Source of the DNA: Flavobacteriaceae bacterium
GTDB taxonomy: Bacteria > Bacteroidota > Bacteroidia > Flavobacteriales > Flavobacteriaceae
Direction: 5' to 3'
Length of the DNA stretch: 64,000 nucleotides
Assembly: GCA_017851655.1 (NCBI GenBank)
Contig: JAFMMH010000001.1
Span: 1-64,000 of the forward strand
In this document: positions 1 to 64,000 of the stretch, piece by piece
Numbering within the stretch: the first letter of the stretch is position 1
Layout: each line of letters begins with the position of its first letter
Notes under the pieces: generated by a model
Told to the model about the DNA's origin: nothing
Database searches by the model: none
Seen by the model: only the letters and a program-made list of their open reading frames with translations
Made by a program: the position numbers and the translations under genes

Positions 1-21
1 TGTAATGTACCGACTAAGCAT

Positions 22-53
22 AAAAAAACCGCTCAAAAAAAATTATTGAACGG
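22..53 (-). terminator. Rho-independent terminator of the HMA lipoprotein gene
   Basis: Read on the minus strand, CCGTTCAA pairs with TTGAGCGG (eight pairs, one T-G wobble) across a T-rich loop and is followed directly by seven T. It lies about 25 bases beyond the stop codon at 78, where this gene's transcript should end. Confidence 0.6.
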
Positions 54-77
54 CTTTATATAAGAATGATCCGTGGT

Positions 78-494
78 TTATTGAACCGCTTTTGATTGAT
101 TCATTTCCATTTCATGATCGTATTGACAACAAAGTGGTAATTTTTCATAGGCAGTTAAATCTCCACTGACTTGATCTGTATCGTATCCAGAGGCTGCAAT
201 AGCATTGTGTATCTGAATGATTTCTGGTGAGGATTCGTCTAAAGCGACTTCAATGGATTTTTTATTGATATCCCATGTTGCTTTTAGAACACCCTCGATA
301 CTTAAAGCAGCAGTTTCAATTGTTTTTTTACACATGCTACAGTTACCGCGAACTCCAAAACTGACCACTGACGCTGCCATAATCTCCTGAGATTCTGATT
401 GTACCGCAGTCATTTTTTCTTTTTTAGTATCGTTTTTGCAACTAATCATTCCAACTGAAAAGAGCAAGATTGCGCTTAGAAAGAGTTGTTTCAT
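78..494 (-). CDS. Heavy-metal-associated (HMA) domain lipoprotein
   Basis: 138 residues. A short hydrophobic leader ends in the lipobox GMISC, so the mature protein should be lipid-anchored at Cys19, in the periplasm or outer membrane. Residues about 45-110 form an HMA fold with the metal-binding loop GNCSMCKK (CxxC) and the usual phrases IEGV and ASGYDTD. The C-terminus adds a second possible metal cluster, LPLCCQYDHEM. HMA domains bind Cu+ or other soft metals and pass them to partners. No transporter is adjacent, so the partner is unknown. It stands alone, divergent from the DUF2911 gene, with its own terminator. The family call is firm. The metal and role are inferred. Confidence 0.85.
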   Translation of the reverse strand: MKQLFLSAILLFSVGMISCKNDTKKEKMTAVQSESQEIMAASVVSFGVRGNCSMCKKTIETAALSIEGVLKATWDINKKSIEVALDESSPEIIQIHNAIAASGYDTDQVSGDLTAYEKLPLCCQYDHEMEMNQSKAVQ

Positions 495-660
495 TTTTTT
501 TGGTTTTAAAGGGGTTAAAACATTAATTATAACGCAAGTTAATGAATAATCTTCTTAATTTTTAGTTACACTATAATTTATGTTATGTAAAATAGAATTA
601 TTGAATTCATTACTGTTTATTTTATTGTAATTTAGACGTGAATTTTAAACCTACTCGATC

Positions 661-1194
661 ATGAAAATTTTAAAAATTAGTATTGGAATACTTGTAAGTC
701 TCATAGTGCTTGCTGGGCTATTTTTTGTTTACTCACTCTACATTAATCCAAAAAGTCCACTAGGTAATATTGAGTTTAAAAATGAGAATACGGAAATGTC
801 TGTTCGTTATTACCGCCCTTATAAAAAAGACCGCCTTATTTTTGGTGAATCTGCTGAGGGTGCTTTAGTACCCTATGATGTATATTGGCGTTTGGGAGCA
901 AATCTGACCACTAAACTCACTACCAATAGAGACATTTCGTTTGCTGGAAGAAACCTTGCTGCTGGATCTTATGGTCTATACGTCTATCCTTATGCAGAGA
1001 ATTGGGTGATTTATGTGCATACCAAAACGGGAGGTTTAAGTGCTATGGAACCTGACCCTAGTGGAATTCTCATGAAAATAAATGTACCTGTTCAAACTCT
1101 AGGTGATGTAATTGAGCAACTTACGATGGATTTTGTAGATTCAAATCTGCGAATCCGCTGGGACACAACCCAAGTTGTAATTCCAATTGAATAA
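661..1194 (+). CDS. DUF2911 family membrane-anchored protein
   Basis: 177 residues. One N-terminal transmembrane segment (about residues 5-25) is followed by a compact domain with the DUF2911 signature: YYRPYKKDR, VPYDVYWRLGAN and the stretch around LAAGSYGLYVYP. DUF2911 proteins are common in Bacteroidota. Their function is unknown and they are usually exported or anchored. The stop codon shares its last A with the ATG of the amidohydrolase (TAATG), so the two are cotranslated and form the head of a four-gene cluster running to 2751. No better functional guess is supported by the sequence. Confidence 0.8.
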   Translation: MKILKISIGILVSLIVLAGLFFVYSLYINPKSPLGNIEFKNENTEMSVRYYRPYKKDRLIFGESAEGALVPYDVYWRLGANLTTKLTTNRDISFAGRNLAAGSYGLYVYPYAENWVIYVHTKTGGLSAMEPDPSGILMKINVPVQTLGDVIEQLTMDFVDSNLRIRWDTTQVVIPIE

Positions 1195-2327
1195 TGCGGA
1201 GATTTTTCAAGCAGTTTTTTAACCTTTTAAAGCTCACATTTGCCCTTTTATTTCTGGGCGGGATCACTTATTACATCATTGATAAAATTCAGGAGAAAAA
1301 TAATCTGATGGATATTGAGGAATACAGTCCAAAATCCACATTAATCATCAAAGAAACACCTGTACTTCGTTCGAAATTTCCTTTTGTAGATGTTCACAAT
1401 CACCAATTTGATATGCCGGTTAAAAACCTGGATAAATTGGTGGATGAAATGGATGATTTAAACATGGGCTTTATGATTAATTTAAGTGGATACCGAGGGT
1501 TATATTTAAGAAAATCATTGGAAAACATTCGTGAAAATGCACCAAATAGATTTGGCTTATTTTTAAATATTGACTTTGAGTCCATAGATGATGCTGACTT
1601 CAAGGAAAAGCAAGTCACTTTGATAGATTCTTCAGTTGCAGCGGGTGTTATGGGGTTAAAAGTATACAAATCTTTAGGGTTGACCAGTCAGGATTCTAGT
1701 GGCAATCGTATCGCAATTAATGACCCTCGACTTGATCCCGTATGGAAAGCATGCGGTGACAATAACATTCCCGTTTTAATTCACTCCGGTGAGCCTGCCT
1801 CATTTTGGGCTCCTAAAGATGCTTTTAACGAGCGATGGCTGGAACTTCGACAGAAACCAGGAAGATATAGAGATCCTGAAAAGAATCCTTCCTTTGAGGA
1901 AGTATTAGCTGAACAGCATGCCGTTTTTAAGAAACATCCCAATACAACTTTTATAAATGCTCATTTAGGCTGGATGGGAAACGATTTAGATCGTCTGGGA
2001 ACACATCTTGATATCTACCCGAATGTGATGACTGAAATTGGAGCTGTATTAGCAGAATTGGGAAGACAACCCAAACGTGCCCGTCAATTTTTTATTGATT
2101 ATCAAGACCGAATTCTATTTGGAAAGGATAGTTATAAAGTCAGTGAATATTACACCTATTTTAGAGTACTGGAAACCGACGATGAATATTTTGAATATTA
2201 CCGGAAGCGCCATGCGCATTGGAAAATGTATGGGCTTGCCCTACCCGATTCTGTCTTGCAAAAATTGTACTACAAAAACGCACTAAAATTATTTCCAGCT
2301 ATAGATCAAACCCTTTTTTATCCTTAA
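1194..2327 (+). CDS. Amidohydrolase-related TIM-barrel metal hydrolase, membrane-anchored
   Basis: 377 residues. An N-terminal hydrophobic segment (about 10-28) precedes an amidohydrolase-2 type barrel. Metal-site motifs appear in order: FVDVHNHQFD (HxH, near residue 66), a KVYKS lysine after strand 4, PVLIHSGEP, FINAHLGWMGND, and ILFGKDSY with the catalytic Asp. The family includes decarboxylases and hydrolases acting on aromatic or lactone substrates, and the substrate here cannot be read. The leader suggests it sits in the inner membrane facing the periplasm. Coupled by TAATG to the DUF2911 gene upstream and followed two bases later by the YbjQ-family gene. Confidence 0.8.
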   Translation: MRRFFKQFFNLLKLTFALLFLGGITYYIIDKIQEKNNLMDIEEYSPKSTLIIKETPVLRSKFPFVDVHNHQFDMPVKNLDKLVDEMDDLNMGFMINLSGYRGLYLRKSLENIRENAPNRFGLFLNIDFESIDDADFKEKQVTLIDSSVAAGVMGLKVYKSLGLTSQDSSGNRIAINDPRLDPVWKACGDNNIPVLIHSGEPASFWAPKDAFNERWLELRQKPGRYRDPEKNPSFEEVLAEQHAVFKKHPNTTFINAHLGWMGNDLDRLGTHLDIYPNVMTEIGAVLAELGRQPKRARQFFIDYQDRILFGKDSYKVSEYYTYFRVLETDDEYFEYYRKRHAHWKMYGLALPDSVLQKLYYKNALKLFPAIDQTLFYP

Positions 2328-2329
2328 TT

Positions 2330-2644
2330 ATGCTAATAGTCACCACTCCTACCGTAACTAATAAAGAAATAACAGAAACTCTGGGCATTGCCCGAGGAAG
2401 TACCGTAAGAGCCCGAAACGTAGGCCAAGACATTTTTGCAGGCCTTAAAAACATCATTGGAGGAGAAATCAGTGAGTATACCAAACTCCAAGCGCAATCT
2501 CGGGAGCAAGCTTTACAACGCATGACAGAGGATGCTGAAAGATTAGGAGCAAATGCAATAGTAAATGTGCGTTTAACGACCTCCATGGTCATGCAAGGCT
2601 GCTCTGAAATTTTAGCCTATGGAACCGCTGTAATAATTAAATAA
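2330..2644 (+). CDS. YbjQ/UPF0145 family protein
   Basis: 104 residues from the ATG at 2330. The ORF track start at 2219 lies inside the amidohydrolase gene and adds sequence foreign to the family, so I reject it. The family pattern is complete: ARGSTVRARNVGQDI, an LKNIIGGEI block, SREQALQRM, LGANAIVNVR and EILAYGTAV. YbjQ proteins assemble into rings and are annotated as putative heavy-metal-binding, without a settled role. It begins two bases after the amidohydrolase stop, and its own stop overlaps the start of a 35-residue membrane peptide by one base, so it is the third gene of the cluster. Confidence 0.88.
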   Translation: MLIVTTPTVTNKEITETLGIARGSTVRARNVGQDIFAGLKNIIGGEISEYTKLQAQSREQALQRMTEDAERLGANAIVNVRLTTSMVMQGCSEILAYGTAVIIK

Positions 2645-2751
2645 TGCTAGAGTTTCTCTTGTTTTTTGGAATAATTTCAATAGGATTTTTCTTTCTTATC
2701 AAAAAAATAAAGACTGAAAAAAAGGAAAATTTCGAGGATAGGGAAAATTAG
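2644..2751 (+). CDS. Small single-span membrane peptide (35 aa), unknown
   Basis: Absent from the ORF track because of its length. The ATG shares its first base with the TAA of the YbjQ-family gene (TAATG), the same coupling seen at 1194. The product starts with about 18 hydrophobic residues (FLLFFGIISIGFFFLI) and ends in a highly charged tail (KKIKTEKKEN). This is the shape of a short inner-membrane peptide with a cytoplasmic tail. The stop lies three bases before the stop of the convergent DinB-like gene. I recognise no family. The coupling and clean topology are the only support. Confidence 0.5.
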   Translation: MLEFLLFFGIISIGFFFLIKKIKTEKKENFEDREN

Positions 2752-2754
2752 ATT

Positions 2755-3327
2755 TTAATTTTTTATACCTAGGAACACGTTCACCCCTTTTGGGATCGGA
2801 TTACCAGATGTTCTTCGGAAACTGACTACTTGCCCTGTATGATAGATGGCGTCAGCAAGAGGTCCATTTAGTAAATTCCAAAGCGGGAATTTTGAAGTTT
2901 TTCCTTCCCTATCAAAAATAACTTTTTGTTTAGAGAGCTCTTCATCATTCATGTTTTGAAAAATCAAAGAAGCCGTTTCTAGTTGCGTTAAGGTTAATTT
3001 TCTTAATTCTATCAAAGAACTTGGTACTGACTTGTTGGGACGTTTAGAACTTTTGTTTTTTGCTGTATTGAGAATAACCTCGCTCAAACCAAAAATATGC
3101 TGTATGGTTTCAAGTGTATTTGAGGCCTCTTTTGAAGGACGGTATTCCAAATCTTGAACCGTTAATCCTTCCGTAGCCCAATAATACCTGAATCCAAGTG
3201 CTTGAATCATTCGACTAATTGAAGCTCCCACAGTTAAATTTTCTGGAGCTTCAGGTATAGAATTAAAAGGAAGTTCTTGAGCCATAACCGAAGTTGTAAA
3301 AATTAAAAAAAGTAAGAAGGATCGCAT
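2755..3327 (-). CDS. Secreted DinB-like (DUF664 superfamily) protein
   Basis: 190 residues with a cleavable leader (FLLFLIFTTSVMAQ). The rest is helical and resembles the DinB/YfiT four-helix bundle: an N-terminal helix with IQALGFRYYWA, a central TIQHIFGLSEVI, and a C-terminal DAIYHTGQVVSFRR. The His in TIQH and the His in IYHTGQ sit where metal ligands usually lie. DinB-like proteins are often thiol-dependent or metal-dependent transferases, but the periplasmic location makes the substrate uncertain. It is convergent with the small membrane peptide and divergent from the SUI1-like gene. Family assignment is moderate and function unknown. Confidence 0.65.
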   Translation of the reverse strand: MRSFLLFLIFTTSVMAQELPFNSIPEAPENLTVGASISRMIQALGFRYYWATEGLTVQDLEYRPSKEASNTLETIQHIFGLSEVILNTAKNKSSKRPNKSVPSSLIELRKLTLTQLETASLIFQNMNDEELSKQKVIFDREGKTSKFPLWNLLNGPLADAIYHTGQVVSFRRTSGNPIPKGVNVFLGIKN

Positions 3328-3358
3328 TGTTCTCTTTTCTTCTAAAATAGTATTTTAG
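3327..3358 (+). promoter_or_regulatory. Possible Bacteroidota promoter for the SUI1-like gene
   Basis: TTG, 21 bases, then TATTTTAG, one base off TAnnTTTG. The element ends 19 bases before the ATG at 3378. Confidence 0.35.
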
Positions 3359-3377
3359 CTCTAATTATCAATCGCTT

Positions 3378-3719
3378 ATGTCTAAAAAGTTAACAAGTTT
3401 AGAAGATTTAGCAAAAATTCAGTTTGAGAATTTAGCACCCGACCCAGAACCCCTACCCGATTCCGAAGCCGAATTTAAAGTACAGCAATTAGAAGCTCAT
3501 TTTAGTAATAAAGGACGTGCTGGGAAAACGGTTACACTAATACGTGGTTTTGAAGGTACTGATCAAGAATTAAAAGTACTAGCGAAATTATTAAAGCAAG
3601 CCGTTGGTGTAGGTGGAAGTATTAAGGATGGTGAAATCATCATTCAAGGAAATTACCGAGAGCAATTGATAGAAATTCTCCAAAAAATGGGGCATCGTGT
3701 CAAACGTATTGGAGGTTAA
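3378..3719 (+). CDS. SUI1/eIF1-like translation initiation factor (YciH family)
   Basis: 113 residues. The C-terminal two thirds is a SUI1 domain: GRAGKTVTLIRGFEG, a KVLAKLLKQAVGVGGS block and EIIIQGNYREQL, ending in KMGHRVKRIGG. The bacterial members, exemplified by YciH of Escherichia coli, resemble eukaryotic eIF1 and influence start-site fidelity or stress translation. The N-terminal 40 residues are acidic and proline-rich and probably flexible. It is a monocistronic gene with a possible promoter just upstream, convergent with ung. Length and motifs match the bacterial family, so recent transfer from eukaryotes need not be invoked. Confidence 0.88.
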   Translation: MSKKLTSLEDLAKIQFENLAPDPEPLPDSEAEFKVQQLEAHFSNKGRAGKTVTLIRGFEGTDQELKVLAKLLKQAVGVGGSIKDGEIIIQGNYREQLIEILQKMGHRVKRIGG

Positions 3720-3801
3720 TTTTTTTTTGATTCGTAAAAATTTGAATAATCAATGTAAAGGAGCATTGAATTTAACTAAACCTATCCCCGTATCTCCTAT
3801 T

Positions 3802-4470
3802 TTAATCCCATTGAATTGGTGTTTTTCCTTTCGATTGTAAATATGTATTACACTTGCTAAAATGCTTATTCCCAAACCATAAACCACGATTTGCACTTAA
3901 GGGAGAAGGATGCCCACTCATTAAAACCAAATGCTTTTGGGTATCAATTAATTTAATTTTCTGTTTTGCAAAACCACCCCAAAGCATAAAAACAAGACCT
4001 TCTTTTTGTGTAGAAATATTTTGAATAACCCTATCCGTAAACGTTTCCCATCCTTTTTTTTGATGACTCCCTGCTCGATGCGCTTCTACTGTTAGGGTAG
4101 CGTTTAATAAAAAAACGCCTTGCTTTGCCCATCGCAAAAGATTTCCACTGTCAGAAATTTCATACCCGAGGTCACTTTCAATTTCTTTAAAAATATTTCG
4201 AAGAGATGGAGGTTTTGGAGTATGCTCTTGAACAGAAAAACAAAGCCCATTGGCTTGATCAGGGCCGTGATAAGGATCTTGACCAATTATAATTACTTTA
4301 ACTTCATGGAAAGGGCAACAGTTAAACGCATTAAAGATTTCCGATTCGGGAGGGAAACATTGTGCATTGAGATATTGTGTTTTTACAAAAGCTATAAGAT
4401 TTTGAAAATAAAGACTCTCGAATTCGGACTGCAATACCTTTTCCCAGCTAGGATGTATTTGAACCTGCAT
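3802..4470 (-). CDS. ung: Uracil-DNA glycosylase (family 1)
   Basis: 222 residues, normal length for family 1 enzymes. It removes uracil from DNA to start base excision repair. The water-activating loop GQDPYHGPDQANGL lies near residue 63, the phenylalanine that stacks on uracil follows in LCFSV, LLNATLTVE is the uracil-recognition Asn strand, and the minor-groove leucine loop is HPSPLSANRG near residue 187. All catalytic residues are present. It stands alone, divergent from mutS2, and its first codons overlap the promoter of mutS2 on the other strand. Nothing unusual. Confidence 0.96.
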   Translation of the reverse strand: MQVQIHPSWEKVLQSEFESLYFQNLIAFVKTQYLNAQCFPPESEIFNAFNCCPFHEVKVIIIGQDPYHGPDQANGLCFSVQEHTPKPPSLRNIFKEIESDLGYEISDSGNLLRWAKQGVFLLNATLTVEAHRAGSHQKKGWETFTDRVIQNISTQKEGLVFMLWGGFAKQKIKLIDTQKHLVLMSGHPSPLSANRGLWFGNKHFSKCNTYLQSKGKTPIQWD

Positions 4471-4486
4471 GAATTTATTACTTTTG
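4458..4486 (+). promoter_or_regulatory. Promoter of mutS2 (Bacteroidota type)
   Basis: TTTG, 17 bases, then a perfect TAnnTTTG (TACTTTTG), ending 23 bases before the ATG at 4510. The -33 part lies inside the first codons of ung on the opposite strand. Confidence 0.6.
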
Positions 4487-4509
4487 CAGGGCTAAGATAA
4501 GAAAAAACA

Positions 4510-6687
4510 ATGCTGAGTATTCCTGAAAAATCCTTAGAGGATCTTGAGTATAATGAAGTACTAAAACAATGTGCTGACTTTGCTATTACCCCTATGGGAA
4601 AAGAGAGGATTTATTTATTAAAACCTCTGACAGATAGTGCTGTTGTTTTGAATGATTTACAGAAGACTTCGGAATATAAGGCTTCATTTGATAATGAAAA
4701 TCGAATTCCAAATCATGGGTTTGATGACCTCTCTCCATATTTTAAATTACTCAAAATTGAGAATAGTGTTTTGGAATTGGAAGCTTTTCGAAATTTGGCT
4801 CGCAATACAGAAACCACGAATACCTTAGTTCGTTTTCTTGAAAAATTCAAAACCTATTACCCTACCCTTTACGGATGTTCAGAGAGTTTGTATGAAGAAA
4901 AAGAAATAAAACCTACTGTAGATGGAGTCATTGACCGTTTTGGTGAGGTACGCAACGATGCCTCAGAGGCTCTTTTTAGTATTCGAAAACAAATCCAACA
5001 ACTTCGAGGAAAAATCAGTAGCAGCTTTAATAAGGCTTTGAGCCAGTTTGGTAATGCTGATTATTTAGATGATATCCGAGAATCAGTTATTGAAAACCGT
5101 AGAGTTTTGGCAGTTAAAGCGATGCACCGAAGAAAAGTAAAAGGAGCTATTATGGGGAGCTCAAAAACAGGAAGTATCGTATTTATTGAACCTGAAGCTA
5201 CGAATGCTCAAACTAGAGAATTAAAAAACTTAGAATTTGAGGAAGGAGAGGAAATTAAAAAAATACTCAGTAAGCTCACTGACTTTTTCAGACCTTACCT
5301 CCCCTATCTCGAATTGCAACACAGCTTTCTATTAGAGTTAGACATTATTCATGCAAAAGCCAGATATGCGCAGGAAATAGGTGGTCTTTTACCCGAAATA
5401 ATCGAAGACCAAAAACAAATTATTTACAAAAATGCCTACCACCCTCTGTTGCTTCAATCACACAAATTAGAAGGTAAAGTTACACATCCCCAAGACATCG
5501 AGTTGGACTCTGATAACCGTATTGTAGTTATATCAGGTCCCAATGCTGGTGGAAAAAGTATTACTCTAAAAACAGTAGGACTTTTACAATTGCTACTTCA
5601 AAGTGGAATGCTGATTCCTGTTCATGAGCGTTCTAAAGCAAGCTTTTTTGATAATATCCTCACAGATATTGGGGACAATCAGTCAATTGAGAACCATTTG
5701 AGTACCTACTCCTATAGACTCAAAAACATGAAGTACTTTTTGAGAAAGTGCAACTCCAATACTCTCTTTCTTATAGATGAATTTGGAACAGGATCAGACC
5801 CAGAATTAGGAGGTGCCCTTGCTGAAGTTATGCTGGAAGACTTCTACGAAAGAAAAGCCTTTGGGTTGATTACCACTCATTATTCCAATCTTAAGGCCTT
5901 AGCAAATGAACTCCCAGCCATGGTCAACGCCAATATGCAGTTTGATAATAAAACTCTAGAACCTGTCTTCAAACTTGTCATGGGGGAAGCAGGAAGTTCT
6001 TTTACTTTTGAAGTTGCTCAAAAAAACGGTTTGCCATTTAATTTAATCAATCGTGCAAAAAAGAAAATTGAAAGAGGTAAAGTTCGATTTGATGCTACCA
6101 TAGCCAAACTTCAAAAGGAACGATCTGCAATGATGAAGACTGGTCAGTCTCTAAAAGAAAAAGAAAGTAAAGTTAAAAGTGAGTCTGATCGAATGGAAAA
6201 TATGAATGCCAAACTTAAGGCAAAGTTAACCAGTTATCAGGAACTCTTTGATCACAATCAGCGCATGATTGTTTTAGGAAATAAATTGAATGAACTTGCT
6301 GAACGTTATTTTACAAATAATAAAAAGCGACCATTGATCGCTGAACTACTCCGATTGGTAGAAACAGAAAATGCAAAACGTAAACGTAAAACTGCAGCGG
6401 TTAGCAAAAAAGAACGAGAAGAAAAGAAAAAACTCAACGAGGAAGTAAAACAGGATTTAGTAAAGGTTCGGAGAGAGAAGAAGAAAGAAAAAAAAGAGAA
6501 CAAAATTGTTGAAAAAGCAAAACCCAAACTTGCAGTTGGGGATCAGGTTCGTCTTTTTGACGGGCGTTCTGTAGGTAGTATTGATGCTATAGAAAAACAA
6601 AAAGCAATCGTCAATTATGGAGCTTTTACGACCCAAGTAAGTTTAGACCTTTTAGAATTAGTACAAGCGGTTAAAAAAAGGAAGTGA
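4510..6687 (+). CDS. mutS2: MutS2-family ATPase lacking the Smr nuclease domain
   Basis: 725 residues. The N-terminal core and clamp domains are followed by the MutS ATPase: Walker A GPNAGGKSITLK near residue 344, Walker B with FLIDEFGTGSDPE, and the TTHYSNLKALA switch. A long charged coiled coil covers about 520-660, then a short KOW-like domain (AVGDQVRLFDGRSVG) ends the protein. MutS2 acts on recombination intermediates or stalled and collided ribosomes rather than on mismatches. Firmicute MutS2 is about 785 residues and carries a C-terminal Smr endonuclease domain, which is absent here. The stop overlaps the GTG start of the DCC protein. Confidence 0.9.
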   Translation: MLSIPEKSLEDLEYNEVLKQCADFAITPMGKERIYLLKPLTDSAVVLNDLQKTSEYKASFDNENRIPNHGFDDLSPYFKLLKIENSVLELEAFRNLARNTETTNTLVRFLEKFKTYYPTLYGCSESLYEEKEIKPTVDGVIDRFGEVRNDASEALFSIRKQIQQLRGKISSSFNKALSQFGNADYLDDIRESVIENRRVLAVKAMHRRKVKGAIMGSSKTGSIVFIEPEATNAQTRELKNLEFEEGEEIKKILSKLTDFFRPYLPYLELQHSFLLELDIIHAKARYAQEIGGLLPEIIEDQKQIIYKNAYHPLLLQSHKLEGKVTHPQDIELDSDNRIVVISGPNAGGKSITLKTVGLLQLLLQSGMLIPVHERSKASFFDNILTDIGDNQSIENHLSTYSYRLKNMKYFLRKCNSNTLFLIDEFGTGSDPELGGALAEVMLEDFYERKAFGLITTHYSNLKALANELPAMVNANMQFDNKTLEPVFKLVMGEAGSSFTFEVAQKNGLPFNLINRAKKKIERGKVRFDATIAKLQKERSAMMKTGQSLKEKESKVKSESDRMENMNAKLKAKLTSYQELFDHNQRMIVLGNKLNELAERYFTNNKKRPLIAELLRLVETENAKRKRKTAAVSKKEREEKKKLNEEVKQDLVKVRREKKKEKKENKIVEKAKPKLAVGDQVRLFDGRSVGSIDAIEKQKAIVNYGAFTTQVSLDLLELVQAVKKRK

Positions 6688-7082
6688 AACCCATAATTGT
6701 ATTTTTTGATGGTTACTGTGTCCTCTGTAATTTTTGGGTGAAAAAACTCTGTAAGTGGGATAAAAAGGACAGATTACGATTTACAACTTTAGACAGTAAA
6801 ATGGCTTTTGACCTAAAAGCTAAATCAGGTTTTGATTTAAAAGAGGTGGACTCCATATTGGTTTGGGATCAGCAAAACAAACCTTTAGTAGAAGCCGCTG
6901 GAGTATTCAAGATTTTAGAAGCACTTGGTGATTTTTGGAGAGTTTTCCTTATTTTTAAAATATTACCGCTGACCGTACTCAATAGAATTTATAGAGGGAT
7001 TGCTAAAAATAGAGTTCGGTGGTTTGGAAAAAATACGAGTTGTCCTCTGCCAGACACTTCTTTTCAACATAAATTCATTTAA
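6684..7082 (+). CDS. DCC-family thiol-disulfide oxidoreductase-like protein (DUF393)
   Basis: 132 residues. The start is GTG at 6684, overlapping the mutS2 TGA (GTGA), which indicates translational coupling. The defining DxxCxxC motif is seen at the N-terminus: FFDGYCVLCNFWV. The family is thioredoxin-related and predicted to be redox-active, with no well-defined substrate. Other family phrases are LRFTTLDSKMA, SILVWD and the hydrophobic segment FLIFKILPLTVLNRIYRG. Twelve bases downstream begins mscL, likely in the same transcript. Family assignment is firm and biochemical role open. Confidence 0.85.
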   Translation: MKPIIVFFDGYCVLCNFWVKKLCKWDKKDRLRFTTLDSKMAFDLKAKSGFDLKEVDSILVWDQQNKPLVEAAGVFKILEALGDFWRVFLIFKILPLTVLNRIYRGIAKNRVRWFGKNTSCPLPDTSFQHKFI

Positions 7083-7093
7083 ATTACAAGTAT

Positions 7094-7519
7094 ATGCTTC
7101 ATCTAATCAAAACCCCTTTCAACGAATTTAAAAAATTCATCAACCGTGGAAACGTAATCGATATGGCCGTAGGCTTAGTTATGGCGACCTATTTTGGTGC
7201 TATTGCAAAATCATTGATTAATGATGTAATCATGCCCCCAGTAGGAATGCTGTTGGGTGGTGTTGACTTTTCAGCCCTTAAAATAGTCATTCAAGAATCA
7301 CAAGGCAATGTGGAAGAAGTAGCGATTCACTATGGCGCTTTTATCAATACCATACTTACATTTTTGATGATTAGCTTTGCTATTTTTATCGCCGTGAGGT
7401 TATATAATAAAATGCAGGAAAGTCTCTTAAATATTGAAGATACAGCACCAGAAAAAAAACCTATTCCAACAAAACAAGAGCTTTTACTTACGGAAATTAG
7501 GGACTTACTGAAAAAATAG
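7094..7519 (+). CDS. mscL: Large-conductance mechanosensitive channel
   Basis: 141 residues, the usual size. MscL is a homopentameric inner-membrane channel that opens under membrane tension to relieve hypo-osmotic shock. The first helix holds the signature FKKFINRGNVIDMAVGLVMATYFGAIAKSL in conserved spacing, with the gate Gly/Ala-rich stretch. The second transmembrane helix is INTILTFLMISFAIFIAV, and a cytoplasmic bundle ends LLTEIRDLLKK. It follows the DCC gene closely and is convergent with the symporter gene two bases away. Confidence 0.96.
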   Translation: MLHLIKTPFNEFKKFINRGNVIDMAVGLVMATYFGAIAKSLINDVIMPPVGMLLGGVDFSALKIVIQESQGNVEEVAIHYGAFINTILTFLMISFAIFIAVRLYNKMQESLLNIEDTAPEKKPIPTKQELLLTEIRDLLKK

Positions 7520-7521
7520 AT

Positions 7522-8784
7522 TTATTTCAGTTTCCCTATTGATTTGCCTACTATCATTGAAACTGCTGCATCACCAGTGACATTCACAATGGTTCTACAC
7601 ATATCTAATGGTCTGTCTATTGCAAAAATCAATGCTAAACCTGCTTCTGGAATTCCTGCTTGAGCCAAAACAATTACTAGCATTACGATACCAGCACTGG
7701 GGACAGCTGCGGTTCCAATAGAAGCCAAAGTTGCGGTAAATACTATTCCGAGTTGTGCGCTGAGGCTTAGATCTAAACCAAATGCCTGAGCAATAAATAC
7801 TGCTGCAACACCCTGATAAACTGAGGTGCCATCCATATTTATAGTCGCACCTATAGGCAATACAAAACTTGCAACTTCTTCATCTACACCCAAGTTTTCC
7901 TCAACACACTCCATAGTTACCGGAAGAGTAGCAGCACTAGAACTAGTCGAAAAGGCCAAAAGTTGAGCTGGAGCGATACCTTTCATAAAGAAATTCATTT
8001 TCTTATTTGTGTAAACACGAACGATTATAATGTATACTCCAATCATAATTGCCAAACCTAACAATAAGGTAATTGCATACAATGCTAATGCTTGAAATAA
8101 CTCTAAACTAGGAGCCTCAACAACTAAAGCTGCTAGCAATGCAAAAACACCATAAGGTGCCGCAAGCATTATCAAATCAATCATTTTAAGAATAATAGAA
8201 TTGAAGGAATCAAAAAACTTTTTTACTGGCTTTACTTTTTTAGAAGGAATTAAAATCATTCCAATGCCAAAAAACAAAGCAAAGAAAATGACTTGAAGCA
8301 TATTTCTATTATTGGAAGCCGCTAAAAAAACGTTGGAGGGAACTACATCTACAAGGGCCTGCAGGGGTCCTGCTTCCTTCTGTTTTGCTGCAACTGCTTG
8401 TTTCTCTTGGGTGTTGGTAGCATAGGCTTCCACAAGTTCATTTCGTGTTTCAACACTAATTGATTTCCCTGGTTGAATAATATTTACTAGGATCAAGCCA
8501 ATAGTAACTGCAGTTAAAGTAGTCGCTAAATAAGTTAAAATAGTGCGTCCTCCCATTTGGGACAATTTGGAAATGTCTTTTAAATCAGAGACTCCTTTTA
8601 TTAAGGATGCTAGTATTAATGGAACGGCTATTAGCTTTAATAGATTGATGAAAATTGTACCAAAAGGTTTGATATAATCTTTAATAAAATCAGGCCCACC
8701 TGATACCAATGACAAAAGGACCCCAAAGAGTACTCCTAAGACCATTCCAATTAGTATTTTCCAGTGTAAAGCAAGTTTTCTCAT
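7522..8784 (-). CDS. Dicarboxylate/amino acid:cation symporter (DAACS family)
   Basis: 420 residues with about eight membrane helices and two re-entrant loops. The transporter signatures are clear: the serine-rich hairpin AFSTSSSAATLPVTMECV near residue 277, the NMDGTSVYQGVAA motif in helix 7 that binds Na+ and substrate, and TLASIGTAAVPSAG in the second hairpin. It should import glutamate, aspartate or C4-dicarboxylates with Na+ or H+, but specificity cannot be read. An insertion of about 35 hydrophilic residues around position 110-145 separates helices 3 and 4. It follows aroC by 17 bases and probably shares its promoter. Confidence 0.9.
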   Translation of the reverse strand: MRKLALHWKILIGMVLGVLFGVLLSLVSGGPDFIKDYIKPFGTIFINLLKLIAVPLILASLIKGVSDLKDISKLSQMGGRTILTYLATTLTAVTIGLILVNIIQPGKSISVETRNELVEAYATNTQEKQAVAAKQKEAGPLQALVDVVPSNVFLAASNNRNMLQVIFFALFFGIGMILIPSKKVKPVKKFFDSFNSIILKMIDLIMLAAPYGVFALLAALVVEAPSLELFQALALYAITLLLGLAIMIGVYIIIVRVYTNKKMNFFMKGIAPAQLLAFSTSSSAATLPVTMECVEENLGVDEEVASFVLPIGATINMDGTSVYQGVAAVFIAQAFGLDLSLSAQLGIVFTATLASIGTAAVPSAGIVMLVIVLAQAGIPEAGLALIFAIDRPLDMCRTIVNVTGDAAVSMIVGKSIGKLK

Positions 8785-8801
8785 TTGATAAATTTAGGGG
8801 A

Positions 8802-9866
8802 TTATATTTTATTCGTCCGCTTCAGCAGTTTAAAATCGGCAAGCACTAAAGCCGCCATAGCTTCTACAATGGGAACGGCTCTGGGTACTACACAGGGGTC
8901 ATGCCTTCCCTTACCCTGCATTGCAACACGCTCTCCGCTAGAATTGATTGTTTGCTGATTTTGCATAATTGTTGCAACAGGCTTGAAGGCCACGTTGAAG
9001 TATATATCCATGCCATTTGAAATTCCTCCCTGGATCCCTCCAGATTGATTGGTTTTTGTTGTGCCATCCAGATTGAATAAGTCATTATGTGCACTTCCTT
9101 TCATCTGAGTTCCTTCAAAACCACTGCCATACTCAAAACCTTTCACAGCATTTATCGAAAGCATCGCTTTACCCAATTCAGCATGGAGTTTGTCAAAAAC
9201 TGGCTCTCCAAGACCAACAGGAACATTTTTAATAATACAACTAACTACTCCACCTATGGTATCCCCTTCTTTTCTAATTTGTTTAATATAGCTTTCCATC
9301 TCAGCAGCCATTTCTGGGTCTGGACATCTTACAGGATTGTTTTCTACTTCACTCAAATCAAGTGAAGAAGGATCGGAATTCAATCTAAGAGGACCTACAG
9401 CCGAAACATAAGCGTGAAATGTAATAGGAGCTAAAAATTGTTTAGCAATTGCCCCTGCAACTACTCTACTTGCAGTTTCTCTAGCAGAACTTCTTCCACC
9501 ACCTCTATAATCTCTGATTCCATATTTTTCATCGTAAACATAGTCTGCATGAGAGGGTCTGTAACTATCTTTTATATGAGAATAGTCGTTCGATTTTTGA
9601 TTTGTATTATGAATTGCAAATCCAATTGGAGTGCCTGTTGTTTTTCCCTCAAATATCCCTGAAAAAAATTCGACCTCATCAGGTTCTTTACGTTGAGTAA
9701 CAATTGCAGATTGCCCTGGCTTACGGCGATCTAAATCATACTGAATGGCTTTTAGATCGAGTTCTATTCCAGCTGGACATCCATCAATAACTCCTCCAAT
9801 TGCCTTCCCATGTGATTCTCCGAAAGTACTGAGTTTAAAAATTGTACCGTATGTATTCCCTGCCAT
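8802..9866 (-). CDS. aroC: Chorismate synthase
   Basis: 354 residues. It converts 5-enolpyruvylshikimate-3-phosphate to chorismate using reduced FMN, the last common step towards aromatic amino acids and folate. The three family signatures are present: [18 protein letters not shown] at the N-terminus, [20 protein letters not shown] near residue 120, and the C-terminal [17 protein letters not shown]. Length is typical. It is the first gene of a two-gene unit with the symporter, driven by a well-placed TATCTTTG element at 9884-9891. Confidence 0.97.
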
Positions 9867-9883
9867 GACCTTAAATTGAAAAA

Positions 9884-9891
9884 CAAAGATA
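9884..9891 (-). promoter_or_regulatory. -7 promoter element for aroC
   Basis: On the minus strand the sequence is TATCTTTG, a perfect TAnnTTTG, 17 bases before the aroC ATG. No clear TTG is seen at the expected distance upstream. Confidence 0.5.
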
Positions 9892-9914
9892 AAACTAAAG
9901 TTTTGGATTGACTT

Positions 9915-12833
9915 TTAGGAGCTCCTTTTTTTAATCATGGCCTCATATAAAATACTAACTGGATGCAAGCTTTCTCGTCCAGTTCCGTCAAAAATCTGGT
10001 GTCTACAACTCGTCCCATTTGCTGCTATTAGTGTATTTGAACTGCAATTTCGAACCGCTGGAAAAAGGCGCTCCTCTCCTACTTTCATGCTGATGTCATA
10101 ATGTTCTGCTTCAAAACCAAAAGAACCAGCCATCCCGCAACAACCTGTATTCATAAGGCGAACTTCATAATTTTTGGGGAGATTTAACATTTGAAAGGTC
10201 TCAGATGGATTTCCTAATGCTTTTTGATAACAATGTGCATGAATTCTAATTTCCTTTTCTTCGTCGCTAAACTGATCAGAAGTAATTGCGCCAGATTCAA
10301 TCTCTTTTGCAATAAAGGAATCTATCAACATGCTGTTTTTTGCCAATTCTTTAGATTTATCAGGAAAAGAACTCAGTTTTGGGTATTCATCCTGAAAGGT
10401 ATAAATAGCAGAAGGTTCAATGCCGATCAGTGGTGTGTTTTCAGAAATGAGATCAGCATACAGTGATACATTGTGATCTGCACATTCTTTGGCTTGTTTG
10501 AGAAAACCTTTAGAAATATAAGTTCTTCCACTTTCTGAATGGGGTAAAATCAATACTTGATATCCAAGACTTTCAAGCAAAGCAACAGTTGTTTTTCCAA
10601 TTGATGTTTCATTGTAATTTGAAAATTCGTCAAGATATAAATAAACACTTTTAATTGATTTGTTTAAAGTTTTGATTTTAAGTATTTTATCTAGTCTTTT
10701 ATCAAGTCTTGGAAAGCTTCTTTTGGGGCTGATTCCCAAAGCAAATGCAGCAATTTTTCGTGTCATTTTCTGCTGGAGCAGACCGTTTTGAATTCCACGA
10801 ATTGGTTGACAAAAAGCATTTATCTTTCCAAAGTATGCAAAGATTTTATCTCTGATTGAGCTTCCATTCGTTTTTTGATACTGATATAAAAACTCTGATT
10901 TATAGGTTGCTATATCTACACTACTTGGACATTCTGTAGCACATGCTTTACAACTCAAACATAGATCAAAGACTTCTTTAAGTTCTTTACTATCAAAAGC
11001 ATTCGGTTTTATATCTTGACTCAAAACTTCTCTCAAGACATTGGCTCTACCGCGAGTATTGTGTTTCTCATCCAGAGTGGCTCTATAACTAGGACACATT
11101 GCTCCTGAAGGAAGGGTTGAGCGACATTTACCAGCACCATTACACTTCTCCGCAGCCCTCAGCAGTCCTTGATCCGCTGAAAAATCAAATTTAGTTTTGT
11201 GTAGGGCTGTTTCTTTGTTTTCAGTTCTCAGATTTTGATCCATAGGAAAAGGATCTACGATTTTCCCGGGATTAAAAATTCTATTTGGATCAAAAGCTGT
11301 TTTAATAGACTTAAAAAGTGTGTAATTCTTTTCCCCTACTACTATAGGAATAAATTCGGAACGAACAATACCATCGCCGTGTTCCCCACTCAAAGCGCCT
11401 TTATATTTTTTGACCAGATGAGCTACAGCCAGTGTAATGGCTTTAAAATCTTGAACTCCTTTGGTTGTTTTTAAATTTAAAATCGGGCGTAAATGCAATT
11501 CTCCTGCACCAGCATGAGCATAATAAACTACTTCTTGATTAAATCCTTTCATGAGTTCTTGAAACTCCTCTATATAATCCGCTAAACGGTCTAATGGAAC
11601 CGCCGTATCTTCTATACAAGCAACGGCTTTATGATCCCCTACTAAATTTCCTAGAAGACCCAAACCTGCATGACGCAATTCATTGGCTTTATCAATAGCT
11701 TCATCCCAAAGTGGAATAGCAGCATACGCTAATTTCATTTGAATTACCGATTTTTCCAGTTCTGCAAGTTGCTTTTTTAAAGTCCCTATGTCATCCGAAC
11801 GAAGTTCGAGTAAAAGAATAGCCTTAGGATCACCTTCTATAAAGAAACGATGTTCTTGATATCCCGGATGTCCTTTGGTACAATCTAAAATTGTTTTGTC
11901 CATTAATTCACAGGTAAATAACTGGTGCTTCATCACCGGGACAACAGACTGCATTGCCTTATGAATACTATCGAAGTGAAGTGCCAAGATCACAGCTTGT
12001 GATGGAGGTAATGGCTCAAGCTGAAGTGTAATCGATGTGGTAATTGCTAAAGTACCCTCACTACCCGTTAGAAGTTTTGATAAATTAAAATCAGTACCCG
12101 AAGGGTTAAAAGGTTTTTGGTTAATTAATGCATCTACAGCATAGCCTGTATTTCGACGATGTACACTAACCTCCGGAAATTCTTCACGAATCTGTTGCTG
12201 AATTTCTTTTTTGGATAGGGTATCCTTAAAAAAACGATACAAGGAACCCTCTAATGAATTTAGTTTTGTTTTGCTAACAAATTCTTGTTCGCTGAGATTG
12301 GAAAAAATTACTTGATTACCATCTGAAAGCAATACATCCATTGACAAGACAGTATCTCGAGTAACCCCATAACGAATGGAAGTTGTGCCAGAGGAATTAT
12401 TCCCCACCATTCCTCCCATCATGCAATAGGCTGAAGTAGATGTATTGGGTCCAAAAAAAAGACCGTGAGGCTTTAAATACTCATTCAAAGCATCTCGATT
12501 CACTCCGGGCTGTAGACGAACAGTTCTCTTTCCTATATCTAATTCTAAAATTTTGGTGAAATACTTTGACAGATCAACTACAATTCCACTACCAACACAT
12601 TGTCCTGCTAATGAAGTCCCTGCAGTACGTGCTATCAAACTTGTTTTGTGATCTTTTGCAAATTGAATTAGCAGTTGAAGATCCTTTACATTCCAAGGGA
12701 AAGCCACTGCTAGAGGTCGCATTTTGTATACAGATGCATCAGTGGCATAAAGCATTTGATGTGTCTCATCCCAAACCAACTCACCTTCCATTTGGGTTTT
12801 GACATCTAAAAGGTTTCTCTCTGTTACTTCCAT
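9915..12833 (-). CDS. FAD-linked oxidase with Fe-S and CCG domains (YdiJ / D-2-hydroxy acid dehydrogenase type)
   Basis: 972 residues. Residues about 1-250 are a PCMH FAD-binding domain (ARTAGTSLAGQCVG; MGGMVGNNSSGTTSIRYG), then the FAD-linked oxidase C-terminal domain with HAGAGELHLRP and SGEHGDGIVRSEF. Next come ferredoxin-like Cys clusters (CNGAGKCRST; CLSCKACATECPS) and a C-terminal cysteine-rich domain with NTGCCGMAGSFG. This is the YdiJ/Dld-like architecture that oxidises D-2-hydroxy acids, D-lactate or D-2-hydroxyglutarate, and passes electrons to the respiratory chain. Nearby lysine-catabolic genes would make D-2-hydroxyglutarate, so that substrate is my inference. It is probably cytoplasmic or membrane-associated, and is transcribed alone. 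Confidence 0.82.
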   Translation of the reverse strand: MEVTERNLLDVKTQMEGELVWDETHQMLYATDASVYKMRPLAVAFPWNVKDLQLLIQFAKDHKTSLIARTAGTSLAGQCVGSGIVVDLSKYFTKILELDIGKRTVRLQPGVNRDALNEYLKPHGLFFGPNTSTSAYCMMGGMVGNNSSGTTSIRYGVTRDTVLSMDVLLSDGNQVIFSNLSEQEFVSKTKLNSLEGSLYRFFKDTLSKKEIQQQIREEFPEVSVHRRNTGYAVDALINQKPFNPSGTDFNLSKLLTGSEGTLAITTSITLQLEPLPPSQAVILALHFDSIHKAMQSVVPVMKHQLFTCELMDKTILDCTKGHPGYQEHRFFIEGDPKAILLLELRSDDIGTLKKQLAELEKSVIQMKLAYAAIPLWDEAIDKANELRHAGLGLLGNLVGDHKAVACIEDTAVPLDRLADYIEEFQELMKGFNQEVVYYAHAGAGELHLRPILNLKTTKGVQDFKAITLAVAHLVKKYKGALSGEHGDGIVRSEFIPIVVGEKNYTLFKSIKTAFDPNRIFNPGKIVDPFPMDQNLRTENKETALHKTKFDFSADQGLLRAAEKCNGAGKCRSTLPSGAMCPSYRATLDEKHNTRGRANVLREVLSQDIKPNAFDSKELKEVFDLCLSCKACATECPSSVDIATYKSEFLYQYQKTNGSSIRDKIFAYFGKINAFCQPIRGIQNGLLQQKMTRKIAAFALGISPKRSFPRLDKRLDKILKIKTLNKSIKSVYLYLDEFSNYNETSIGKTTVALLESLGYQVLILPHSESGRTYISKGFLKQAKECADHNVSLYADLISENTPLIGIEPSAIYTFQDEYPKLSSFPDKSKELAKNSMLIDSFIAKEIESGAITSDQFSDEEKEIRIHAHCYQKALGNPSETFQMLNLPKNYEVRLMNTGCCGMAGSFGFEAEHYDISMKVGEERLFPAVRNCSSNTLIAANGTSCRHQIFDGTGRESLHPVSILYEAMIKKRSS

Positions 12834-12848
12834 TGGATTAAATCATAG

Positions 12849-12856
12849 CTAAAATA
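12849..12856 (-). promoter_or_regulatory. Possible -7 element for the FAD/Fe-S oxidase
   Basis: TATTTTAG on the minus strand (one mismatch to TAnnTTTG), with a TTG 24 bases upstream and 15 bases of leader to the ATG at 12833. Confidence 0.35.
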
Positions 12857-12921
12857 GGGATTAGTTTTCATGTTCCTTTTCAATTGTCTAAATTTACCGT
12901 CATAAGTCATAATCAAATCAA

Positions 12922-14034
12922 ATGAAAAACATTCTTTTTTGCCTCTTTGGAATATTTGCTTTATCCATCGCCTGTGATGGCTCTTCTAATGATATTAGAG
13001 TTAAGGGGACCACAGACCTTGAAAACGGAAGCAAAATATTCCACATTATTGCTGATCTGAATAACCAACCCAAGATACTTGATACGATTCAAGTAAATGC
13101 TGGAAAATTCTCGATTGATATTTTAGCTGAAGAACCCAGTATTCACTTTTTTCAAATTGAAGGAATTCAAGGGAGCTTTCCATTTGTTGCTGAATCTGGA
13201 AATGTTACAGTAGAACTCTACAAAGACAGCATTGGATCTTCTAAGGCTACGGGTACGGTTTCCAACAATGACTTTATGAAATATAAAACGGAAACACAAG
13301 TATACATCACTTCATTAAATGCTATTGGCAATGATCTTCAACAAGCACTAATTTTAAAAGACTCTTTACTTTCAGAAGATCTTAAAGAACAATATCAAGA
13401 AGTAAGAAATCAGATTCAGAATTATGAATTAGAATTGATTAAGGCTTCACCAAATTCTTTTATTTCAATTTTAATTCTAGAACGTTTTGTAGAGAATCAA
13501 ATCATCCCTAACGCTGAAGCAAAAGCTATCTTCGATAATTTTGATGAGCGGATCAAGAACACTGCCTCTGGCAGAACGATCTCCACTAAAGTCAATGAAA
13601 CTCCAAAAGCTAAAGTGGGACAGATCGCTCCCTTTTTTGAAGGGCCAGATCCTGAGGGAACTTCCTTTAATTTAGCTGATCGCTTGGGTAGAGTAACCAT
13701 AATTGACTTTTGGGCAAGTTGGTGTCGCCCATGTCGCGTAGAAAACCCCAATTTAGTTCGCCTGTACAATAAACATAAAGATAATGGACTAAATATTATC
13801 GGTGTTTCTTTAGATAGAACTAAACCAAAATGGGTACAAGCAATCGCGGATGACGGATTAGTCTGGGATCATGTCTCGAATCTACTATTTTGGAATGACC
13901 CAATTGCAAAAATGTATCAAGTCTCTGCAATTCCAGCAACCTTTATCTTAGACGAGAATGGAATAATTGTTTCAAGAGACTTGAGAGGAATTTCACTTGA
14001 AAGAAAAATAGATGAGTTGCTTGGTGTAAACTAG
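12922..14034 (+). CDS. TlpA/ResA-like thioredoxin lipoprotein with DUF4369-type N-domain
   Basis: 370 residues. A leader ends in the lipobox LSIAC (Cys18), so it is lipid-anchored. Residues about 25-120 look like the beta-rich DUF4369 domain common in Bacteroidota, followed by a helical linker. Residues about 230-370 are an AhpC/TSA-Redoxin fold with the active site FWASWCRPCRVENP and the cis-proline loop VSAIPATFILD. It should be a periplasmic-side thiol-disulfide reductant, for example in cytochrome maturation or oxidative repair. The partner is unknown. Monocistronic, divergent from the FAD oxidase and convergent with the rhomboid gene. Confidence 0.88.
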   Translation: MKNILFCLFGIFALSIACDGSSNDIRVKGTTDLENGSKIFHIIADLNNQPKILDTIQVNAGKFSIDILAEEPSIHFFQIEGIQGSFPFVAESGNVTVELYKDSIGSSKATGTVSNNDFMKYKTETQVYITSLNAIGNDLQQALILKDSLLSEDLKEQYQEVRNQIQNYELELIKASPNSFISILILERFVENQIIPNAEAKAIFDNFDERIKNTASGRTISTKVNETPKAKVGQIAPFFEGPDPEGTSFNLADRLGRVTIIDFWASWCRPCRVENPNLVRLYNKHKDNGLNIIGVSLDRTKPKWVQAIADDGLVWDHVSNLLFWNDPIAKMYQVSAIPATFILDENGIIVSRDLRGISLERKIDELLGVN

Positions 14035-14039
14035 TATGA

Positions 14040-14690
14040 TCATTGTTGTTTGTAAAGCAATACACCGGCTACAACAACAGCAACACTTAGTATTCCCAAC
14101 ATCAAAATAGAAGTATAAATCACTTCTGGCATCACAAATAATGTTATCACAATACCTCCAATAGCGCCTCCAAAATGTGCGGTATGCCCTATGGTATCAT
14201 TTTGAGCTTTCATCCCATAGAGCGTATATAATAAATATCCAATTCCGAAGAGGTATCCAGGAATGGGAATGGGAATCAAAAAAAGCATCAATTCAATTTC
14301 AGGGTACAAGAGTAGTGCACTAAATAAAACTCCTGTCACTGCACCACTTGCACCTACTGCTGAATAATATGAGTCTTTAAAGTGAAAGTAGTACGCAAAA
14401 AAATTACCTGCTAAAAGACTCCCAAAAAAAAGTAATAAAAAGGAGAGTGAACCTAAGATACCAACAACAATATTTACAAAGAAATAGAAGGTAAACATGT
14501 TAAAAAGTAAATGGGTTAAGTTTACATGAAGAAAACCCGAGGATAATAATCTGTAATATTCTCCTGACTTGATTTTACCAATCTGAAAACGGTATTTATC
14601 AAAAAAAACATCATTTTTAAAGCCAATGAAGGTAAAAAGTATATTTAAACCAATAATGAGCACTCCTTCTGGAGGAAGACTTTGTATCAT
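14040..14690 (-). CDS. Rhomboid family intramembrane serine protease
   Basis: 216 residues with six predicted helices. The serine nucleophile lies in AVGASGAVTG (near residue 117) and the catalytic His in HTAHFGGAIGG (near residue 174), with conserved glycines in both helices. HVNLTHLLFNMFTFYFF matches the oxyanion-side histidine and asparagine helix (HxxxN). Rhomboids cleave membrane proteins within or near the membrane, and the substrate is unknown. It has its own TAGTTTTG element only four bases before the ATG, so it may be translated from a leaderless mRNA. It is separate from the lysine operon upstream by this promoter. Confidence 0.92.
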   Translation of the reverse strand: MIQSLPPEGVLIIGLNILFTFIGFKNDVFFDKYRFQIGKIKSGEYYRLLSSGFLHVNLTHLLFNMFTFYFFVNIVVGILGSLSFLLLFFGSLLAGNFFAYYFHFKDSYYSAVGASGAVTGVLFSALLLYPEIELMLFLIPIPIPGYLFGIGYLLYTLYGMKAQNDTIGHTAHFGGAIGGIVITLFVMPEVIYTSILMLGILSVAVVVAGVLLYKQQ

Positions 14691-14694
14691 GGTT

Positions 14695-14702
14695 CAAAAC
14701 TA
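14695..14702 (-). promoter_or_regulatory. -7 promoter element abutting the rhomboid start codon
   Basis: TAGTTTTG on the minus strand, then AACC, then ATG. With only four bases between the element and the start codon, transcription would begin at or next to the ATG. Confidence 0.5.
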
Positions 14703-14724
14703 AGTTAAATTCAAATGACAAGCC

Positions 14725-16260
14725 TTATAGATCAAAAACAATTCCCTGTGCTAAAGGAAGATCATTCGAAAAGTTGATTGTATTGGTTTGCCTTCTCATA
14801 TATGCTTTCCAGGCATCAGAGCCACTTTCTCTTCCTCCCCCAGTTTCTTTTTCTCCTCCGAAAGCACCACCAATTTCAGCACCTGATGTTCCAATATTCA
14901 CATTCGCAATCCCACAATCACTCCCCCAGTGGGATAAAAAAGTTTCTGTTTCTCGAATATTTAAAGACATAATGGAGGACGAAAGTCCTTGTTTGACTTC
15001 ATTCTGAATTGTAATGGCCTCTTCAACACTTCCTTTATATTTCATAATATAGAGGATGGGGGCAAATGTTTCTTGATGAACAATCGCAGCGTCGTGATTA
15101 ATAACAGCTACAGCAGGATTTACATAACATCCACTTTTATAGGCAGTTCCCTCAAGTTTCCCTCCAGGAACTAACCATGTTCCGCCCTGTTTTTCCACTT
15201 CAGTTAGGGCATTGAGATAGATATTTACAGCATCCTTGTCTATAAGGGGGCCTACGTGGTTATTTTCATCTAAAGGGTCGCCAACACGAAGTTGAGTATA
15301 TGCTTTTTGAAGATTTTTTGTAAACGCTTCAAAAATTTCTTCATGAACAATAAGTCTTCGAGTAGAAGTGCAACGTTGTCCACAAGTACCCACAGCACCA
15401 AATACTGCAGCTCTCATGGCAGTATCTAAATCAGCATTTGGGGTGATGATAATCGCATTATTTCCTCCGAGCTCCAGCAATGATTTCCCGAGCCTAGCCC
15501 CAACACGCTGGGCTACTTCTTTTCCCATTCGAGTAGATCCTGTAGCAGAAACCAAAGCAACTCGATGATCTTCAGTAAGCCACTGCCCTACTTGAGCTCC
15601 ACCTGATAATACGGTAGAAATCCCTTCAGAAAGTCCATTTTTGCTTAAAACTTCACTGATAATGTTTTGACAAGCGATACTGCACAATGGAGTTTTTTCA
15701 CTAGGTTTCCAAACACATACATTCCCACAAACCCATGCCAAAGCAACATTCCAACTCCAAACAGCAACAGGGAAGTTAAACGCTGAAATTATCCCAACAA
15801 TCCCCAGAGGGTGGTATTGCTCATAAAGACGATGCGATGGCCGTTCGGAGGTCATCGTAACACCGTGTAACTGTCGTGATAGTCCTACGGCAAAATCACA
15901 GATATCTATCATTTCCTGAACTTCTCCAAGTCCTTCTTGTAATGATTTACCCATTTCCCATGAAACTAATTGACCTAATGCGTCTTTTTTTTCTCTGAGA
16001 GAATTTCCCAATTGTCGAACTAGTTCTCCTCGTTTAGGAGCAGGGATCTTCTGAAAACTTAAAAAAGCATGTTCTGCTTTTGTAATTGCGTTTTCATAAT
16101 CTTCTACCCCAGCAGCCTGAACTACTCCCAACAAAGAACCATCTACAGGACTATGAGATGTAATTTCTATTCCGGTACCAAACCACGTTTCTCCTGAATG
16201 ACATCCTTTTTGATTTGCGTGAATATTAAGTTCTTTAAATAGTTCGTCTATTTTTTTCAT
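14725..16260 (-). CDS. Aldehyde dehydrogenase, alpha-aminoadipic semialdehyde type (ALDH7-like)
   Basis: 511 residues. It is an NAD(P)+-dependent aldehyde dehydrogenase closest to the ALDH7/AmaB group that oxidises alpha-aminoadipate semialdehyde to alpha-aminoadipate. Key residues seen: the catalytic Cys in GTCGQRCTSTRRL (near residue 293), the general base Glu in LLELGGNNAII, the Asn in ISAFNFPVAVWSWN, and TETF-like HQETFAPILYI. The phrases FNFPVAVWSWN, ELGGNN and GGEKETGGGRESGSDAWK are typical of the ALDH7 group. It starts two bases after the DUF1338 gene and is last in the lysine operon. Substrate is inferred from group and context. Confidence 0.88.
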   Translation of the reverse strand: MKKIDELFKELNIHANQKGCHSGETWFGTGIEITSHSPVDGSLLGVVQAAGVEDYENAITKAEHAFLSFQKIPAPKRGELVRQLGNSLREKKDALGQLVSWEMGKSLQEGLGEVQEMIDICDFAVGLSRQLHGVTMTSERPSHRLYEQYHPLGIVGIISAFNFPVAVWSWNVALAWVCGNVCVWKPSEKTPLCSIACQNIISEVLSKNGLSEGISTVLSGGAQVGQWLTEDHRVALVSATGSTRMGKEVAQRVGARLGKSLLELGGNNAIIITPNADLDTAMRAAVFGAVGTCGQRCTSTRRLIVHEEIFEAFTKNLQKAYTQLRVGDPLDENNHVGPLIDKDAVNIYLNALTEVEKQGGTWLVPGGKLEGTAYKSGCYVNPAVAVINHDAAIVHQETFAPILYIMKYKGSVEEAITIQNEVKQGLSSSIMSLNIRETETFLSHWGSDCGIANVNIGTSGAEIGGAFGGEKETGGGRESGSDAWKAYMRRQTNTINFSNDLPLAQGIVFDL

Positions 16261-16262
16261 TT

Positions 16263-17168
16263 TTATTTTTTTAGTTGGGAAGTGAAGGTACTCTCAAAAA
16301 TTCGATCTGCATTAGAAGTTTCAAACCCTTCTCTTCGGTGCTTTCTTTGAAGTTTTTTAGGGTCTATGTCTAAGAACTCTGGCAATACACCACGTTCTGC
16401 AAACTCAACATAGCTCCCAGCAATTTGCTTAGTTTCTCCTTCGGAAAAAATTGCTTCTACGTGGTTTGCCACAGAACTTGATTGTCTCAAAAGTCCGTCT
16501 TTACTTGTTTTAATTTCCCCTCCAGAATCATTTAATTGTATCCCCAATGATTTTAAAAATTCATTAAATGGTTCAAGGGTATTGTAGGGATGTGGAAGGT
16601 CATGAACACTAATAGTGTAATGATTCAAATAATAACGATTATAGATTACCCAAGCGGCATATTCACTCTCTTTTAGTAAATTTTCATAATCTTCTTTTGT
16701 GGGTAATGACCATAAAGGTGTTTGAAAAAAGTTTGCTACAGTTCTGATATCATTTAGATCTAAGGCATCCACGGGGTCAGATTCTATAGAGTTTGTGTAT
16801 TTTTTTATAATTTCTTGAGCTTTATTGGTTAGTAACTCTACTTTTAATTCACTGATAAAGACACGTGGTAAATCAGATGTAGGTGGTGCATACCAATGGG
16901 CATCCAGTTTCTTAGAATCAAAATGATAAAAATCCATTCGAGTATAGCCGTGGAAAAGAAAAATCTTTTCAAAAGAAGCTATCCCAAGATTAGGAACACC
17001 CATCGTTCGAAAAGCAATGTGATCATTGATAATATCCGATTGATCTTTTACCATCTTTTGTTTGATCATCGCATTGGTTATTTTACGCACATCCGGAACA
17101 CGTGCTTCATATACCTGAAAAAGGAGATCCAAAATTTGAGTTAATGGGGTGGTGTTTTTAAATTTCAT
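16263..17168 (-). CDS. DUF1338 family 2-oxoadipate dioxygenase/decarboxylase (HglS-like)
   Basis: 301 residues. DUF1338 proteins such as HglS of Pseudomonas putida are Fe(II) enzymes that turn 2-oxoadipate into D-2-hydroxyglutarate and CO2. The likely metal ligands are visible: His50 in NDHIAFRTMG with Arg54 four residues later, His183 in LNHYTISVHD, and Glu255 in GSYVEFAERG. The protein is shorter than the about 450-residue proteobacterial form but close to the core Pfam domain. It sits between the dehydrogenase and ALDH7-like genes (13- and 2-base gaps), which supports lysine catabolism. Family call is strong and reaction inferred. Confidence 0.85.
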   Translation of the reverse strand: MKFKNTTPLTQILDLLFQVYEARVPDVRKITNAMIKQKMVKDQSDIINDHIAFRTMGVPNLGIASFEKIFLFHGYTRMDFYHFDSKKLDAHWYAPPTSDLPRVFISELKVELLTNKAQEIIKKYTNSIESDPVDALDLNDIRTVANFFQTPLWSLPTKEDYENLLKESEYAAWVIYNRYYLNHYTISVHDLPHPYNTLEPFNEFLKSLGIQLNDSGGEIKTSKDGLLRQSSSVANHVEAIFSEGETKQIAGSYVEFAERGVLPEFLDIDPKKLQRKHRREGFETSNADRIFESTFTSQLKK

Positions 17169-17181
17169 TTAAATTCATTTA

Positions 17182-18243
17182 TTAAGATAAAAATAAACTT
17201 CCTGTTGGAGTTTCCAAGAATTTATCAAAAGGAATTTCTTCTTGTTTTAAAAAACCCTTTTGTGGTAAAGTTTTAGATGCAACCATTTCTACAACAGCCA
17301 CAAGTGATGCAGCTGTTGTCCATGAAATAGCACGCCACTTTTTTCCTTCTATTTCCATAGGATAAAAAGCTTTGAAATATTCTTTTCTAGAAAGGGTGTC
17401 ATTATGCCATCCCTCTACTATCGCATAAACATAAACAACGTCTTCTTCTACAGGGGGTTTTGCATTACTCAAAATGCGCTCTAATTGATCTTTGTCTTCC
17501 TTTAGAATTAGTTCATACATTAAAAAACGCATTAATTTTCCGTGTCCAGGATAACGAATGGTTTTATAATTTAAAGTATCTACTTTACCTTCGAAGGTTT
17601 CACAGAGGGTTCCTAGACCTCCTGAGGTGGTAAAGGCTTCAAATTCTTGCCCCTCTATATTAATATATTCAAAGCCGTCAAGAGAAGGTACCAGCTTCCT
17701 TTTTCCATTATGTATGGCTTCTGCATCATTGACATACTCATTGATCACTCCATGAGGAGACCAAGTAAAAGAATAAGCTAATTGCCCATTGGGATATCGT
17801 GGCAAAGCTCCTACCCGCAATTCAATGTCGCGAATTTTGTCAAAAGACTTTGTCAAATCCATCCCAATAATTCCAATCAATCCCGGTGCTAATCCACATT
17901 GGGGTGCGAGTATTTTTTTAGAAGTACTAGACAGACTTTGAATGAATTGTGTAGTAGGCACGTCTTCTGTAAGATCAAAATAGTGCACTTCCAAATCATG
18001 TGCAATTTGAGCAATATCCTTATTTAAATAATAGGGCAAAGCAGAAACTACTGCATCGTGATTTTTGAGTTCCTCTTTTATAAATTCGAGGTTGCTCACA
18101 TCACCTTCTATACATTCAAAGGGTAGATTGTATTTGTAATGTGGCCTTTTTTTATCTATCGCCTTAACTTTAAATTTTTTACTCAATAACACCCCTACCA
18201 AGCTTCCAACTTTTCCCATTCCAAGGACTAAAATATCTTTCAT
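17182..18243 (-). CDS. Saccharopine dehydrogenase family, probable L-lysine 6-dehydrogenase or saccharopine dehydrogenase
   Basis: 353 residues. An N-terminal Rossmann fold carries LVLGMGKVGSLVG (GxGxxG) and the acidic end of strand 2. The saccharopine-dehydrogenase-type catalytic domain follows, with QCGLAPGLIGIIG near residue 135, TSGGLGTLCET and IRYPGHGKLMRF. The family makes alpha-aminoadipate semialdehyde either from lysine directly (lysine 6-dehydrogenase) or from saccharopine. The length (about 350) and absence of a lysine-ketoglutarate reductase gene favour the direct enzyme, but this is not proven. It is the first gene of the operon, with a TATTTTTG promoter 36 bases upstream. Confidence 0.82.
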   Translation of the reverse strand: MKDILVLGMGKVGSLVGVLLSKKFKVKAIDKKRPHYKYNLPFECIEGDVSNLEFIKEELKNHDAVVSALPYYLNKDIAQIAHDLEVHYFDLTEDVPTTQFIQSLSSTSKKILAPQCGLAPGLIGIIGMDLTKSFDKIRDIELRVGALPRYPNGQLAYSFTWSPHGVINEYVNDAEAIHNGKRKLVPSLDGFEYINIEGQEFEAFTTSGGLGTLCETFEGKVDTLNYKTIRYPGHGKLMRFLMYELILKEDKDQLERILSNAKPPVEEDVVYVYAIVEGWHNDTLSRKEYFKAFYPMEIEGKKWRAISWTTAASLVAVVEMVASKTLPQKGFLKQEEIPFDKFLETPTGSLFLS

Positions 18244-18279
18244 TTATAACAATTTTGAATGAATATGTTTTATTTATAA

Positions 18280-18287
18280 CAAAAATA
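18280..18287 (-). promoter_or_regulatory. -7 promoter element of the lysine-catabolic operon
   Basis: TATTTTTG on the minus strand, a perfect TAnnTTTG, 36 bases before the ATG at 18243. Two copies of ATTTATAACAA (plus strand, 18242-18252 and 18272-18282) overlap the start codon and this element, and might be an operator. Confidence 0.5.
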
Positions 18288-18391
18288 AGAAGGTAAATGT
18301 GTTTTAAAAATTGAAAAGCACAACTTCTAAATAAAGTTTTTAACAAATGGTATGACTGAAAAAAGGTAAATTAGCGGCTTAAACGAATTAT

Positions 18392-19276
18392 GTGAACGCC
18401 TTAATTTATTATCTAGCTTTTCCTTTCCTCTTTATAATTTCACGGTTGCCTTTTCCGATTTTATATTTATTTTCTGATGGTATTTGTTTTCTGGTTTACA
18501 GAGTCATTGGCTACCGTAAATCGGTTGTTCGTTCTAATATCAAATTGGCGTTTCCAGCTCTTGAGCGAAAAGAATTACTTCAAATTGAGCGTCAATTTTA
18601 CCGTCATCTATGCGATCTCTTTTTAGAAATTATCAAATCCATGGGAATGTCTAAAGAGGAAATGATTAAGCGCTTTAAAGTTCACAATATTGAGGAATTA
18701 ACACAGTTTGAAGCTCAAAATCGTTCTGTTTTTTTAATGTGTGGTCACTATGCTAGTTGGGAATGGATGATGTCTTTAGGATATCATATGCAGCACAAAG
18801 GTTATGGTATTTACACACCTATCCGAAATCCATATTTTGATAGATTGATTAAAAGAATAAGAAGTCGCCACGATGCTTATATGATTCCTCAAAAAAAGGC
18901 AACTTTAATTATCAAGCAAATGGAGGAAGCAAATGAACGTGGTGTTTTTGGTTTTGCCAGCGATCAGTCTCCAAGACCAAAACCGCTTACCTATTGGCGT
19001 CCATTCTTAGGAATCGAAGTACCTGTTTATACGGGAGCAGAACGGTTAGCAAGAGAGCTTAATATTCCCGTGGTTTACGGAAAAATAAATCGCAAAAGAA
19101 GAGGGTATTACGAAGTAACTTTCAAATGCATAACTGATGCACCAAACAGCCTGTCCCCTAATGCAATTACAGATACGTTTACCGAATTACTTGAAAAACA
19201 AATTAAAGAAGATCCAATTCAGTATTTCTGGACCCACAAACGTTTTAAACATGCCAAACTCAAAAAAGCGCTTTAA
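18392..19276 (+). CDS. Lipid A biosynthesis acyltransferase-like protein (LpxL/HtrB family)
   Basis: 294 residues. The start is GTG at 18392, since the ATG two bases earlier runs straight into TGA. An N-terminal membrane anchor (FPFLFIISRLPFPILYLF) is followed by the acyltransferase domain. The HxxxxD motif of LpxL enzymes appears as GHYASWEW, that is His with Glu in place of Asp. FASDQSPRPK and the VYTGAERLARE block match the family. It should transfer a secondary acyl chain to lipid A or an aminolipid on the inner membrane. Its 3' end overlaps the convergent glmM-like gene by 17 bases. Confidence 0.88.
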   Translation: MNALIYYLAFPFLFIISRLPFPILYLFSDGICFLVYRVIGYRKSVVRSNIKLAFPALERKELLQIERQFYRHLCDLFLEIIKSMGMSKEEMIKRFKVHNIEELTQFEAQNRSVFLMCGHYASWEWMMSLGYHMQHKGYGIYTPIRNPYFDRLIKRIRSRHDAYMIPQKKATLIIKQMEEANERGVFGFASDQSPRPKPLTYWRPFLGIEVPVYTGAERLARELNIPVVYGKINRKRRGYYEVTFKCITDAPNSLSPNAITDTFTELLEKQIKEDPIQYFWTHKRFKHAKLKKAL

Positions 19277-20639
19277 TCTCTTTAGCAAATCTAACTGCAA
19301 GTTCGTCAGCCTCTGATTGCGTTTTGGCTTCGGTATAAATACGAATAATAGGCTCTGTATTAGATTTACGCAAATGTACCCATGACAATGGAAAGTCAAT
19401 TTTCAAACCGTCTATTGTGGTGATTTTATCTTCTGAATAATTTTCTTCCATTGATTTCAAAATACCATCAACATCCATTCCTTCTTGTAAGTTGATTTTA
19501 TTCTTACTCATAAAATAATCTGGATAAGATGCTCTGAGTTCAGAAACGGAACTATTACGTTCTACCAAAAGGGACAAGAATAAGACAACTCCAACCAAGG
19601 CATCTCTTCCGTAATGAGAGTCAGGGTATATAACTCCTCCATTCCCTTCCCCGCCAATAACAGCGTGAGTTCTTTTCATCTCTGTCACTACATTTACTTC
19701 GCCAACAGCACTGGCACTATGGCTTTGACCATGCGTTTTGGTGACATCAGCCAAAGCTCTTGTGGAGGAAAGGTTAGAAACTGTTTTCCCAGGAGTTTTA
19801 CTAAGAATATAATCTGCACAAGCTACCAAAGTGTATTCTTCACCGAATAACTCCCCTTTTTCATCTACAAAAACCAAACGATCTACATCAGGATCTACTG
19901 CAATTCCAAAATCTGCTCTGTGCCTTATTACGGCATCGCAAAGATCAGTCAGATGCTCTTTTAAAGGCTCAGGATTATGTGGAAAATCTCCATTAGGAGT
20001 ACAATGAATTTTGACAACTTCTATGCCTAGGGAATCTAACAATTGAGGAATCGCAATTCCTCCCGAAGAGTTGACCCCATCTACGACAACTTTGAAAGAA
20101 GTCTGTTGAATTTTTTTGGTTTGAACCCATTTCATAGCTAAACAGGAATCAATATGCTTCTCTATCGCATCAGACTTAATTTTTATTTTTCCTAAAGCTG
20201 TAACTTCAGCATATTCAAAGTCTTCTTTTTCTGCAAAATCTAGAACTTTAGCTCCGGCTTCAGCATTAATAAATTCTCCGCTTTCATTCAATAATTTTAA
20301 TGCATTCCATTGTTTTGGATTGTGACTTGCAGTTAAAATAATCCCTCCCTGTGCTTTTTCTTCTGGCACCATCAAAGCGACTGTGGGAGTTGTGGAAAGT
20401 CCTAAGTCAACTACATCTACCCCCATTCCCACAAGTGTTTGGTTCACTAAATTATGAACCATAGCACCCGAGATTCTTGCATCACGTCCCGTTACTACTG
20501 ATAATTTACCTTTATGATTTTGTTTTAGCCACTGGGCGTAAGCGCTAGTAAATCGAACCACGTCTAGAGGCGTGAGGTTTTTTTCTGAAGCACCACCGAT
20601 AGTGCCTCTAATACCTGAAATGGATTTGATTAAAGTCAT
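19260..20639 (-). CDS. glmM: Phosphoglucosamine mutase / phosphohexomutase
   Basis: 459 residues, alpha-D-phosphohexomutase superfamily. It likely interconverts glucosamine-6-phosphate and glucosamine-1-phosphate on the way to UDP-GlcNAc. Motifs in order: ISGIRGTIGG at the N-terminus, the phosphoserine loop ILTASHNPKQWN near residue 102, the metal loop DPDVDRLVFVDEKG near residue 250, the sugar loop GGEGNGGVIYP near residue 333, and the phosphate loop RKSNTEPIIRIYTEA. Phosphomannomutase activity is possible, because Bacteroidota members are hard to tell apart by sequence. The promoter TTG-N18-TATATTTG lies 8 bases upstream. Confidence 0.85.
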   Translation of the reverse strand: MTLIKSISGIRGTIGGASEKNLTPLDVVRFTSAYAQWLKQNHKGKLSVVTGRDARISGAMVHNLVNQTLVGMGVDVVDLGLSTTPTVALMVPEEKAQGGIILTASHNPKQWNALKLLNESGEFINAEAGAKVLDFAEKEDFEYAEVTALGKIKIKSDAIEKHIDSCLAMKWVQTKKIQQTSFKVVVDGVNSSGGIAIPQLLDSLGIEVVKIHCTPNGDFPHNPEPLKEHLTDLCDAVIRHRADFGIAVDPDVDRLVFVDEKGELFGEEYTLVACADYILSKTPGKTVSNLSSTRALADVTKTHGQSHSASAVGEVNVVTEMKRTHAVIGGEGNGGVIYPDSHYGRDALVGVVLFLSLLVERNSSVSELRASYPDYFMSKNKINLQEGMDVDGILKSMEENYSEDKITTIDGLKIDFPLSWVHLRKSNTEPIIRIYTEAKTQSEADELAVRFAKEIKALF

Positions 20640-20647
20640 TTTTTTTT

Positions 20648-20676
20648 CAAATATAAAAATTAATAAAATTCACCAA
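20648..20676 (-). promoter_or_regulatory. Promoter of the glmM-like gene
   Basis: On the minus strand, TTG, 18 bases, then TATATTTG, eight bases before the ATG at 20639. The upstream half overlaps the last codons of the porin gene, so glmM has its own promoter besides possible read-through. Confidence 0.6.
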
Positions 20677-21815
20677 CTATAATTAAAACGCACCATTCCC
20701 ATTAATGCGTTAGGAATATTGCTATTGGTGCCTGGGTTTATCACATATTGAACATTTGGCTGTAAAAACCATCGGGTATTGGTTACCAACCGATAACTAA
20801 ATTCAAAAGCGGTTTCATTTTGTATTCCATCCGTAAAACTTGATCGATAGGTTTCTGAAAAAACGTTGTGCGCCAAAGCAAGTCCAATAGCATCTTGACT
20901 TCTTTTGGTGGATATCCCTTGGTATAGGACTCCTCCTCCTAAATAAGACTTCACTGGATTGTGCTCATTTAATGAAAAGCCAAGTTGCGAAAAAATACTG
21001 AGTACACCCTTAGTATTTTCATTTCTAAACAACACATGATCACTGATGCCATATATTCCATGGCTGTTTGAAAACAGAGTATTTTTGACAATTTGATCTT
21101 GAGTATGTTTCCAAAAACCAATTTTATAGGTTGCCTGAGTCTCAGTTTCTTTTACAACCTCATATTGTAGTTCATTTATTAATAATGCTCCGTCCTCATT
21201 GCTTAAACTCCATTTTAATGAATTTGGATTTTCAGACTCAGAACCTGGATCACCATCATACATGGCATGAAGTACTTTGAAGTTTTCTCCAATCCTCCAT
21301 CGAATAACAATTCCTAATGTTGCCAAAGGAAAAATTGAGGTTGGGACATTTGTGGAGAGGTCAGGCTGAATCCCAAAGGAACTGTTGACAAAGAAAAAAC
21401 CAGTGTCAGTTTTAGCAAAGGTGCTGTTAAGATCGTGTTGACCTACCAAAACGGACCAGAAACTAAAATTATGCTCATACCACAATTCATAGAGTCGGGT
21501 ATTGGATTCGGCTTCAATATTATTAGCGACTTGAAAATCTCCCATTAATTCTGACAGAGAATTTCCATGATTGTTCAATAAATAAACAAAAAAATGTCCC
21601 CCTTTCCAGAGGTTTAGTGCCTGAGTATCAAAATCAAAATTCAGATCTATATTCCCTAAATAGGCAGTTCCTTGATCAACGCCTCCAGCCACATTCCCCG
21701 CTAAATCAAAAGTATAACCTCCTGAAAAGGTTATGGGAGGGGGTGTATTGTCTTGTGCATACAAAAGCTGCAACAGGAATAAACTGACAATACCTATAAA
21801 TTTATTGTAAACTAT
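20670..21815 (-). CDS. OprB-type carbohydrate porin with non-standard start
   Basis: The ORF track starts at an internal TTG (21773), but the frame stays open to a TAG at 21819-21821. The added codons read VYNKFIGIVSLFLLQLLYAQ, an evident Sec signal peptide ending in YAQ. No ATG, GTG or TTG precedes it. The codon in the right place is ATA (21815-21813), one base from ATG. The mature part has OprB features: SGGYTFDLAGN, a GGHFFVYLLNNHGNS strand, LVGQHDLNSTFA, and a C-terminal aromatic MVRFNYSW as in outer-membrane barrels. It should form a sugar-permeable pore. ATA initiation, a base error, or a damaged gene are all possible. Confidence 0.75.
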   Translation of the reverse strand: MVYNKFIGIVSLFLLQLLYAQDNTPPPITFSGGYTFDLAGNVAGGVDQGTAYLGNIDLNFDFDTQALNLWKGGHFFVYLLNNHGNSLSELMGDFQVANNIEAESNTRLYELWYEHNFSFWSVLVGQHDLNSTFAKTDTGFFFVNSSFGIQPDLSTNVPTSIFPLATLGIVIRWRIGENFKVLHAMYDGDPGSESENPNSLKWSLSNEDGALLINELQYEVVKETETQATYKIGFWKHTQDQIVKNTLFSNSHGIYGISDHVLFRNENTKGVLSIFSQLGFSLNEHNPVKSYLGGGVLYQGISTKRSQDAIGLALAHNVFSETYRSSFTDGIQNETAFEFSYRLVTNTRWFLQPNVQYVINPGTNSNIPNALMGMVRFNYSW

Positions 21816-21942
21816 GACCTAAAAATTAAATTCAAAACATAACTAAATAGCATCAATTGAACGTACTAGAAAATTATAATCCTGCAAATGTAGTTATTCT
21901 ATTATTCAAATAAATTATAGTCCTATTAATGAATAAAAAAAT

Positions 21943-21950
21943 TAGTTTTA
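21943..21950 (+). promoter_or_regulatory. Possible -7 element for the ACP phosphodiesterase-like gene
   Basis: TAGTTTTA (one mismatch to TAnnTTTG), then four bases, then ATG at 21955. The spacing is the same as at the rhomboid and yggS starts. Confidence 0.35.
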
Positions 21951-21954
21951 TAGC

Positions 21955-22539
21955 ATGAATTTCTTGGCTCACGTTTTCTTGTCTGGAGATGATTTTCCGT
22001 TGGCATTAGGAAATCTTATTGCAGACAAAATCAAAGGAAATGAACTCAAGATTTATCCTCCCTCGGTTCAGAGAGGAATATTCCTTCATAGAGAAATAGA
22101 TCACTTTACGGATACACACCCCCTATTTAAAGCTTGCGTAACTTTACTCTTCCCCACTTACAGACATTACAGCAGGGTAATTGTGGATATGTATTTTGAT
22201 CATTTTTTAGCTGTTCTATGGAATCGCTTTCATCCTCTTGAATTAAGTGAATTTTCAACTCAATTTTACACCAAACTAAACACCACTGATATAGAATTTT
22301 CAGAGAAAACAGAACGCTTTATCGATGCATTAATCACTTATAATTGGTTTGAACAATACCAAACTATTCAAGGACTGCATTCGATACTTTTACAAATGGA
22401 CAAACGCACTCGTTTTGATTCAAATTTAGCCAATTCAACAACCGAGTTAGTTGAAAAATATTCTTACTTTCAAAATAATTTTCTGGATTTCATGCAAGAT
22501 TTGATTAGATTTTCAAAATTAAAAACATTGGAATTATGA
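21955..22539 (+). CDS. Acyl carrier protein phosphodiesterase-like protein (AcpH/DUF479)
   Basis: 194 residues. AcpH removes the 4'-phosphopantetheine arm from holo-ACP. Family motifs are complete: MNFLAHVFLSG at the N-terminus, ALGNLIADKIKG, GIFLHREIDHFTDTHP with the HD-like metal residues near residue 48, and VIVDMYFDHFLA. The length equals that of the E. coli enzyme. Its stop overlaps the ATG of the gamma-glutamyltransferase gene (ATGA), so the two are coupled. The family call is sure. Whether it acts on ACP here is inferred from homology. Confidence 0.86.
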   Translation: MNFLAHVFLSGDDFPLALGNLIADKIKGNELKIYPPSVQRGIFLHREIDHFTDTHPLFKACVTLLFPTYRHYSRVIVDMYFDHFLAVLWNRFHPLELSEFSTQFYTKLNTTDIEFSEKTERFIDALITYNWFEQYQTIQGLHSILLQMDKRTRFDSNLANSTTELVEKYSYFQNNFLDFMQDLIRFSKLKTLEL

Positions 22540-24218
22540 CAAAAAATCAATTACTAAAATTTAATTTACTTCTAAGCATAGCATTCCTTATCGTTTCTTG
22601 TAGCGTAGACAAACCAATCAAAGGTGCGGTTGTCAGTGCTCGAGAGGAAGCTTCTAAAATTGGAGTAGAAATTATGGCAAAAGGAGGCAATGCGTTTGAT
22701 GCAATGATCGCAACAGATCTAGCCCTTACCGTTTGTTATCCTAATGCAGGGAATATTGCTGGCGGAGGTTTTCTGGTGTACCGTTTGAATAATGCAACAA
22801 CAGGAAGTTTGGATTATCGCGAAAAAGCACCTTTAGCTGCTTCTGCAAACATGTATTTAGATGAGCAGGGCAATGTGATCGAAGGTAAAAGTACTTTAGG
22901 AGGAATGGCTGTAGGAGTTCCAGGAACGGTAGCTGGTTTGGAGGCCATTCATAAGAAATTTGGAAGTTTACCATGGAAAGATTTGGTTCAGCCGGCAATA
23001 GATTTGGCAAGAAATGGCTACCGCGTTACCACTAAACAAGAAGCCAGCTTTGAGAGTAAAAAAGATGATTTTATCCAACTTAACGGAGAAAACACCTTCT
23101 ATGCCCAAGACTTTAAAGCAGGAGATCTTGTCCGAAATACTGCCTTAGCAAACACCTTAGAGCGAATAGCAACAAAGGGAAGTGCTGGATTTTATCAGGG
23201 TGAAAATGCTGAAAACTTGATTAAAAGGATTCAGGAAACTGGGGGGATCATGACTTTAGAAGACTTGCTCGCTTACCAGCCTGTTTGGAGAGATCCGATT
23301 CATTTTCAATACAAAGATCTTGATATATTCACGATGGGACCACCCTCTAGTGGAGGAATTTGCTTAGGACAAATCATGAAAATGGTAGAACCATTTGACG
23401 TTGGACAATATAAACAAAACTCTATGGATGCCGTTCAGATTATTGTAGAAGCAGAACGTCGTTCTTATGCAGACCGAAGTTTGTATTTAGGTGACCCTGA
23501 TTTTGTAAATATCCCTGTTGACAGTCTTTTGGACCAAGAATATTTAACAAATCGAATGTCAGATTTCAGTTTTGATCATGCATCAAAGTCTTCAGAAATC
23601 AGTCCTGGAACAATACTATGGGAGGAAAGTGAAGAAACTACACACTACTCTATAATCGACCCTATGGGAAATGCAGTAGCGGTAACTACTACCCTCAATG
23701 GAAGTTATGGCTCAAAAGTTTTTATTGAATCGGGAGGGTATTTTTTAAATAATGAAATGGACGATTTTAGTAGTAAACCCGGAGTTCCAAATATGTTTGG
23801 ACTCATCGGTGGGAAGGCTAATGCGATCGCTCCTCAAAAACGTATGTTGAGTGCAATGACACCCACAATAGTTGAGAAGGATGGGAAATTATCAATGATT
23901 GTTGGGACTCCGGGAGGATCCACGATAATCACCTCTGTCTTGCAAACTATCTTGAATGTCTATGAATTTAAAATGTCTATTGAAGAAGCGGTTAGTGCAC
24001 CGCGATTTCATCATCAATGGTTACCAGATGAAGTAACCTTTGAGCCCAATCGATTTGATTCTAAATTCATTGATAATCTTCAAGCAAAAGGATACGACAT
24101 CAAAGAAGAATACTCTCGTATTATCGGTCGTGTAGATGCAATTTATTTGTCTGAAACGGGTGGAATTACTACTGGAGCAGATCCAAGAGGAGACGATAAG
24201 GCTGTACATTATTATTAA
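22536..24218 (+). CDS. ggt: Gamma-glutamyltransferase, lipoprotein form
   Basis: 560 residues. A leader with lipobox LIVSC (Cys22) suggests a periplasmic lipid-anchored enzyme. It is an Ntn-hydrolase that cleaves glutathione and other gamma-glutamyl compounds after self-processing into two chains. The processing threonine lies in EETTHYSIIDPMGNAVAVTTT (near residue 371), and the small chain keeps NGSYGSKV, NNEMDDFSSKPG and the GTPGGSTIITS oxyanion loop. The large chain has GNAFDAMIATDLAL and the substrate arginine in DYREKAPLAA. It overlaps the upstream gene by four bases. Confidence 0.93.
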   Translation: MTKNQLLKFNLLLSIAFLIVSCSVDKPIKGAVVSAREEASKIGVEIMAKGGNAFDAMIATDLALTVCYPNAGNIAGGGFLVYRLNNATTGSLDYREKAPLAASANMYLDEQGNVIEGKSTLGGMAVGVPGTVAGLEAIHKKFGSLPWKDLVQPAIDLARNGYRVTTKQEASFESKKDDFIQLNGENTFYAQDFKAGDLVRNTALANTLERIATKGSAGFYQGENAENLIKRIQETGGIMTLEDLLAYQPVWRDPIHFQYKDLDIFTMGPPSSGGICLGQIMKMVEPFDVGQYKQNSMDAVQIIVEAERRSYADRSLYLGDPDFVNIPVDSLLDQEYLTNRMSDFSFDHASKSSEISPGTILWEESEETTHYSIIDPMGNAVAVTTTLNGSYGSKVFIESGGYFLNNEMDDFSSKPGVPNMFGLIGGKANAIAPQKRMLSAMTPTIVEKDGKLSMIVGTPGGSTIITSVLQTILNVYEFKMSIEEAVSAPRFHHQWLPDEVTFEPNRFDSKFIDNLQAKGYDIKEEYSRIIGRVDAIYLSETGGITTGADPRGDDKAVHYY

Positions 24219-24254
24219 TTCTTTTCCTTTCAGCAAAAGACTGTATTATTATCT

Positions 24255-24262
24255 TATTTTTG
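24255..24262 (+). promoter_or_regulatory. -7 promoter element for uvrA
   Basis: TATTTTTG, a perfect TAnnTTTG, 13 bases before the ATG at 24276. Only a weak TTTC is found at about -33. Confidence 0.5.
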
Positions 24263-24275
24263 CAGTCTGTAAACT

Positions 24276-27131
24276 ATGAGGAAAAAAACCAATACCATTC
24301 GCATTGAAGGCGCACGCGCCCACAATTTGAAGAATATCAACTTAGAAATCCCAAGAGATGAATTGGTTGTGATTACCGGTCTATCTGGTAGCGGCAAATC
24401 CTCTTTAGCCTTTGATACTCTCTATGCTGAAGGACAGCGAAGGTATATGGAAACTTTCTCTGCCTATGTAAGACAGTTTTTGGGGAATATGGAACGGCCA
24501 GATGTAGATAAAATAGACGGCTTATCACCTGTGATTGCAATAGAACAGAAAACTACTTCAAAAAGCCCTCGTTCTACAGTAGGAACTATTACAGAACTAT
24601 ACGATTATGTCCGTTTATTATTCGCTCGTGTAGGAACTGCCTACAGTTATGTAACCAATCAAAAGATGGTGAGCTATAGCGAGGAACAAATTCAAGACCT
24701 TCTTCTGGAAGACTACATTGATCAGAAAGTTATACTCCTTGCTCCCATCATCAAGTCAAGAAAAGGGCATTATCGAGAACTTTTTGATTCGCTTTCCAAA
24801 CAAGGATTTTCAAAGGTAAGAATCGATGGGCATGTTGTAGATTTAAGCCCAGGAATGAAAGTTGATCGATACAAAACCCATGATATTGAGTTGGTTGTCG
24901 ATCGCTTTACTGTCAAAAACGATAGTGAGTTCTTAAAACGACTCAATGATTCTCTTATTACTGCCTTACATTACGGCCAAGATATTCTGATGATCCTCAA
25001 TTTGACAGATAATAAAGCCCGTTATTTTAGTAAAAATTTAATGTGTCCAACTTCTGGAATCTCATACCCTGCTCCGGAACCCAACACATTTTCTTTTAAT
25101 TCACCAAAAGGTATGTGCCCCGGCTGTAAAGGTCTTGGAGTGCAGCATAAAGTGAATTTAAAAAAAATAATCCCGGACGATAGTCTCTCCATAGCGCAGG
25201 GAGGTCTTGCCCCCTTGGGAACTAAAAAAACAAGCTGGACTTACAAGCAAATTGAAACCATTGCCACCTGTTATAATTTTGATTTGACCACTCCAATCGC
25301 TAAAATTCCTGAAAAAGCGATGGAAATTATTCTCAAGGGAAGTCATGAAAAATTTGAAATTCCCTCTACTGTACTCGGAATTACACGTACCTATAAAATC
25401 GATTTTGAAGGCTTTGAACACTACATTGAATCATCATACGAAGAAGCGGCAACCGCTAGTATAAAAAGATGGGCTTCCAATTATATGGACACTTATGACT
25501 GTGATAGTTGTAAAGGCTCTCGCCTTAGAGAGGAAGCTCTTTATTTTAAAATTAACAAGGCCAATATTGCTGACTTAGTTGCAATGGATTTACACGATCT
25601 GTTCAATTGGATTTCTAAATTGGAAAAAAACTTAAATAAGAACGAAAAAAAAATTGCCACAGAGATCATAAAAGAAATACGAGTTCGTCTTGAATTCCTA
25701 TTAAATGTGGGCTTAGAATACTTACAGCTTAATCGATCTTCTAAATCCTTATCTGGTGGAGAAGCACAACGTATTCGTTTGGCAACTCAAATAGGCTCAC
25801 AGCTTGTAGGTGTTTTATACATATTGGATGAGCCAAGTATTGGTCTGCATCAACGGGATAATGATCGCTTGATTCATTCACTTACAGCACTTCGTGATCT
25901 TGGGAATTCAGTTTTGGTAGTAGAACACGACAAAGACATGATGCTCCGCGCAGATTATCTAATTGATATGGGACCTTTTGCTGGAAAAAATGGTGGAGAA
26001 ATTATTTCAAAAGGAACTCCAGAAGAAACCTTAAAACAAAATACACTCACTTCCCAATATCTCAGTGGGAAAAAGGTAATTGAGGTGCCTCAAACCCGAA
26101 GAGAAAGTAATGGACAAAGCCTTATACTCAAAGGATGTACTGGGAATAATCTCAAAAATATTGATGTTGAATTTCCTTTGGGAATCATGATTGGAGTCAC
26201 AGGAGTTTCAGGAAGTGGAAAATCAACACTAATTAATGAAACCCTATATCCTATCTTAAATGAGCATATTTTTAATGGTGTAAAAGTTCCTCTTCCCTAC
26301 AAAAAAGTATCAGGGTTAAAATACATCGATAAAGTTGTGGACATCAATCAGAGTCCTATTGGTAGAACACCCAGAAGTAATCCAGCGACTTATTGCGGTG
26401 TTTTTAGTGAAATTAGAACGCTTTTTACTTTAACACCCGAAGCACAAATACGAGGATATAAGCCTGGGAGATTCAGCTTTAATGTAGTTGGAGGCCGCTG
26501 TGAAACTTGTCAAGGAGGTGGTATGAAGGTTATTGAAATGAACTTCTTACCCGATGTTTATGTAGAATGTGAAACTTGTCAAGGAAGACGCTTTAACAGA
26601 GAAACTTTGGAAATTCGTTATAAAGGAAAATCCATTTCTGATGTTCTGAATATGTCCATTAATGAGGCTTGTGAATATTTCAGTGCACTTCCAAAAATTT
26701 ATCGAAAATTAAAGATGATTCAAGATGTTGGATTGGGTTACATCACTTTGGGTCAGCCTTCGACCACCTTATCTGGAGGAGAAGCACAACGAGTAAAACT
26801 GGCAAGTGAGCTCTCTAAAAAAGATACTGGAAGTACGTTTTATATACTAGACGAACCCACTACTGGACTTCACTTTGAAGATATTAGAGTACTTTTAGGC
26901 GTATTAAATAGATTGGTAAACAAAGGGAATACTGTTTTGATTATTGAACATAATTTGGATGTAATAAAACAAGTAGACTACATCATAGATATAGGCCCAG
27001 AAGGGGGTCGAAAAGGGGGTGAATTACTTTTTAGCGGTAAACCTGAAGATCTTATTCATCACAGCAAAAGTCATACAGCACCATTCTTGGCGAAAGAATT
27101 AGAAGTTGATATTAAGCCTATTGTAATATGA
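24276..27131 (+). CDS. uvrA: Excinuclease ABC subunit A
   Basis: 951 residues, full length. UvrA is the damage-sensing ATPase of nucleotide excision repair. It has two ABC ATPase halves: Walker A GLSGSGKSSL near residue 34 and GVSGSGKSTL near residue 648, each with an LSGGEAQR signature and a Walker B ending in LDEPSIGLHQRD or LDEPTTGLHFED. Zinc-finger cysteines are seen in CPGCKGLG, CDSCKGSR, CETCQGGG and CETCQGRR. UvrB and UvrC are not in the window, although a UvrC-like nuclease occurs at 37321. The stop overlaps the ATG of the LOG gene. Confidence 0.97.
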   Translation: MRKKTNTIRIEGARAHNLKNINLEIPRDELVVITGLSGSGKSSLAFDTLYAEGQRRYMETFSAYVRQFLGNMERPDVDKIDGLSPVIAIEQKTTSKSPRSTVGTITELYDYVRLLFARVGTAYSYVTNQKMVSYSEEQIQDLLLEDYIDQKVILLAPIIKSRKGHYRELFDSLSKQGFSKVRIDGHVVDLSPGMKVDRYKTHDIELVVDRFTVKNDSEFLKRLNDSLITALHYGQDILMILNLTDNKARYFSKNLMCPTSGISYPAPEPNTFSFNSPKGMCPGCKGLGVQHKVNLKKIIPDDSLSIAQGGLAPLGTKKTSWTYKQIETIATCYNFDLTTPIAKIPEKAMEIILKGSHEKFEIPSTVLGITRTYKIDFEGFEHYIESSYEEAATASIKRWASNYMDTYDCDSCKGSRLREEALYFKINKANIADLVAMDLHDLFNWISKLEKNLNKNEKKIATEIIKEIRVRLEFLLNVGLEYLQLNRSSKSLSGGEAQRIRLATQIGSQLVGVLYILDEPSIGLHQRDNDRLIHSLTALRDLGNSVLVVEHDKDMMLRADYLIDMGPFAGKNGGEIISKGTPEETLKQNTLTSQYLSGKKVIEVPQTRRESNGQSLILKGCTGNNLKNIDVEFPLGIMIGVTGVSGSGKSTLINETLYPILNEHIFNGVKVPLPYKKVSGLKYIDKVVDINQSPIGRTPRSNPATYCGVFSEIRTLFTLTPEAQIRGYKPGRFSFNVVGGRCETCQGGGMKVIEMNFLPDVYVECETCQGRRFNRETLEIRYKGKSISDVLNMSINEACEYFSALPKIYRKLKMIQDVGLGYITLGQPSTTLSGGEAQRVKLASELSKKDTGSTFYILDEPTTGLHFEDIRVLLGVLNRLVNKGNTVLIIEHNLDVIKQVDYIIDIGPEGGRKGGELLFSGKPEDLIHHSKSHTAPFLAKELEVDIKPIVI

Positions 27132-27811
27132 AAAAAATTAAACCTAAAAATTGGAGTGAAATCAAATCAAACGATTCATGGGCATTATTTAAAATCATGA
27201 GTGAGTTTGTGGAAGGTTATGAAACGTTAAGTGCCATTGGTCCTTCAATATCTATTTTTGGTTCCGCACGAACACATGAAGACAACCCTACTTATCAATT
27301 GACCGTGGATATCGCAGAAGCAATTGCTACATCAGGATATGGCATCATCAGCGGAGGTGGTCCTGGAATCATGGAAGCAGCAAATCGCGGTGCTCAAAAA
27401 GCAGGTGGAATATCTGTAGGGCTTAATATTGAATTGCCCTTTGAACAACAGAGCAACCCTTACATCGATCAAGATAAACTGATTAATTTTCAATATTTCT
27501 TTGTTCGAAAAGTAATGTTTGTAAAATACGCTCAAGGTTTTGTTGTGATGCCGGGAGGAGTGGGCACACTAGACGAATTATTTGAAGCCTACACACTCAT
27601 TCAAACTAATAAAGTGACTAAATTTCCTATCATCCTTGTAGGTCGAGAATACTGGAGCGGATTAGTCGACTGGATCAAAAACACACTTTTAAAAGAAAAA
27701 AATATAAGTCCTGAAGATTTAGATCTAATAGCTTTGGTGGATACCAAAGAGGAAGTTATGGAATGCTTAAACCGTTTTTACACTAAAGACAATTTCAAAC
27801 CTAACTTCTAA
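27128..27811 (+). CDS. LOG family protein (TIGR00730, nucleotide 5'-monophosphate phosphoribohydrolase-like)
   Basis: 227 residues. Rossmann-type fold with the LOG motifs SGGGPGIMEAANRGA (near residue 75) and MPGGVGTLDELFEAY (near residue 141), including the catalytic Arg/Glu pair. Members cleave nucleoside monophosphates to the free base and ribose-5-phosphate and are often mis-annotated as lysine decarboxylases. It overlaps uvrA by four bases, and its stop is directly followed by the next ATG, so uvrA, this gene and the M1-like gene form one tight unit. Whether it makes cytokinin-like bases is unknown. Confidence 0.9.
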   Translation: MKKIKPKNWSEIKSNDSWALFKIMSEFVEGYETLSAIGPSISIFGSARTHEDNPTYQLTVDIAEAIATSGYGIISGGGPGIMEAANRGAQKAGGISVGLNIELPFEQQSNPYIDQDKLINFQYFFVRKVMFVKYAQGFVVMPGGVGTLDELFEAYTLIQTNKVTKFPIILVGREYWSGLVDWIKNTLLKEKNISPEDLDLIALVDTKEEVMECLNRFYTKDNFKPNF

Positions 27812-30643
27812 ATGAGAGCAACCAGCTTTTCCCTTATAATTTTCCTTCTAATATTATGTTTAGGGAATTTTTCATGGTCTCAAAATACCTATACAATAGA
27901 TTTAGAGCTGGATATGGAGGAAGAGAGTATGATCGTCTCACAAACAATTGAATACACCAATAAGAGCAATCAATCGTTAAACTCAATTTTTCTTTACGAC
28001 TGGGCAAACTCCTATCAAGGGGCACCAGCACCTTTGGCCAATCATTTGGCAAATGAATTCAACCGAAGTTTTTATATCAGTTCAAATAGTAAGTTGGGTT
28101 ACACTCATCTAGAAAAATTAGAGGTTTCTTCAACTCCACAGAACTGGAAGCGCCTAGAAGATCAGTTAGATATTATTCAATTTGATTTATCTGAACCACT
28201 TGCTCCTGGGGAGAACGTAAAAATTAATTTAAACTATGTGGTCAAAATCCCCGACGACAAGTTTACTGGTATTGGAATTAATTCAAATAAAGGAATTTTA
28301 CTTCGTGATTTCTTTGTCAGTGTTGCACCTAGATATAATGATAAATGGTTACTGAATAGTAATCTTGGTTTTAGAGATTATAGTGCTAAACCTAATAATT
28401 ATATCATCCATTGGACATACCCATCCAACTATTCATTGGTAAGCAATCTTTATGAAGTAAGCACCGAAGAACTCAATGATCAGTTGCTTAAAAAATCTAT
28501 TTTTAAAGAAGATAATATCATTAGTCCTGAATTTGTATTTGACCTTAAAGACACCTTTAAAACGATCAAAATCAATTCAAACTTTTCAATAGTTACAGAT
28601 ATTTTACCTTCAAAAAATTCTGAATTTGATTTTCAGCAATCGATTCAAAAAATAGATGCCTTTGTCAAAACCATTCTTGATCCGATTGAGAATAAAAAAT
28701 TACTGATACTCAAAAAAGATTATTCTAAAAATCCTATCGTAGGTATAGGAGAAGCCTTATCGTTTTTGAACCCTTTCGAAGAGAACTTTAGTTTTGAAAC
28801 TAAATTTCTAAAAGCCTATTTGGGTTCTTACCTAAATGAGTTATTAATCCTCAATAAACGAAAAGATCATTGGATTACTGGAGGTATTCAAACTTATATT
28901 TCAATGAAGTTCGTAGAGGTCTATTTTCCTGACAGTAAATTTCTCGGAAACCTACGTAAATACAAAGTTCTCGGCACTACTCCGTTCAATGGTTTTAGTG
29001 CTGCGCAAATAGGATTCAATGAAAGTTATTCTTTTATTTATGAATTTAGTGAGCATGCTAACGCTCAACAGCAAGACACCTTAGGCAAAGAACGCTTAAC
29101 CAAATCCAATGAATCATACACCATCCCCTATCATGTAGGGTCTGGGCTAAGTTATTTAGACGCTTATCTTGAAGAAAATGTCCTAGATAGTGCACTGAAA
29201 GAATACAGTCAAACTAGAGGAGAAAAAGAATTAGAAAGCATCCTTAATAAAAAAACAAAAAAGAATACTGAATGGTTTTTTAAAACTTACCTAACGGACA
29301 GAAATGCCTACGATCTTTCGATTAAAAAGGTCATCAAAAATAAAGGAATGATCCGAATTACGGTATCAGAAAAAAATGCCAAACCGCTTCCTTACAAATT
29401 GGATTTGATCAAGGACGATAAAATCATCAAAGAACATTGGATCAATCATTCTGGAAAAGACACCATTTTAGATTTAAATGCTCAAGATGCAGATTTTGTT
29501 GCAATCAATTCTAATCGCTTTCTCCCCGAAAAAAACAGACTCAATAACTGGAAATATCTTCAATCATCCTCCGGTTTAAAACCATTAAAACTAACCTTTT
29601 ACGGAGATAGTGAAGACCTTTCTCGAAATCAACTCTTTTATTATCCCATCTCTGATTTTAATATTTACGATGGTTTTACTGGAGGTGTTCGCATCTATAA
29701 TACACGGGTTAAAAACCAACCCTTTGAATTGGATTTACATCCACAATATTCTATAAAGGAAAATACTTTTGTCGGTTTTTTTAGATCAAGGTATCGTTTC
29801 ATCAACCACGATAGCAAAAACTATTTGAATCAAGTTTTCTTAACAGGTAAAAGCTTTCATTACAATACGAACTTAAGATATACTTCTATACAACCTTCTT
29901 TTTCGATGTATTTCAGACCTTTTGATTTAAGGTCAAATAAGAGGCAGCTATTAAATGCAACCTGGTATAATGTTTTTAGAGATCGAGACCCTAATGTAAC
30001 GGTCAATCCCGATTACAGTATTCTTAGTTTTATTCACAGGTATGAAAATGCAGACGCCGTCACAGTATTTAATACGAGCTCAAATTTAGAAGTTTCTAAA
30101 AGCTTTGGAAAAATTCATTTTTCAAGCCAATACAGAAAACTATTCCCCAGCGGAAGACAATTTTCAATTCGCTTTTTTGCAGGAAAGTTTTTATGGCACA
30201 ACTCAACAGACACGCAGTTTTTCGACTTTAACCTAAACCGATCTCCTGATTATTTATTCAGATATGACTACTTGGGTCGTTCTGAGGATTCCGGTATTTA
30301 TAGCCAACAATTTATTCCAGCGGATGGAGGATTTAAGGCCTTTTTTGATCAATCTTCAGCAAACGATTTCATGACTTCCTTGAATGCTTCAATTGGTGTT
30401 TGGAAGTGGATTGAATTCTATGGGGATATAGGATTATTGAGGAATCGATTACGTTCTACAGTTGGTTATTTTGATTCTGGTTTCAAAATTAATTTAGTCC
30501 CTGATTATTTTGAATTATTTTTCCCACTCTATTCATCTAATGGATTTGAACCTACCCAATCCAGGTACGCCTCTAAAATCAGGTTTATCTTCACTCCTAG
30601 ACTTAAAACACTAACCAACTTGTTCAGTCGTAAATGGTTTTAG
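27812..30643 (+). CDS. Peptidase M1-like protein without zinc site, fused to a putative outer-membrane beta-barrel
   Basis: 943 residues with a signal peptide (LIIFLLILCLGNFSWSQ). Residues about 20-200 resemble the M1 aminopeptidase N-terminal beta domain. The region that should hold HExxH and the downstream Glu reads LKAYLGSYLNELL and then HWITGGIQTYIS near residue 353, where active enzymes have WLNEGFATY. None of the three zinc ligands remains. From about residue 610 the sequence alternates polar and hydrophobic strands with many aromatics and ends in KWF, as outer-membrane barrels do. I infer a catalytically dead, surface-linked M1-like protein of unknown role, in one unit with uvrA and LOG. 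Confidence 0.7.
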   Translation: MRATSFSLIIFLLILCLGNFSWSQNTYTIDLELDMEEESMIVSQTIEYTNKSNQSLNSIFLYDWANSYQGAPAPLANHLANEFNRSFYISSNSKLGYTHLEKLEVSSTPQNWKRLEDQLDIIQFDLSEPLAPGENVKINLNYVVKIPDDKFTGIGINSNKGILLRDFFVSVAPRYNDKWLLNSNLGFRDYSAKPNNYIIHWTYPSNYSLVSNLYEVSTEELNDQLLKKSIFKEDNIISPEFVFDLKDTFKTIKINSNFSIVTDILPSKNSEFDFQQSIQKIDAFVKTILDPIENKKLLILKKDYSKNPIVGIGEALSFLNPFEENFSFETKFLKAYLGSYLNELLILNKRKDHWITGGIQTYISMKFVEVYFPDSKFLGNLRKYKVLGTTPFNGFSAAQIGFNESYSFIYEFSEHANAQQQDTLGKERLTKSNESYTIPYHVGSGLSYLDAYLEENVLDSALKEYSQTRGEKELESILNKKTKKNTEWFFKTYLTDRNAYDLSIKKVIKNKGMIRITVSEKNAKPLPYKLDLIKDDKIIKEHWINHSGKDTILDLNAQDADFVAINSNRFLPEKNRLNNWKYLQSSSGLKPLKLTFYGDSEDLSRNQLFYYPISDFNIYDGFTGGVRIYNTRVKNQPFELDLHPQYSIKENTFVGFFRSRYRFINHDSKNYLNQVFLTGKSFHYNTNLRYTSIQPSFSMYFRPFDLRSNKRQLLNATWYNVFRDRDPNVTVNPDYSILSFIHRYENADAVTVFNTSSNLEVSKSFGKIHFSSQYRKLFPSGRQFSIRFFAGKFLWHNSTDTQFFDFNLNRSPDYLFRYDYLGRSEDSGIYSQQFIPADGGFKAFFDQSSANDFMTSLNASIGVWKWIEFYGDIGLLRNRLRSTVGYFDSGFKINLVPDYFELFFPLYSSNGFEPTQSRYASKIRFIFTPRLKTLTNLFSRKWF

Positions 30644-30726
30644 TTCAATACTAAAGTCGCTTATATTGATCCTACAAATCCATAACATTTAATACCGTTA
30701 TTTTTTTTGTATTTTCGTGCCACCAT

Positions 30727-33138
30727 ATGGAAATTCAAAGTACTGGAAAAGAACCAAAAATTAGTTTCGAGGCTTTTAAATCAAGAGTCTTAGAAGACTA
30801 TCGAATCGCTGTTTTAAGCAGGGAATGTAGCAACCTTGGTCGACGAGAAGTTTTTTCAGGAAAAGGAAAATTCGGAATCTTTGGGGACGGTAAAGAGTTA
30901 CCACAGCTTGCAATGAACCATTTCTTTCAAAATGGAGATTTCAGATCTGGATATTACAGAGACCAAACCTTACTCATGGCTCAAGGCCTTTTGACTGTAA
31001 ACAATATTTTTTCTGCGTTATACGCCGATCTAGATCGCTCCAGAGAACCCATGTCTGGTGGCAGACAAATGGGAGGTCATTTTGTAACACAAAGTCGTGA
31101 TGAAAATGGAGACTGGTTGGATATCATTAACCAAAAGAATCATAGCGGAGACATCTCCCCCACTGGTTCTCAAATGCCAAGACTTCTTGGACTTGCTCAG
31201 GCATCTAAGGTATATCGGGAGCATAAAACTCATAATAGAGACACCTTTTCTAACAACGGAAATGAAATTGCATGGGGAACAATAGGTAATGCCAGTACAA
31301 GTGAAGGAATGTTTTTTGAAACCATAAATGCAGCAGGCGTAATGCAGGTTCCTATGGTAATTAGTGTATGGGATGATGAATACGGAATCTCAGTCTCTAA
31401 TAAAGATCAAACTACCAAAGAAAGTATTTCGGAAGCCCTGAAAGGATTTCAGCGAACTAAAGAGCAAAAGGGATTTGAAATTATCGTAGTAAAAGGATGG
31501 GATTATTTAGCTCTAATCGAAGCATATAACAAAGCTTCAACTCTGGCCAGAGAAGAACATGTCCCTGTCTTGGTTCACGTTACCGAACTTACCCAACCCT
31601 TAGGACACTCCTCCTCAGGATCTCATGAAAGGTACAAATCCAAAAGTCGTCTTGAATGGGAACAAAAGTATGATTGTAATCGCGTTATGCGTAAATGGAT
31701 ACTGGAAGATGGCTTTGCAAAAGAAGAGGAACTTATCAAGATAGAAGAAGAAGCCTCCAGAGAAGTTCGCGCAGCTAGAAGAAATGCGAGAAATGCATAT
31801 GAAGACCCCATTTTAAAAGAAAAATTAAAATTAACTGCATTTGCTCCTTCATTAGCAAAAGAAACCCATAACGATCCAAAGCTACAACTGATATTATCAA
31901 AGCTGGACCAAGAAGCAGAATTGGGATATAAAGACATTATCTCAGCAGGACGGCAAATTAAAACCCTCTTAGCGAAGCATCCAGAAGCTAATGCTTCCGA
32001 ATTTAAACAATGGCATGCCTCACTCACTAAAGATATTACAGAAAGAATATCCTCACATCTTTATACTGTCTCGAAGAAAGATTTAATTGAATTCAAAAGT
32101 GTACCACCAGTCTATCTTGATGGAACAGAGCCTGTGGATGGGCGGATCATCATTCGAGATAATTTCGAAGCACTTTTAAATCGTTATGATAGTCTATTGA
32201 TTTTTGGCGAAGACGTGGGAAAAATTGGCGATGTGAATCAAGGTTTAGAAGGGCTACAAAATAAGTTTGGAAACATTCGTATTGCTGACACGGGTATTCG
32301 AGAAGCAACTATCGCAGGACAAGGAATTGGTCTTGCCCTCCGAGGATTAAGACCGATTGCTGAAATTCAATATCTAGATTATATTCTGTATTGCATCCAG
32401 ATACTAAGTGATGATTTAGCCTCAATGAGCTATAGAACCATTGGTCAGCAAATTGCACCTCTAATTATTCGGACTAGGGGGCATCGTTTGGAAGGGATCT
32501 GGCACTCGGGCTCACCTATGGGAGGGCTCATTCATTTATTGAGGGGAATGCATATAGTTGTTCCAAGAAACATGACTCAGGCCGCAGGATTTTACAACAC
32601 ACTCATGCAAATCGAACAACCTGCTGTTGTTATCGAATCCCTAAACGGATATCGTTTGAAAGAGATTCCTCCTCAAAATTTAGGCGAATTTACCATCCCC
32701 TTAGGTCAAATCGAGATCATGAATGAAGGAACAGATATAACGGTTGTTTCTTATGGCTCCACACTCAGAATTGTTGAAGCAGCTTCTAAAAAATTATTGC
32801 AAGAAGGGATTTCGATTGAGGTAATTGATATCCAGTGTTTGATTCCCTTTGATTTAAAGGAGGAAATTCGAATCAGTGTTGAAAAAACAAACCGAATTTT
32901 AATTGTTGATGAAGATGTTCCTGGAGGTGGCGGGTCCTATATTCTTCAACAACTCATAGAAAAACAAAATATTTTTCCACTCTTAGACAGTGCTCCAAAG
33001 CTTTTATCTGCAAAAGCACATAGACCTGCATACGGAGGGGATGGTGACTATTTCTCTAAGCCTTCTGAAGACGATGTCTTTGAAGCCGTTTATGCAATCA
33101 TGAGTGAATTTGATCCGGAAAAGTTCCCGTTAGATTAA
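30727..33138 (+). CDS. 2-oxoacid dehydrogenase E1, alpha and beta subunits fused (branched-chain type)
   Basis: 803 residues. Residues about 20-380 are an E1-alpha domain (GYYRDQTLLMAQG, PMSGGRQMGGHF, NHSGDISPTGSQMP) and about 455-803 an E1-beta domain (LIFGEDVGKIGDVNQGL, IADTGIREATIAGQGIG, VVPRNMTQAAGFY, VDEDVPGGGGSYILQ). It decarboxylates a 2-oxoacid with thiamine diphosphate and acylates the E2 lipoyl arm. Fusion of both subunits is common in Bacteroidota. The canonical GDG...NN cofactor motif is altered to IGNASTSEG...WDDEYGIS. No E2 or E3 gene is adjacent. The convergent holA gene overlaps its stop by four bases. Confidence 0.87.
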   Translation: MEIQSTGKEPKISFEAFKSRVLEDYRIAVLSRECSNLGRREVFSGKGKFGIFGDGKELPQLAMNHFFQNGDFRSGYYRDQTLLMAQGLLTVNNIFSALYADLDRSREPMSGGRQMGGHFVTQSRDENGDWLDIINQKNHSGDISPTGSQMPRLLGLAQASKVYREHKTHNRDTFSNNGNEIAWGTIGNASTSEGMFFETINAAGVMQVPMVISVWDDEYGISVSNKDQTTKESISEALKGFQRTKEQKGFEIIVVKGWDYLALIEAYNKASTLAREEHVPVLVHVTELTQPLGHSSSGSHERYKSKSRLEWEQKYDCNRVMRKWILEDGFAKEEELIKIEEEASREVRAARRNARNAYEDPILKEKLKLTAFAPSLAKETHNDPKLQLILSKLDQEAELGYKDIISAGRQIKTLLAKHPEANASEFKQWHASLTKDITERISSHLYTVSKKDLIEFKSVPPVYLDGTEPVDGRIIIRDNFEALLNRYDSLLIFGEDVGKIGDVNQGLEGLQNKFGNIRIADTGIREATIAGQGIGLALRGLRPIAEIQYLDYILYCIQILSDDLASMSYRTIGQQIAPLIIRTRGHRLEGIWHSGSPMGGLIHLLRGMHIVVPRNMTQAAGFYNTLMQIEQPAVVIESLNGYRLKEIPPQNLGEFTIPLGQIEIMNEGTDITVVSYGSTLRIVEAASKKLLQEGISIEVIDIQCLIPFDLKEEIRISVEKTNRILIVDEDVPGGGGSYILQQLIEKQNIFPLLDSAPKLLSAKAHRPAYGGDGDYFSKPSEDDVFEAVYAIMSEFDPEKFPLD

Positions 33139-34139
33139 AGTGTAAATAACTGGATTAAAAGTGTTTCCAATATCTGGGTATCACTTGAACTGGCTCCACT
33201 AATCCCCTTGCTCTTGAGATCAGCTTCAAAAATATGCTTCATAGCCTGAGAAATTTGGCGCATACTAAAACGTTTTGCTGCAGCTTCATATTCTTTTATA
33301 AAATATGGAGAAACCCCTATACTTGCGGCTGCATTGCCTTTATTTTCAATTCCTTTCAGTAACAATAACTTTTGAAAATAGGAATGCAACGAAGATAAAG
33401 TTAAGACTAAAGGATTCGATTTAGGGTTAAGGTTTAAATATTTCACAATTTGAAAAGCCAGTGAAAAATTACCACTCCCAACAGCTTTCTGAAGTTCAAA
33501 ACTATTGAATGCTTTACTAATACCAACATATCGTTCTATCGATTCTTCATCGATCAGCTCCCCTACTTTGACGGTCAACTTTAATTTTTTTAACTCATTT
33601 GAAAGTTGGGTCAAATTAGACCCTACATAGGAAGATATAAGCTCTACAGCGGTGGGGGTTAGTTCCAACTGAAGTGCCTTTGCATGATCTCTTACCCATT
33701 GGGGAATTTGATTATCATAAAGGGGTTTTACCGTTAGTATTTCTCCATTTTTTTCAACGGCTTTATAAAGCTTTTTACGCTTATCAAATGCTTTATGCAT
33801 ATAGCATAAAATGAGTACTGACTTATTCATGGGATGAGCAGCATAGTTCGCAAGTTCATCCAATGCACTTGGAAGTAATAATTGTGCTTCTTTAACCACA
33901 ACGACATTAAATTCAGCCATCATCGGATAACGTTTCGCTGTTTCAATAATTTCTGATGAAGAAGCTTCTTTCCCAAAAAAGAGGGTGAAATCAAAATCAC
34001 GAGAGCTCTCGTCTACCAATTTTGAAATTAAAGCTGCCAGAACTGCATCTATATAATAAGATTCTGTTCCCGACAGTAGATAGAATGGCGAAAACTGTTG
34101 TTTTTCAATTTTGGAAAGTAGCGTGAAGAACGCTTGCAT
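33135..34139 (-). CDS. holA: DNA polymerase III delta subunit
   Basis: 334 residues. HolA is the clamp-loader subunit that opens the beta ring. The N-terminal domain begins FYLLSGTESYYIDAV, the place of the delta-subunit clamp-binding segment, followed by FGKEASSSEIIETAKRYPMM and VVVVKEAQLL. Middle and C-terminal parts match the delta AAA+ lid and collar: SYVGSNLTQLSNELKKL and IGVSPYFIKEYEAAAKRFS. Like other delta proteins it lacks a Walker A motif. The start overlaps the region upstream of the HsdR_N gene, so the two are divergent with almost no spacer. Confidence 0.9.
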   Translation of the reverse strand: MQAFFTLLSKIEKQQFSPFYLLSGTESYYIDAVLAALISKLVDESSRDFDFTLFFGKEASSSEIIETAKRYPMMAEFNVVVVKEAQLLLPSALDELANYAAHPMNKSVLILCYMHKAFDKRKKLYKAVEKNGEILTVKPLYDNQIPQWVRDHAKALQLELTPTAVELISSYVGSNLTQLSNELKKLKLTVKVGELIDEESIERYVGISKAFNSFELQKAVGSGNFSLAFQIVKYLNLNPKSNPLVLTLSSLHSYFQKLLLLKGIENKGNAAASIGVSPYFIKEYEAAAKRFSMRQISQAMKHIFEADLKSKGISGASSSDTQILETLLIQLFTL

Positions 34140-34166
34140 ATTAAAATTTTATTGCAATTTTACAGA

Positions 34167-34619
34167 ATGGAGACACTCAATTTTCCACCATGTGACCTGC
34201 GACTCAAAAATAGGGAAAATAAACCCTTTATCTTTGACCTAATTCGTAAAAAATGGGTGCGATGTACACCAGAGGAATGGGTTCGTGTGCATTGTCTCGC
34301 TTATTTGACTCAAACATTGGGCTATCCTGCTTCGTGGATTAAAGTAGAAAATGAGATCAAACTATACGATACCCGTAAACGTTTTGATATTATGATCGTT
34401 GATCCCAGCAAAGGAAATATTCTATTGGTAGAATGCAAGGCTCCTAAAGTTCCTATAGCACAAGAGACATTTGATCAAATTGCACGTTATAATCTCAACC
34501 TAAAGAGTGATTTTATGATGGTAACCAACGGTTTGAATCACTATTTTTGTACTATGGATTACGAGAATAAGCAATATCAATTTATCGAAGAGCTCCCTAA
34601 ATTCCAAGCCACACTATGA
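34167..34619 (+). CDS. Stand-alone HsdR N-terminal-like (PD-(D/E)xK) domain protein
   Basis: 150 residues from the ATG at 34167. The track start at 34134 would overlap the holA start and add residues foreign to the family. The fold is the type I restriction HSDR_N nuclease domain: TRKRFDIMIVD and ILLVECKAPKVPI give the Asp...Glu-x-Lys active site (near residues 72 and 91), followed by QIARYNLNL. No helicase part, HsdM or HsdS gene is nearby. It is coupled to the glycosyltransferase gene by ATGA. It probably acts as a small housekeeping nuclease or DNA binder, and the real role is unknown. Confidence 0.82.
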   Translation: METLNFPPCDLRLKNRENKPFIFDLIRKKWVRCTPEEWVRVHCLAYLTQTLGYPASWIKVENEIKLYDTRKRFDIMIVDPSKGNILLVECKAPKVPIAQETFDQIARYNLNLKSDFMMVTNGLNHYFCTMDYENKQYQFIEELPKFQATL

Positions 34620-35623
34620 ATAATGTAGCGGTGGTTTTATTGAACTACAACGGTCTTGGTCTTTTAAAAAAGTTTTTGCCAAATGCGATTCGCTTTAGTC
34701 CAAATGCACTAATAACAGTAATTGACAATGGCTCTGATGACGACTCTGTTAATTGGATCAAGCAAAATCATCCTGAAGTAAAATGCATTGAATTACATAA
34801 AAATTTCGGTTATGCAGGAGGATATAACGAAGGACTAAAACAAGTGAAGTCAAACTTTTATGCCCTAGTAAATACTGACATTGAACTTACAGAAGGATGG
34901 CTAGACCCCCTACTTAATAGACTAGATACAAATCCAAAAACCGCTGTAGTACAGCCTCATATATTGGATTACAATAATAAAACGCATTTTGAGTATGCTG
35001 GTGCTGCGGGTGGGTACTTAGACTCTTTCGGCATTCCATTTTGTAGAGGTAGGATACTCAAACACTGTGAGGAAGATCTCGGTCAATACAACGAAACTGA
35101 AAGGATTTTTTGGGCAAGTGGAGCTTGTTTTTTGATTCGCAATGAACTTTTTTGGAAACTCGGTGGCTTTGATGCTTCATTTTTTGCACATCAAGAAGAA
35201 ATTGACTTATGCTGGCGACTCTTCAATGAAGGCTATGAAATAGAATCGGTAGGATCATCAAAAGTATTTCATATAGGAGCCGCTACTCTTCCTCCTTCTG
35301 CTAGAAAAATTTTTCTCAATCACAGAAACTCATTACTTATGTGTGCTAAAAACCTCCCTAAAGAGGTGCTATACAGTACGCTGTTTAAAAAACTGTGTTT
35401 AGATGGACTCATCGGCATATCCTATTTTATTAATCTTAATTTTAAGGCAACTTGGGCAATAATACGAGCCCACTTTTCGTTTTATAAGAGATTTAATTAC
35501 AGTATCTTAACCAAAGTAAAGACAATTAAAAACCCAAAATACTTTAGACGAAAAAGTATTCTTGTAGATTATTTTATATTTAGGAGGTTAAAATTCAGTG
35601 ATTTGAACAAAAATTATAAATAA
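34616..35623 (+). CDS. Family 2 glycosyltransferase (rhamnosyltransferase-like)
   Basis: 335 residues. GT-A fold: VAVVLLNYNGLGLLKKFL at the N-terminus, VIDNGSDDDS, HKNFGYAGGYNEGLK, the metal-binding ALVNTDIELTEGW near residue 87, and the acceptor block ASGACFLIRNELFWKLGGFDASFFAHQEEIDLCWR ending in the catalytic ED/QEE region. It is of the inverting WbbL/rhamnosyltransferase type that builds surface polysaccharide from nucleotide sugars. There is no membrane domain, only C-terminal hydrophobic patches. It overlaps the HsdR_N gene by four bases. Donor and acceptor sugars are unknown. Confidence 0.9.
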   Translation: MNNVAVVLLNYNGLGLLKKFLPNAIRFSPNALITVIDNGSDDDSVNWIKQNHPEVKCIELHKNFGYAGGYNEGLKQVKSNFYALVNTDIELTEGWLDPLLNRLDTNPKTAVVQPHILDYNNKTHFEYAGAAGGYLDSFGIPFCRGRILKHCEEDLGQYNETERIFWASGACFLIRNELFWKLGGFDASFFAHQEEIDLCWRLFNEGYEIESVGSSKVFHIGAATLPPSARKIFLNHRNSLLMCAKNLPKEVLYSTLFKKLCLDGLIGISYFINLNFKATWAIIRAHFSFYKRFNYSILTKVKTIKNPKYFRRKSILVDYFIFRRLKFSDLNKNYK

Positions 35624-35668
35624 TTTCAGTTAATTTGTAAATCAAAAAAATTAAAACAAAACATCACT

Positions 35669-36520
35669 ATGAAAAAAGCAATCGCTTTAATGGTATCGGG
35701 TATTTTACTATCTTCCTGTGTATCACAAAAAAAATTCACCGAACTTGAAGAATTACAACAAAACACAAAAAGTCTTTTAGATTCTGCTACGGTAAAACTA
35801 AATACTTGTAATGAAGACAAAGAAGCTGCACTTGCCTCTCTTGCTACACTACAAGAACAAAATCAGTTTTTGAAAGCGAATAACCAAGATTTAATCAATA
35901 ATATCGGAAACCTAACGACCCTTTCTCAAAAAGGAGCTGAAAACCTTGAGATGTCTTTGGAGAGCATGAAAGAAAAAGATGTTCGTATTCAAAGAATGCA
36001 AGATGCTGTAACTAAGAAAGACTCTGTAACTCTAGCGCTAGTAACCAGCCTTAAAGGTGTACTAGGAAACATGAGTGACGAAGACATCGAGATTAATGTT
36101 GAAAAAGGTGTTGTATATGTTTCTATTTCTGACAAACTTTTATTTAGAAGCGGTAGTTATACTGTGACTGCAAGAGCTAAAGAAGTATTAGGAAAAGTTG
36201 CAAAAGTTGTAAACGACAAGCCAGAACTTGAATTTATGGTAGAAGGTCATACTGACAACGTGCCAATCAAATCTGACGGTATCTTAGACAACTGGGATCT
36301 TTCTGTAAAACGTGCTACTGCTGTAGTTCGTATATTAGAAAAAGACTTCGGTGTTGCACCAGCTAGAATGACTGCTGCAGGAAGAAGTTATTATATTCCT
36401 GTCGCTGATAACGACACTGCTGCAAATCGTGCCAAAAACAGAAGAACACGTATCGTAGTTCTTCCTAAATTAGATCAGTTTTACGATCTAATCGCTAAAG
36501 GTATGGACGCTGCACAATAA
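35669..36520 (+). CDS. OmpA-family peptidoglycan-associated lipoprotein
   Basis: 283 residues. A leader ends with the lipobox LLSSC (Cys17). Residues about 25-125 are a long coiled coil (ELEELQQNTKSLLDSA...), and about 150-270 an OmpA C-terminal domain with VEGHTDNVPIK and NRAKNRRTRIVVLP, holding the Asp and Arg that grip peptidoglycan. It should tie the outer membrane to the cell wall. It ends with a strong terminator at 36541-36572, which suggests high expression. No perfect promoter is seen; TTAATTTG about 35 bases upstream of the ATG is close to the consensus. Confidence 0.92.
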   Translation: MKKAIALMVSGILLSSCVSQKKFTELEELQQNTKSLLDSATVKLNTCNEDKEAALASLATLQEQNQFLKANNQDLINNIGNLTTLSQKGAENLEMSLESMKEKDVRIQRMQDAVTKKDSVTLALVTSLKGVLGNMSDEDIEINVEKGVVYVSISDKLLFRSGSYTVTARAKEVLGKVAKVVNDKPELEFMVEGHTDNVPIKSDGILDNWDLSVKRATAVVRILEKDFGVAPARMTAAGRSYYIPVADNDTAANRAKNRRTRIVVLPKLDQFYDLIAKGMDAAQ

Positions 36521-36540
36521 TTAATTGTAAGGTTTTATTT

Positions 36541-36572
36541 AAAAAAGCTACCTAAGGGTAGCTTTTTTTTTT
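36541..36572 (+). terminator. Strong Rho-independent terminator after the OmpA-family gene
   Basis: AAAAAAGCTACC and GGTAGCTTTTTT form a perfect 12-pair stem with a TAAG loop, running into a total of ten T. It is 20 bases after the stop codon at 36520. Confidence 0.9.
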
Positions 36573-36654
36573 GGATAAAGTGAAGTGTTTATTCTCTGAA
36601 TAAAGACTGAATTTTAAAATTCATTTTCACTTAATAAAATGCCTAATGAAATCC

Positions 36655-36662
36655 TATCTTTG
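36655..36662 (+). promoter_or_regulatory. -7 promoter element deciding the yggS start
   Basis: TATCTTTG, a perfect TAnnTTTG, lies between the ATG at 36646 and the ATG at 36667, four bases before the latter. Transcription from it would leave out the first ATG, so 36667 is the likely start, perhaps on a leaderless mRNA. Confidence 0.5.
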
Positions 36663-36666
36663 TCTT

Positions 36667-37317
36667 ATGGATATTCATTCAAACATTAAAGAACTCATAA
36701 AAAATCTTCCCTCAGAAGTAACTCTTGTAGCGGTTTCAAAAACAAAGTCTAATGAAGAAATCATGCAAGCTTATGAAGCAGGACAGCGGGTTTTTGGAGA
36801 AAATAAAATTCAAGAAATGGCCGCTAAATGGGAAGCGCTACCCAAGGATATTGTATGGCATATGATTGGACATGTACAAACCAACAAGGTAAAATACATG
36901 GCTCATTTTGTTGATTTAATTCATGGTGTAGAAAGTCTAAAATTACTCAAAGAAATTAATAAGCAAGCAGTCAAACACAACCGGGTTATCTCTTGTTTAA
37001 TACAAATTCGAATTGCAGAAGAAGAAACTAAATTTGGACTTCCTGCCGATGAACTCGAATCTCTTTTATTATCCGCTCAATCCTTTTCTAATATAAAAAT
37101 CGCTGGCCTTATGGGGATGGCCAGCTTTACAGATAACATTGAACAAATAAAAAATGAATTCTTTCAGCTTAAAACGATTTTCGACAAAACCCAAAATCAA
37201 CTTCCTGAATGCACTATACTCTCAATGGGTATGAGTGGAGATTATCCAATAGCGATTCAAGCTGGATCTACTATGATACGTGTAGGGAGTAAAATTTTTG
37301 GTCAGAGGAATTATTAG
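36667..37317 (+). CDS. yggS: YggS/PLPBP family pyridoxal phosphate homeostasis protein
   Basis: 216 residues from the ATG at 36667. The track start at 36646 precedes the promoter element. The PLP-binding lysine is in VAVSKTKSNEEI near residue 27, and the family motifs RVFGENKIQEM, WHMIGHVQTNKVKYM, AEEETKFGL, LMGMASF and LSMGMSGDYPIAI are all present. It binds PLP without known catalysis and tunes vitamin B6 and amino-acid pools. It follows the OmpA terminator and is three bases from the nuclease gene behind it, which may be cotranscribed. Confidence 0.93.
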   Translation: MDIHSNIKELIKNLPSEVTLVAVSKTKSNEEIMQAYEAGQRVFGENKIQEMAAKWEALPKDIVWHMIGHVQTNKVKYMAHFVDLIHGVESLKLLKEINKQAVKHNRVISCLIQIRIAEEETKFGLPADELESLLLSAQSFSNIKIAGLMGMASFTDNIEQIKNEFFQLKTIFDKTQNQLPECTILSMGMSGDYPIAIQAGSTMIRVGSKIFGQRNY

Positions 37318-37320
37318 CCC

Positions 37321-38679
37321 ATGTACGCCATACTTGACATAGAAACCACTGGGGGTAAGTACGATGAAGAGGGAATAACTGAAATTGCCATCTATAAACA
37401 CAACGGTAAAAAAGTAATTGATCAGTTCAGTAGTCTTGTAAACCCTCAAATACCTATACAGCCTTTTGTACAAAAATTAACTGGTATTTCTTCTAAAATG
37501 CTACAAAACGCACCAAAATTCTATGAAGTTGCTAAACGGATTGTTGAAATCACAGAGGACTGTGTTTTGGTTGCTCACAATGCATCCTTTGACTACAGAA
37601 TTCTTCAGACAGAGTTTAGGAGGTTAGGTTTTGTCTTTGATCGCAAATCTCTATGTACCGTTTCACTTTCCAAGATTCTTTTACCCGAACAACCTGCTTA
37701 TAATCTGGGGAAACTTGTTCGGAATTTAGGAATCCCTTTTGCAGACCAACATCGCGCTCATGGTGATGCGAAAGCTACAGTTAAATTGTTTGAAATCCTA
37801 CTGGAAAAGGACATTCAAAAACATATTTTGAAAACTCAAATTAGCGATGCACATCCCAATAAAGTGCCCCCCAAATTTCTAGATATCATTGATAGCTTAC
37901 CCTCAGAATTGGGTGTTTATTACATTCACAATGCCCAAAATGAAATCATATACATAGGGAAAAGTAACAACATCAAAAAGAGAATTTTAAATCACCTTAC
38001 TACTAATTCAAAAAAAGCTCAGACCATTCAGAAAGAAATGTCGTCTGTCTCCTATGCTATGGTAGGCAGTGAATTAGTAACCCTACTGAAAGAACAACAT
38101 GAAATAAAAATCAATAGCCCGAAACTCAACAAAGCAATGAAGCATAGGGTCTATCCTATGGGCATTCGTCTTGATTCCTCTCAGGAATACCCTAAACTTA
38201 TTTTAGAACAAATCCGAAAGGAATACAATTATTTGAGCGTCTATAAAAATCAAAAGTCGGCTAAAGCGACCTTGCATTTTTGGTGTGAGAATTTTGGAAT
38301 CTGTTTGCAAAAAACCAATCTTTCTAAATCCGATGGTCCATGTTTTTATCACGGAATCAATAAATGCGATGGGGCTTGTATTGGTGAAGAATCCGTTGAT
38401 TCCTACCAAACCAAAATCGATGCACTTATGGAAAGTTTTAGCTATCCTTTTACAGATTTTTTAGTGATTTCGGCTGGAAGGAAAACAGGTGAATCATCTT
38501 TTGTTTTTATAAAGAACAATTGTTTTCAAGGGTATGGCTACTTTGAACTGAACCATCAGATCAAAAATTTCAAACAAATCGAGTCTCGCCTCATAAAGAT
38601 TGAGGATAACCCTGATACCCAAAAATTAATTCGCAGCTTTTTAACACGTAAAAAATATAATAAGTTGATATCTTTGTAA
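37321..38679 (+). CDS. DnaQ-like exonuclease fused to a UvrC/Cho-type GIY-YIG nuclease
   Basis: 452 residues. Residues about 1-170 are a DEDDh exonuclease: AILDIETTGGKYDEEGITEIA, VAHNASFDYRILQTEF and HRAHGDAKATVKL. Residues about 195-280 are a GIY-YIG domain: LGVYYIHNAQNEIIYIGKSNNIKKRILNH. Around residue 340 lies GPCFYHGINKCDGACIG, which matches the cysteine segment after GIY-YIG in UvrC. The protein lacks UvrB-binding and C-terminal endonuclease parts. It resembles Cho or the mycobacterial DnaQ-UvrC fusions and is probably a repair nuclease making the 3' incision. The biological role in this group is not established. Confidence 0.88.
   Translation: MYAILDIETTGGKYDEEGITEIAIYKHNGKKVIDQFSSLVNPQIPIQPFVQKLTGISSKMLQNAPKFYEVAKRIVEITEDCVLVAHNASFDYRILQTEFRRLGFVFDRKSLCTVSLSKILLPEQPAYNLGKLVRNLGIPFADQHRAHGDAKATVKLFEILLEKDIQKHILKTQISDAHPNKVPPKFLDIIDSLPSELGVYYIHNAQNEIIYIGKSNNIKKRILNHLTTNSKKAQTIQKEMSSVSYAMVGSELVTLLKEQHEIKINSPKLNKAMKHRVYPMGIRLDSSQEYPKLILEQIRKEYNYLSVYKNQKSAKATLHFWCENFGICLQKTNLSKSDGPCFYHGINKCDGACIGEESVDSYQTKIDALMESFSYPFTDFLVISAGRKTGESSFVFIKNNCFQGYGYFELNHQIKNFKQIESRLIKIEDNPDTQKLIRSFLTRKKYNKLISL
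38669..38676 (+). promoter_or_regulatory. -7 promoter element for the K+ channel gene
   Basis: TATCTTTG inside the last codons of the nuclease gene, 39 bases before the ATG at 38716. No good upstream TTG is seen at standard spacing. Confidence 0.4.
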
Positions 38680-38715
38680 ATCACCGGCAAATCTTAATTA
38701 CTATCCTCAACAATT

Positions 38716-39528
38716 ATGAAAAAATGGAAGCACAGACTGCATGAAATCATCTATGAAGCCGACACCCCTGCCGGAAAATTATTTGATGTCATCTTGCTTA
38801 TCACCATATTACTGAGCTTAGTTTTTGTCGCTTTAGAAAGTGTCTCCTCCATAGACTCTATCTACCATGACTATTTGGATATAGCAGAATGGATCATTAC
38901 TATTTTATTCACAATAGAATACATACTTCGAATCATAAGTGTTACTAGGCCACACAAGTATATTTTCAGTTTTTATGGTATTGTTGATTTATTATCCACT
39001 TTACCAAAATACCTCTCATTACTGTTTATTGGAACACATAGTCTAGTAGCCATAAAGGCTTTACGCCTTTTGAGGGTATTCAGAATTCTTAAACTGACAA
39101 AATATGTTAGTGAATATAACATGCTCCTTCTTGCACTTAGAAAAAGTCGCACAAAAATTTTCGTATTTATCTTTGGGGTTATTGTTTTATGTATCATCTT
39201 TGGCACACTAATGTATTTGATAGAAGACGATTCTAGTGGTTTCACAAGTATTCCTAGAAGTATTTATTGGTGTATAGTTACTTTAACAACAGTTGGATAT
39301 GGAGATATTGCTCCACAAACCCCCATAGGTCAATTGGTTGCGTCAGTAATCATGATCTTAGGTTATGGTATTATTGCTGTACCAACGGGTATCGTAACCG
39401 CAGAAATGACAAAACAAAATCCAATCGATCAAAATACACAAGTTTGTCCTCATTGTTTAACTCACTCACATAAAGAAGCGGCCATATATTGCCATAGCTG
39501 TGGAAAACCATTAAATCATGTCAACTAA
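38716..39528 (+). CDS. Voltage-gated-type K+ channel with C-terminal CxxC zinc-ribbon-like tail
   Basis: 270 residues with six transmembrane segments. S4 carries regularly spaced arginines (AIKALRLLRVFRILKLTKY, near residues 115-135), and the selectivity filter is TLTTVGYGD (residues 189-197), so the pore selects K+. The cytoplasmic tail has two CxxC pairs, CPHC (244-247) and CHSC (259-262), the spacing of a small zinc ribbon. It is an inner-membrane tetramer, with a gating signal that is unknown. The last 11 bases overlap the start of miaA. Confidence 0.9.
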   Translation: MKKWKHRLHEIIYEADTPAGKLFDVILLITILLSLVFVALESVSSIDSIYHDYLDIAEWIITILFTIEYILRIISVTRPHKYIFSFYGIVDLLSTLPKYLSLLFIGTHSLVAIKALRLLRVFRILKLTKYVSEYNMLLLALRKSRTKIFVFIFGVIVLCIIFGTLMYLIEDDSSGFTSIPRSIYWCIVTLTTVGYGDIAPQTPIGQLVASVIMILGYGIIAVPTGIVTAEMTKQNPIDQNTQVCPHCLTHSHKEAAIYCHSCGKPLNHVN

Positions 39529-40420
39529 AACACTTATCTACATCGCTGGACCCACTGGTGTTGGAAAAACCAAAACTAGTATTGAACTTGCTAAAGCACT
39601 AGATACAGAAATAATCTCCTGTGATTCAAGGCAATTTTACAAAGAGCTACAAATCGGAACTGCTGCCCCTTCAGAAAAGGAGTTGGCTGAAGTAAAACAT
39701 CATTTTATTCATAATAAATCTGTAAAAGAAAGTTTTACAGTTTCAGATTTTGAAAAAGAAGCAATAGAAACGCTAAATAAACTCTTTAAAAAAAATGATA
39801 CCTTGATCATGGTTGGAGGTTCTGGGATGTATGCTGATGCTGTTATGTTTGGTATGGATAAATTTCCAGATATTCCTCAAGAAGTTCGTAACCAAATTCA
39901 AGTTTTCTATCAAACCCACGGACTCAAAGGTCTTCAAGAATTACTGATAGAAAAAGACCCAAAATATTATACAAGAGTAGACATAAACAATCCTGTTCGT
40001 TTATTAAGAGCACTAGAAGTATCAATAACCTCTAATAAGCCTTACTCATCGTTTTTAGGCAAAACTGAAACAGAACGTGATTTTGTTTCTAAAATGATCA
40101 TTTTACACAGCCCTAGAACAGCACTTTATGAAAAAATAAATGCGCGTGTGGATCAGATGATGGCTGAAGGATTAGAGGAAGAAGCCCGAAATTTAATTCC
40201 CTTTAAAAATAATACTGCATTGCGAACTGTTGGATACAAAGAACTGTTTCCTTATTTCGATGGAGCATATTCCTTAGAACATGCCGTTAGTGAAATCAAA
40301 AAAAATACCAGAAGATATGCTAAAAGGCAAATAACCTGGTTTAAAAAATACGATAACGCTTTGTGTTTTCCTTCTGATACTCCCGTTAAAGAAATTTCAG
40401 ATTTACTTCAAGAATCCTAA
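39518..40420 (+). CDS. miaA: tRNA dimethylallyltransferase
   Basis: 300 residues. It adds a dimethylallyl group to A37 of tRNAs reading UNN codons. The P-loop is AGPTGVGKTKTSIELAK near residue 9, followed by IISCDSRQFYKELQIGTA, the VGGSGMYADAV motif and the C-terminal TRRYAKRQITWFKK that grips tRNA. Length and motifs are normal. The ATG lies within the end of the channel gene (11-base overlap), so the two genes are coupled. It is convergent with purC across 13 bases. Confidence 0.95.
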   Translation: MSTKTLIYIAGPTGVGKTKTSIELAKALDTEIISCDSRQFYKELQIGTAAPSEKELAEVKHHFIHNKSVKESFTVSDFEKEAIETLNKLFKKNDTLIMVGGSGMYADAVMFGMDKFPDIPQEVRNQIQVFYQTHGLKGLQELLIEKDPKYYTRVDINNPVRLLRALEVSITSNKPYSSFLGKTETERDFVSKMIILHSPRTALYEKINARVDQMMAEGLEEEARNLIPFKNNTALRTVGYKELFPYFDGAYSLEHAVSEIKKNTRRYAKRQITWFKKYDNALCFPSDTPVKEISDLLQES

Positions 40421-40433
40421 AAACCAAAGTATT

Positions 40434-41393
40434 CTAAATTTTTCTATTTAAAAGATAACTTGAAACATTGGATTGAATTCTATCTTCAATATCGTGAAGA
40501 TCAGCTTTCACAAAATTTTTGCCAGTAATGTTTTCATAGAGCTCAATATATCGTTCTGATATTGAATTGATTCTGTCAGCATCCATTTCGGGTAATGTTT
40601 GACCATCAAGCCCTTGAAATCCATTGCTAATAAGCCATTGCCTAACAAATTCTTTTGAAAGTTGCTTTTGTGGAAGTCCTTCTTTTTGTCTATCGGCATA
40701 CCCCTCCTCATAAAAATAACGAGAGGAATCTGGAGTATGAATTTCATCGATCAAAACAATTTGACCGTCTGCGGTTTTTCCAAACTCATATTTTGTGTCC
40801 ACCAAAATTAATCCTTGCTTTTTTGCAATAGTGGTACCTCGTTGAAATAAAGCATGGGTATATTTTTCTAATTGAATATAATCTGCTTCTTGAACGATCC
40901 CTTGCTTAATAATATCTTCTCTGGAAATATCTTCGTCATGACCCTCCTCTGCTTTTGTTGCTGGAGTTATTATGGGAGTATCAAACCGATCATTCTCTTG
41001 CATACCGTCTGGCATCGATACACCGCACAGCATGCGTTCGCCTGTTTTATAGGTTCGAGCAGCATGACCAGAAAGATAACCTCTAATCACCATTTCAACC
41101 TTAAAAGGTTCACAAGCCAACCCAACTGCTACATTTGGATCAGGAGTAGCCTCTAACCAATTGGGGACAATATCGGCAGTAGCTTCCATCATCTGTAAGG
41201 CAATCTGATTGAGAATCTGACCCTTATATGGAATCCCTTTTGGCAATACAACATCAAAAGCAGAAAGTCGATCTGTAGCGACCATTACTAAAACATCATT
41301 TTTTAAACGATAAACTTCTCTAACTTTTCCAACGTATTTGGATTCAATTCCTTCGAGATGAAGGTCGGTCTGCATTATTGTTTTGTTCAACAT
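40434..41393 (-). CDS. purC: SAICAR synthase (phosphoribosylaminoimidazole-succinocarboxamide synthase)
   Basis: 319 residues from the ATG at 41393, which overlaps the PhoH stop by one base (TGATG). The track start is a TTG one codon earlier. PurC joins aspartate to CAIR in purine synthesis. Motifs: [56 protein letters not shown] and the ATP/Mg site [14 protein letters not shown]...[14 protein letters not shown]. At about 320 residues it is the longer form common in Bacteroidota and fungi, against about 237 in E. coli. Confidence 0.95.
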
Positions 41394-42346
41394 CAATTAT
41401 CGTGTTCTATAGTTTTATAGGCTTCAATTACTTTTTTGACCAAGGGATGTCGAATAACATCTTTATCATCTAAGAAAATAATTTCTATTCCTTCTGTGTT
41501 TTTTAAAATCAATAAGGACTCTTTGAGACCAGAAATCATTCTGCGTGGTAAATCAATTTGTCCGGGATCCCCTGTCAATAAAAATTTTGCATTTTTCCCC
41601 ATTCGGGTTAAAAACATTTTCATTTGAGCGTGTGTCGTATTTTGTGCTTCGTCTAAAATCACAAAGGCATCATCAAGTGTCCTTCCTCGCATAAATGCCA
41701 AAGGAGCTATCTGAATGGTTCCCTTTTCGATATAACTCTTCAGTTTTTCTCCTGGGATCATATCGCGCAATGCATCGTAGAGTGGTTGCATATAGGGATC
41801 TAACTTTTCATTTAAATCTCCAGGAAGAAATCCAAGATTTTCTCCTGCTTCTACAGCCGGACGAGTTAAAATGATTCTTTTAACTTGTTTTTCTTTTAAT
41901 GCTTTTACAGCCAACGCAACACCGGTATAAGTTTTTCCTGTACCAGCCGGTCCAACAGCAAAAACCATATCATTGTTGAAAACTGCCTCCACCAATCGTT
42001 TCTGGTTATAGGTCTTCGCTTTGATAACCTTCCCTCCTACACCGTGAAGGATTTGAGTTTCTGTTCCCCCATTAAAATCTCCATGCGTTCCTGTTCCTGA
42101 CATAACAATCCGTTCAATGATTTCGTCATTCAGCACATTGTATTTACCATAGTGGGCAATTAGCATATCCACACGCTTATTAAAATCCTTTAGAGAATCT
42201 TCTTCTCCATAAGCTTTAAGTGTATTTCCTCTTGCTACTATTTTAATTTTAGGATAAAAAGTACGGAGTTTGGCAATATTCGAATTCTGTCCCCCAAAAA
42301 AATCTTGTGGATTTAGTTCTGAAAGATCAATTTTTATTTCATTCAA
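41393..42346 (-). CDS. PhoH-family ATPase
   Basis: 317 residues. An N-terminal KH-like segment (about 20-95, [13 protein letters not shown]) is followed by the PhoH ATPase: Walker [14 protein letters not shown] near residue 131, [17 protein letters not shown], and a Walker [24 protein letters not shown]. The family is linked to RNA metabolism and works with YbeY or RNases in several bacteria, although function is not settled. The stop overlaps the purC start. It is divergent from the SAM hydrolase gene, across about 100 bases. Confidence 0.9.
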
Positions 42347-42368
42347 AGGTTACTCGGTTAAAATAAAT

Positions 42369-42376
42369 TAATTTTG
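42369..42376 (+). promoter_or_regulatory. -7 promoter element of the SAM hydrolase-gldF-gldG unit
   Basis: TAATTTTG, a perfect TAnnTTTG, 69 bases before the ATG at 42446. The leader would include a small hairpin, GGCAC-TTT-GTGCC, at 42382-42394. Confidence 0.45.
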
Positions 42377-42445
42377 CTTGTGGCACTTTGTGCCGTGTAT
42401 AAAATTAGAATAATTTTAGTTAATTTATCAGAGAAAAATAACTTT

Positions 42446-43276
42446 ATGGTCCAGGTAACCTTAACGACAGATTTTGGACTTAAAGATTATTCAGTCGCGG
42501 TGATCAAAGCTGCCTTATTGGATCAAATTTCTGAGGTTAATATTATTGATATTACGCATGAAATAAGTCCCTATAATCTTACAGAAACAGCTTATATCAT
42601 AAAAAATGTTTATGCAGCGTTTCCCAAAGGCAGTATTCATATTATAGGTGTAGAATCTGAATTAACTCCAGAAAATATTCACATTGCAATGCAATTGAAC
42701 GGTCATTTTTTTATTGGAGCTGACAATGGAATATTTTCTTTGATCAAAGAAGACATTATGCCTGAAAAAATTGTGGCCATCACCATTCACAACAAAGTGA
42801 ATACCTCTTTTCCTGTATTGGATGTTTTTGTTCAGGTTGCTGCTCATATTGCTAGAAAAGGAACTTTAGAAGTCATCGGTAAACCAATTCAAAAAATCAA
42901 AGAACTAACAGATATCAAACCTGTCATTAATACCGAAAGAAATCAAATTATTGGAAGTGTTATTTATATTGACAACTATGGAAACGTGATTACTAACATT
43001 ACCCAAAAATTATTTAAAGAGATTGGGAAATCAAGAGATTTTACGATTTTTGCTAGAACAGTAAAGTTTAAAGAAATACATTCCAGCTACAGTGAAGCAA
43101 TAGACTTTAGTATTCCAAAAGAGCTGCGTGAAGAAGATGGAAAAAAAGTAGCTTTGTTTAATGTCGCAGGACATTTAGAATTAGCCATTTATAAAAGTAA
43201 TCCAAATACAGTTGGTAGTGCGAGTTCACTATATGGGTTGGATTACAGAGATTTAATCACCATTCAATTCGAATAA
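42446..43276 (+). CDS. SAM hydrolase / DUF62 (fluorinase-chlorinase superfamily) protein
   Basis: 276 residues from the ATG at 42446. The upstream track start lies in the leader region. The family splits S-adenosylmethionine with water to adenosine and methionine, and fluorinase and chlorinase are relatives. Motifs: VTLTTDFGLKDYSVAVIKA at the N-terminus with the DxxGxxD-like site, HIIGVESEL, FIGADNGIFSLI, and VIYIDNYGNVITNIT with the Asp/Asn that bind the ribose. Without a halogenase-specific loop, hydrolase activity is most likely. GldF follows two bases later, and the three genes form one unit. Confidence 0.88.
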   Translation: MVQVTLTTDFGLKDYSVAVIKAALLDQISEVNIIDITHEISPYNLTETAYIIKNVYAAFPKGSIHIIGVESELTPENIHIAMQLNGHFFIGADNGIFSLIKEDIMPEKIVAITIHNKVNTSFPVLDVFVQVAAHIARKGTLEVIGKPIQKIKELTDIKPVINTERNQIIGSVIYIDNYGNVITNITQKLFKEIGKSRDFTIFARTVKFKEIHSSYSEAIDFSIPKELREEDGKKVALFNVAGHLELAIYKSNPNTVGSASSLYGLDYRDLITIQFE

Positions 43277-43278
43277 GA

Positions 43279-44010
43279 ATGTGGAGCATTGCTAAAAGAG
43301 AATTGCGTTTTTATTTCAGTCAACTAACGGGTTACCTTCTTGTAGGGAGTTACTTATTGATCACTGCTTTATTCTTGTGGTTCTTTAATACACCTTATCA
43401 TCTACTATATACTGAATTGGGTGATTTCAATTCATTTTTTGAATTTACACCCCTTCTTTTTCTCCTTCTTATTCCAGCATTAAGCATGCGAACTTTTGCA
43501 GAGGAATCTTCAAAAGGCACTCTCGAAATTTTATTGACAAAGCCTTTAAGCCCAGCTACTATTTTTGGGGGAAAGCTTTTAGGAGTTTTTTTTATCCTTT
43601 GTATTGCAATTCTTCCTACCCTACTCCATGCCTTTGCTCTGGAGAGTCTCTTGCAGGAAGATTCTAGACTAGATTGGGGGATGCTTTTCAGCTCTTATTT
43701 TGCACTATTGCTATTGGCGCTTCTATTTATTGTCAGCTCACTTTGTGCTTCATTACTATTTAACAATCAAATTACCGCCCTTTTAGCTGGTATACTGGGC
43801 TGTTTCATCCACTTCTACCTTTGGTCGTTTTTAGCTGATTTTACCTCCATTACTTGGTTATATAAAGGAATTAATAGTTTGGGAGCTCAACTTCATTACA
43901 GAAGTTTGAGTAGAGGTGTACTTTTCTTAGAAGATCTAATCTATTTTGCAGGCTTTATATCAGTATTTTTCTACTTTGGTGTTGAACTCATTCAAAACAA
44001 AAAAAGATAG
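43279..44010 (+). CDS. gldF: Gliding motility ABC transporter permease GldF
   Basis: 243 residues with six transmembrane helices and the ABC-2 permease pattern: IAKRELRFYFSQLTGYL at the N-terminus, ALSMRTFAEESSKGTLEILLTKPLSP and ILFGGKLLG-like TIFGGKLLGVFF. GldF, GldG and the ATPase GldA form an ABC transporter needed for gliding in Flavobacterium johnsoniae. GldA is not encoded in this window. The stop codon is followed one base later by the gldG start. Presence here indicates an organism able to glide or derived from gliders. Confidence 0.92.
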   Translation: MWSIAKRELRFYFSQLTGYLLVGSYLLITALFLWFFNTPYHLLYTELGDFNSFFEFTPLLFLLLIPALSMRTFAEESSKGTLEILLTKPLSPATIFGGKLLGVFFILCIAILPTLLHAFALESLLQEDSRLDWGMLFSSYFALLLLALLFIVSSLCASLLFNNQITALLAGILGCFIHFYLWSFLADFTSITWLYKGINSLGAQLHYRSLSRGVLFLEDLIYFAGFISVFFYFGVELIQNKKR

Positions 44011-44011
44011 A

Positions 44012-45664
44012 ATGTTAAAACTCCTAAAAAAACCTATTCTTTTTTTGGCACTTTGCTTTTCGCTTATGGCGCTGAGTTTACAGTTTGGAGTGCGACTAGA
44101 TTTAACTTTAGACAAACGATATAGCCTTTCTGAAAATTCAATCAAACAATTACAACAATTAAAAGAACCTATTCGAATTGATCTTTTTCTAGATGGAGAA
44201 CTCCCTGGATTGTATCGAGAGTTGAGAAATGAGCTCGACGTTTTTCTGATTCAACTTGAACATTATTCGGATAAATTAATCGTTCAATACAACGATCCAT
44301 TTGAAATAGGATCTACAGAACAGGTGATTCAGGAAATGCAACGCTATGGTATGAATCCTGAGATCGTAGTTGAAAACAAAGACGGGCAGCGGAGTGAAAG
44401 CATTGTTTTCCCTTGGATGATCATCAATTATGGCGAGGCCTCTGAACGTGTTCCTTTGCTTCAAAAACAATTGGGAGATACTGAAAGTGATAAAATTGCA
44501 AGATCATTACAACAAATGGAATACCTCATCATGGATGGTATTTATAAAGTCAGCCTCAAAGAAAAATCAAATATTGCCGTACTGACATCTCACAAAACTT
44601 CCGATCAAATTAAAATCGCAGATTTATTACAATCCCTAAAATCCTATTATAATTTAGGGTCTTTTGATTTAAAAAATCCTGGGGTAAGTTCCGAACAGAG
44701 TTTAAAAAATCTTAACAGATTCGATGTTTTGCTGGTAAGTAATCCAAATGAATCCTTTTCATCATCAGAGAAATATATTTTAGATCAATACGCTTTACAA
44801 GGTGGAGGAATTTTATGGCTTGTAAACGGAATAGGAATTGATAGAGACAGTCTATTCAATAGCGCAGGTAAAGCCTATGGTTTTCCTTTGGAATTGAATT
44901 TAGATGACTATTTTTTCCACCAAGGAATTCGAATCAATAAAGAATTGGTTCAAGATTTATACTGTGCTCCTATAGTCTTGGCTGCTGGTGAGCAAAACAA
45001 TACACAATACGTTCCCTATCCTTGGCCCTTTTATCCGCTGCCAACTCCTGAATCAACGCTTATTGGACAGGATATCGGACCAGTACTCACCCAATTTATT
45101 AGTCCAATTGACTTAATCGATAATAACTTGAAAAAAATTAGTTTGCTTCAAAGTTCAAAATTCACAAAGAGTTCTGGAGTCCCAACACTGGTATCATTTG
45201 AACAAGCAACACAAAAGATTAAGCCAAGTCGTTATAATGAGAGTTCAAAAAATCTTGGTGTATTGATAGAAGGTGAACAAAGCTCCCTCTATACTAATCG
45301 TGTCAAACCCTTTAAACTTGCTGAGCATCTCCCCAAGGGTTCCATAAAAATGGTTGTTTTTGGAGATGGGAATTTAGCTGAAAATCAGATTGATAAAGGC
45401 ACACCCCTCCAACTTGGATACGATAAATGGACAAATAATTTTTATAACAATAAATCACTTCTCCTTAATGCATTTCACTATCTAAGTTCGAATCCAGAAC
45501 GTTTGATGATTCGTCAGAAACAATGGGATTTTGCCTTTTTAGATCCTCAAAAAATTGAAACCAGAGGGTTTTTGTGGAAAATTATGATGCTCTTTATTCC
45601 AGTCCTAATTTCTCTTATTTTTGGATGGCTTAGTCAAAGAGGAAGAAGTAAACAAATCGTGTGA
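44012..45664 (+). CDS. gldG: Gliding motility ABC transporter component GldG
   Basis: 550 residues from the ATG at 44012, the first codon after the gldF stop. The track start at 43946 lies within gldF. A transmembrane segment (about 8-26, PILFLALCFSLMALSLQFG) is followed by a large extracytoplasmic domain opening with RYSLSENSIKQLQQLKEPI, the GldG/ABC_transp_aux domain. A second transmembrane segment is at the C-terminus (IMMLFIPVLISLIFGWL). It pairs with GldF in the GldAFG transporter, whose cargo remains unclear. The dnaN gene follows after 141 bases, with its own promoter. Confidence 0.92.
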   Translation: MLKLLKKPILFLALCFSLMALSLQFGVRLDLTLDKRYSLSENSIKQLQQLKEPIRIDLFLDGELPGLYRELRNELDVFLIQLEHYSDKLIVQYNDPFEIGSTEQVIQEMQRYGMNPEIVVENKDGQRSESIVFPWMIINYGEASERVPLLQKQLGDTESDKIARSLQQMEYLIMDGIYKVSLKEKSNIAVLTSHKTSDQIKIADLLQSLKSYYNLGSFDLKNPGVSSEQSLKNLNRFDVLLVSNPNESFSSSEKYILDQYALQGGGILWLVNGIGIDRDSLFNSAGKAYGFPLELNLDDYFFHQGIRINKELVQDLYCAPIVLAAGEQNNTQYVPYPWPFYPLPTPESTLIGQDIGPVLTQFISPIDLIDNNLKKISLLQSSKFTKSSGVPTLVSFEQATQKIKPSRYNESSKNLGVLIEGEQSSLYTNRVKPFKLAEHLPKGSIKMVVFGDGNLAENQIDKGTPLQLGYDKWTNNFYNNKSLLLNAFHYLSSNPERLMIRQKQWDFAFLDPQKIETRGFLWKIMMLFIPVLISLIFGWLSQRGRSKQIV

Positions 45665-45705
45665 AACTGTTGATAAGTTTGTTTTAAGAATCAAAGCATT
45701 TCAAA

Positions 45706-45713
45706 TATATTTG
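45706..45713 (+). promoter_or_regulatory. -7 promoter element for dnaN
   Basis: TATATTTG, with TTTG 24 bases upstream (slightly long). The element is half of the perfect 12-base palindrome CAAATATATTTG at 45702-45713. The leader to the ATG at 45806 would be about 90 bases. Confidence 0.5.
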
Positions 45714-45805
45714 GTAACAAGTTGAATAACCTTTTTTATTGGGGTTTTACCCACTCAATAATTCGCGTTTTTTCAAGTTGAAAATTAATTAACACCCAAT
45801 TACAA

Positions 45806-46924
45806 ATGAAATTTATCGTTTCCAGTGCAGCACTTTTAAAAGAACTTCAAATGATTGGAGGAGTCATTAATAGTTCTAACACGCTTCCCATTTTAGATAA
45901 TTTTTTATTTGAAATCAACAATAGCACATTAACCCTTTCAGCTTCAGACCTAGAAACTACTTTCAGCACCCGATTAGCAATTGAATCGGAAAGTACAGGG
46001 ATGCTAGCATTACCAGCGCGACTATTGTTAGATACGCTTAAAACTTTTCCTGAACAACCCCTGACTTTTATTAAGACGGACAAAAATACAGTTGAAATTA
46101 GTGCCAATAATGGAAAATATGCTGTGGCTTATGTTCCCGGAGAAGAGTTTCCGAAAACAGCACAAATTACCGATGCTAAAACTACTACCGTTCAATCAAG
46201 TTTATTATATACTGCAATAAACAGCACGCTTTTTGCCAGTGGTAATGATGACTTAAGACCTGTAATGAGCGGAGTTTTCTTTCAGTTTTCAAATACTGGT
46301 CTCACTTTTGTTGCCACAGATGCACATAAATTAGTAAAGTACACTCGAACGGATGCCACTTCGGAGGTAGTCTCTGAATTTATTATGCCCAAAAAGCCAC
46401 TTCAATTACTTAAAGGAATTTTACAAGGGGTAGCAGATGAAATAACAATCCAATACAACGAAACTAATGCTCAATTTACTTTCGGTGATTCATTATTGAC
46501 TTGTAGGTTAATTGATGGTAAATATCCTAACTATGAGGCAGTTATACCAAAAGAAAATCCAAATCAAATGCAAGTTGGTCGAACCAACTTTCTTAATTCC
46601 GTCCGCAGAGTAAGTATTTTCTCCAATAAAACGACACACCAGATCCGTTTAAAAATTGCTGGAGCAGCACTTCAAATTTCAGCTGAAGATTTTGATTATA
46701 GCAATAGTGCTGAAGAACGTTTGGACTGTGATTACCAAGGAGATGATATGCAAATTGGATTTAACTCTCGATTTTTAATCGAAATGCTTAACAATATGGA
46801 TTGTGATCAGGTAAAACTCTCCATGTCTCTTCCAAATCGGGCTGGAATTTTAACACCTATGGATCACACAGTAGAAGGCGAAGACATTACTTTACTTGTA
46901 ATGCCCGTCATGCTAAACGATTAA
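45806..46924 (+). CDS. dnaN: DNA polymerase III beta subunit (sliding clamp)
   Basis: 372 residues, three repeats of the clamp fold. It forms the ring that holds DNA polymerase on DNA. Family phrases: MKFIVSSAALLKELQMIGGVI, TLPILDNFLFEI, FVATDAHKLVKYTR and the C-terminal LVMPVML. It is not beside dnaA or recF here, which is usual in Flavobacteriaceae. The promoter lies in the 141-base gap after gldG. It ends two bases before the convergent alpha-oxoamine synthase gene. Confidence 0.96.
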   Translation: MKFIVSSAALLKELQMIGGVINSSNTLPILDNFLFEINNSTLTLSASDLETTFSTRLAIESESTGMLALPARLLLDTLKTFPEQPLTFIKTDKNTVEISANNGKYAVAYVPGEEFPKTAQITDAKTTTVQSSLLYTAINSTLFASGNDDLRPVMSGVFFQFSNTGLTFVATDAHKLVKYTRTDATSEVVSEFIMPKKPLQLLKGILQGVADEITIQYNETNAQFTFGDSLLTCRLIDGKYPNYEAVIPKENPNQMQVGRTNFLNSVRRVSIFSNKTTHQIRLKIAGAALQISAEDFDYSNSAEERLDCDYQGDDMQIGFNSRFLIEMLNNMDCDQVKLSMSLPNRAGILTPMDHTVEGEDITLLVMPVMLND

Positions 46925-46926
46925 TT

Positions 46927-48177
46927 TTAGGATGCGGTAACTGACTCAGACAATCTTTTGTACGTTCCGTTTTCAAGTTTTTCACGAATCCCTGCAAATG
47001 CATCAAGTGTGATTTGTACATCCTCTAGATTATGAGTTGCTGTAGGAATCAATCTCAATAAGATTAATCCTTTTGGTATAACAGGGTACACTACTATAGA
47101 ACAAAAAATTCCATAATTTTCTCTCAGATCTTTGACCAATGCCATGGCCTCTGGAATACTCCCTTTAAGATAAACTGGGGTAACACAACTCTGGGTTGTT
47201 CCTATATCAAACCCTTTTTCTTTAAGTCCGTTTTGCAATGCATTAACATTTTCCCAAAGCTTGGCTTTTAATTCAGGTCTGGTACGAAGCATTTCAAGTC
47301 GTTTTAAAGCACCTTTAACTAACTGCGACTGCAATGATTTTGCAAACATCTGCGAACGCATGTTGTACTTTAAATAATCTATAATTTCTTTATCTGCAGC
47401 AACAAAGGCACCTGTTGACGCCATAGACTTGGCAAAAGTGGCAAAATAGACATCAATTTGATCTTGAATACCTTGCTCGTTTCCTGCTCCTTTTCCATTC
47501 TCTCCTAAGGTTCCAAACCCGTGAGCATCGTCGACTAAAAATCGGAAATTATATTGTTTTTTTAAAGCAGCAATTTCTTTTAGTTTCCCTTGCTCCCCAC
47601 GCATACCAAATACTCCTTCAGAAATCACTAGAATACCTCCGCCAGTTTGTTCTGCAACTTTTGTAGCGCGCTTTAAATTCTTTTCTAAACTTTCTACGTT
47701 ATTATGTTGGTAAGTGAATCTTTTTCCGATATGAAGACGTACACCGTCTACTATACAAGCATGAGCATCCACATCATAAACAATAACATCATCTTTACTA
47801 ACTAAAGTGTCAACAGTAGATAAAATACCTTGATAACCAAAATTGAGCAAATAAGCGGCCTCTTTATCGACAAAACTGGCCAGTTCATTTTCTAACTGTT
47901 CATGAAGATCTGTATGCCCAGACATCATTCTTGCACCCATTGGATAAGCTGATCCATATTCAGCAGCAGCTTCAGCATCTACTTTTCTGATCTCTGGTAA
48001 ATTTGCCAGTCCAAGATAGTCATTGACGCTCCATGTGATAACCTCTTTACCCTTAAATTTCATTCGATTAGAAATGGGACCTTCAAGTTTAGGAAAAACA
48101 AAGTATCCTTCAGCTTGTGAAGCCCATTTTCCCAAAGGCCCTTTATTTTCATGTATTCTATCAAATAAATCTCTCAT
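46927..48177 (-). CDS. Alpha-oxoamine synthase; candidate cysteate C-acyltransferase of sulfonolipid synthesis
   Basis: 416 residues. Fold type I PLP enzyme of the alpha-oxoamine synthase family (2-amino-3-ketobutyrate ligase, serine palmitoyltransferase). Seen: NDYLGLANLPEIR near residue 50, the DDAHGFGTLGENGKG cofactor aspartate near residue 215, and the PLP lysine in FATFAKSMASTGAF near residue 247. The start overlaps the stop of the cysteine-synthase-like gene upstream by one base (TAATG). That pairing matches the CapA/CapB (SulA-like) pair of capnine sulfonolipid synthesis, where this enzyme joins cysteate to a fatty acyl thioester. Serine palmitoyltransferase remains possible. Confidence 0.82.
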   Translation of the reverse strand: MRDLFDRIHENKGPLGKWASQAEGYFVFPKLEGPISNRMKFKGKEVITWSVNDYLGLANLPEIRKVDAEAAAEYGSAYPMGARMMSGHTDLHEQLENELASFVDKEAAYLLNFGYQGILSTVDTLVSKDDVIVYDVDAHACIVDGVRLHIGKRFTYQHNNVESLEKNLKRATKVAEQTGGGILVISEGVFGMRGEQGKLKEIAALKKQYNFRFLVDDAHGFGTLGENGKGAGNEQGIQDQIDVYFATFAKSMASTGAFVAADKEIIDYLKYNMRSQMFAKSLQSQLVKGALKRLEMLRTRPELKAKLWENVNALQNGLKEKGFDIGTTQSCVTPVYLKGSIPEAMALVKDLRENYGIFCSIVVYPVIPKGLILLRLIPTATHNLEDVQITLDAFAGIREKLENGTYKRLSESVTAS

Positions 48178-49229
48178 TACTTAGAAGCTTTTTCTTTAAT
48201 ATATTTAATAATATGTTGTGATTCATTTGAGGCATCAAAAAAACCTTGCTCGGCCATCCAATCTTCACTGTAAATTTTACTCAGGTAACGTGATCCATGA
48301 TCCGGAAAGATGACAACTACTTTACTGTCTTTTTTAAAATAATTTTCTTCAGCCAGTTGATAAACAGCCTGCATGGCTGCACCAGAAGTATAGCCAACAA
48401 ACATTCCTTCAGATCGTGTTATTTTTCTGGCAGTATGGGCACTTTCTTCATCTGTAACTTTAACAAAATGATCAATGAGATCAAAGTGAGTCGCAGTAGG
48501 AATCAAGTTTTTTCCTAAACCTTCAATCCTGTATGGATATATCTCTTTTGGATCTAATTCCTGGGTTTCATGGTATTTTTTTAGAACAGAACCATAGGCA
48601 TCAACCCCAATAATTTGGATGTTTGGATTTTGCTCTTTTAAGTATTTTGCACAGCCTGAAATAGTTCCCCCTGTTCCGCTACTAGCCACTAGATGAGTTA
48701 TTTCTCCTTTGGTTTGATTCCATATTTCAGGTCCAGTAGTTCGGTAATGTGCATCTACATTCAAATCGTTAAAATACTGATTGATGTAAACGGATTCTTT
48801 TGTTTCAGAATGCAAGCGTTTGGCTACTTGATAATACGATCTTGGATCATCTGCAGCAACATTAGCTGGGCATACATGAACTTGTGCACCCATAGCACTC
48901 AACATATTTATTTTATCTTTTGAAGATTTTGAACTCACAGCTAGAATACAGTTATATCCTTTTATCATAGAGACCATTGCTAGACTAAATCCTGTATTTC
49001 CTGAAGTTGTTTCGATTATTGTGGCTCCTGGCTTTAAAATCCCTTGCTTTTCTGCTTCGTCAATAATATGAATGGCAATTCGATCTTTGTTAGAATGGCC
49101 CGGATTGAAACCTTCAAACTTTGCGAAAAAATCCCCTTTTAAGCCCTCAGCACTGTTATTCAATTTTATAAGGGGGGTGTTACCTATCAATTGAAGTATA
49201 TTTTGATGGGTATTCAAAGATTGATTCAT
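48177..49229 (-). CDS. Cysteine synthase-like fold type II PLP enzyme; candidate cysteate synthase
   Basis: 350 residues. Motifs: [12 protein letters not shown], the PLP lysine in [11 protein letters not shown] (near residue 48), [14 protein letters not shown], and the phosphate loop [15 protein letters not shown] near residue 182. This is the O-acetylserine sulfhydrylase and cystathionine-beta-synthase family. In sulfonolipid producers a relative condenses sulfite with phosphoserine to give L-cysteate. The one-base overlap with an alpha-oxoamine synthase supports that over plain cysteine synthesis, but sequence alone does not settle it. A TAAATTTG promoter element is 23 bases upstream. Confidence 0.8.
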
Positions 49230-49252
49230 GCTTAAAGTTTAATATACTGCTG

Positions 49253-49260
49253 CAAATTTA
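49253..49260 (-). promoter_or_regulatory. -7 promoter element for the candidate sulfonolipid pair
   Basis: TAAATTTG on the minus strand, a perfect TAnnTTTG, 23 bases before the ATG at 49229. A TTG is found only at 27 bases. Confidence 0.5.
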
Positions 49261-49270
49261 ATAAAAAAAA

Positions 49271-51409
49271 TTAGTCTATCTTTCCTTCAAGCTGTAAGAT
49301 AAAAGTATATTGCTTTGCTGTATCTTTCAATGCATCAAAACGTCCTGAGGCACCACTGTGACCTGCATCCATATTTGTGTCTAAAAACAAAACATTAGTA
49401 TCTGTCTTTAGATCCCTCAGCTTAGCCACCCATTTAGCTGGTTCCCAGTATTGAACCTGAGAATCATGATAGCCTGCCGTTACTAACATATTAGGATAGT
49501 ATCCTTCTTTTAACTGATCATAGGGAGAATAAGAGAGCATATATTCATAAGCCTCCTTCTCGTTTGGATTACCCCACTCATCGTATTCACCTGTAGTTAG
49601 TGGGATTGTATCATCCAACATAGTTGTAATTACATCAACAAAAGGTACTGCTGCAGTAACACTTCTGTACAGCTCTGGCGCATCATTTACAACTACACCC
49701 ATTAACAAACCACCTGCGGATCCGCCTATGGCATGTAAATGTGAGGGGCTGGTCATTTTAGAATCAATAAGATGTTTGGAAACATCTACAAAATCATTAA
49801 AAGTATTTTTCTTTTTAAACAATTTTCCATTTTCATACCACGATCTACCCAAATACTCCCCACCTCTAATATGAGCTATTGCGAAAATAAATCCACGATC
49901 TAGCAAACTCAGTCTAGTGGATGAAAATCGAGGATCCATAGTCGCACCATAAGAACCGTAAGCATAAAGATAAATGGGGGTGTCTTCAGAGGGTTTTGTG
50001 TCTTTATGATAAACCATAGAAACAGGTACTTTTACACCGTCTCGAGCTACAGCCCAAATCCGCTTTTCCAAATAATTTTCAGGGCTAAAACTATCATCCA
50101 TCACCTCACTTTGCTTTAATAAAACCCGCTCTTGTGTTTCCATATCGAACTCATATACACTGTTTGGAGTTCGTAAAGAGGTAAAACCAAAACGAAATTT
50201 AGTAGTGTCAAAACTTGGATTAAATCCGCCATATACACTGTAGGTTTCTCCATCTACTGGAAGAAAATATTCTAAACTACCGTCCCATCTCTGAATTTTA
50301 ATGGCTGTAAGTCCATTTTGACGCTCAGTAATCACAAAATAATCTTTAAAAATTTCAAAATCTTCAATCAAAACTTCCTCTCTGTGGGGATACAAATCTT
50401 CCCAATTTTCTATACCTGGAGTTGTTATTGGTACTTTGGAAATCTTATAGTTTTTGGCGTTATCATGATTTGTCAGGATATAAAAATGATCTTCATATTG
50501 AGCAACACTGTACTCTAAACCTCTTATTCTAGGCTGAATCATTTGAAAGGTTCCTAAAGGGGTTGTTGCGTCCAAAAACTGACTTTCTGTGGTAAGGGTG
50601 CTGTAAGAAGAAATCACAATGTATTCTGTGGATTTTGTCTCACGAACACTCACTGAAAAGGTATCATCTTTTTCATGAAAAACTAAAGTGTCTTTTGCTA
50701 AAGGGTCTTCAATATTATGAAGGTAAACCCATTCAGATCGAAGGGTTTCAGTATTTTTTTTAATATAAAAAAAGTGTTGGTTGTCTAATGCCCAAGCGGA
50801 TTCACCAGTCCCATTTTTGATTTTAGTAGGTAGTTCTTCTCCAGTAATTAAATCTTTTACATGAAGTGTATACTTACGTCGTGATTCTAAATCTAATCCG
50901 TAAATTACTTTAGTGTTGTCCGGACTAATGTTAATCCCTACTAATTTAAAATAATCATGACCTTCAGCCATTTGATTACAATCAAATAAAATTTCCTCAA
51001 CAGCAGTCAGAGAATCTTTTTTTCGAGTATAAATGGGATATTGTTTCCCTTTTTCGTAACGCGTAATGTACCAATATTGATTATAGAAATACGGGACTGA
51101 ATTGTCGTCTTCTTTGATTCTACTTTTTAATTCCTCAAAAAGATCTTTGCGGAAAGACTCTGTGTCCTGAGTCATTTTTTTATAGTAATCGTTTTCCCGT
51201 TCCAAATAATCAATCACTTCAGGATTCTCTCTTTCTCGCATCCAATAGTATGGGTCTATTCGAATATCTTCGTGCGATTTGAGTTGGAAGGGATTTTTTT
51301 CAGCATCTGGAGGCTGAATATTAGTGTCAAAATTCATGGGTACATTGTTTTTACATGCTGAAAATAATGCTACAAAAATCAACATTTGAATTAAGTTAAC
51401 TTTATTCAT
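49271..51409 (-). CDS. S9 family peptidase (prolyl oligopeptidase / oligopeptidase B), lipoprotein
   Basis: 712 residues. A leader ends in the lipobox LFSAC (Cys19), so the enzyme is probably lipid-anchored on the periplasmic side. It has an N-terminal beta-propeller (about 40-430) and an alpha/beta hydrolase domain. The catalytic Ser is in AIGGSAGGLLMG (near residue 556), the Asp near LVTAGYHDSQVQYWE, and the His in DTNMDAGHSGASGRF near the end. YAYGSYGATMDPRFS and AHIRGGEYLGRSWYE match oligopeptidase B. It cleaves short peptides, often after basic residues. The start overlaps the end of the threonine aldolase gene by 8 bases. Confidence 0.92.
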   Translation of the reverse strand: MNKVNLIQMLIFVALFSACKNNVPMNFDTNIQPPDAEKNPFQLKSHEDIRIDPYYWMRERENPEVIDYLERENDYYKKMTQDTESFRKDLFEELKSRIKEDDNSVPYFYNQYWYITRYEKGKQYPIYTRKKDSLTAVEEILFDCNQMAEGHDYFKLVGINISPDNTKVIYGLDLESRRKYTLHVKDLITGEELPTKIKNGTGESAWALDNQHFFYIKKNTETLRSEWVYLHNIEDPLAKDTLVFHEKDDTFSVSVRETKSTEYIVISSYSTLTTESQFLDATTPLGTFQMIQPRIRGLEYSVAQYEDHFYILTNHDNAKNYKISKVPITTPGIENWEDLYPHREEVLIEDFEIFKDYFVITERQNGLTAIKIQRWDGSLEYFLPVDGETYSVYGGFNPSFDTTKFRFGFTSLRTPNSVYEFDMETQERVLLKQSEVMDDSFSPENYLEKRIWAVARDGVKVPVSMVYHKDTKPSEDTPIYLYAYGSYGATMDPRFSSTRLSLLDRGFIFAIAHIRGGEYLGRSWYENGKLFKKKNTFNDFVDVSKHLIDSKMTSPSHLHAIGGSAGGLLMGVVVNDAPELYRSVTAAVPFVDVITTMLDDTIPLTTGEYDEWGNPNEKEAYEYMLSYSPYDQLKEGYYPNMLVTAGYHDSQVQYWEPAKWVAKLRDLKTDTNVLFLDTNMDAGHSGASGRFDALKDTAKQYTFILQLEGKID

Positions 51410-52433
51410 TTGAATTCATTTTGGTTAAAGTTGTTAACACATATTCGTGTTGTTCTTCCGTATAATCACGGTGAGTTACCATACGGAGTTTTCCTTTGCC
51501 TAAAGCAATTAATAAAATTCCTTCTTCTTTCATTTTAAGAATAAAATTTTGTTCTTCTTCTCCGGGTTTTAATGCAAAAATCACAATATTGGTTTCTACG
51601 GGTTCAACCGATGCAACAATAGAAGAATCTTGAAGAACAGCAGCAATTTCAGCAGCTTTTCGATGGTCATTCCTTAAATCTGAACGATGGTTTTTCAAAG
51701 CAAAACTTGCTGCTGCAGCAAGATAGCCAGCTTGACGCATACCTCCCCCAAGTACTTTACGAATTCGAAGGGCTTTTTCAATAACCGCATGTGACCCTAC
51801 TAAAACGGAGCCAACTGGGCAACCCAATCCTTTACTAAAACATAGGGAAAGAGTATCGAATACAGCGCCATAATCCTTCGGGGTTTCATTACTTACTTCT
51901 AAAGCATTCCACAACCGAGCCCCATCTAAATGCAAAGCCAATTCATTTTGATCACATAGAGCTCTAATTTTTAGAATCTCATCAAAATCATAAACAGCAC
52001 CACCTCCTTTATTTGTTGTGTTTTCCAAACTGACCAAGGTCGTTTTAGGACTGTGATAAAAATCAGGAGGATTAATAACGTCCGCTATCTGGTTAGCGTT
52101 TATCCTTCCTCGATCTCCTTCTATTAGTCTACACGAAACCCCAGAATTAAAACTGACTCCACCTCCTTCATAATGATAAACATGTGAATAATGATCGCAA
52201 ATCAATTGCTCACCAGGCTGGGTATGTAATTTGATCGCTGTTTGATTTGTCATAGTTCCTGAGGGAAAAAACAAGGCTGCTTCTTTTCCAAAAAGTGTGG
52301 CTACTTCTTCTTCTAAAGCATTTACGGATGGATCTTCTTTAAAGACATCATCTCCTACAGAAGCTAACGACATAGCTTCTAACATAGCTTTAGACGGTTT
52401 GGTAACGGTATCGCTGATTAAATTGACTTGCAT
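51402..52433 (-). CDS. ltaE: Low-specificity L-threonine aldolase
   Basis: 343 residues. Fold type I PLP enzyme that splits threonine or allo-threonine into glycine and acetaldehyde. Motifs: LISDTVTKPSKAMLEAM at the N-terminus, ALFFPSGTMTNQTAIKLH, CDHYSHVYHYEGGG, the cofactor aspartate in ALHLDGARLWNAL, and the PLP lysine in SLCFSKGLGCPVGSVLVG near residue 207. Length is standard. It lies between the DUF5117-type metalloprotease gene (5-base gap) and the S9 peptidase gene (8-base overlap) in one minus-strand unit. No clear functional link is visible among the three. Confidence 0.92.
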   Translation of the reverse strand: MQVNLISDTVTKPSKAMLEAMSLASVGDDVFKEDPSVNALEEEVATLFGKEAALFFPSGTMTNQTAIKLHTQPGEQLICDHYSHVYHYEGGGVSFNSGVSCRLIEGDRGRINANQIADVINPPDFYHSPKTTLVSLENTTNKGGGAVYDFDEILKIRALCDQNELALHLDGARLWNALEVSNETPKDYGAVFDTLSLCFSKGLGCPVGSVLVGSHAVIEKALRIRKVLGGGMRQAGYLAAAASFALKNHRSDLRNDHRKAAEIAAVLQDSSIVASVEPVETNIVIFALKPGEEEQNFILKMKEEGILLIALGKGKLRMVTHRDYTEEQHEYVLTTLTKMNSNE

Positions 52434-52438
52434 ACTAT

Positions 52439-54877
52439 CTATTCATCACAAGAAAATGATCCAATAGGCGAACCGTCAGGTAAACGCTTAGAAACCGGTG
52501 GTACAAAATCCTCAGGATCATCAAAATAATTATCAATTTCAGTACGGTATACCGGCCCAAATCCAGTGTCTGACTGACCTGCCAACCATTGGTCTAAACC
52601 TATTAAGGATTTATGAACTATAGCCTTCACGATTGCATTGGATTCAGGATGTTGTCCCAAATGCATTATCTGCTTTAAAAGATTTGCTTTTACAAGGTCA
52701 TTCAACTGTTGTTCGTGTCCATCTCTAAAACGTACTTTAAAATGGTTGTTAATTAAAGTATCCAAAGTTTCTTTTAAACTCAGTTGATTGGAATCAAATC
52801 CGAACTGTGTTACGAGTCTGTTGGCTCTTTCTGGATGAAGTAGCATCCCAAGGAGGGCGTTGCTTAAACTGTTTGCTATTCCCAGATAGTCAAAGGTAAC
52901 CCCATTTTGTGATAGAAAGTTTTCTCGGGTCCGAGGATTTGAAAATGAACGAGGGGGCAATAAGGTTCTGAGATGTTCAGGAATTTTTAATGACTCCGGT
53001 AATAGGGCATTAGAATACGCATTTAAGGCATTGCGTTGATCGGTTGCATTCACAACTTCCACCCTATATTTAATGGGTCCTTTAACTGCATAATCATAAT
53101 CTAATCCACCTATCAATTTGACTACAGCTTCAATCTGATAGCGGTGAAGAAGGTACATAGGTACCATTCTATCCTCTAAAGTACTGTATGGCTCTCCTAC
53201 TCTTATGTGCTCTAAAGAAAATTGGTTTAGCGCAATTTCACGAATCTTCATCAAATTATATAATTCTTCATAAGCGGAACTCCCATTGTCCCACAAATGA
53301 GCTTTTGGATGAGCACTTCCAACTGGACGTGCATCACTATCGCTAATAAATCGATGCCCTTCGCGAACACTATTCTCTAAAATAGCATTCAATGACTGCG
53401 TTTCATCTGTCCCTTCTGGGAAATCACTATATGCATAGGCTACACTGACTTTATCCCAAGTTCCAATTCCAGTCTCATAAGCGTTTTCATAGTTTATTTT
53501 TCCATCGTCTACAGATAAATTTGGATGAGGATAATCCATTACCGAAGTACGGTTTTTCGCACTTGCAGCAAAATTATGAGCAAATCCAAGAGTGTGTCCT
53601 ATCTCGTGTGCAGAAAGTTGTCGGATTCTAGCTAAAGCCAATTCCAATGCCTTATTTTCCTTATTACTATTTTCTGCAAAAGGTGCATTAGTTAATCCTA
53701 GGGCAATCATAAAATCTTGTCGGATTCTAAGACTTCCAAGGCTCACATGACCTTTAATAATTTCTCCCGTTCGGGGATCAGCGACACTAGAACCGTAGCT
53801 CCATCCTCTTGTAGAGCGATGAATCCATTGAATTACGTTATAACGAACATCTAAAGGGTCTGCATCGTCTGGTAAAATCTTTACTTGAAAAGCATTTTTG
53901 AAACCGATACTCTCAAAAGCTTGATTCCACCAACTTCCGCCTTCCAACAAAGCTGAACGAACTGGTTCGGGTGTTCCATTATCTAAATAATAAATTATGG
54001 GTTCTACAGCTTCACTAATTGCAGCATTAGGATCTTTTTTATCTAAACGGTGACGGTAAATCACTTGTTTTTTCGTCGATGTACTTACAGGGGTCGTATA
54101 ATCGTAATAGGTCATGGCATTGACTCCAGAACGTGGATCAAAAATTCGCGTTTTGTAATTACTATCAGGCAAAGCAACAAAAGAATGATGTTGATGCACA
54201 GTTACGGCATCTGGAGTTGGTGTCACAGAGCGTAACATGCTTCCTGATGCTTCTCCATCAAAAGTTAACATTACATCCAACTCAATATTTAAGGGAAATG
54301 CTCTTGTACGCTCTAAATAAATTGCAGACCGACTTTTATCTACGTTAAAACTACCTTCTTTAAGTCGTTTAAGACGTTTTGAAACCCCATGTGCATCCTG
54401 CATTAAAAAAGGAGTTAAATCAATTAGGTAACTGTTGTCAGTCAAAGTTTCCTCTATTGGAAAACCAAACAAGACCGATTTGGCAAAAGCTTCTTTAATG
54501 GAACGCTGTTCTAAAGGATTCTCTGAAGAAGACCGATAGCGCAAGTTGGGTTGAATTAACAACAATTTATTTCCTGCTTTTGAAAAATAAACCACCCGTT
54601 CGTTTCCTAACTGCCCTCTATCCAAACCGATATCATTGTTTCCAATACCTTGGCTCAAACTATTTACATAAAGAAATTCTTCCTCTGTATTACTTACTTT
54701 TAAATAAATTTTGTCTGATTTTGGGCCGTAATAAAAATCAAAATAACCTGAATAAGGCCTCGTATTATCGATGATTGAAACTCCTTTTGTTTCTTTATTT
54801 TTATTATTCTTGACCTGTGCTTGAGTTCCAATGGAACAAAGGATAAAGCCAAAAATCAACAAGTAATTCCTTTTCAT
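52439..54877 (-). CDS. Zinc-dependent metalloprotease (DUF5117/DUF5118 type)
   Basis: 812 residues with a Sec leader (LLIFGFILCSIGTQAQ). The catalytic motif HEIGHTLGFAHNF near residue 427 is the extended zinc site HExxHxxGxxH of metzincins, preceded by RQLSAHE and followed by SVMDYPHP, a Met-turn candidate. N-terminal beta-rich regions match DUF5117 (RGQLGNERVVYF, YLIDLTPFL), typical of large exported Bacteroidota proteases. The C-terminus after the catalytic domain is helical (AVVKLIGGLDYDYAVKG). It is exported, but no sorting domain is seen. It leads the minus-strand unit and is divergent from prfB. Confidence 0.9.
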   Translation of the reverse strand: MKRNYLLIFGFILCSIGTQAQVKNNKNKETKGVSIIDNTRPYSGYFDFYYGPKSDKIYLKVSNTEEEFLYVNSLSQGIGNNDIGLDRGQLGNERVVYFSKAGNKLLLIQPNLRYRSSSENPLEQRSIKEAFAKSVLFGFPIEETLTDNSYLIDLTPFLMQDAHGVSKRLKRLKEGSFNVDKSRSAIYLERTRAFPLNIELDVMLTFDGEASGSMLRSVTPTPDAVTVHQHHSFVALPDSNYKTRIFDPRSGVNAMTYYDYTTPVSTSTKKQVIYRHRLDKKDPNAAISEAVEPIIYYLDNGTPEPVRSALLEGGSWWNQAFESIGFKNAFQVKILPDDADPLDVRYNVIQWIHRSTRGWSYGSSVADPRTGEIIKGHVSLGSLRIRQDFMIALGLTNAPFAENSNKENKALELALARIRQLSAHEIGHTLGFAHNFAASAKNRTSVMDYPHPNLSVDDGKINYENAYETGIGTWDKVSVAYAYSDFPEGTDETQSLNAILENSVREGHRFISDSDARPVGSAHPKAHLWDNGSSAYEELYNLMKIREIALNQFSLEHIRVGEPYSTLEDRMVPMYLLHRYQIEAVVKLIGGLDYDYAVKGPIKYRVEVVNATDQRNALNAYSNALLPESLKIPEHLRTLLPPRSFSNPRTRENFLSQNGVTFDYLGIANSLSNALLGMLLHPERANRLVTQFGFDSNQLSLKETLDTLINNHFKVRFRDGHEQQLNDLVKANLLKQIMHLGQHPESNAIVKAIVHKSLIGLDQWLAGQSDTGFGPVYRTEIDNYFDDPEDFVPPVSKRLPDGSPIGSFSCDE

Positions 54878-55062
54878 AATACGTTCAATTTGTGAAGTTA
54901 AATCTACTAAAAACTATTTATACAGTTTTTGAGTGGAGATTAAAATTATTAACGATTTCAGCTTCAAACATAAAATTCAATAAATGTTTATTCCTTGGTT
55001 TATGAACTTTTATAAATCATTTATTTTTGAATAAATCAGGATGAAAAACAAGTTTATTCACT

Positions 55063-55070
55063 TATTTTTG
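55063..55070 (+). promoter_or_regulatory. -7 promoter element for prfB
   Basis: TATTTTTG, a perfect match, 20 bases before the ATG at 55091. A second TATTTTTG at 55022-55029 lies within a 7-base inverted repeat (ATTTATT TTTG AATAAAT, 55019-55036) and could be an alternative promoter or an operator. Confidence 0.45.
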
Positions 55071-55090
55071 AACTTACTTTAAAATGCAGT

Positions 55091-56198
55091 ATGATTTCAA
55101 ACGAGCAGTATAAAAATTTAATGGAACGCCTGGGTGCCTTAAGGCGATATCTTTGACATTGATGCCAAGGAAATAGAAATCCAAAACCAAGAAGAAAAAA
55201 CACTTGCCCCTAACTTTTGGAACGATCCTAAAAAAGCAGAGCTCCAAATGAAGCAGCTCAGAGGACTTAAAAAATGGGTGACAGACTACCTGTTTATTAA
55301 GCAGGGTATTGAGGATCTAGAAGTATTAATGGAATTTGAAAAAAGTGGTGATGTCGAAACTGCTGAAGTAAATGAACAATACCAAACCGTTCTAAGTCGT
55401 TTGGAAGATGTAGAGTTCCGAAATATGCTCTCAGAGGAAGGGGATGATCTAAGTGCGGTACTCCAAATCACTGCTGGTGCTGGAGGGACAGAAAGCTGTG
55501 ATTGGGCTTCCATGTTGATGCGTATGTATCTGATGTGGGGTGAAAAACAGGGGTTCAAAATGAAAGAGCTGAACCATCAGGCTGGTGATGTTGCGGGTAT
55601 AAAAACCGTAACCATCGAAATTGAAGGGAATTATGCTTTTGGTTGGCTCAAAGGTGAAAATGGAGTCCATCGCTTAGTTCGAATTTCCCCTTTTGACAGC
55701 AATGCCAAAAGGCATACTTCATTTGCTTCTGTATATGTGTACCCACTAGTAGATGAAAGTATTGAAATAGAAATTAATCCTGCAGATTTTACATGGGAAA
55801 CCATGCGCGCAAGTGGAGCTGGTGGTCAAAATGTGAATAAGGTAGAAACCGCCGTTCGACTTCGACACCATCCCACAGGCATTATCATCGAAAATTCAGA
55901 GACCCGCTCTCAATTGGAAAATAAAAATAAAGCAATGCAATTATTACGCTCCCAGTTGTATGAAATAGAATTGCAGAAAAAAATGGCCGCTCGAGAGGAG
56001 ATTGAAGCTTCTAAAATGAAAATTGAATGGGGTTCACAGATTAGAAACTATGTAATGCATCCCTATAAGTTAGTTAAAGATGTTCGTTCACAACATGAAA
56101 TGACGGATGTAGAAGGAGTAATGAATGGACAGATAGATCCTTTCCTAAAGGCTTATTTAATGTCTGTAGGACAACAACAAACAAAAGACGAATTGTGA
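55091..56198 (+). CDS. prfB: Peptide chain release factor 2, made by programmed +1 frameshifting
   Basis: The true start is ATG at 55091: 21 codons run to CTT TGA at 55151-55156, where the ribosome must slip +1 to read CTT-T-GAC and enter the frame ending at 56198. The total is 368 residues. The track shows only the part from 55248. RF2 releases the peptide at UGA and UAA: the stop-reading tripeptide SPF is in VRISPFDSN, and the catalytic GGQ in [13 protein letters not shown]. The in-frame UGA makes RF2 control its own level. The stop overlaps the GTG start of the HAD gene. Confidence 0.95.
55139..55157 (+). promoter_or_regulatory. Programmed +1 frameshift site of prfB
   Basis: TTAAGGCGATATCTTTGAC. 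The slippery CTT is followed by in-frame TGA and C, the poor-context stop conserved in prfB genes. An AAGG Shine-Dalgarno-like stretch lies six bases before CTT. In E. coli it is three bases (AGGGGG TAT CTT TGA C), so the spacer here is longer. Nearly all downstream RF2 motifs lie only in the +1 frame, which supports slippage. Confidence 0.92.
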
Positions 56199-56812
56199 GA
56201 AAAATAAAGAATATCATTTTTGACCTTGGAGGTGTATTGGTAGATTGGAATCCTGAATATGTTTTTTTAGACGTTTTTAAAGGAGATAGAAAAAAAATGC
56301 AATGGTTTTTCGATGAAGTCTGTACTTTCGATTGGAACGAAAATCAAGATGCGGGCTATCCCATAGCTAAAGCTACTGAAGAACGGGTTCAATTATTTCC
56401 TGAACACGAAGAATGGATCCGAATGTTTTATGGTCGTTGGGAAAAAATGCTAGGAGGTCCTATAGAAGGAACAGTTGCTATTTTAAAATCCTTAGTTGAC
56501 AACCCAAACTATCGGGTTGTGGCATTAACCAACTGGAGTGCTGAAACCTTTCCTATAGCTTTAAAACGTTTTGAATTTTTACATTGGTTTGAAGGAATCG
56601 TCGTTTCGGGAACTGAAAAAACTCGAAAACCCTTTCCTGAAATATATGAAACTACTTTAAAAAGGTTTTCTTTAGTCCCAGAGGATTCATTGTTTATCGA
56701 CGACAATAAACGGAATATTGATGCTGCAAATGCATTAGGAATCCAAACCATTCATTTTGAAAATCCAAACCAACTCAAAAAAGCACTTCAAGGCTTTGAG
56801 ATTATTGCTTGA
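56195..56812 (+). CDS. HAD-superfamily hydrolase (HAD-IA type)
   Basis: 205 residues starting with GTG at 56195, overlapping the prfB stop (GTGA). The phosphatase motifs are seen in order: [14 protein letters not shown] with the nucleophile Asp near residue 10, [10 protein letters not shown] (motif II), [14 protein letters not shown] with the motif III Lys, and [16 protein letters not shown] (motif IV). The alpha-helical cap between motifs I and II is the small IA type. It resembles YihX and sugar-phosphate phosphatases, with unknown substrate. It is cotranslated with prfB and the acetyltransferase downstream, through overlapping stops and starts. Confidence 0.9.
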
Positions 56813-57345
56813 TTATTTTGAGTTCCTCCGAGCTTTTTATTGTACCTGTTAAAATTGAAGAAGCAAAGACATTACAAGCGCTTTCTGTTTTAACTTTTAA
56901 GGAGACCTTTGGAGCACAAAATACCAAAGAAAACATGAAAGCTTATCTCGAAGAGCGACTTAGCTTAGAGCAAATAACTTTTGAGTTAGAAGAACCCAAT
57001 TCAAGTTTTTATTTTGCAATTATCAATAAACAATGTGTGGGCTATTTGAAACTCAACTTCAAAAACGCTCAAAATGAAGATGTTCTAAACAGGCAAGCTT
57101 TTGAAATAGAGCGGATTTATATCTTAAGTCTTTTCCAAGGAAAAGGTTTGGGGAGTCAACTTTTTCAAAAAGCAATTGACATAGGGAAGGCTAAAAAATA
57201 CAATCGTTTGTGGCTTGGAGTTTGGGAATTCAACTTAAACGCATTAGCATTCTATAAGCGTAAAGGGCTAAATGCTTTTGGCAAGCATACTTTTCTATTA
57301 GGAAAAGACCGCCAGACAGATATTTTAATGCAATTAGAATTTTAG
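56809..57345 (+). CDS. GNAT family N-acetyltransferase
   Basis: 178 residues. The start is TTG at 56809, overlapping the HAD stop (TTGA), and a second TTG lies three codons later. The acetyl-CoA loop is IYILSLFQGKGLGSQLFQKAI near residue 104, with the Q/RxxGxG/A pattern as QGKGLG. WLGVWEFNLNALAFYKRKG is the motif B helix typical of GNAT proteins. It acetylates an amine of a small molecule or protein, and the substrate is unknown. It is last in the prfB unit, ending directly before the convergent dnaB stop. Confidence 0.87.
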   Translation: MIILSSSELFIVPVKIEEAKTLQALSVLTFKETFGAQNTKENMKAYLEERLSLEQITFELEEPNSSFYFAIINKQCVGYLKLNFKNAQNEDVLNRQAFEIERIYILSLFQGKGLGSQLFQKAIDIGKAKKYNRLWLGVWEFNLNALAFYKRKGLNAFGKHTFLLGKDRQTDILMQLEF

Positions 57346-58872
57346 TTAAAACGGCATATTATCATCATCCCCATTGTCACCAAAGACATCATTTGGATCT
57401 TGAAGACTTGTCCTAGGAATATCTGTATCATTTGGATTCATTTTGGATTGGAATTCAAATGGTGAATCAAAAGTATCGAGATCTTCAAACTTCCCTAGAT
57501 GACCAATAAATTTCATTCGTATATTTTCCAATCCTCCATTTCTATGCTTTGCTACAATAAACTCAGCTTGACCCTGAGACGGGGAGCGCTCGTCGTCATC
57601 CCATTCATCTATATTGTAGTATTCAGGACGATAAATAAAGGAAACTATATCAGCATCTTGTTCAATGGCTCCCGATTCCCGAAGGTCTGAAAGCATCGGT
57701 CTTTTAGTTCCACCTCTTGTTTCTACAGCCCTAGAAAGCTGGGATAATGCAATTACAGGGATATTGAGCTCTTTAGCCAAGGCCTTGAGGTTTCGTGAAA
57801 TGGTTGAAATTTCTTGTTCACGATTTCCTGTTTTGGATGATGTTCCAGCTGTCATCAATTGCAAATAATCGACCACAATAAGTTTAATACCATGTTGTGA
57901 TGATAAACGCCGTGCCTTAGCTCGTAAATCAAAAATTGATAAGGAGGGGGTGTCATCAATGAACAAGGGTGCTTTTTCTAAATCTGTAACCTTTACATTC
58001 AATTGCTGCCATTCGTGATCAGCCAGTTTTCCTGTTCTTAGCTTTTCTGAAGAAAGTCCAGTTTCAGAGGAAATCAAACGGGTAATCAACTGAATAGAAG
58101 ACATTTCTAATGAAAAAAATGCGACTGGAATTTGTTTAGTAACGGCAATGTTTCGTGCCATAGAAAGGGTCAATGCTGTTTTACCCATACCTGGACGTGC
58201 TGCAATGATAATCAAGTCACTAGGCTGCCATCCTGATGTGAGTTTATCTAGTTTTTCAAAACCAGTACTTACGCCACTTAGGCCATCTTGCTTTGAAATT
58301 TCTTCAATCTTCTTTTTTGCTTCAAGGACTAGATTTTGTGCAGATTCAGATGATTTCTTAATATTCCCTTGTGTGACATCATATAATTTGGATTCTGCTT
58401 CATCCAAAAGATCAAATACATCTGTGGATTCTTTATAAGCACTTTCAATAATCTCATTCGAGATTTTAATCAAACTTCGCTGGATATATTTTTGAAGTAT
58501 GATTCTTGCATGAAATTCAATATGAGCAGAAGAAGCAATTCGCTGTGAGAGTTGAACTAAATAAAACTCTCCACCTACAGATTCTAATTTTCCATTCTTT
58601 CGAAGTTCCGAAGAAACAGTCAACAAGTCAATCGGTTGAGAATCTTGAAAAAGTTGGTAAATCGCTTCAAAAATATTTTGGTGTGCAATCTTATAAAAAG
58701 CGTCTGGTTGTAGTAGGTCGATGACTTCATCCACCCCTTTTTTATCGATAAGCATAGCGCCTAAAACAGCCTCCTCAAGATCCAATGCTTGGGGTGGAAT
58801 TTTACCCTGCTGCAAGTTTATGACCATAGGATTTTGAGTTTTTGATAACCCAATAGATTGCTTTTTTTCCAT
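57346..58872 (-). CDS. dnaB: Replicative DNA helicase
   Basis: 508 residues. The N-terminal domain begins IPPQALDLEEAVLGAMLIDK, followed by the linker helix and the RecA-like ATPase: IIAARPGMGKTALTLSMARNIA with Walker A near residue 229, the Walker B LIVVDYLQLM, the ALSQLSRAVE loop and a DADIVSFIYRPEYY arginine-finger region. The DnaB hexamer unwinds DNA ahead of the replication fork. The acidic C-terminus (DVFGDNGDDDNMPF) is a usual Bacteroidota feature. The promoter element with TTG-N19 lies four bases before the ATG. Confidence 0.97.
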   Translation of the reverse strand: MEKKQSIGLSKTQNPMVINLQQGKIPPQALDLEEAVLGAMLIDKKGVDEVIDLLQPDAFYKIAHQNIFEAIYQLFQDSQPIDLLTVSSELRKNGKLESVGGEFYLVQLSQRIASSAHIEFHARIILQKYIQRSLIKISNEIIESAYKESTDVFDLLDEAESKLYDVTQGNIKKSSESAQNLVLEAKKKIEEISKQDGLSGVSTGFEKLDKLTSGWQPSDLIIIAARPGMGKTALTLSMARNIAVTKQIPVAFFSLEMSSIQLITRLISSETGLSSEKLRTGKLADHEWQQLNVKVTDLEKAPLFIDDTPSLSIFDLRAKARRLSSQHGIKLIVVDYLQLMTAGTSSKTGNREQEISTISRNLKALAKELNIPVIALSQLSRAVETRGGTKRPMLSDLRESGAIEQDADIVSFIYRPEYYNIDEWDDDERSPSQGQAEFIVAKHRNGGLENIRMKFIGHLGKFEDLDTFDSPFEFQSKMNPNDTDIPRTSLQDPNDVFGDNGDDDNMPF

Positions 58873-58876
58873 GAGC

Positions 58877-58906
58877 CTAAATTACATGCTTTGATCTAAT
58901 TTGCAA
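58877..58906 (-). promoter_or_regulatory. Promoter of dnaB, close to the start codon
   Basis: On the minus strand, TTG, 19 bases, TAATTTAG (one mismatch to TAnnTTTG), four bases, then ATG. The spacing fits the consensus, and the short distance suggests a leaderless or nearly leaderless mRNA. Confidence 0.5.
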
Positions 58907-58991
58907 GGATTTCAATAATGAGAATCTCCTCTAAGTATGAAGAAAATAATGTTTATAAGTAATCAGACAATGTTAACAACCTGAATTTTTC

Positions 58992-59945
58992 TTAGCCTTT
59001 AAAGTTCCCCATTGCAATAAACTTTTCACGACGCTGTTCAATTCTTTTTTGAGGACTTAAACTTTGAATTTTTTTGAAAGCTGTAAGTAGTTCTTTTCTT
59101 ACTGCTGCATAGGTTGCTTCACGATCATAATGTGCTCCTCCGAGAGGCTCTTTTATGATTTTGTCTATCAGTTTTAATTTTAGCATGTCCTTGGAGGTTA
59201 GTTTAAGAGCTTCAGCTGCTGCTTCTTTATGTTCCCAACTTCTCCATAAAATAGAAGAACAAGATTCAGGAGAAATAACAGAATACCATGTGTTTTCCAA
59301 CATATATATCTGGTCTCCCACACCTATTCCCAATGCTCCTCCAGAGGCTCCTTCCCCAATAATCACTACGATTATAGGAACAGATATCGACATCATTTCA
59401 TAAATATTTCTAGCAATTGCTTCTCCTTGACCGCGCTCTTCTGCTTCTAAACCAGGAAATGCTCCAGGGGTGTCTACAAATGTAATGATAGGAATACCAA
59501 ACTTATCCGCGGATTTCATCAAGCGAAGCGCTTTGCGATAACCTTCAGGATTTGCCATACCGAAATTACGATATTGTCTGGTTTTAGTATTGTATCCTTT
59601 TTGAGTTCCGATGATCATAAAAGATTGATCCTCAATTTTTCCTAAGCCTCCTATCATGGCTTTATCGTCCATGACATTCCGATCACCGTGAAGTTCTAAA
59701 AAGGAATCTCCACAAAGTGCTTTTACATAATCTAAGGTATACGGTCTTGAGGGGTGTCTCGACAACTGAACCCGCTGCCAAGCGGATAAATTTCCGTAAA
59801 TCTCTTTTTTAGTTTCTTTTAGCTTCTTTTCAATTTGCTCACAGGTCTCAGTTACATCAACATCGCTTTCATCACCGATGATTTTACATTTCTGAAGTTG
59901 GTCGTGTAATTCCTTAATAGGAAGTTCAAATTCTAAATATTCCAT
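58992..59945 (-). CDS. accA: Acetyl-CoA carboxylase carboxyltransferase subunit alpha
   Basis: 317 residues, normal length. AccA pairs with AccD to transfer carboxyl from carboxybiotin to acetyl-CoA, the first step of fatty acid synthesis. Motifs: [14 protein letters not shown] at the N-terminus, [26 protein letters not shown]-like [12 protein letters not shown], and the oxyanion loop [31 protein letters not shown]. The promoter TACATTTG lies 17 bases upstream of the ATG. It is separate from the EamA gene by 33 bases. Confidence 0.96.
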
Positions 59946-59962
59946 AGATTAAGTTGTTCAGA

Positions 59963-59970
59963 CAAATGTA
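59963..59970 (-). promoter_or_regulatory. -7 promoter element for accA
   Basis: TACATTTG on the minus strand, a perfect TAnnTTTG, 17 bases before the ATG at 59945. It lies between the EamA gene and accA, so accA need not depend on read-through. Confidence 0.5.
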
Positions 59971-59978
59971 AAAATTCT

Positions 59979-60881
59979 TTACAATTGGCTTTCATTTTCA
60001 TTAGTTAGTTTTTTTCTTTTAAGATAACCGTTCATTAAAATAGTAGCCAAAATGACTACAAATCCAAGATAAAATCGACTACTCAATAATTCTTCCTCTC
60101 CCCACACCGCTAGGGAAAGTAAAATCCCATAAACAGGCTCTAAATTTATAATAACCATGACTGTAAATGGAGATAAATGTTGCATAACACGCAGCGAGAT
60201 ATTGAATGCATAAGAGGTACAAACCAAAGCAATTAATAAAATCCAAAGAAGATCCCAACCTTCTAACTGAAACGCTTCGAGGCTGTACTGCCCCGAAAAC
60301 AATACAACAAAAACACCAACGATTCCTCCAATCAGCAATTCATAAAACGATAGGGTAATCGGACGGGCTTGAGATACTAACTGGGTGTTTAAAATTGTAA
60401 AAACGGCAGAAAGAAAAGCTGATATTAAGGCTACACTTATTCCATATAAATGCTCGTATTCAGCCTGAAAAATAATGCCTACTCCAAAAACAATAAACCC
60501 TCCAAATAGCAATTCATAAAGACTTATTTTTCGTTTGTTAATAAGGGGTTCGAGCATGGCAGTAATAAAGGCTCCGGTAGCCATCATGCTCAGTGTTAAT
60601 GAAACACCCGCAACCTTAATAGCATGAAAAAAAGTAACCCAATGAACACCAATGATAAGTCCTCCTAAAATAACTTTAGGCCAAAGTCCTTTTGAAAGTA
60701 TAAAATAATTAGAATGGAAAAGTCCAAAAAATACAGCCAATCCCAAACAAGCCAATAACATTCTATACACTACCAAAGGCAAAGCATCCAAAGAACAAAG
60801 TGCTCCCAATACAGAAGAAAATCCAAAAATGAATACAATAAAATGATAATGAATAAGACTTTTGTTTCTAACGTTTAGCAT
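59979..60881 (-). CDS. EamA/DMT superfamily transporter
   Basis: 300 residues from the ATG at 60881. The track start at 60911 would overlap the upstream LptF/G gene by 44 bases; this start cuts that to 14. Ten transmembrane helices make two EamA repeats (about 10-140 and 155-295). The first repeat holds SLDALPLVVYRMLLACLGL and the second YELLIGGIVGVFVVLF and NLEPVYGILLSLAVWGEE, the typical end motif. It exports metabolites such as amino acids or nucleobases, with unknown substrate. It belongs to the tgt-lptG minus-strand cluster. Confidence 0.88.
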   Translation of the reverse strand: MLNVRNKSLIHYHFIVFIFGFSSVLGALCSLDALPLVVYRMLLACLGLAVFFGLFHSNYFILSKGLWPKVILGGLIIGVHWVTFFHAIKVAGVSLTLSMMATGAFITAMLEPLINKRKISLYELLFGGFIVFGVGIIFQAEYEHLYGISVALISAFLSAVFTILNTQLVSQARPITLSFYELLIGGIVGVFVVLFSGQYSLEAFQLEGWDLLWILLIALVCTSYAFNISLRVMQHLSPFTVMVIINLEPVYGILLSLAVWGEEELLSSRFYLGFVVILATILMNGYLKRKKLTNENESQL

Positions 60882-61941
60882 GGCGCAATAAAAAGAAAGC
60901 CAACACTCCAAAAATCGCCAATGGCAACCAAGCTGCTAAAAAGGGAGGAAAAGTGGATTTGCTAACCAAAACTCCAAAGATTTTATCAAAAAATATGAAA
61001 AGAAACCCTAAACTAATTCCAAAAGCCAAATTTACACCCATCCCTCCTCTTCGCTTAAAGGATGCTACTGCAACAGCAATAAGCGTTAAAATAAAAGCAG
61101 AAATAGGAATACTCCATCTTTTATGCCTCACCAAAAGGTGATTATTGATCAATATTGAACCACGATCTTTTTCTTCTTGAATAAAATTATTCAATTCCGA
61201 AAAAGTTAGGGTCTCAGCCAAATAATTTACTGGTGCTAAATCATTAATTTCAAAATCAAAAACAGTGTCTTTTCTTGAGATTTTTTCATAAAACTCCTGA
61301 TCTCCTAAAAAGCTCCGCTTACTATAATTGGAAAGCCTAAAAAGAGAATCCTTATCGATCCAGCGAATACGTTCAGCATGAATTTTAAATTCTAAAATGT
61401 TCCCATTAAAATGTTCTAAAGTAAAATTGGTTGCTCTTTTTCGGATTGGATCATAGTCATTTACATAAATAAATTCATCTTCATTGATTTGCTGAAAAAC
61501 TTGACTCGTATTTCTTGCTTCTTTCTTGACAAGATATTTATATCTAAAATCATTAAATCCAAGGTTAGACTTCGGGACTACATACATTCCTGCAAAAAAA
61601 GCAAATACCGCAATAAAACTTGCTGCGAATAAAAAGGGTTTTAGATATCTGAAAAAAGAAATTCCAGAACTTAGTATGGCTATTACTTCTGTATTATTTG
61701 CTAATTTAGAGGTAAACCAAATCACTGATAAAAAAAGGAAAATTGGAAATAATAAGTTGGCGAAGTACCATGTGAAATCTATATAATATTCCATGATCAC
61801 TAACAATGGAACTTCATTTTCTTTAAACTTGTCTATTTTTTCGGCTACATCGACCATAATTCCAATAGGAATAAACAAGAGAATCATGACTAAAAAAGTC
61901 CCGATATACCTTTTGATAATGTAAAAATCAATCAGTTTCAT
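60868..61941 (-). CDS. LptF/LptG family permease (YjgP/YjgQ)
   Basis: 357 residues. It has six membrane helices, three at each end (MILLFIPIGIMVDV, FANLLFPIFLFLSVIWFT, and the C-terminal GVNLAFGISLGFLFIFFDKIF), with a periplasmic beta-jellyroll domain of about 150 residues between. KRYIGTF and the SAFILTLIAVAVASFKRRGG region match the LptFG signature. These permeases, with the ATPase LptB, extract lipopolysaccharide from the inner membrane. It starts two bases after tgt and overlaps the EamA gene by 14 bases. Whether it is F or G cannot be told. Confidence 0.92.
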   Translation of the reverse strand: MKLIDFYIIKRYIGTFLVMILLFIPIGIMVDVAEKIDKFKENEVPLLVIMEYYIDFTWYFANLLFPIFLFLSVIWFTSKLANNTEVIAILSSGISFFRYLKPFLFAASFIAVFAFFAGMYVVPKSNLGFNDFRYKYLVKKEARNTSQVFQQINEDEFIYVNDYDPIRKRATNFTLEHFNGNILEFKIHAERIRWIDKDSLFRLSNYSKRSFLGDQEFYEKISRKDTVFDFEINDLAPVNYLAETLTFSELNNFIQEEKDRGSILINNHLLVRHKRWSIPISAFILTLIAVAVASFKRRGGMGVNLAFGISLGFLFIFFDKIFGVLVSKSTFPPFLAAWLPLAIFGVLAFFLLRHAKR

Positions 61942-61943
61942 AG

Positions 61944-63074
61944 TTACAGTCTAGGCTCCATCTGGCGAACCATTTTGGACTTCCATTGAGAAAAAGTATT
62001 TGCTAAGATATGTTTTCTCGCCTCACGAACCAACCATAGATAAAAACTCAGATTGTGAAGTGTAGCGATTTGTTTTCCCAACATTTCATTAACAGTAAAC
62101 AAATGACGTAGGTATGCTTTAGAATATTCTTGGTCTACAAAACTAGTTCCGTTAGGGTCTAAAGGAGAAAAATCACTTTCCCATTTTTTATTTTTTATGT
62201 TGATCGTACCTTCTGAGGTGAACAACATACCATTTCTGGCATTTCGTGTTGGCAAAACACAATCAAACATATCCACTCCAAGAGCAATGTTTTCAAGAAG
62301 ATTGATTGGAGTTCCTACACCCATCAAATACCTTGGCTTACTTTCCGGTAAAACCTGACAAACTTCATCCGTCATGGCATACATCTCCTCAGCGGGTTCA
62401 CCTACAGAAAGTCCTCCAATTGCATTTGCTGGAGCATCCATCGAAGCAATAAAATGAGCTGACTCTTTTCTTAAATCGGAATAGACACTTCCTTGAATGA
62501 TAGGGAATAAAGTTTGCTCGTAATCATAGGTCATTGGAAGTGCAGCATGTGTTTCAACACAACGCTTTAGCCAACGATGAGTTCGGTGCATTGAGGTTTT
62601 TGCATAATTGTAATCGCAAGGATATGGCGTGCATTCGTCAAAAGCCATAATAATATCAGCACCGATGGCTCTTTGAATTTCAATAGCACGCTCAGGTGTA
62701 AAGAAATGATATGAACCGTCTATATGCGATTTAAACTTAACCCCTTCTTCTTTGATTTTTCTATTGGCAGAAAGTGAATAAACCTGATAGCCTCCTGAAT
62801 CAGTTAAGATTGGTTTATTCCAGCCCATAAAGGAATGTAACCCTCCTGCTTTTTGTAAAATATCTATTCCAGGTCTTAAATACAAATGATAGGTGTTTCC
62901 CAGAATAATATCAGGGTTTACATCTTCTCGAAGTTCACGCTGATGTACCCCTTTTACTGTTGCCGAAGTTCCGACAGGCATAAAAATAGGGGTTTGGATT
63001 TGTCCATGATCAGTTGTTATGGTTCCTGCACGGGCACTTGACTTTGTATCTGTAGTATGAAGCTCAAATTTCAT
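61944..63074 (-). CDS. tgt: Queuine tRNA-ribosyltransferase without zinc cysteines
   Basis: 376 residues. It exchanges guanine 34 of GUN-anticodon tRNAs for the queuosine precursor. Motifs: GTITTDHGQIQTPIFMPVG, the catalytic Asp in PILTDSGGYQVYSLS, MAFDECTPYP, the QGSVYSDLR nucleophile region, and VDMFDCVLPTRNARNGML. Canonical Tgt then has CxCxxC plus a His as zinc ligands. Here residues 309-314 read GTSFVD within DPNGTSFVDQEY, and only the His at 340 (TLHNL) remains. It leads the tgt-lptG-EamA cluster. A TATCTTTA element (one mismatch) lies six bases before the ATG. Confidence 0.94.
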   Translation of the reverse strand: MKFELHTTDTKSSARAGTITTDHGQIQTPIFMPVGTSATVKGVHQRELREDVNPDIILGNTYHLYLRPGIDILQKAGGLHSFMGWNKPILTDSGGYQVYSLSANRKIKEEGVKFKSHIDGSYHFFTPERAIEIQRAIGADIIMAFDECTPYPCDYNYAKTSMHRTHRWLKRCVETHAALPMTYDYEQTLFPIIQGSVYSDLRKESAHFIASMDAPANAIGGLSVGEPAEEMYAMTDEVCQVLPESKPRYLMGVGTPINLLENIALGVDMFDCVLPTRNARNGMLFTSEGTINIKNKKWESDFSPLDPNGTSFVDQEYSKAYLRHLFTVNEMLGKQIATLHNLSFYLWLVREARKHILANTFSQWKSKMVRQMEPRL

Positions 63075-63158
63075 TGGGCGTAAAGATACTATTCTACGAT
63101 AATATTTACTGGGCTTTTTAAGTGTTAATTATTATTTTAAAATCACTTAAAATTCTCC

Positions 63159-63189
63159 TTTGAAAAAGGTATCATAAGGGTTACTTTTA
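63159..63189 (+). promoter_or_regulatory. Promoter of the transketolase gene
   Basis: TTTG, exactly 19 bases, then TACTTTTA, one mismatch to TAnnTTTG, ending 16 bases before the ATG at 63206. Confidence 0.5.
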
Positions 63190-63205
63190 CCAAAATTTAA
63201 AATTT

Positions 63206-64000
63206 ATGTCAAATCGTGATTCATTGGAAAAAACAACCATCCAAGTCCGTAGAGATATTTTACGAATGGTTCACAAGGTCAATTCAGGACATCCTGGAGG
63301 ATCACTCGGCTGTGCCGAATTTTTTGTTGCCCTTTATTTTGAAATAATGGATAATAAAATTCCATTCTCTATGGATGGAAAAGAAGAGGATCTTTTCTTT
63401 TTATCAAACGGTCATATTTCCCCAGTTTTTTATAGCACTCTAGCTCGAAAAGGCTATTTCCCTGTTGATGAACTCAACACCTTTAGACTAATTGATTCAA
63501 GACTGCAAGGGCATCCTACTACTCACGAAGGCCTTCCAGGAGTTCGTGTTGCTTCAGGATCTTTAGGCCAAGGACTCTCTGTAGCTATTGGAGCTGCATT
63601 GACAAAAAAACTAAATAATGATCCCAAAACAGTTTATATTCTCATGGGAGATGGTGAATTGCAAGAAGGTCAAAACTGGGAAGCATTGATGTATGCTTCA
63701 GCGAAAGGAGTGGATAATCTTATTGCGACAGTTGATCTCAATGGAAAACAAATTGACGGGACTACAGATGAAGTTTTAAATTTAGGAGATGTTCGGAAAA
63801 AGTTTGAAGCATTTGGTTGGGAAGTCCTTGAATTAGAAGAAGGAAATTCCATCGAAAGAATAATTGAAACCATTCATCTAGCGAAACAAAAACTTGGAAA
63901 ACAAAAACCCATTGCTATTCTAATGAAAACTGAAATGGGAAATGGAGTTAGTTTTATGATGCATACCCATGCATGGCACGGGAAAGCTCCAAATGATGAA
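63206..64000 (+). CDS. tkt: Transketolase, N-terminal part (cut by the window edge)
   Basis: 265 residues are present, from the ATG at 63206 with no stop before the edge, which is why the ORF track omits it. It is the thiamine-diphosphate-binding half: VNSGHPGGSLGCAE near residue 26, LSNGHISPVFYS, ASGSLGQGLSVAIG and MGDGELQEGQNWEAL with the cofactor Asp and Asn. Transketolase moves two-carbon units in the pentose phosphate pathway. In Bacteroidota it is often split into two genes, with an N-terminal one of about 280 residues, so this may be nearly the whole subunit. The continuation cannot be seen. Confidence 0.92.
   Translation, partial: MSNRDSLEKTTIQVRRDILRMVHKVNSGHPGGSLGCAEFFVALYFEIMDNKIPFSMDGKEEDLFFLSNGHISPVFYSTLARKGYFPVDELNTFRLIDSRLQGHPTTHEGLPGVRVASGSLGQGLSVAIGAALTKKLNNDPKTVYILMGDGELQEGQNWEALMYASAKGVDNLIATVDLNGKQIDGTTDEVLNLGDVRKKFEAFGWEVLELEEGNSIERIIETIHLAKQKLGKQKPIAILMKTEMGNGVSFMMHTHAWHGKAPNDE

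Follow-up and report, generated by a model that had tools for sequence, protein, structure and literature searches.

A conserved Flavobacteriaceae protein predicted to join a zinc-less M1-derived domain to an Omp85-like outer-membrane barrel

The locus and the predicted product

We analysed a 64,000-nucleotide stretch of a Flavobacteriaceae genome (hereafter the window), in which an open reading frame on the forward strand encodes a protein of 943 residues, at the place where an earlier note on this DNA had put it. The gene abuts a LOG-family gene upstream and is separated by 83 bases from a 2-oxoacid dehydrogenase gene downstream. The genes and protein segments are listed below with the basis of each assignment.

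24276..27131, + strand: uvrA (NF001503/TIGR00630; synteny in Flavobacteriaceae)
27128..27811, + strand: LOG / TIGR00730 family gene, abutting the window gene (family match; synteny)
27812..30643, + strand: whole window gene, M1-like/Omp85-like fusion, 943 aa (ORF; family search)
27812..27880, + strand: signal sequence, residues 1-23 (hydrophobic N-terminus, then WSQ, read by eye)
27887..28597, + strand: M1-type N-terminal beta-sandwich, residues 26-262 (AlphaFold model; Foldseek to M1 aminopeptidases)
28631..29290, + strand: helical M1-like, formerly catalytic, domain, residues 274-493 (AlphaFold model; Foldseek)
28727..28777, + strand: former GxMEN substrate strand region, residues 306-322 (conservation; alignment to GGGMEYP of zinc-intact relatives)
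28811..28825, + strand: HExxH position, reading KAYLG, residues 334-338 (alignment)
28871..28897, + strand: WITGGIQTY, residues 354-362, with Gly357 replacing the third-ligand Glu (sequence; alignment)
29315..29506, + strand: small beta-sandwich between the M1-like half and the barrel, residues 502-565 (AlphaFold model)
29627..30592, + strand: predicted outer-membrane barrel of 16 strands, residues 606-927 (AlphaFold barrel model; Foldseek)
30200..30367, + strand: long loop between strands 11 and 12, residues 797-852 (DYLFRYDYLGRSEDSGIYSQQ...GGFK), at the place of Omp85 loop 6
30419..30433, + strand: strand-13 motif YGDIG, residues 870-874 (profile comparison; conservation)
30593..30643, + strand: conserved C-terminal tail, residues 928-943 (...LFSRKWF), plus stop codon
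30727..33138, + strand: fused alpha/beta 2-oxoacid dehydrogenase E1 (most widely conserved neighbour)

Relatives read AQ in the alignment at the place of WSQ, and inspection of residues 1-23 by eye found no convincing lipobox. No Pfam or NCBIfam family reached its cut-off when both collections were scanned with the 943-residue protein, no PADLOC model matched it, and a PDB sequence search returned no relevant match. The full-length AlphaFold model (pLDDT 81.5, pTM 0.82) consists of a beta-sandwich, a helical domain, a small beta-sandwich and a barrel.

The gene order uvrA, LOG, window gene and E1 is the usual one in Flavobacteriaceae and dissolves outside the family; zinc-intact members of other orders have no constant neighbour. 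The linkage to uvrA and LOG, which the earlier note had regarded as a puzzle, is thus ordinary conserved synteny and looks historical.

The M1-like half and the history of its zinc site

A Foldseek search of the PDB with the full model returned only M1 aminopeptidases among its top 50 matches, including IRAP, ERAP1 and ERAP2 (best E 4e-18), in agreement with the earlier proposal of an M1-type N-terminal half. The protein itself has no match to PF01433, which scored above cut-off in all eight zinc-intact relatives scanned (50-68 bits), so its relationship to M1 enzymes is drawn from the fold and the relatives and not from a Pfam match of its own. The soluble M1 enzyme of this genome, a separate aminopeptidase of 607 residues with an intact HELAH motif (contig 73, L001:616-2439), also matches the N-terminal sandwich. 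With M1 metallopeptidases the window protein shares the N-terminal beta-sandwich, the helical gluzincin-type domain and the small beta-sandwich; it differs from them in having neither zinc ligands nor catalytic Glu, in its replaced GxMEN motif and in the fused barrel.

The state of the active site was examined in a 60-row alignment of 30 zinc-intact and 30 zinc-less sequences. Zinc-intact relatives with the same architecture occur across Bacteroidota, the distant ones at a similar length (about 930-1080 aa), and keep HEVGH...WMDEG, the catalytic tyrosine and GGGMEYP; in the alignment, 30/30 of these rows preserve the columns for HExxH, the Glu ligand, the GxMEN equivalent and Tyr, and 29/30 the Gly of GxM. 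The full zinc-site residue set (H, E, H, E and Tyr) is absent from all 30 zinc-less rows, in which the third-ligand position varies freely among D, N, G and E. In the window protein the three ligands H/H/E align to K334, G338 and G357 and the catalytic Glu to A335, and a search of the entire 943-residue chain found no HExxH. The earlier note had read WITGGIQTY in the active-site region, noted the lack of HExxH and concluded that all three ligands were gone, and each of these observations holds; of an intact zinc site elsewhere in the chain, the finding it had named as a refutation, the HExxH search gave no sign. We also considered whether Y440 could be the retained catalytic tyrosine and rejected this, the residue being one off the catalytic position and lost in several families. 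With all catalytic residues replaced, the M1 half is, as judged from the alignment, catalytically dead.

The strand that held the GxMEN motif has changed in residues as well. The GGMEYP of zinc-intact relatives aligns to the VGIGEAL stretch of the window protein, and most zinc-less members have GLNQLP where the window protein has GIGEAL. The window lineage has diverged in this motif, where it reads GIGEALSF, yet the nearest relative (L002) is identical there. Ordinary M1 enzymes use the GxMEN strand to pair with the backbone of their substrate. Within Flavobacteriaceae, residues 306-322, the former GxMEN strand, form the conservation maximum of the M1-like half, with a mean commonest-residue frequency of 0.84, compared with 0.57 in the N-terminal sandwich and 0.66 in the helical domain; by the same measure, further peaks lie in the 797-852 loop (0.80) and the C-terminal tail (0.81). 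Since conservation in the dead half peaks in this former substrate strand, a retained binding role is plausible, and the pattern plausibly fits a binding site that was kept in altered form. In the dN/dS comparison with the nearest relative, synonymous sites were saturated except in one domain.

The fusion of the M1-like half with the Omp85-like barrel is clearly conserved across nearly all Flavobacteriaceae. Strong matches (E below 1e-97) were found in 116/121 genomes of the family and matches of any strength in 118/121, nearly all of them full length, single copy and 27-40% identical to the window protein; a 31-member alignment contains about 80 invariant columns. The window lineage is itself diverged, at about 34-40% identity to every relative but one. 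No copy was found in G023, a complete 2.6 Mb genome of the same family, so the gene is not strictly essential. A profile search detected members across the order, the class and the phylum, with any match in 119/148 genomes of the order, where the weak matches are mostly ordinary M1 enzymes; the family f16 genomes listed, streamlined to 0.3-0.6 Mb, contained no member.

To place the loss, we built a maximum-likelihood tree without the active-site columns, leaving out the very divergent zinc-less row L103. The zinc-less rows form a single clade (support 100/99) nested among zinc-intact rows, with the zinc-intact L096 of family f4 as its sister. Given this nesting, a single loss of the peptidase in Flavobacteriales, after which the protein was retained, is probable. 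L103, on a very long branch, fell just outside the clade in quick trees, and a single clade including it was not rejected (p-AU 0.42). The E1 gene adjoins both zinc-intact L096 and zinc-less L097, as it does in Flavobacteriaceae, and this common neighbour supports orthology. Starting from an active ancestor, catalysis thus probably disappeared in one event, or in a few at most.

The barrel and its relation to Omp85 proteins

A barrel-only AlphaFold model, built from 48 relatives, was predicted with high scores (pLDDT 90.3, pTM 0.86) and has 16 strands by DSSP; the earlier note had anticipated an M1 fold with a barrel of 14-16 strands, and the predictions agree with it. The top 29 PDB matches of this barrel in Foldseek are all Omp85 proteins (TamA, Sam50, BamA including that of F. 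johnsoniae, FhaC and CdiB), with a best E of 3.8e-7 and moderate TM-scores of 0.34-0.53, and are followed by LptD. Sixteen-stranded porins, which are common in the PDB, were absent from the top 50. The barrel had been described earlier as ending in KWF: the barrel stands, but the terminal RKWF sits beyond the last strand, in a short helix, and does not form the closing strand. The C-terminus itself, LF-[ST]-RKWF, is strongly conserved within that helix past the last predicted strand, and the RKWF tail may be a partner-binding element.

Two motif positions connect the barrel with Omp85/TpsB proteins (BamA, TamA/TamL, FhaC, CdiB, Sam50), with which it shares 16 strands, an Arg in the 11-12 loop and D-x-G in strand 13. 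Loop 6 of Omp85 proteins, which joins strands 11 and 12, bears an RGF/Y motif, and the Arg of this motif extends into the barrel. The corresponding loop here spans about 56 residues and holds the most conserved residues, among them Arg823, which is kept in 46/60 aligned rows and in 27/30 of the zinc-less ones. The loop 6 motif (V/L/I)RG(F/Y), also described in PMC12611786, was not found in this loop, which has GRSE/GRN instead. In strand 13 the window protein has YGDIG, where distant relatives have FADAG and TamL has F-DAGN-W. Further differences from Omp85/TpsB are the lack of a PF01103 match and of POTRA domains, GRSE in place of (V/L)RG(F/Y), and the extra C-terminal tail helix; in the AlphaFold model and by Foldseek, the M1-like half occupies the N-terminal place of POTRA.

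At the sequence level, a direct profile comparison between the barrel family and the BamA and TamL barrels of Flavobacteriaceae was not significant. Comparison of C-terminal slices with BamA and TamL likewise gave no Omp85 sequence link; the TamL slice was misplaced, which leaves the full-length tests unaffected. An indirect link runs through distant zinc-intact M1-barrel relatives (L087, L088 and L091), which match the barrel family with probability 96.7 and E 4e-10 over 305 columns, and whose profile in turn hits TamL (E 3e-4) with strand 13 in register (FADAG against F-DAGN-W). Control profiles of FadL, DUF5686, BamA and reversed sequences gave E 0.1 or worse against this bridge. Collectively, these results suggest that the barrel is Omp85-like and probably homologous to Omp85; having neither the RGF/Y motif nor POTRA, it is not filed here as a canonical Omp85 protein. 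On the predicted models, we regard a dead M1-derived domain carried on an Omp85-like barrel as a well-founded description of the architecture. Neither the Omp85-like character of the barrel nor the existence of zinc-intact versions was within reach of the earlier note.

Long zinc-intact M1 proteins with C-terminal barrels were also observed in distant Bacteroidota (L084, L085, L086, L087, L088, L089, L090 and L091). Two of them, L088 and L091, show the classic Omp85 signature of the FADAG-W type, which the window family has lost.

Possible function and competing readings

The best studied fusion of an enzyme to an Omp85 barrel is PlpD, whose domain stays periplasmic, an earlier claim of export having been overturned (PMC11116518). 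The window protein shares its plan, an enzyme-derived N-terminal domain on an Omp85 barrel; PlpD has a patatin domain and POTRA, whereas the window protein has an M1 fold, no POTRA and, as it appears, no catalysis. The Omp85 census of Heinz and Lithgow (2014) lists patatin, WD40, 'Metallo' (PF00149), lipoprotein and no-N-terminus types (PMC4104836). Its 'Metallo', WD40 and noNterm subfamilies resemble the window protein in having a non-POTRA N-terminal domain or none; 'Metallo' there denotes PF00149 and not M1, and the word peptidase is absent from that paper. The purified BAM complex of F. johnsoniae comprises BamA, D, G, H, M and P, and by their descriptions none of these subunits has an M1-barrel architecture (PMC12611786). 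Because the Flavobacterium BAM includes an outer-membrane subunit, identity with BamG or BamM was considered; it was rejected, since BamG is FadL-like with 14 strands and BamM is a lipoprotein. Our search of the open-access literature, preprints excluded, found no paper on an M1-Omp85 fusion.

The account we tentatively favour overall is an Omp85-like barrel that bears, instead of POTRA, a catalytically dead M1-derived domain retained as a binding module, catalysis having been lost, probably once, in the ancestor of most Flavobacteriales. The M1-like half is probably periplasmic, because an even number of strands places both ends of the barrel in the periplasm; PlpD, with its periplasmic domain, offers an analogy. 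The former substrate groove might bind unfolded or extended polypeptide, perhaps by edge-strand pairing, the polypeptide being either a partner subunit or a client (an outer-membrane protein or a surface lipoprotein). By way of the conserved 11-12 loop, the domain could then pass its client to the barrel, or could regulate the barrel itself. The zinc-intact counterparts of this domain would act on peptides at the inner face of the outer membrane, trimming or degrading them.

A more specific role, in which the module binds clients or partners during biogenesis or quality control of the outer membrane and surface lipoproteins, is possible and a little less certain. Bolder still, and in our judgement on the unlikely side, is the suggestion that these proteins constitute a new Bacteroidota-wide Omp85-like branch, M1-Omp85, in which a peptidase takes the place of POTRA domains and the Flavobacteriales pseudoenzyme is the client receptor of a further Omp85-type machine, additional to BAM and TamL, for outer-membrane or surface-lipoprotein biogenesis. 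The outer membranes of Bacteroidota show unusual complexity, and it was not until 2025 that their strongly remodelled BAM machine was described (PMC12611786); a nearly universal Omp85-like protein that carries a peptidase-derived domain and has no annotation is a candidate for a missing component. An M1-derived domain widens the range of domains found on Omp85-like barrels, and the protein clearly exemplifies a pseudoenzyme that became fixed early and has persisted across an order. The coexistence of zinc-intact and zinc-dead relatives offers a natural experiment on the role of the domain.

Among the competing readings, the one with the best, if still low, chance is a scaffold for lipid homeostasis of the PlpD kind, in which membrane perturbation by the barrel is combined with binding of lipid, or of a partner that handles lipid, by the domain, and protein clients play no part. 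Loss of PlpD alters phospholipids (PMC11116518), and in three other Flavobacteriales families (two zinc-intact, one zinc-less) the gene directly follows, on the same strand, a PadR regulator and a PspC/ToastRack membrane protein, a pair linked to envelope stress:

L176:5466-7575, same strand as the gene: PadR regulator and PspC/ToastRack membrane protein, upstream of the M1-Omp85-like gene
L178:6064-8078, same strand as the gene: PadR regulator and PspC/ToastRack membrane protein, upstream of the M1-Omp85-like gene
L183:4849-6960, same strand as the gene: PadR regulator and PspC/ToastRack membrane protein, upstream of the M1-Omp85-like gene

This neighbourhood hints at a link to envelope stress; in the Flavobacteriaceae genomes checked, PspC matches lie elsewhere than at the window-type gene. 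However, an M1-derived groove suits peptides and not lipids, and within the dead domain conservation is highest in the strand that once paired with peptide.

Somewhat less likely is the reading that follows the earlier note's suggestion of a peptide-binding or transport-coupled surface function: a receptor that would deliver peptides to the barrel or through it. Its peptide-binding part remains plausible, given an M1-like groove joined to a barrel and a groove strand that is still conserved, though in residues that differ from the enzyme's. The surface part is not supported: the default topology points to the periplasm, neither a plug domain nor a SusD-like neighbour was seen, and the long loop occupies the place of Omp85 loop 6.

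Improbable, too, is a type V-like arrangement, with the M1-like domain as a passenger that its own barrel sends out to the cell surface. A soluble N-terminal domain ahead of a C-terminal barrel is the layout for which export was formerly proposed in PlpD, but that claim has been overturned, a folded multi-domain M1 unit makes a poor export substrate, and no autotransporter-type linker helix is predicted ahead of strand 1.

An active metalloenzyme with a displaced metal site seems very improbable: many Flavobacteriaceae members have a Tyr one residue from the catalytic position, but HExxH occurs in 0/30 zinc-less rows, the third-ligand position is unconstrained, and the same genome keeps its soluble, intact M1 enzyme. 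Least probable of all is slow decay, with a functionless gene drifting to loss, as the divergence of the window lineage might suggest; against it, nearly every genome has a full-length intact frame, invariant columns run throughout the protein, and the tail and loop motifs are conserved.
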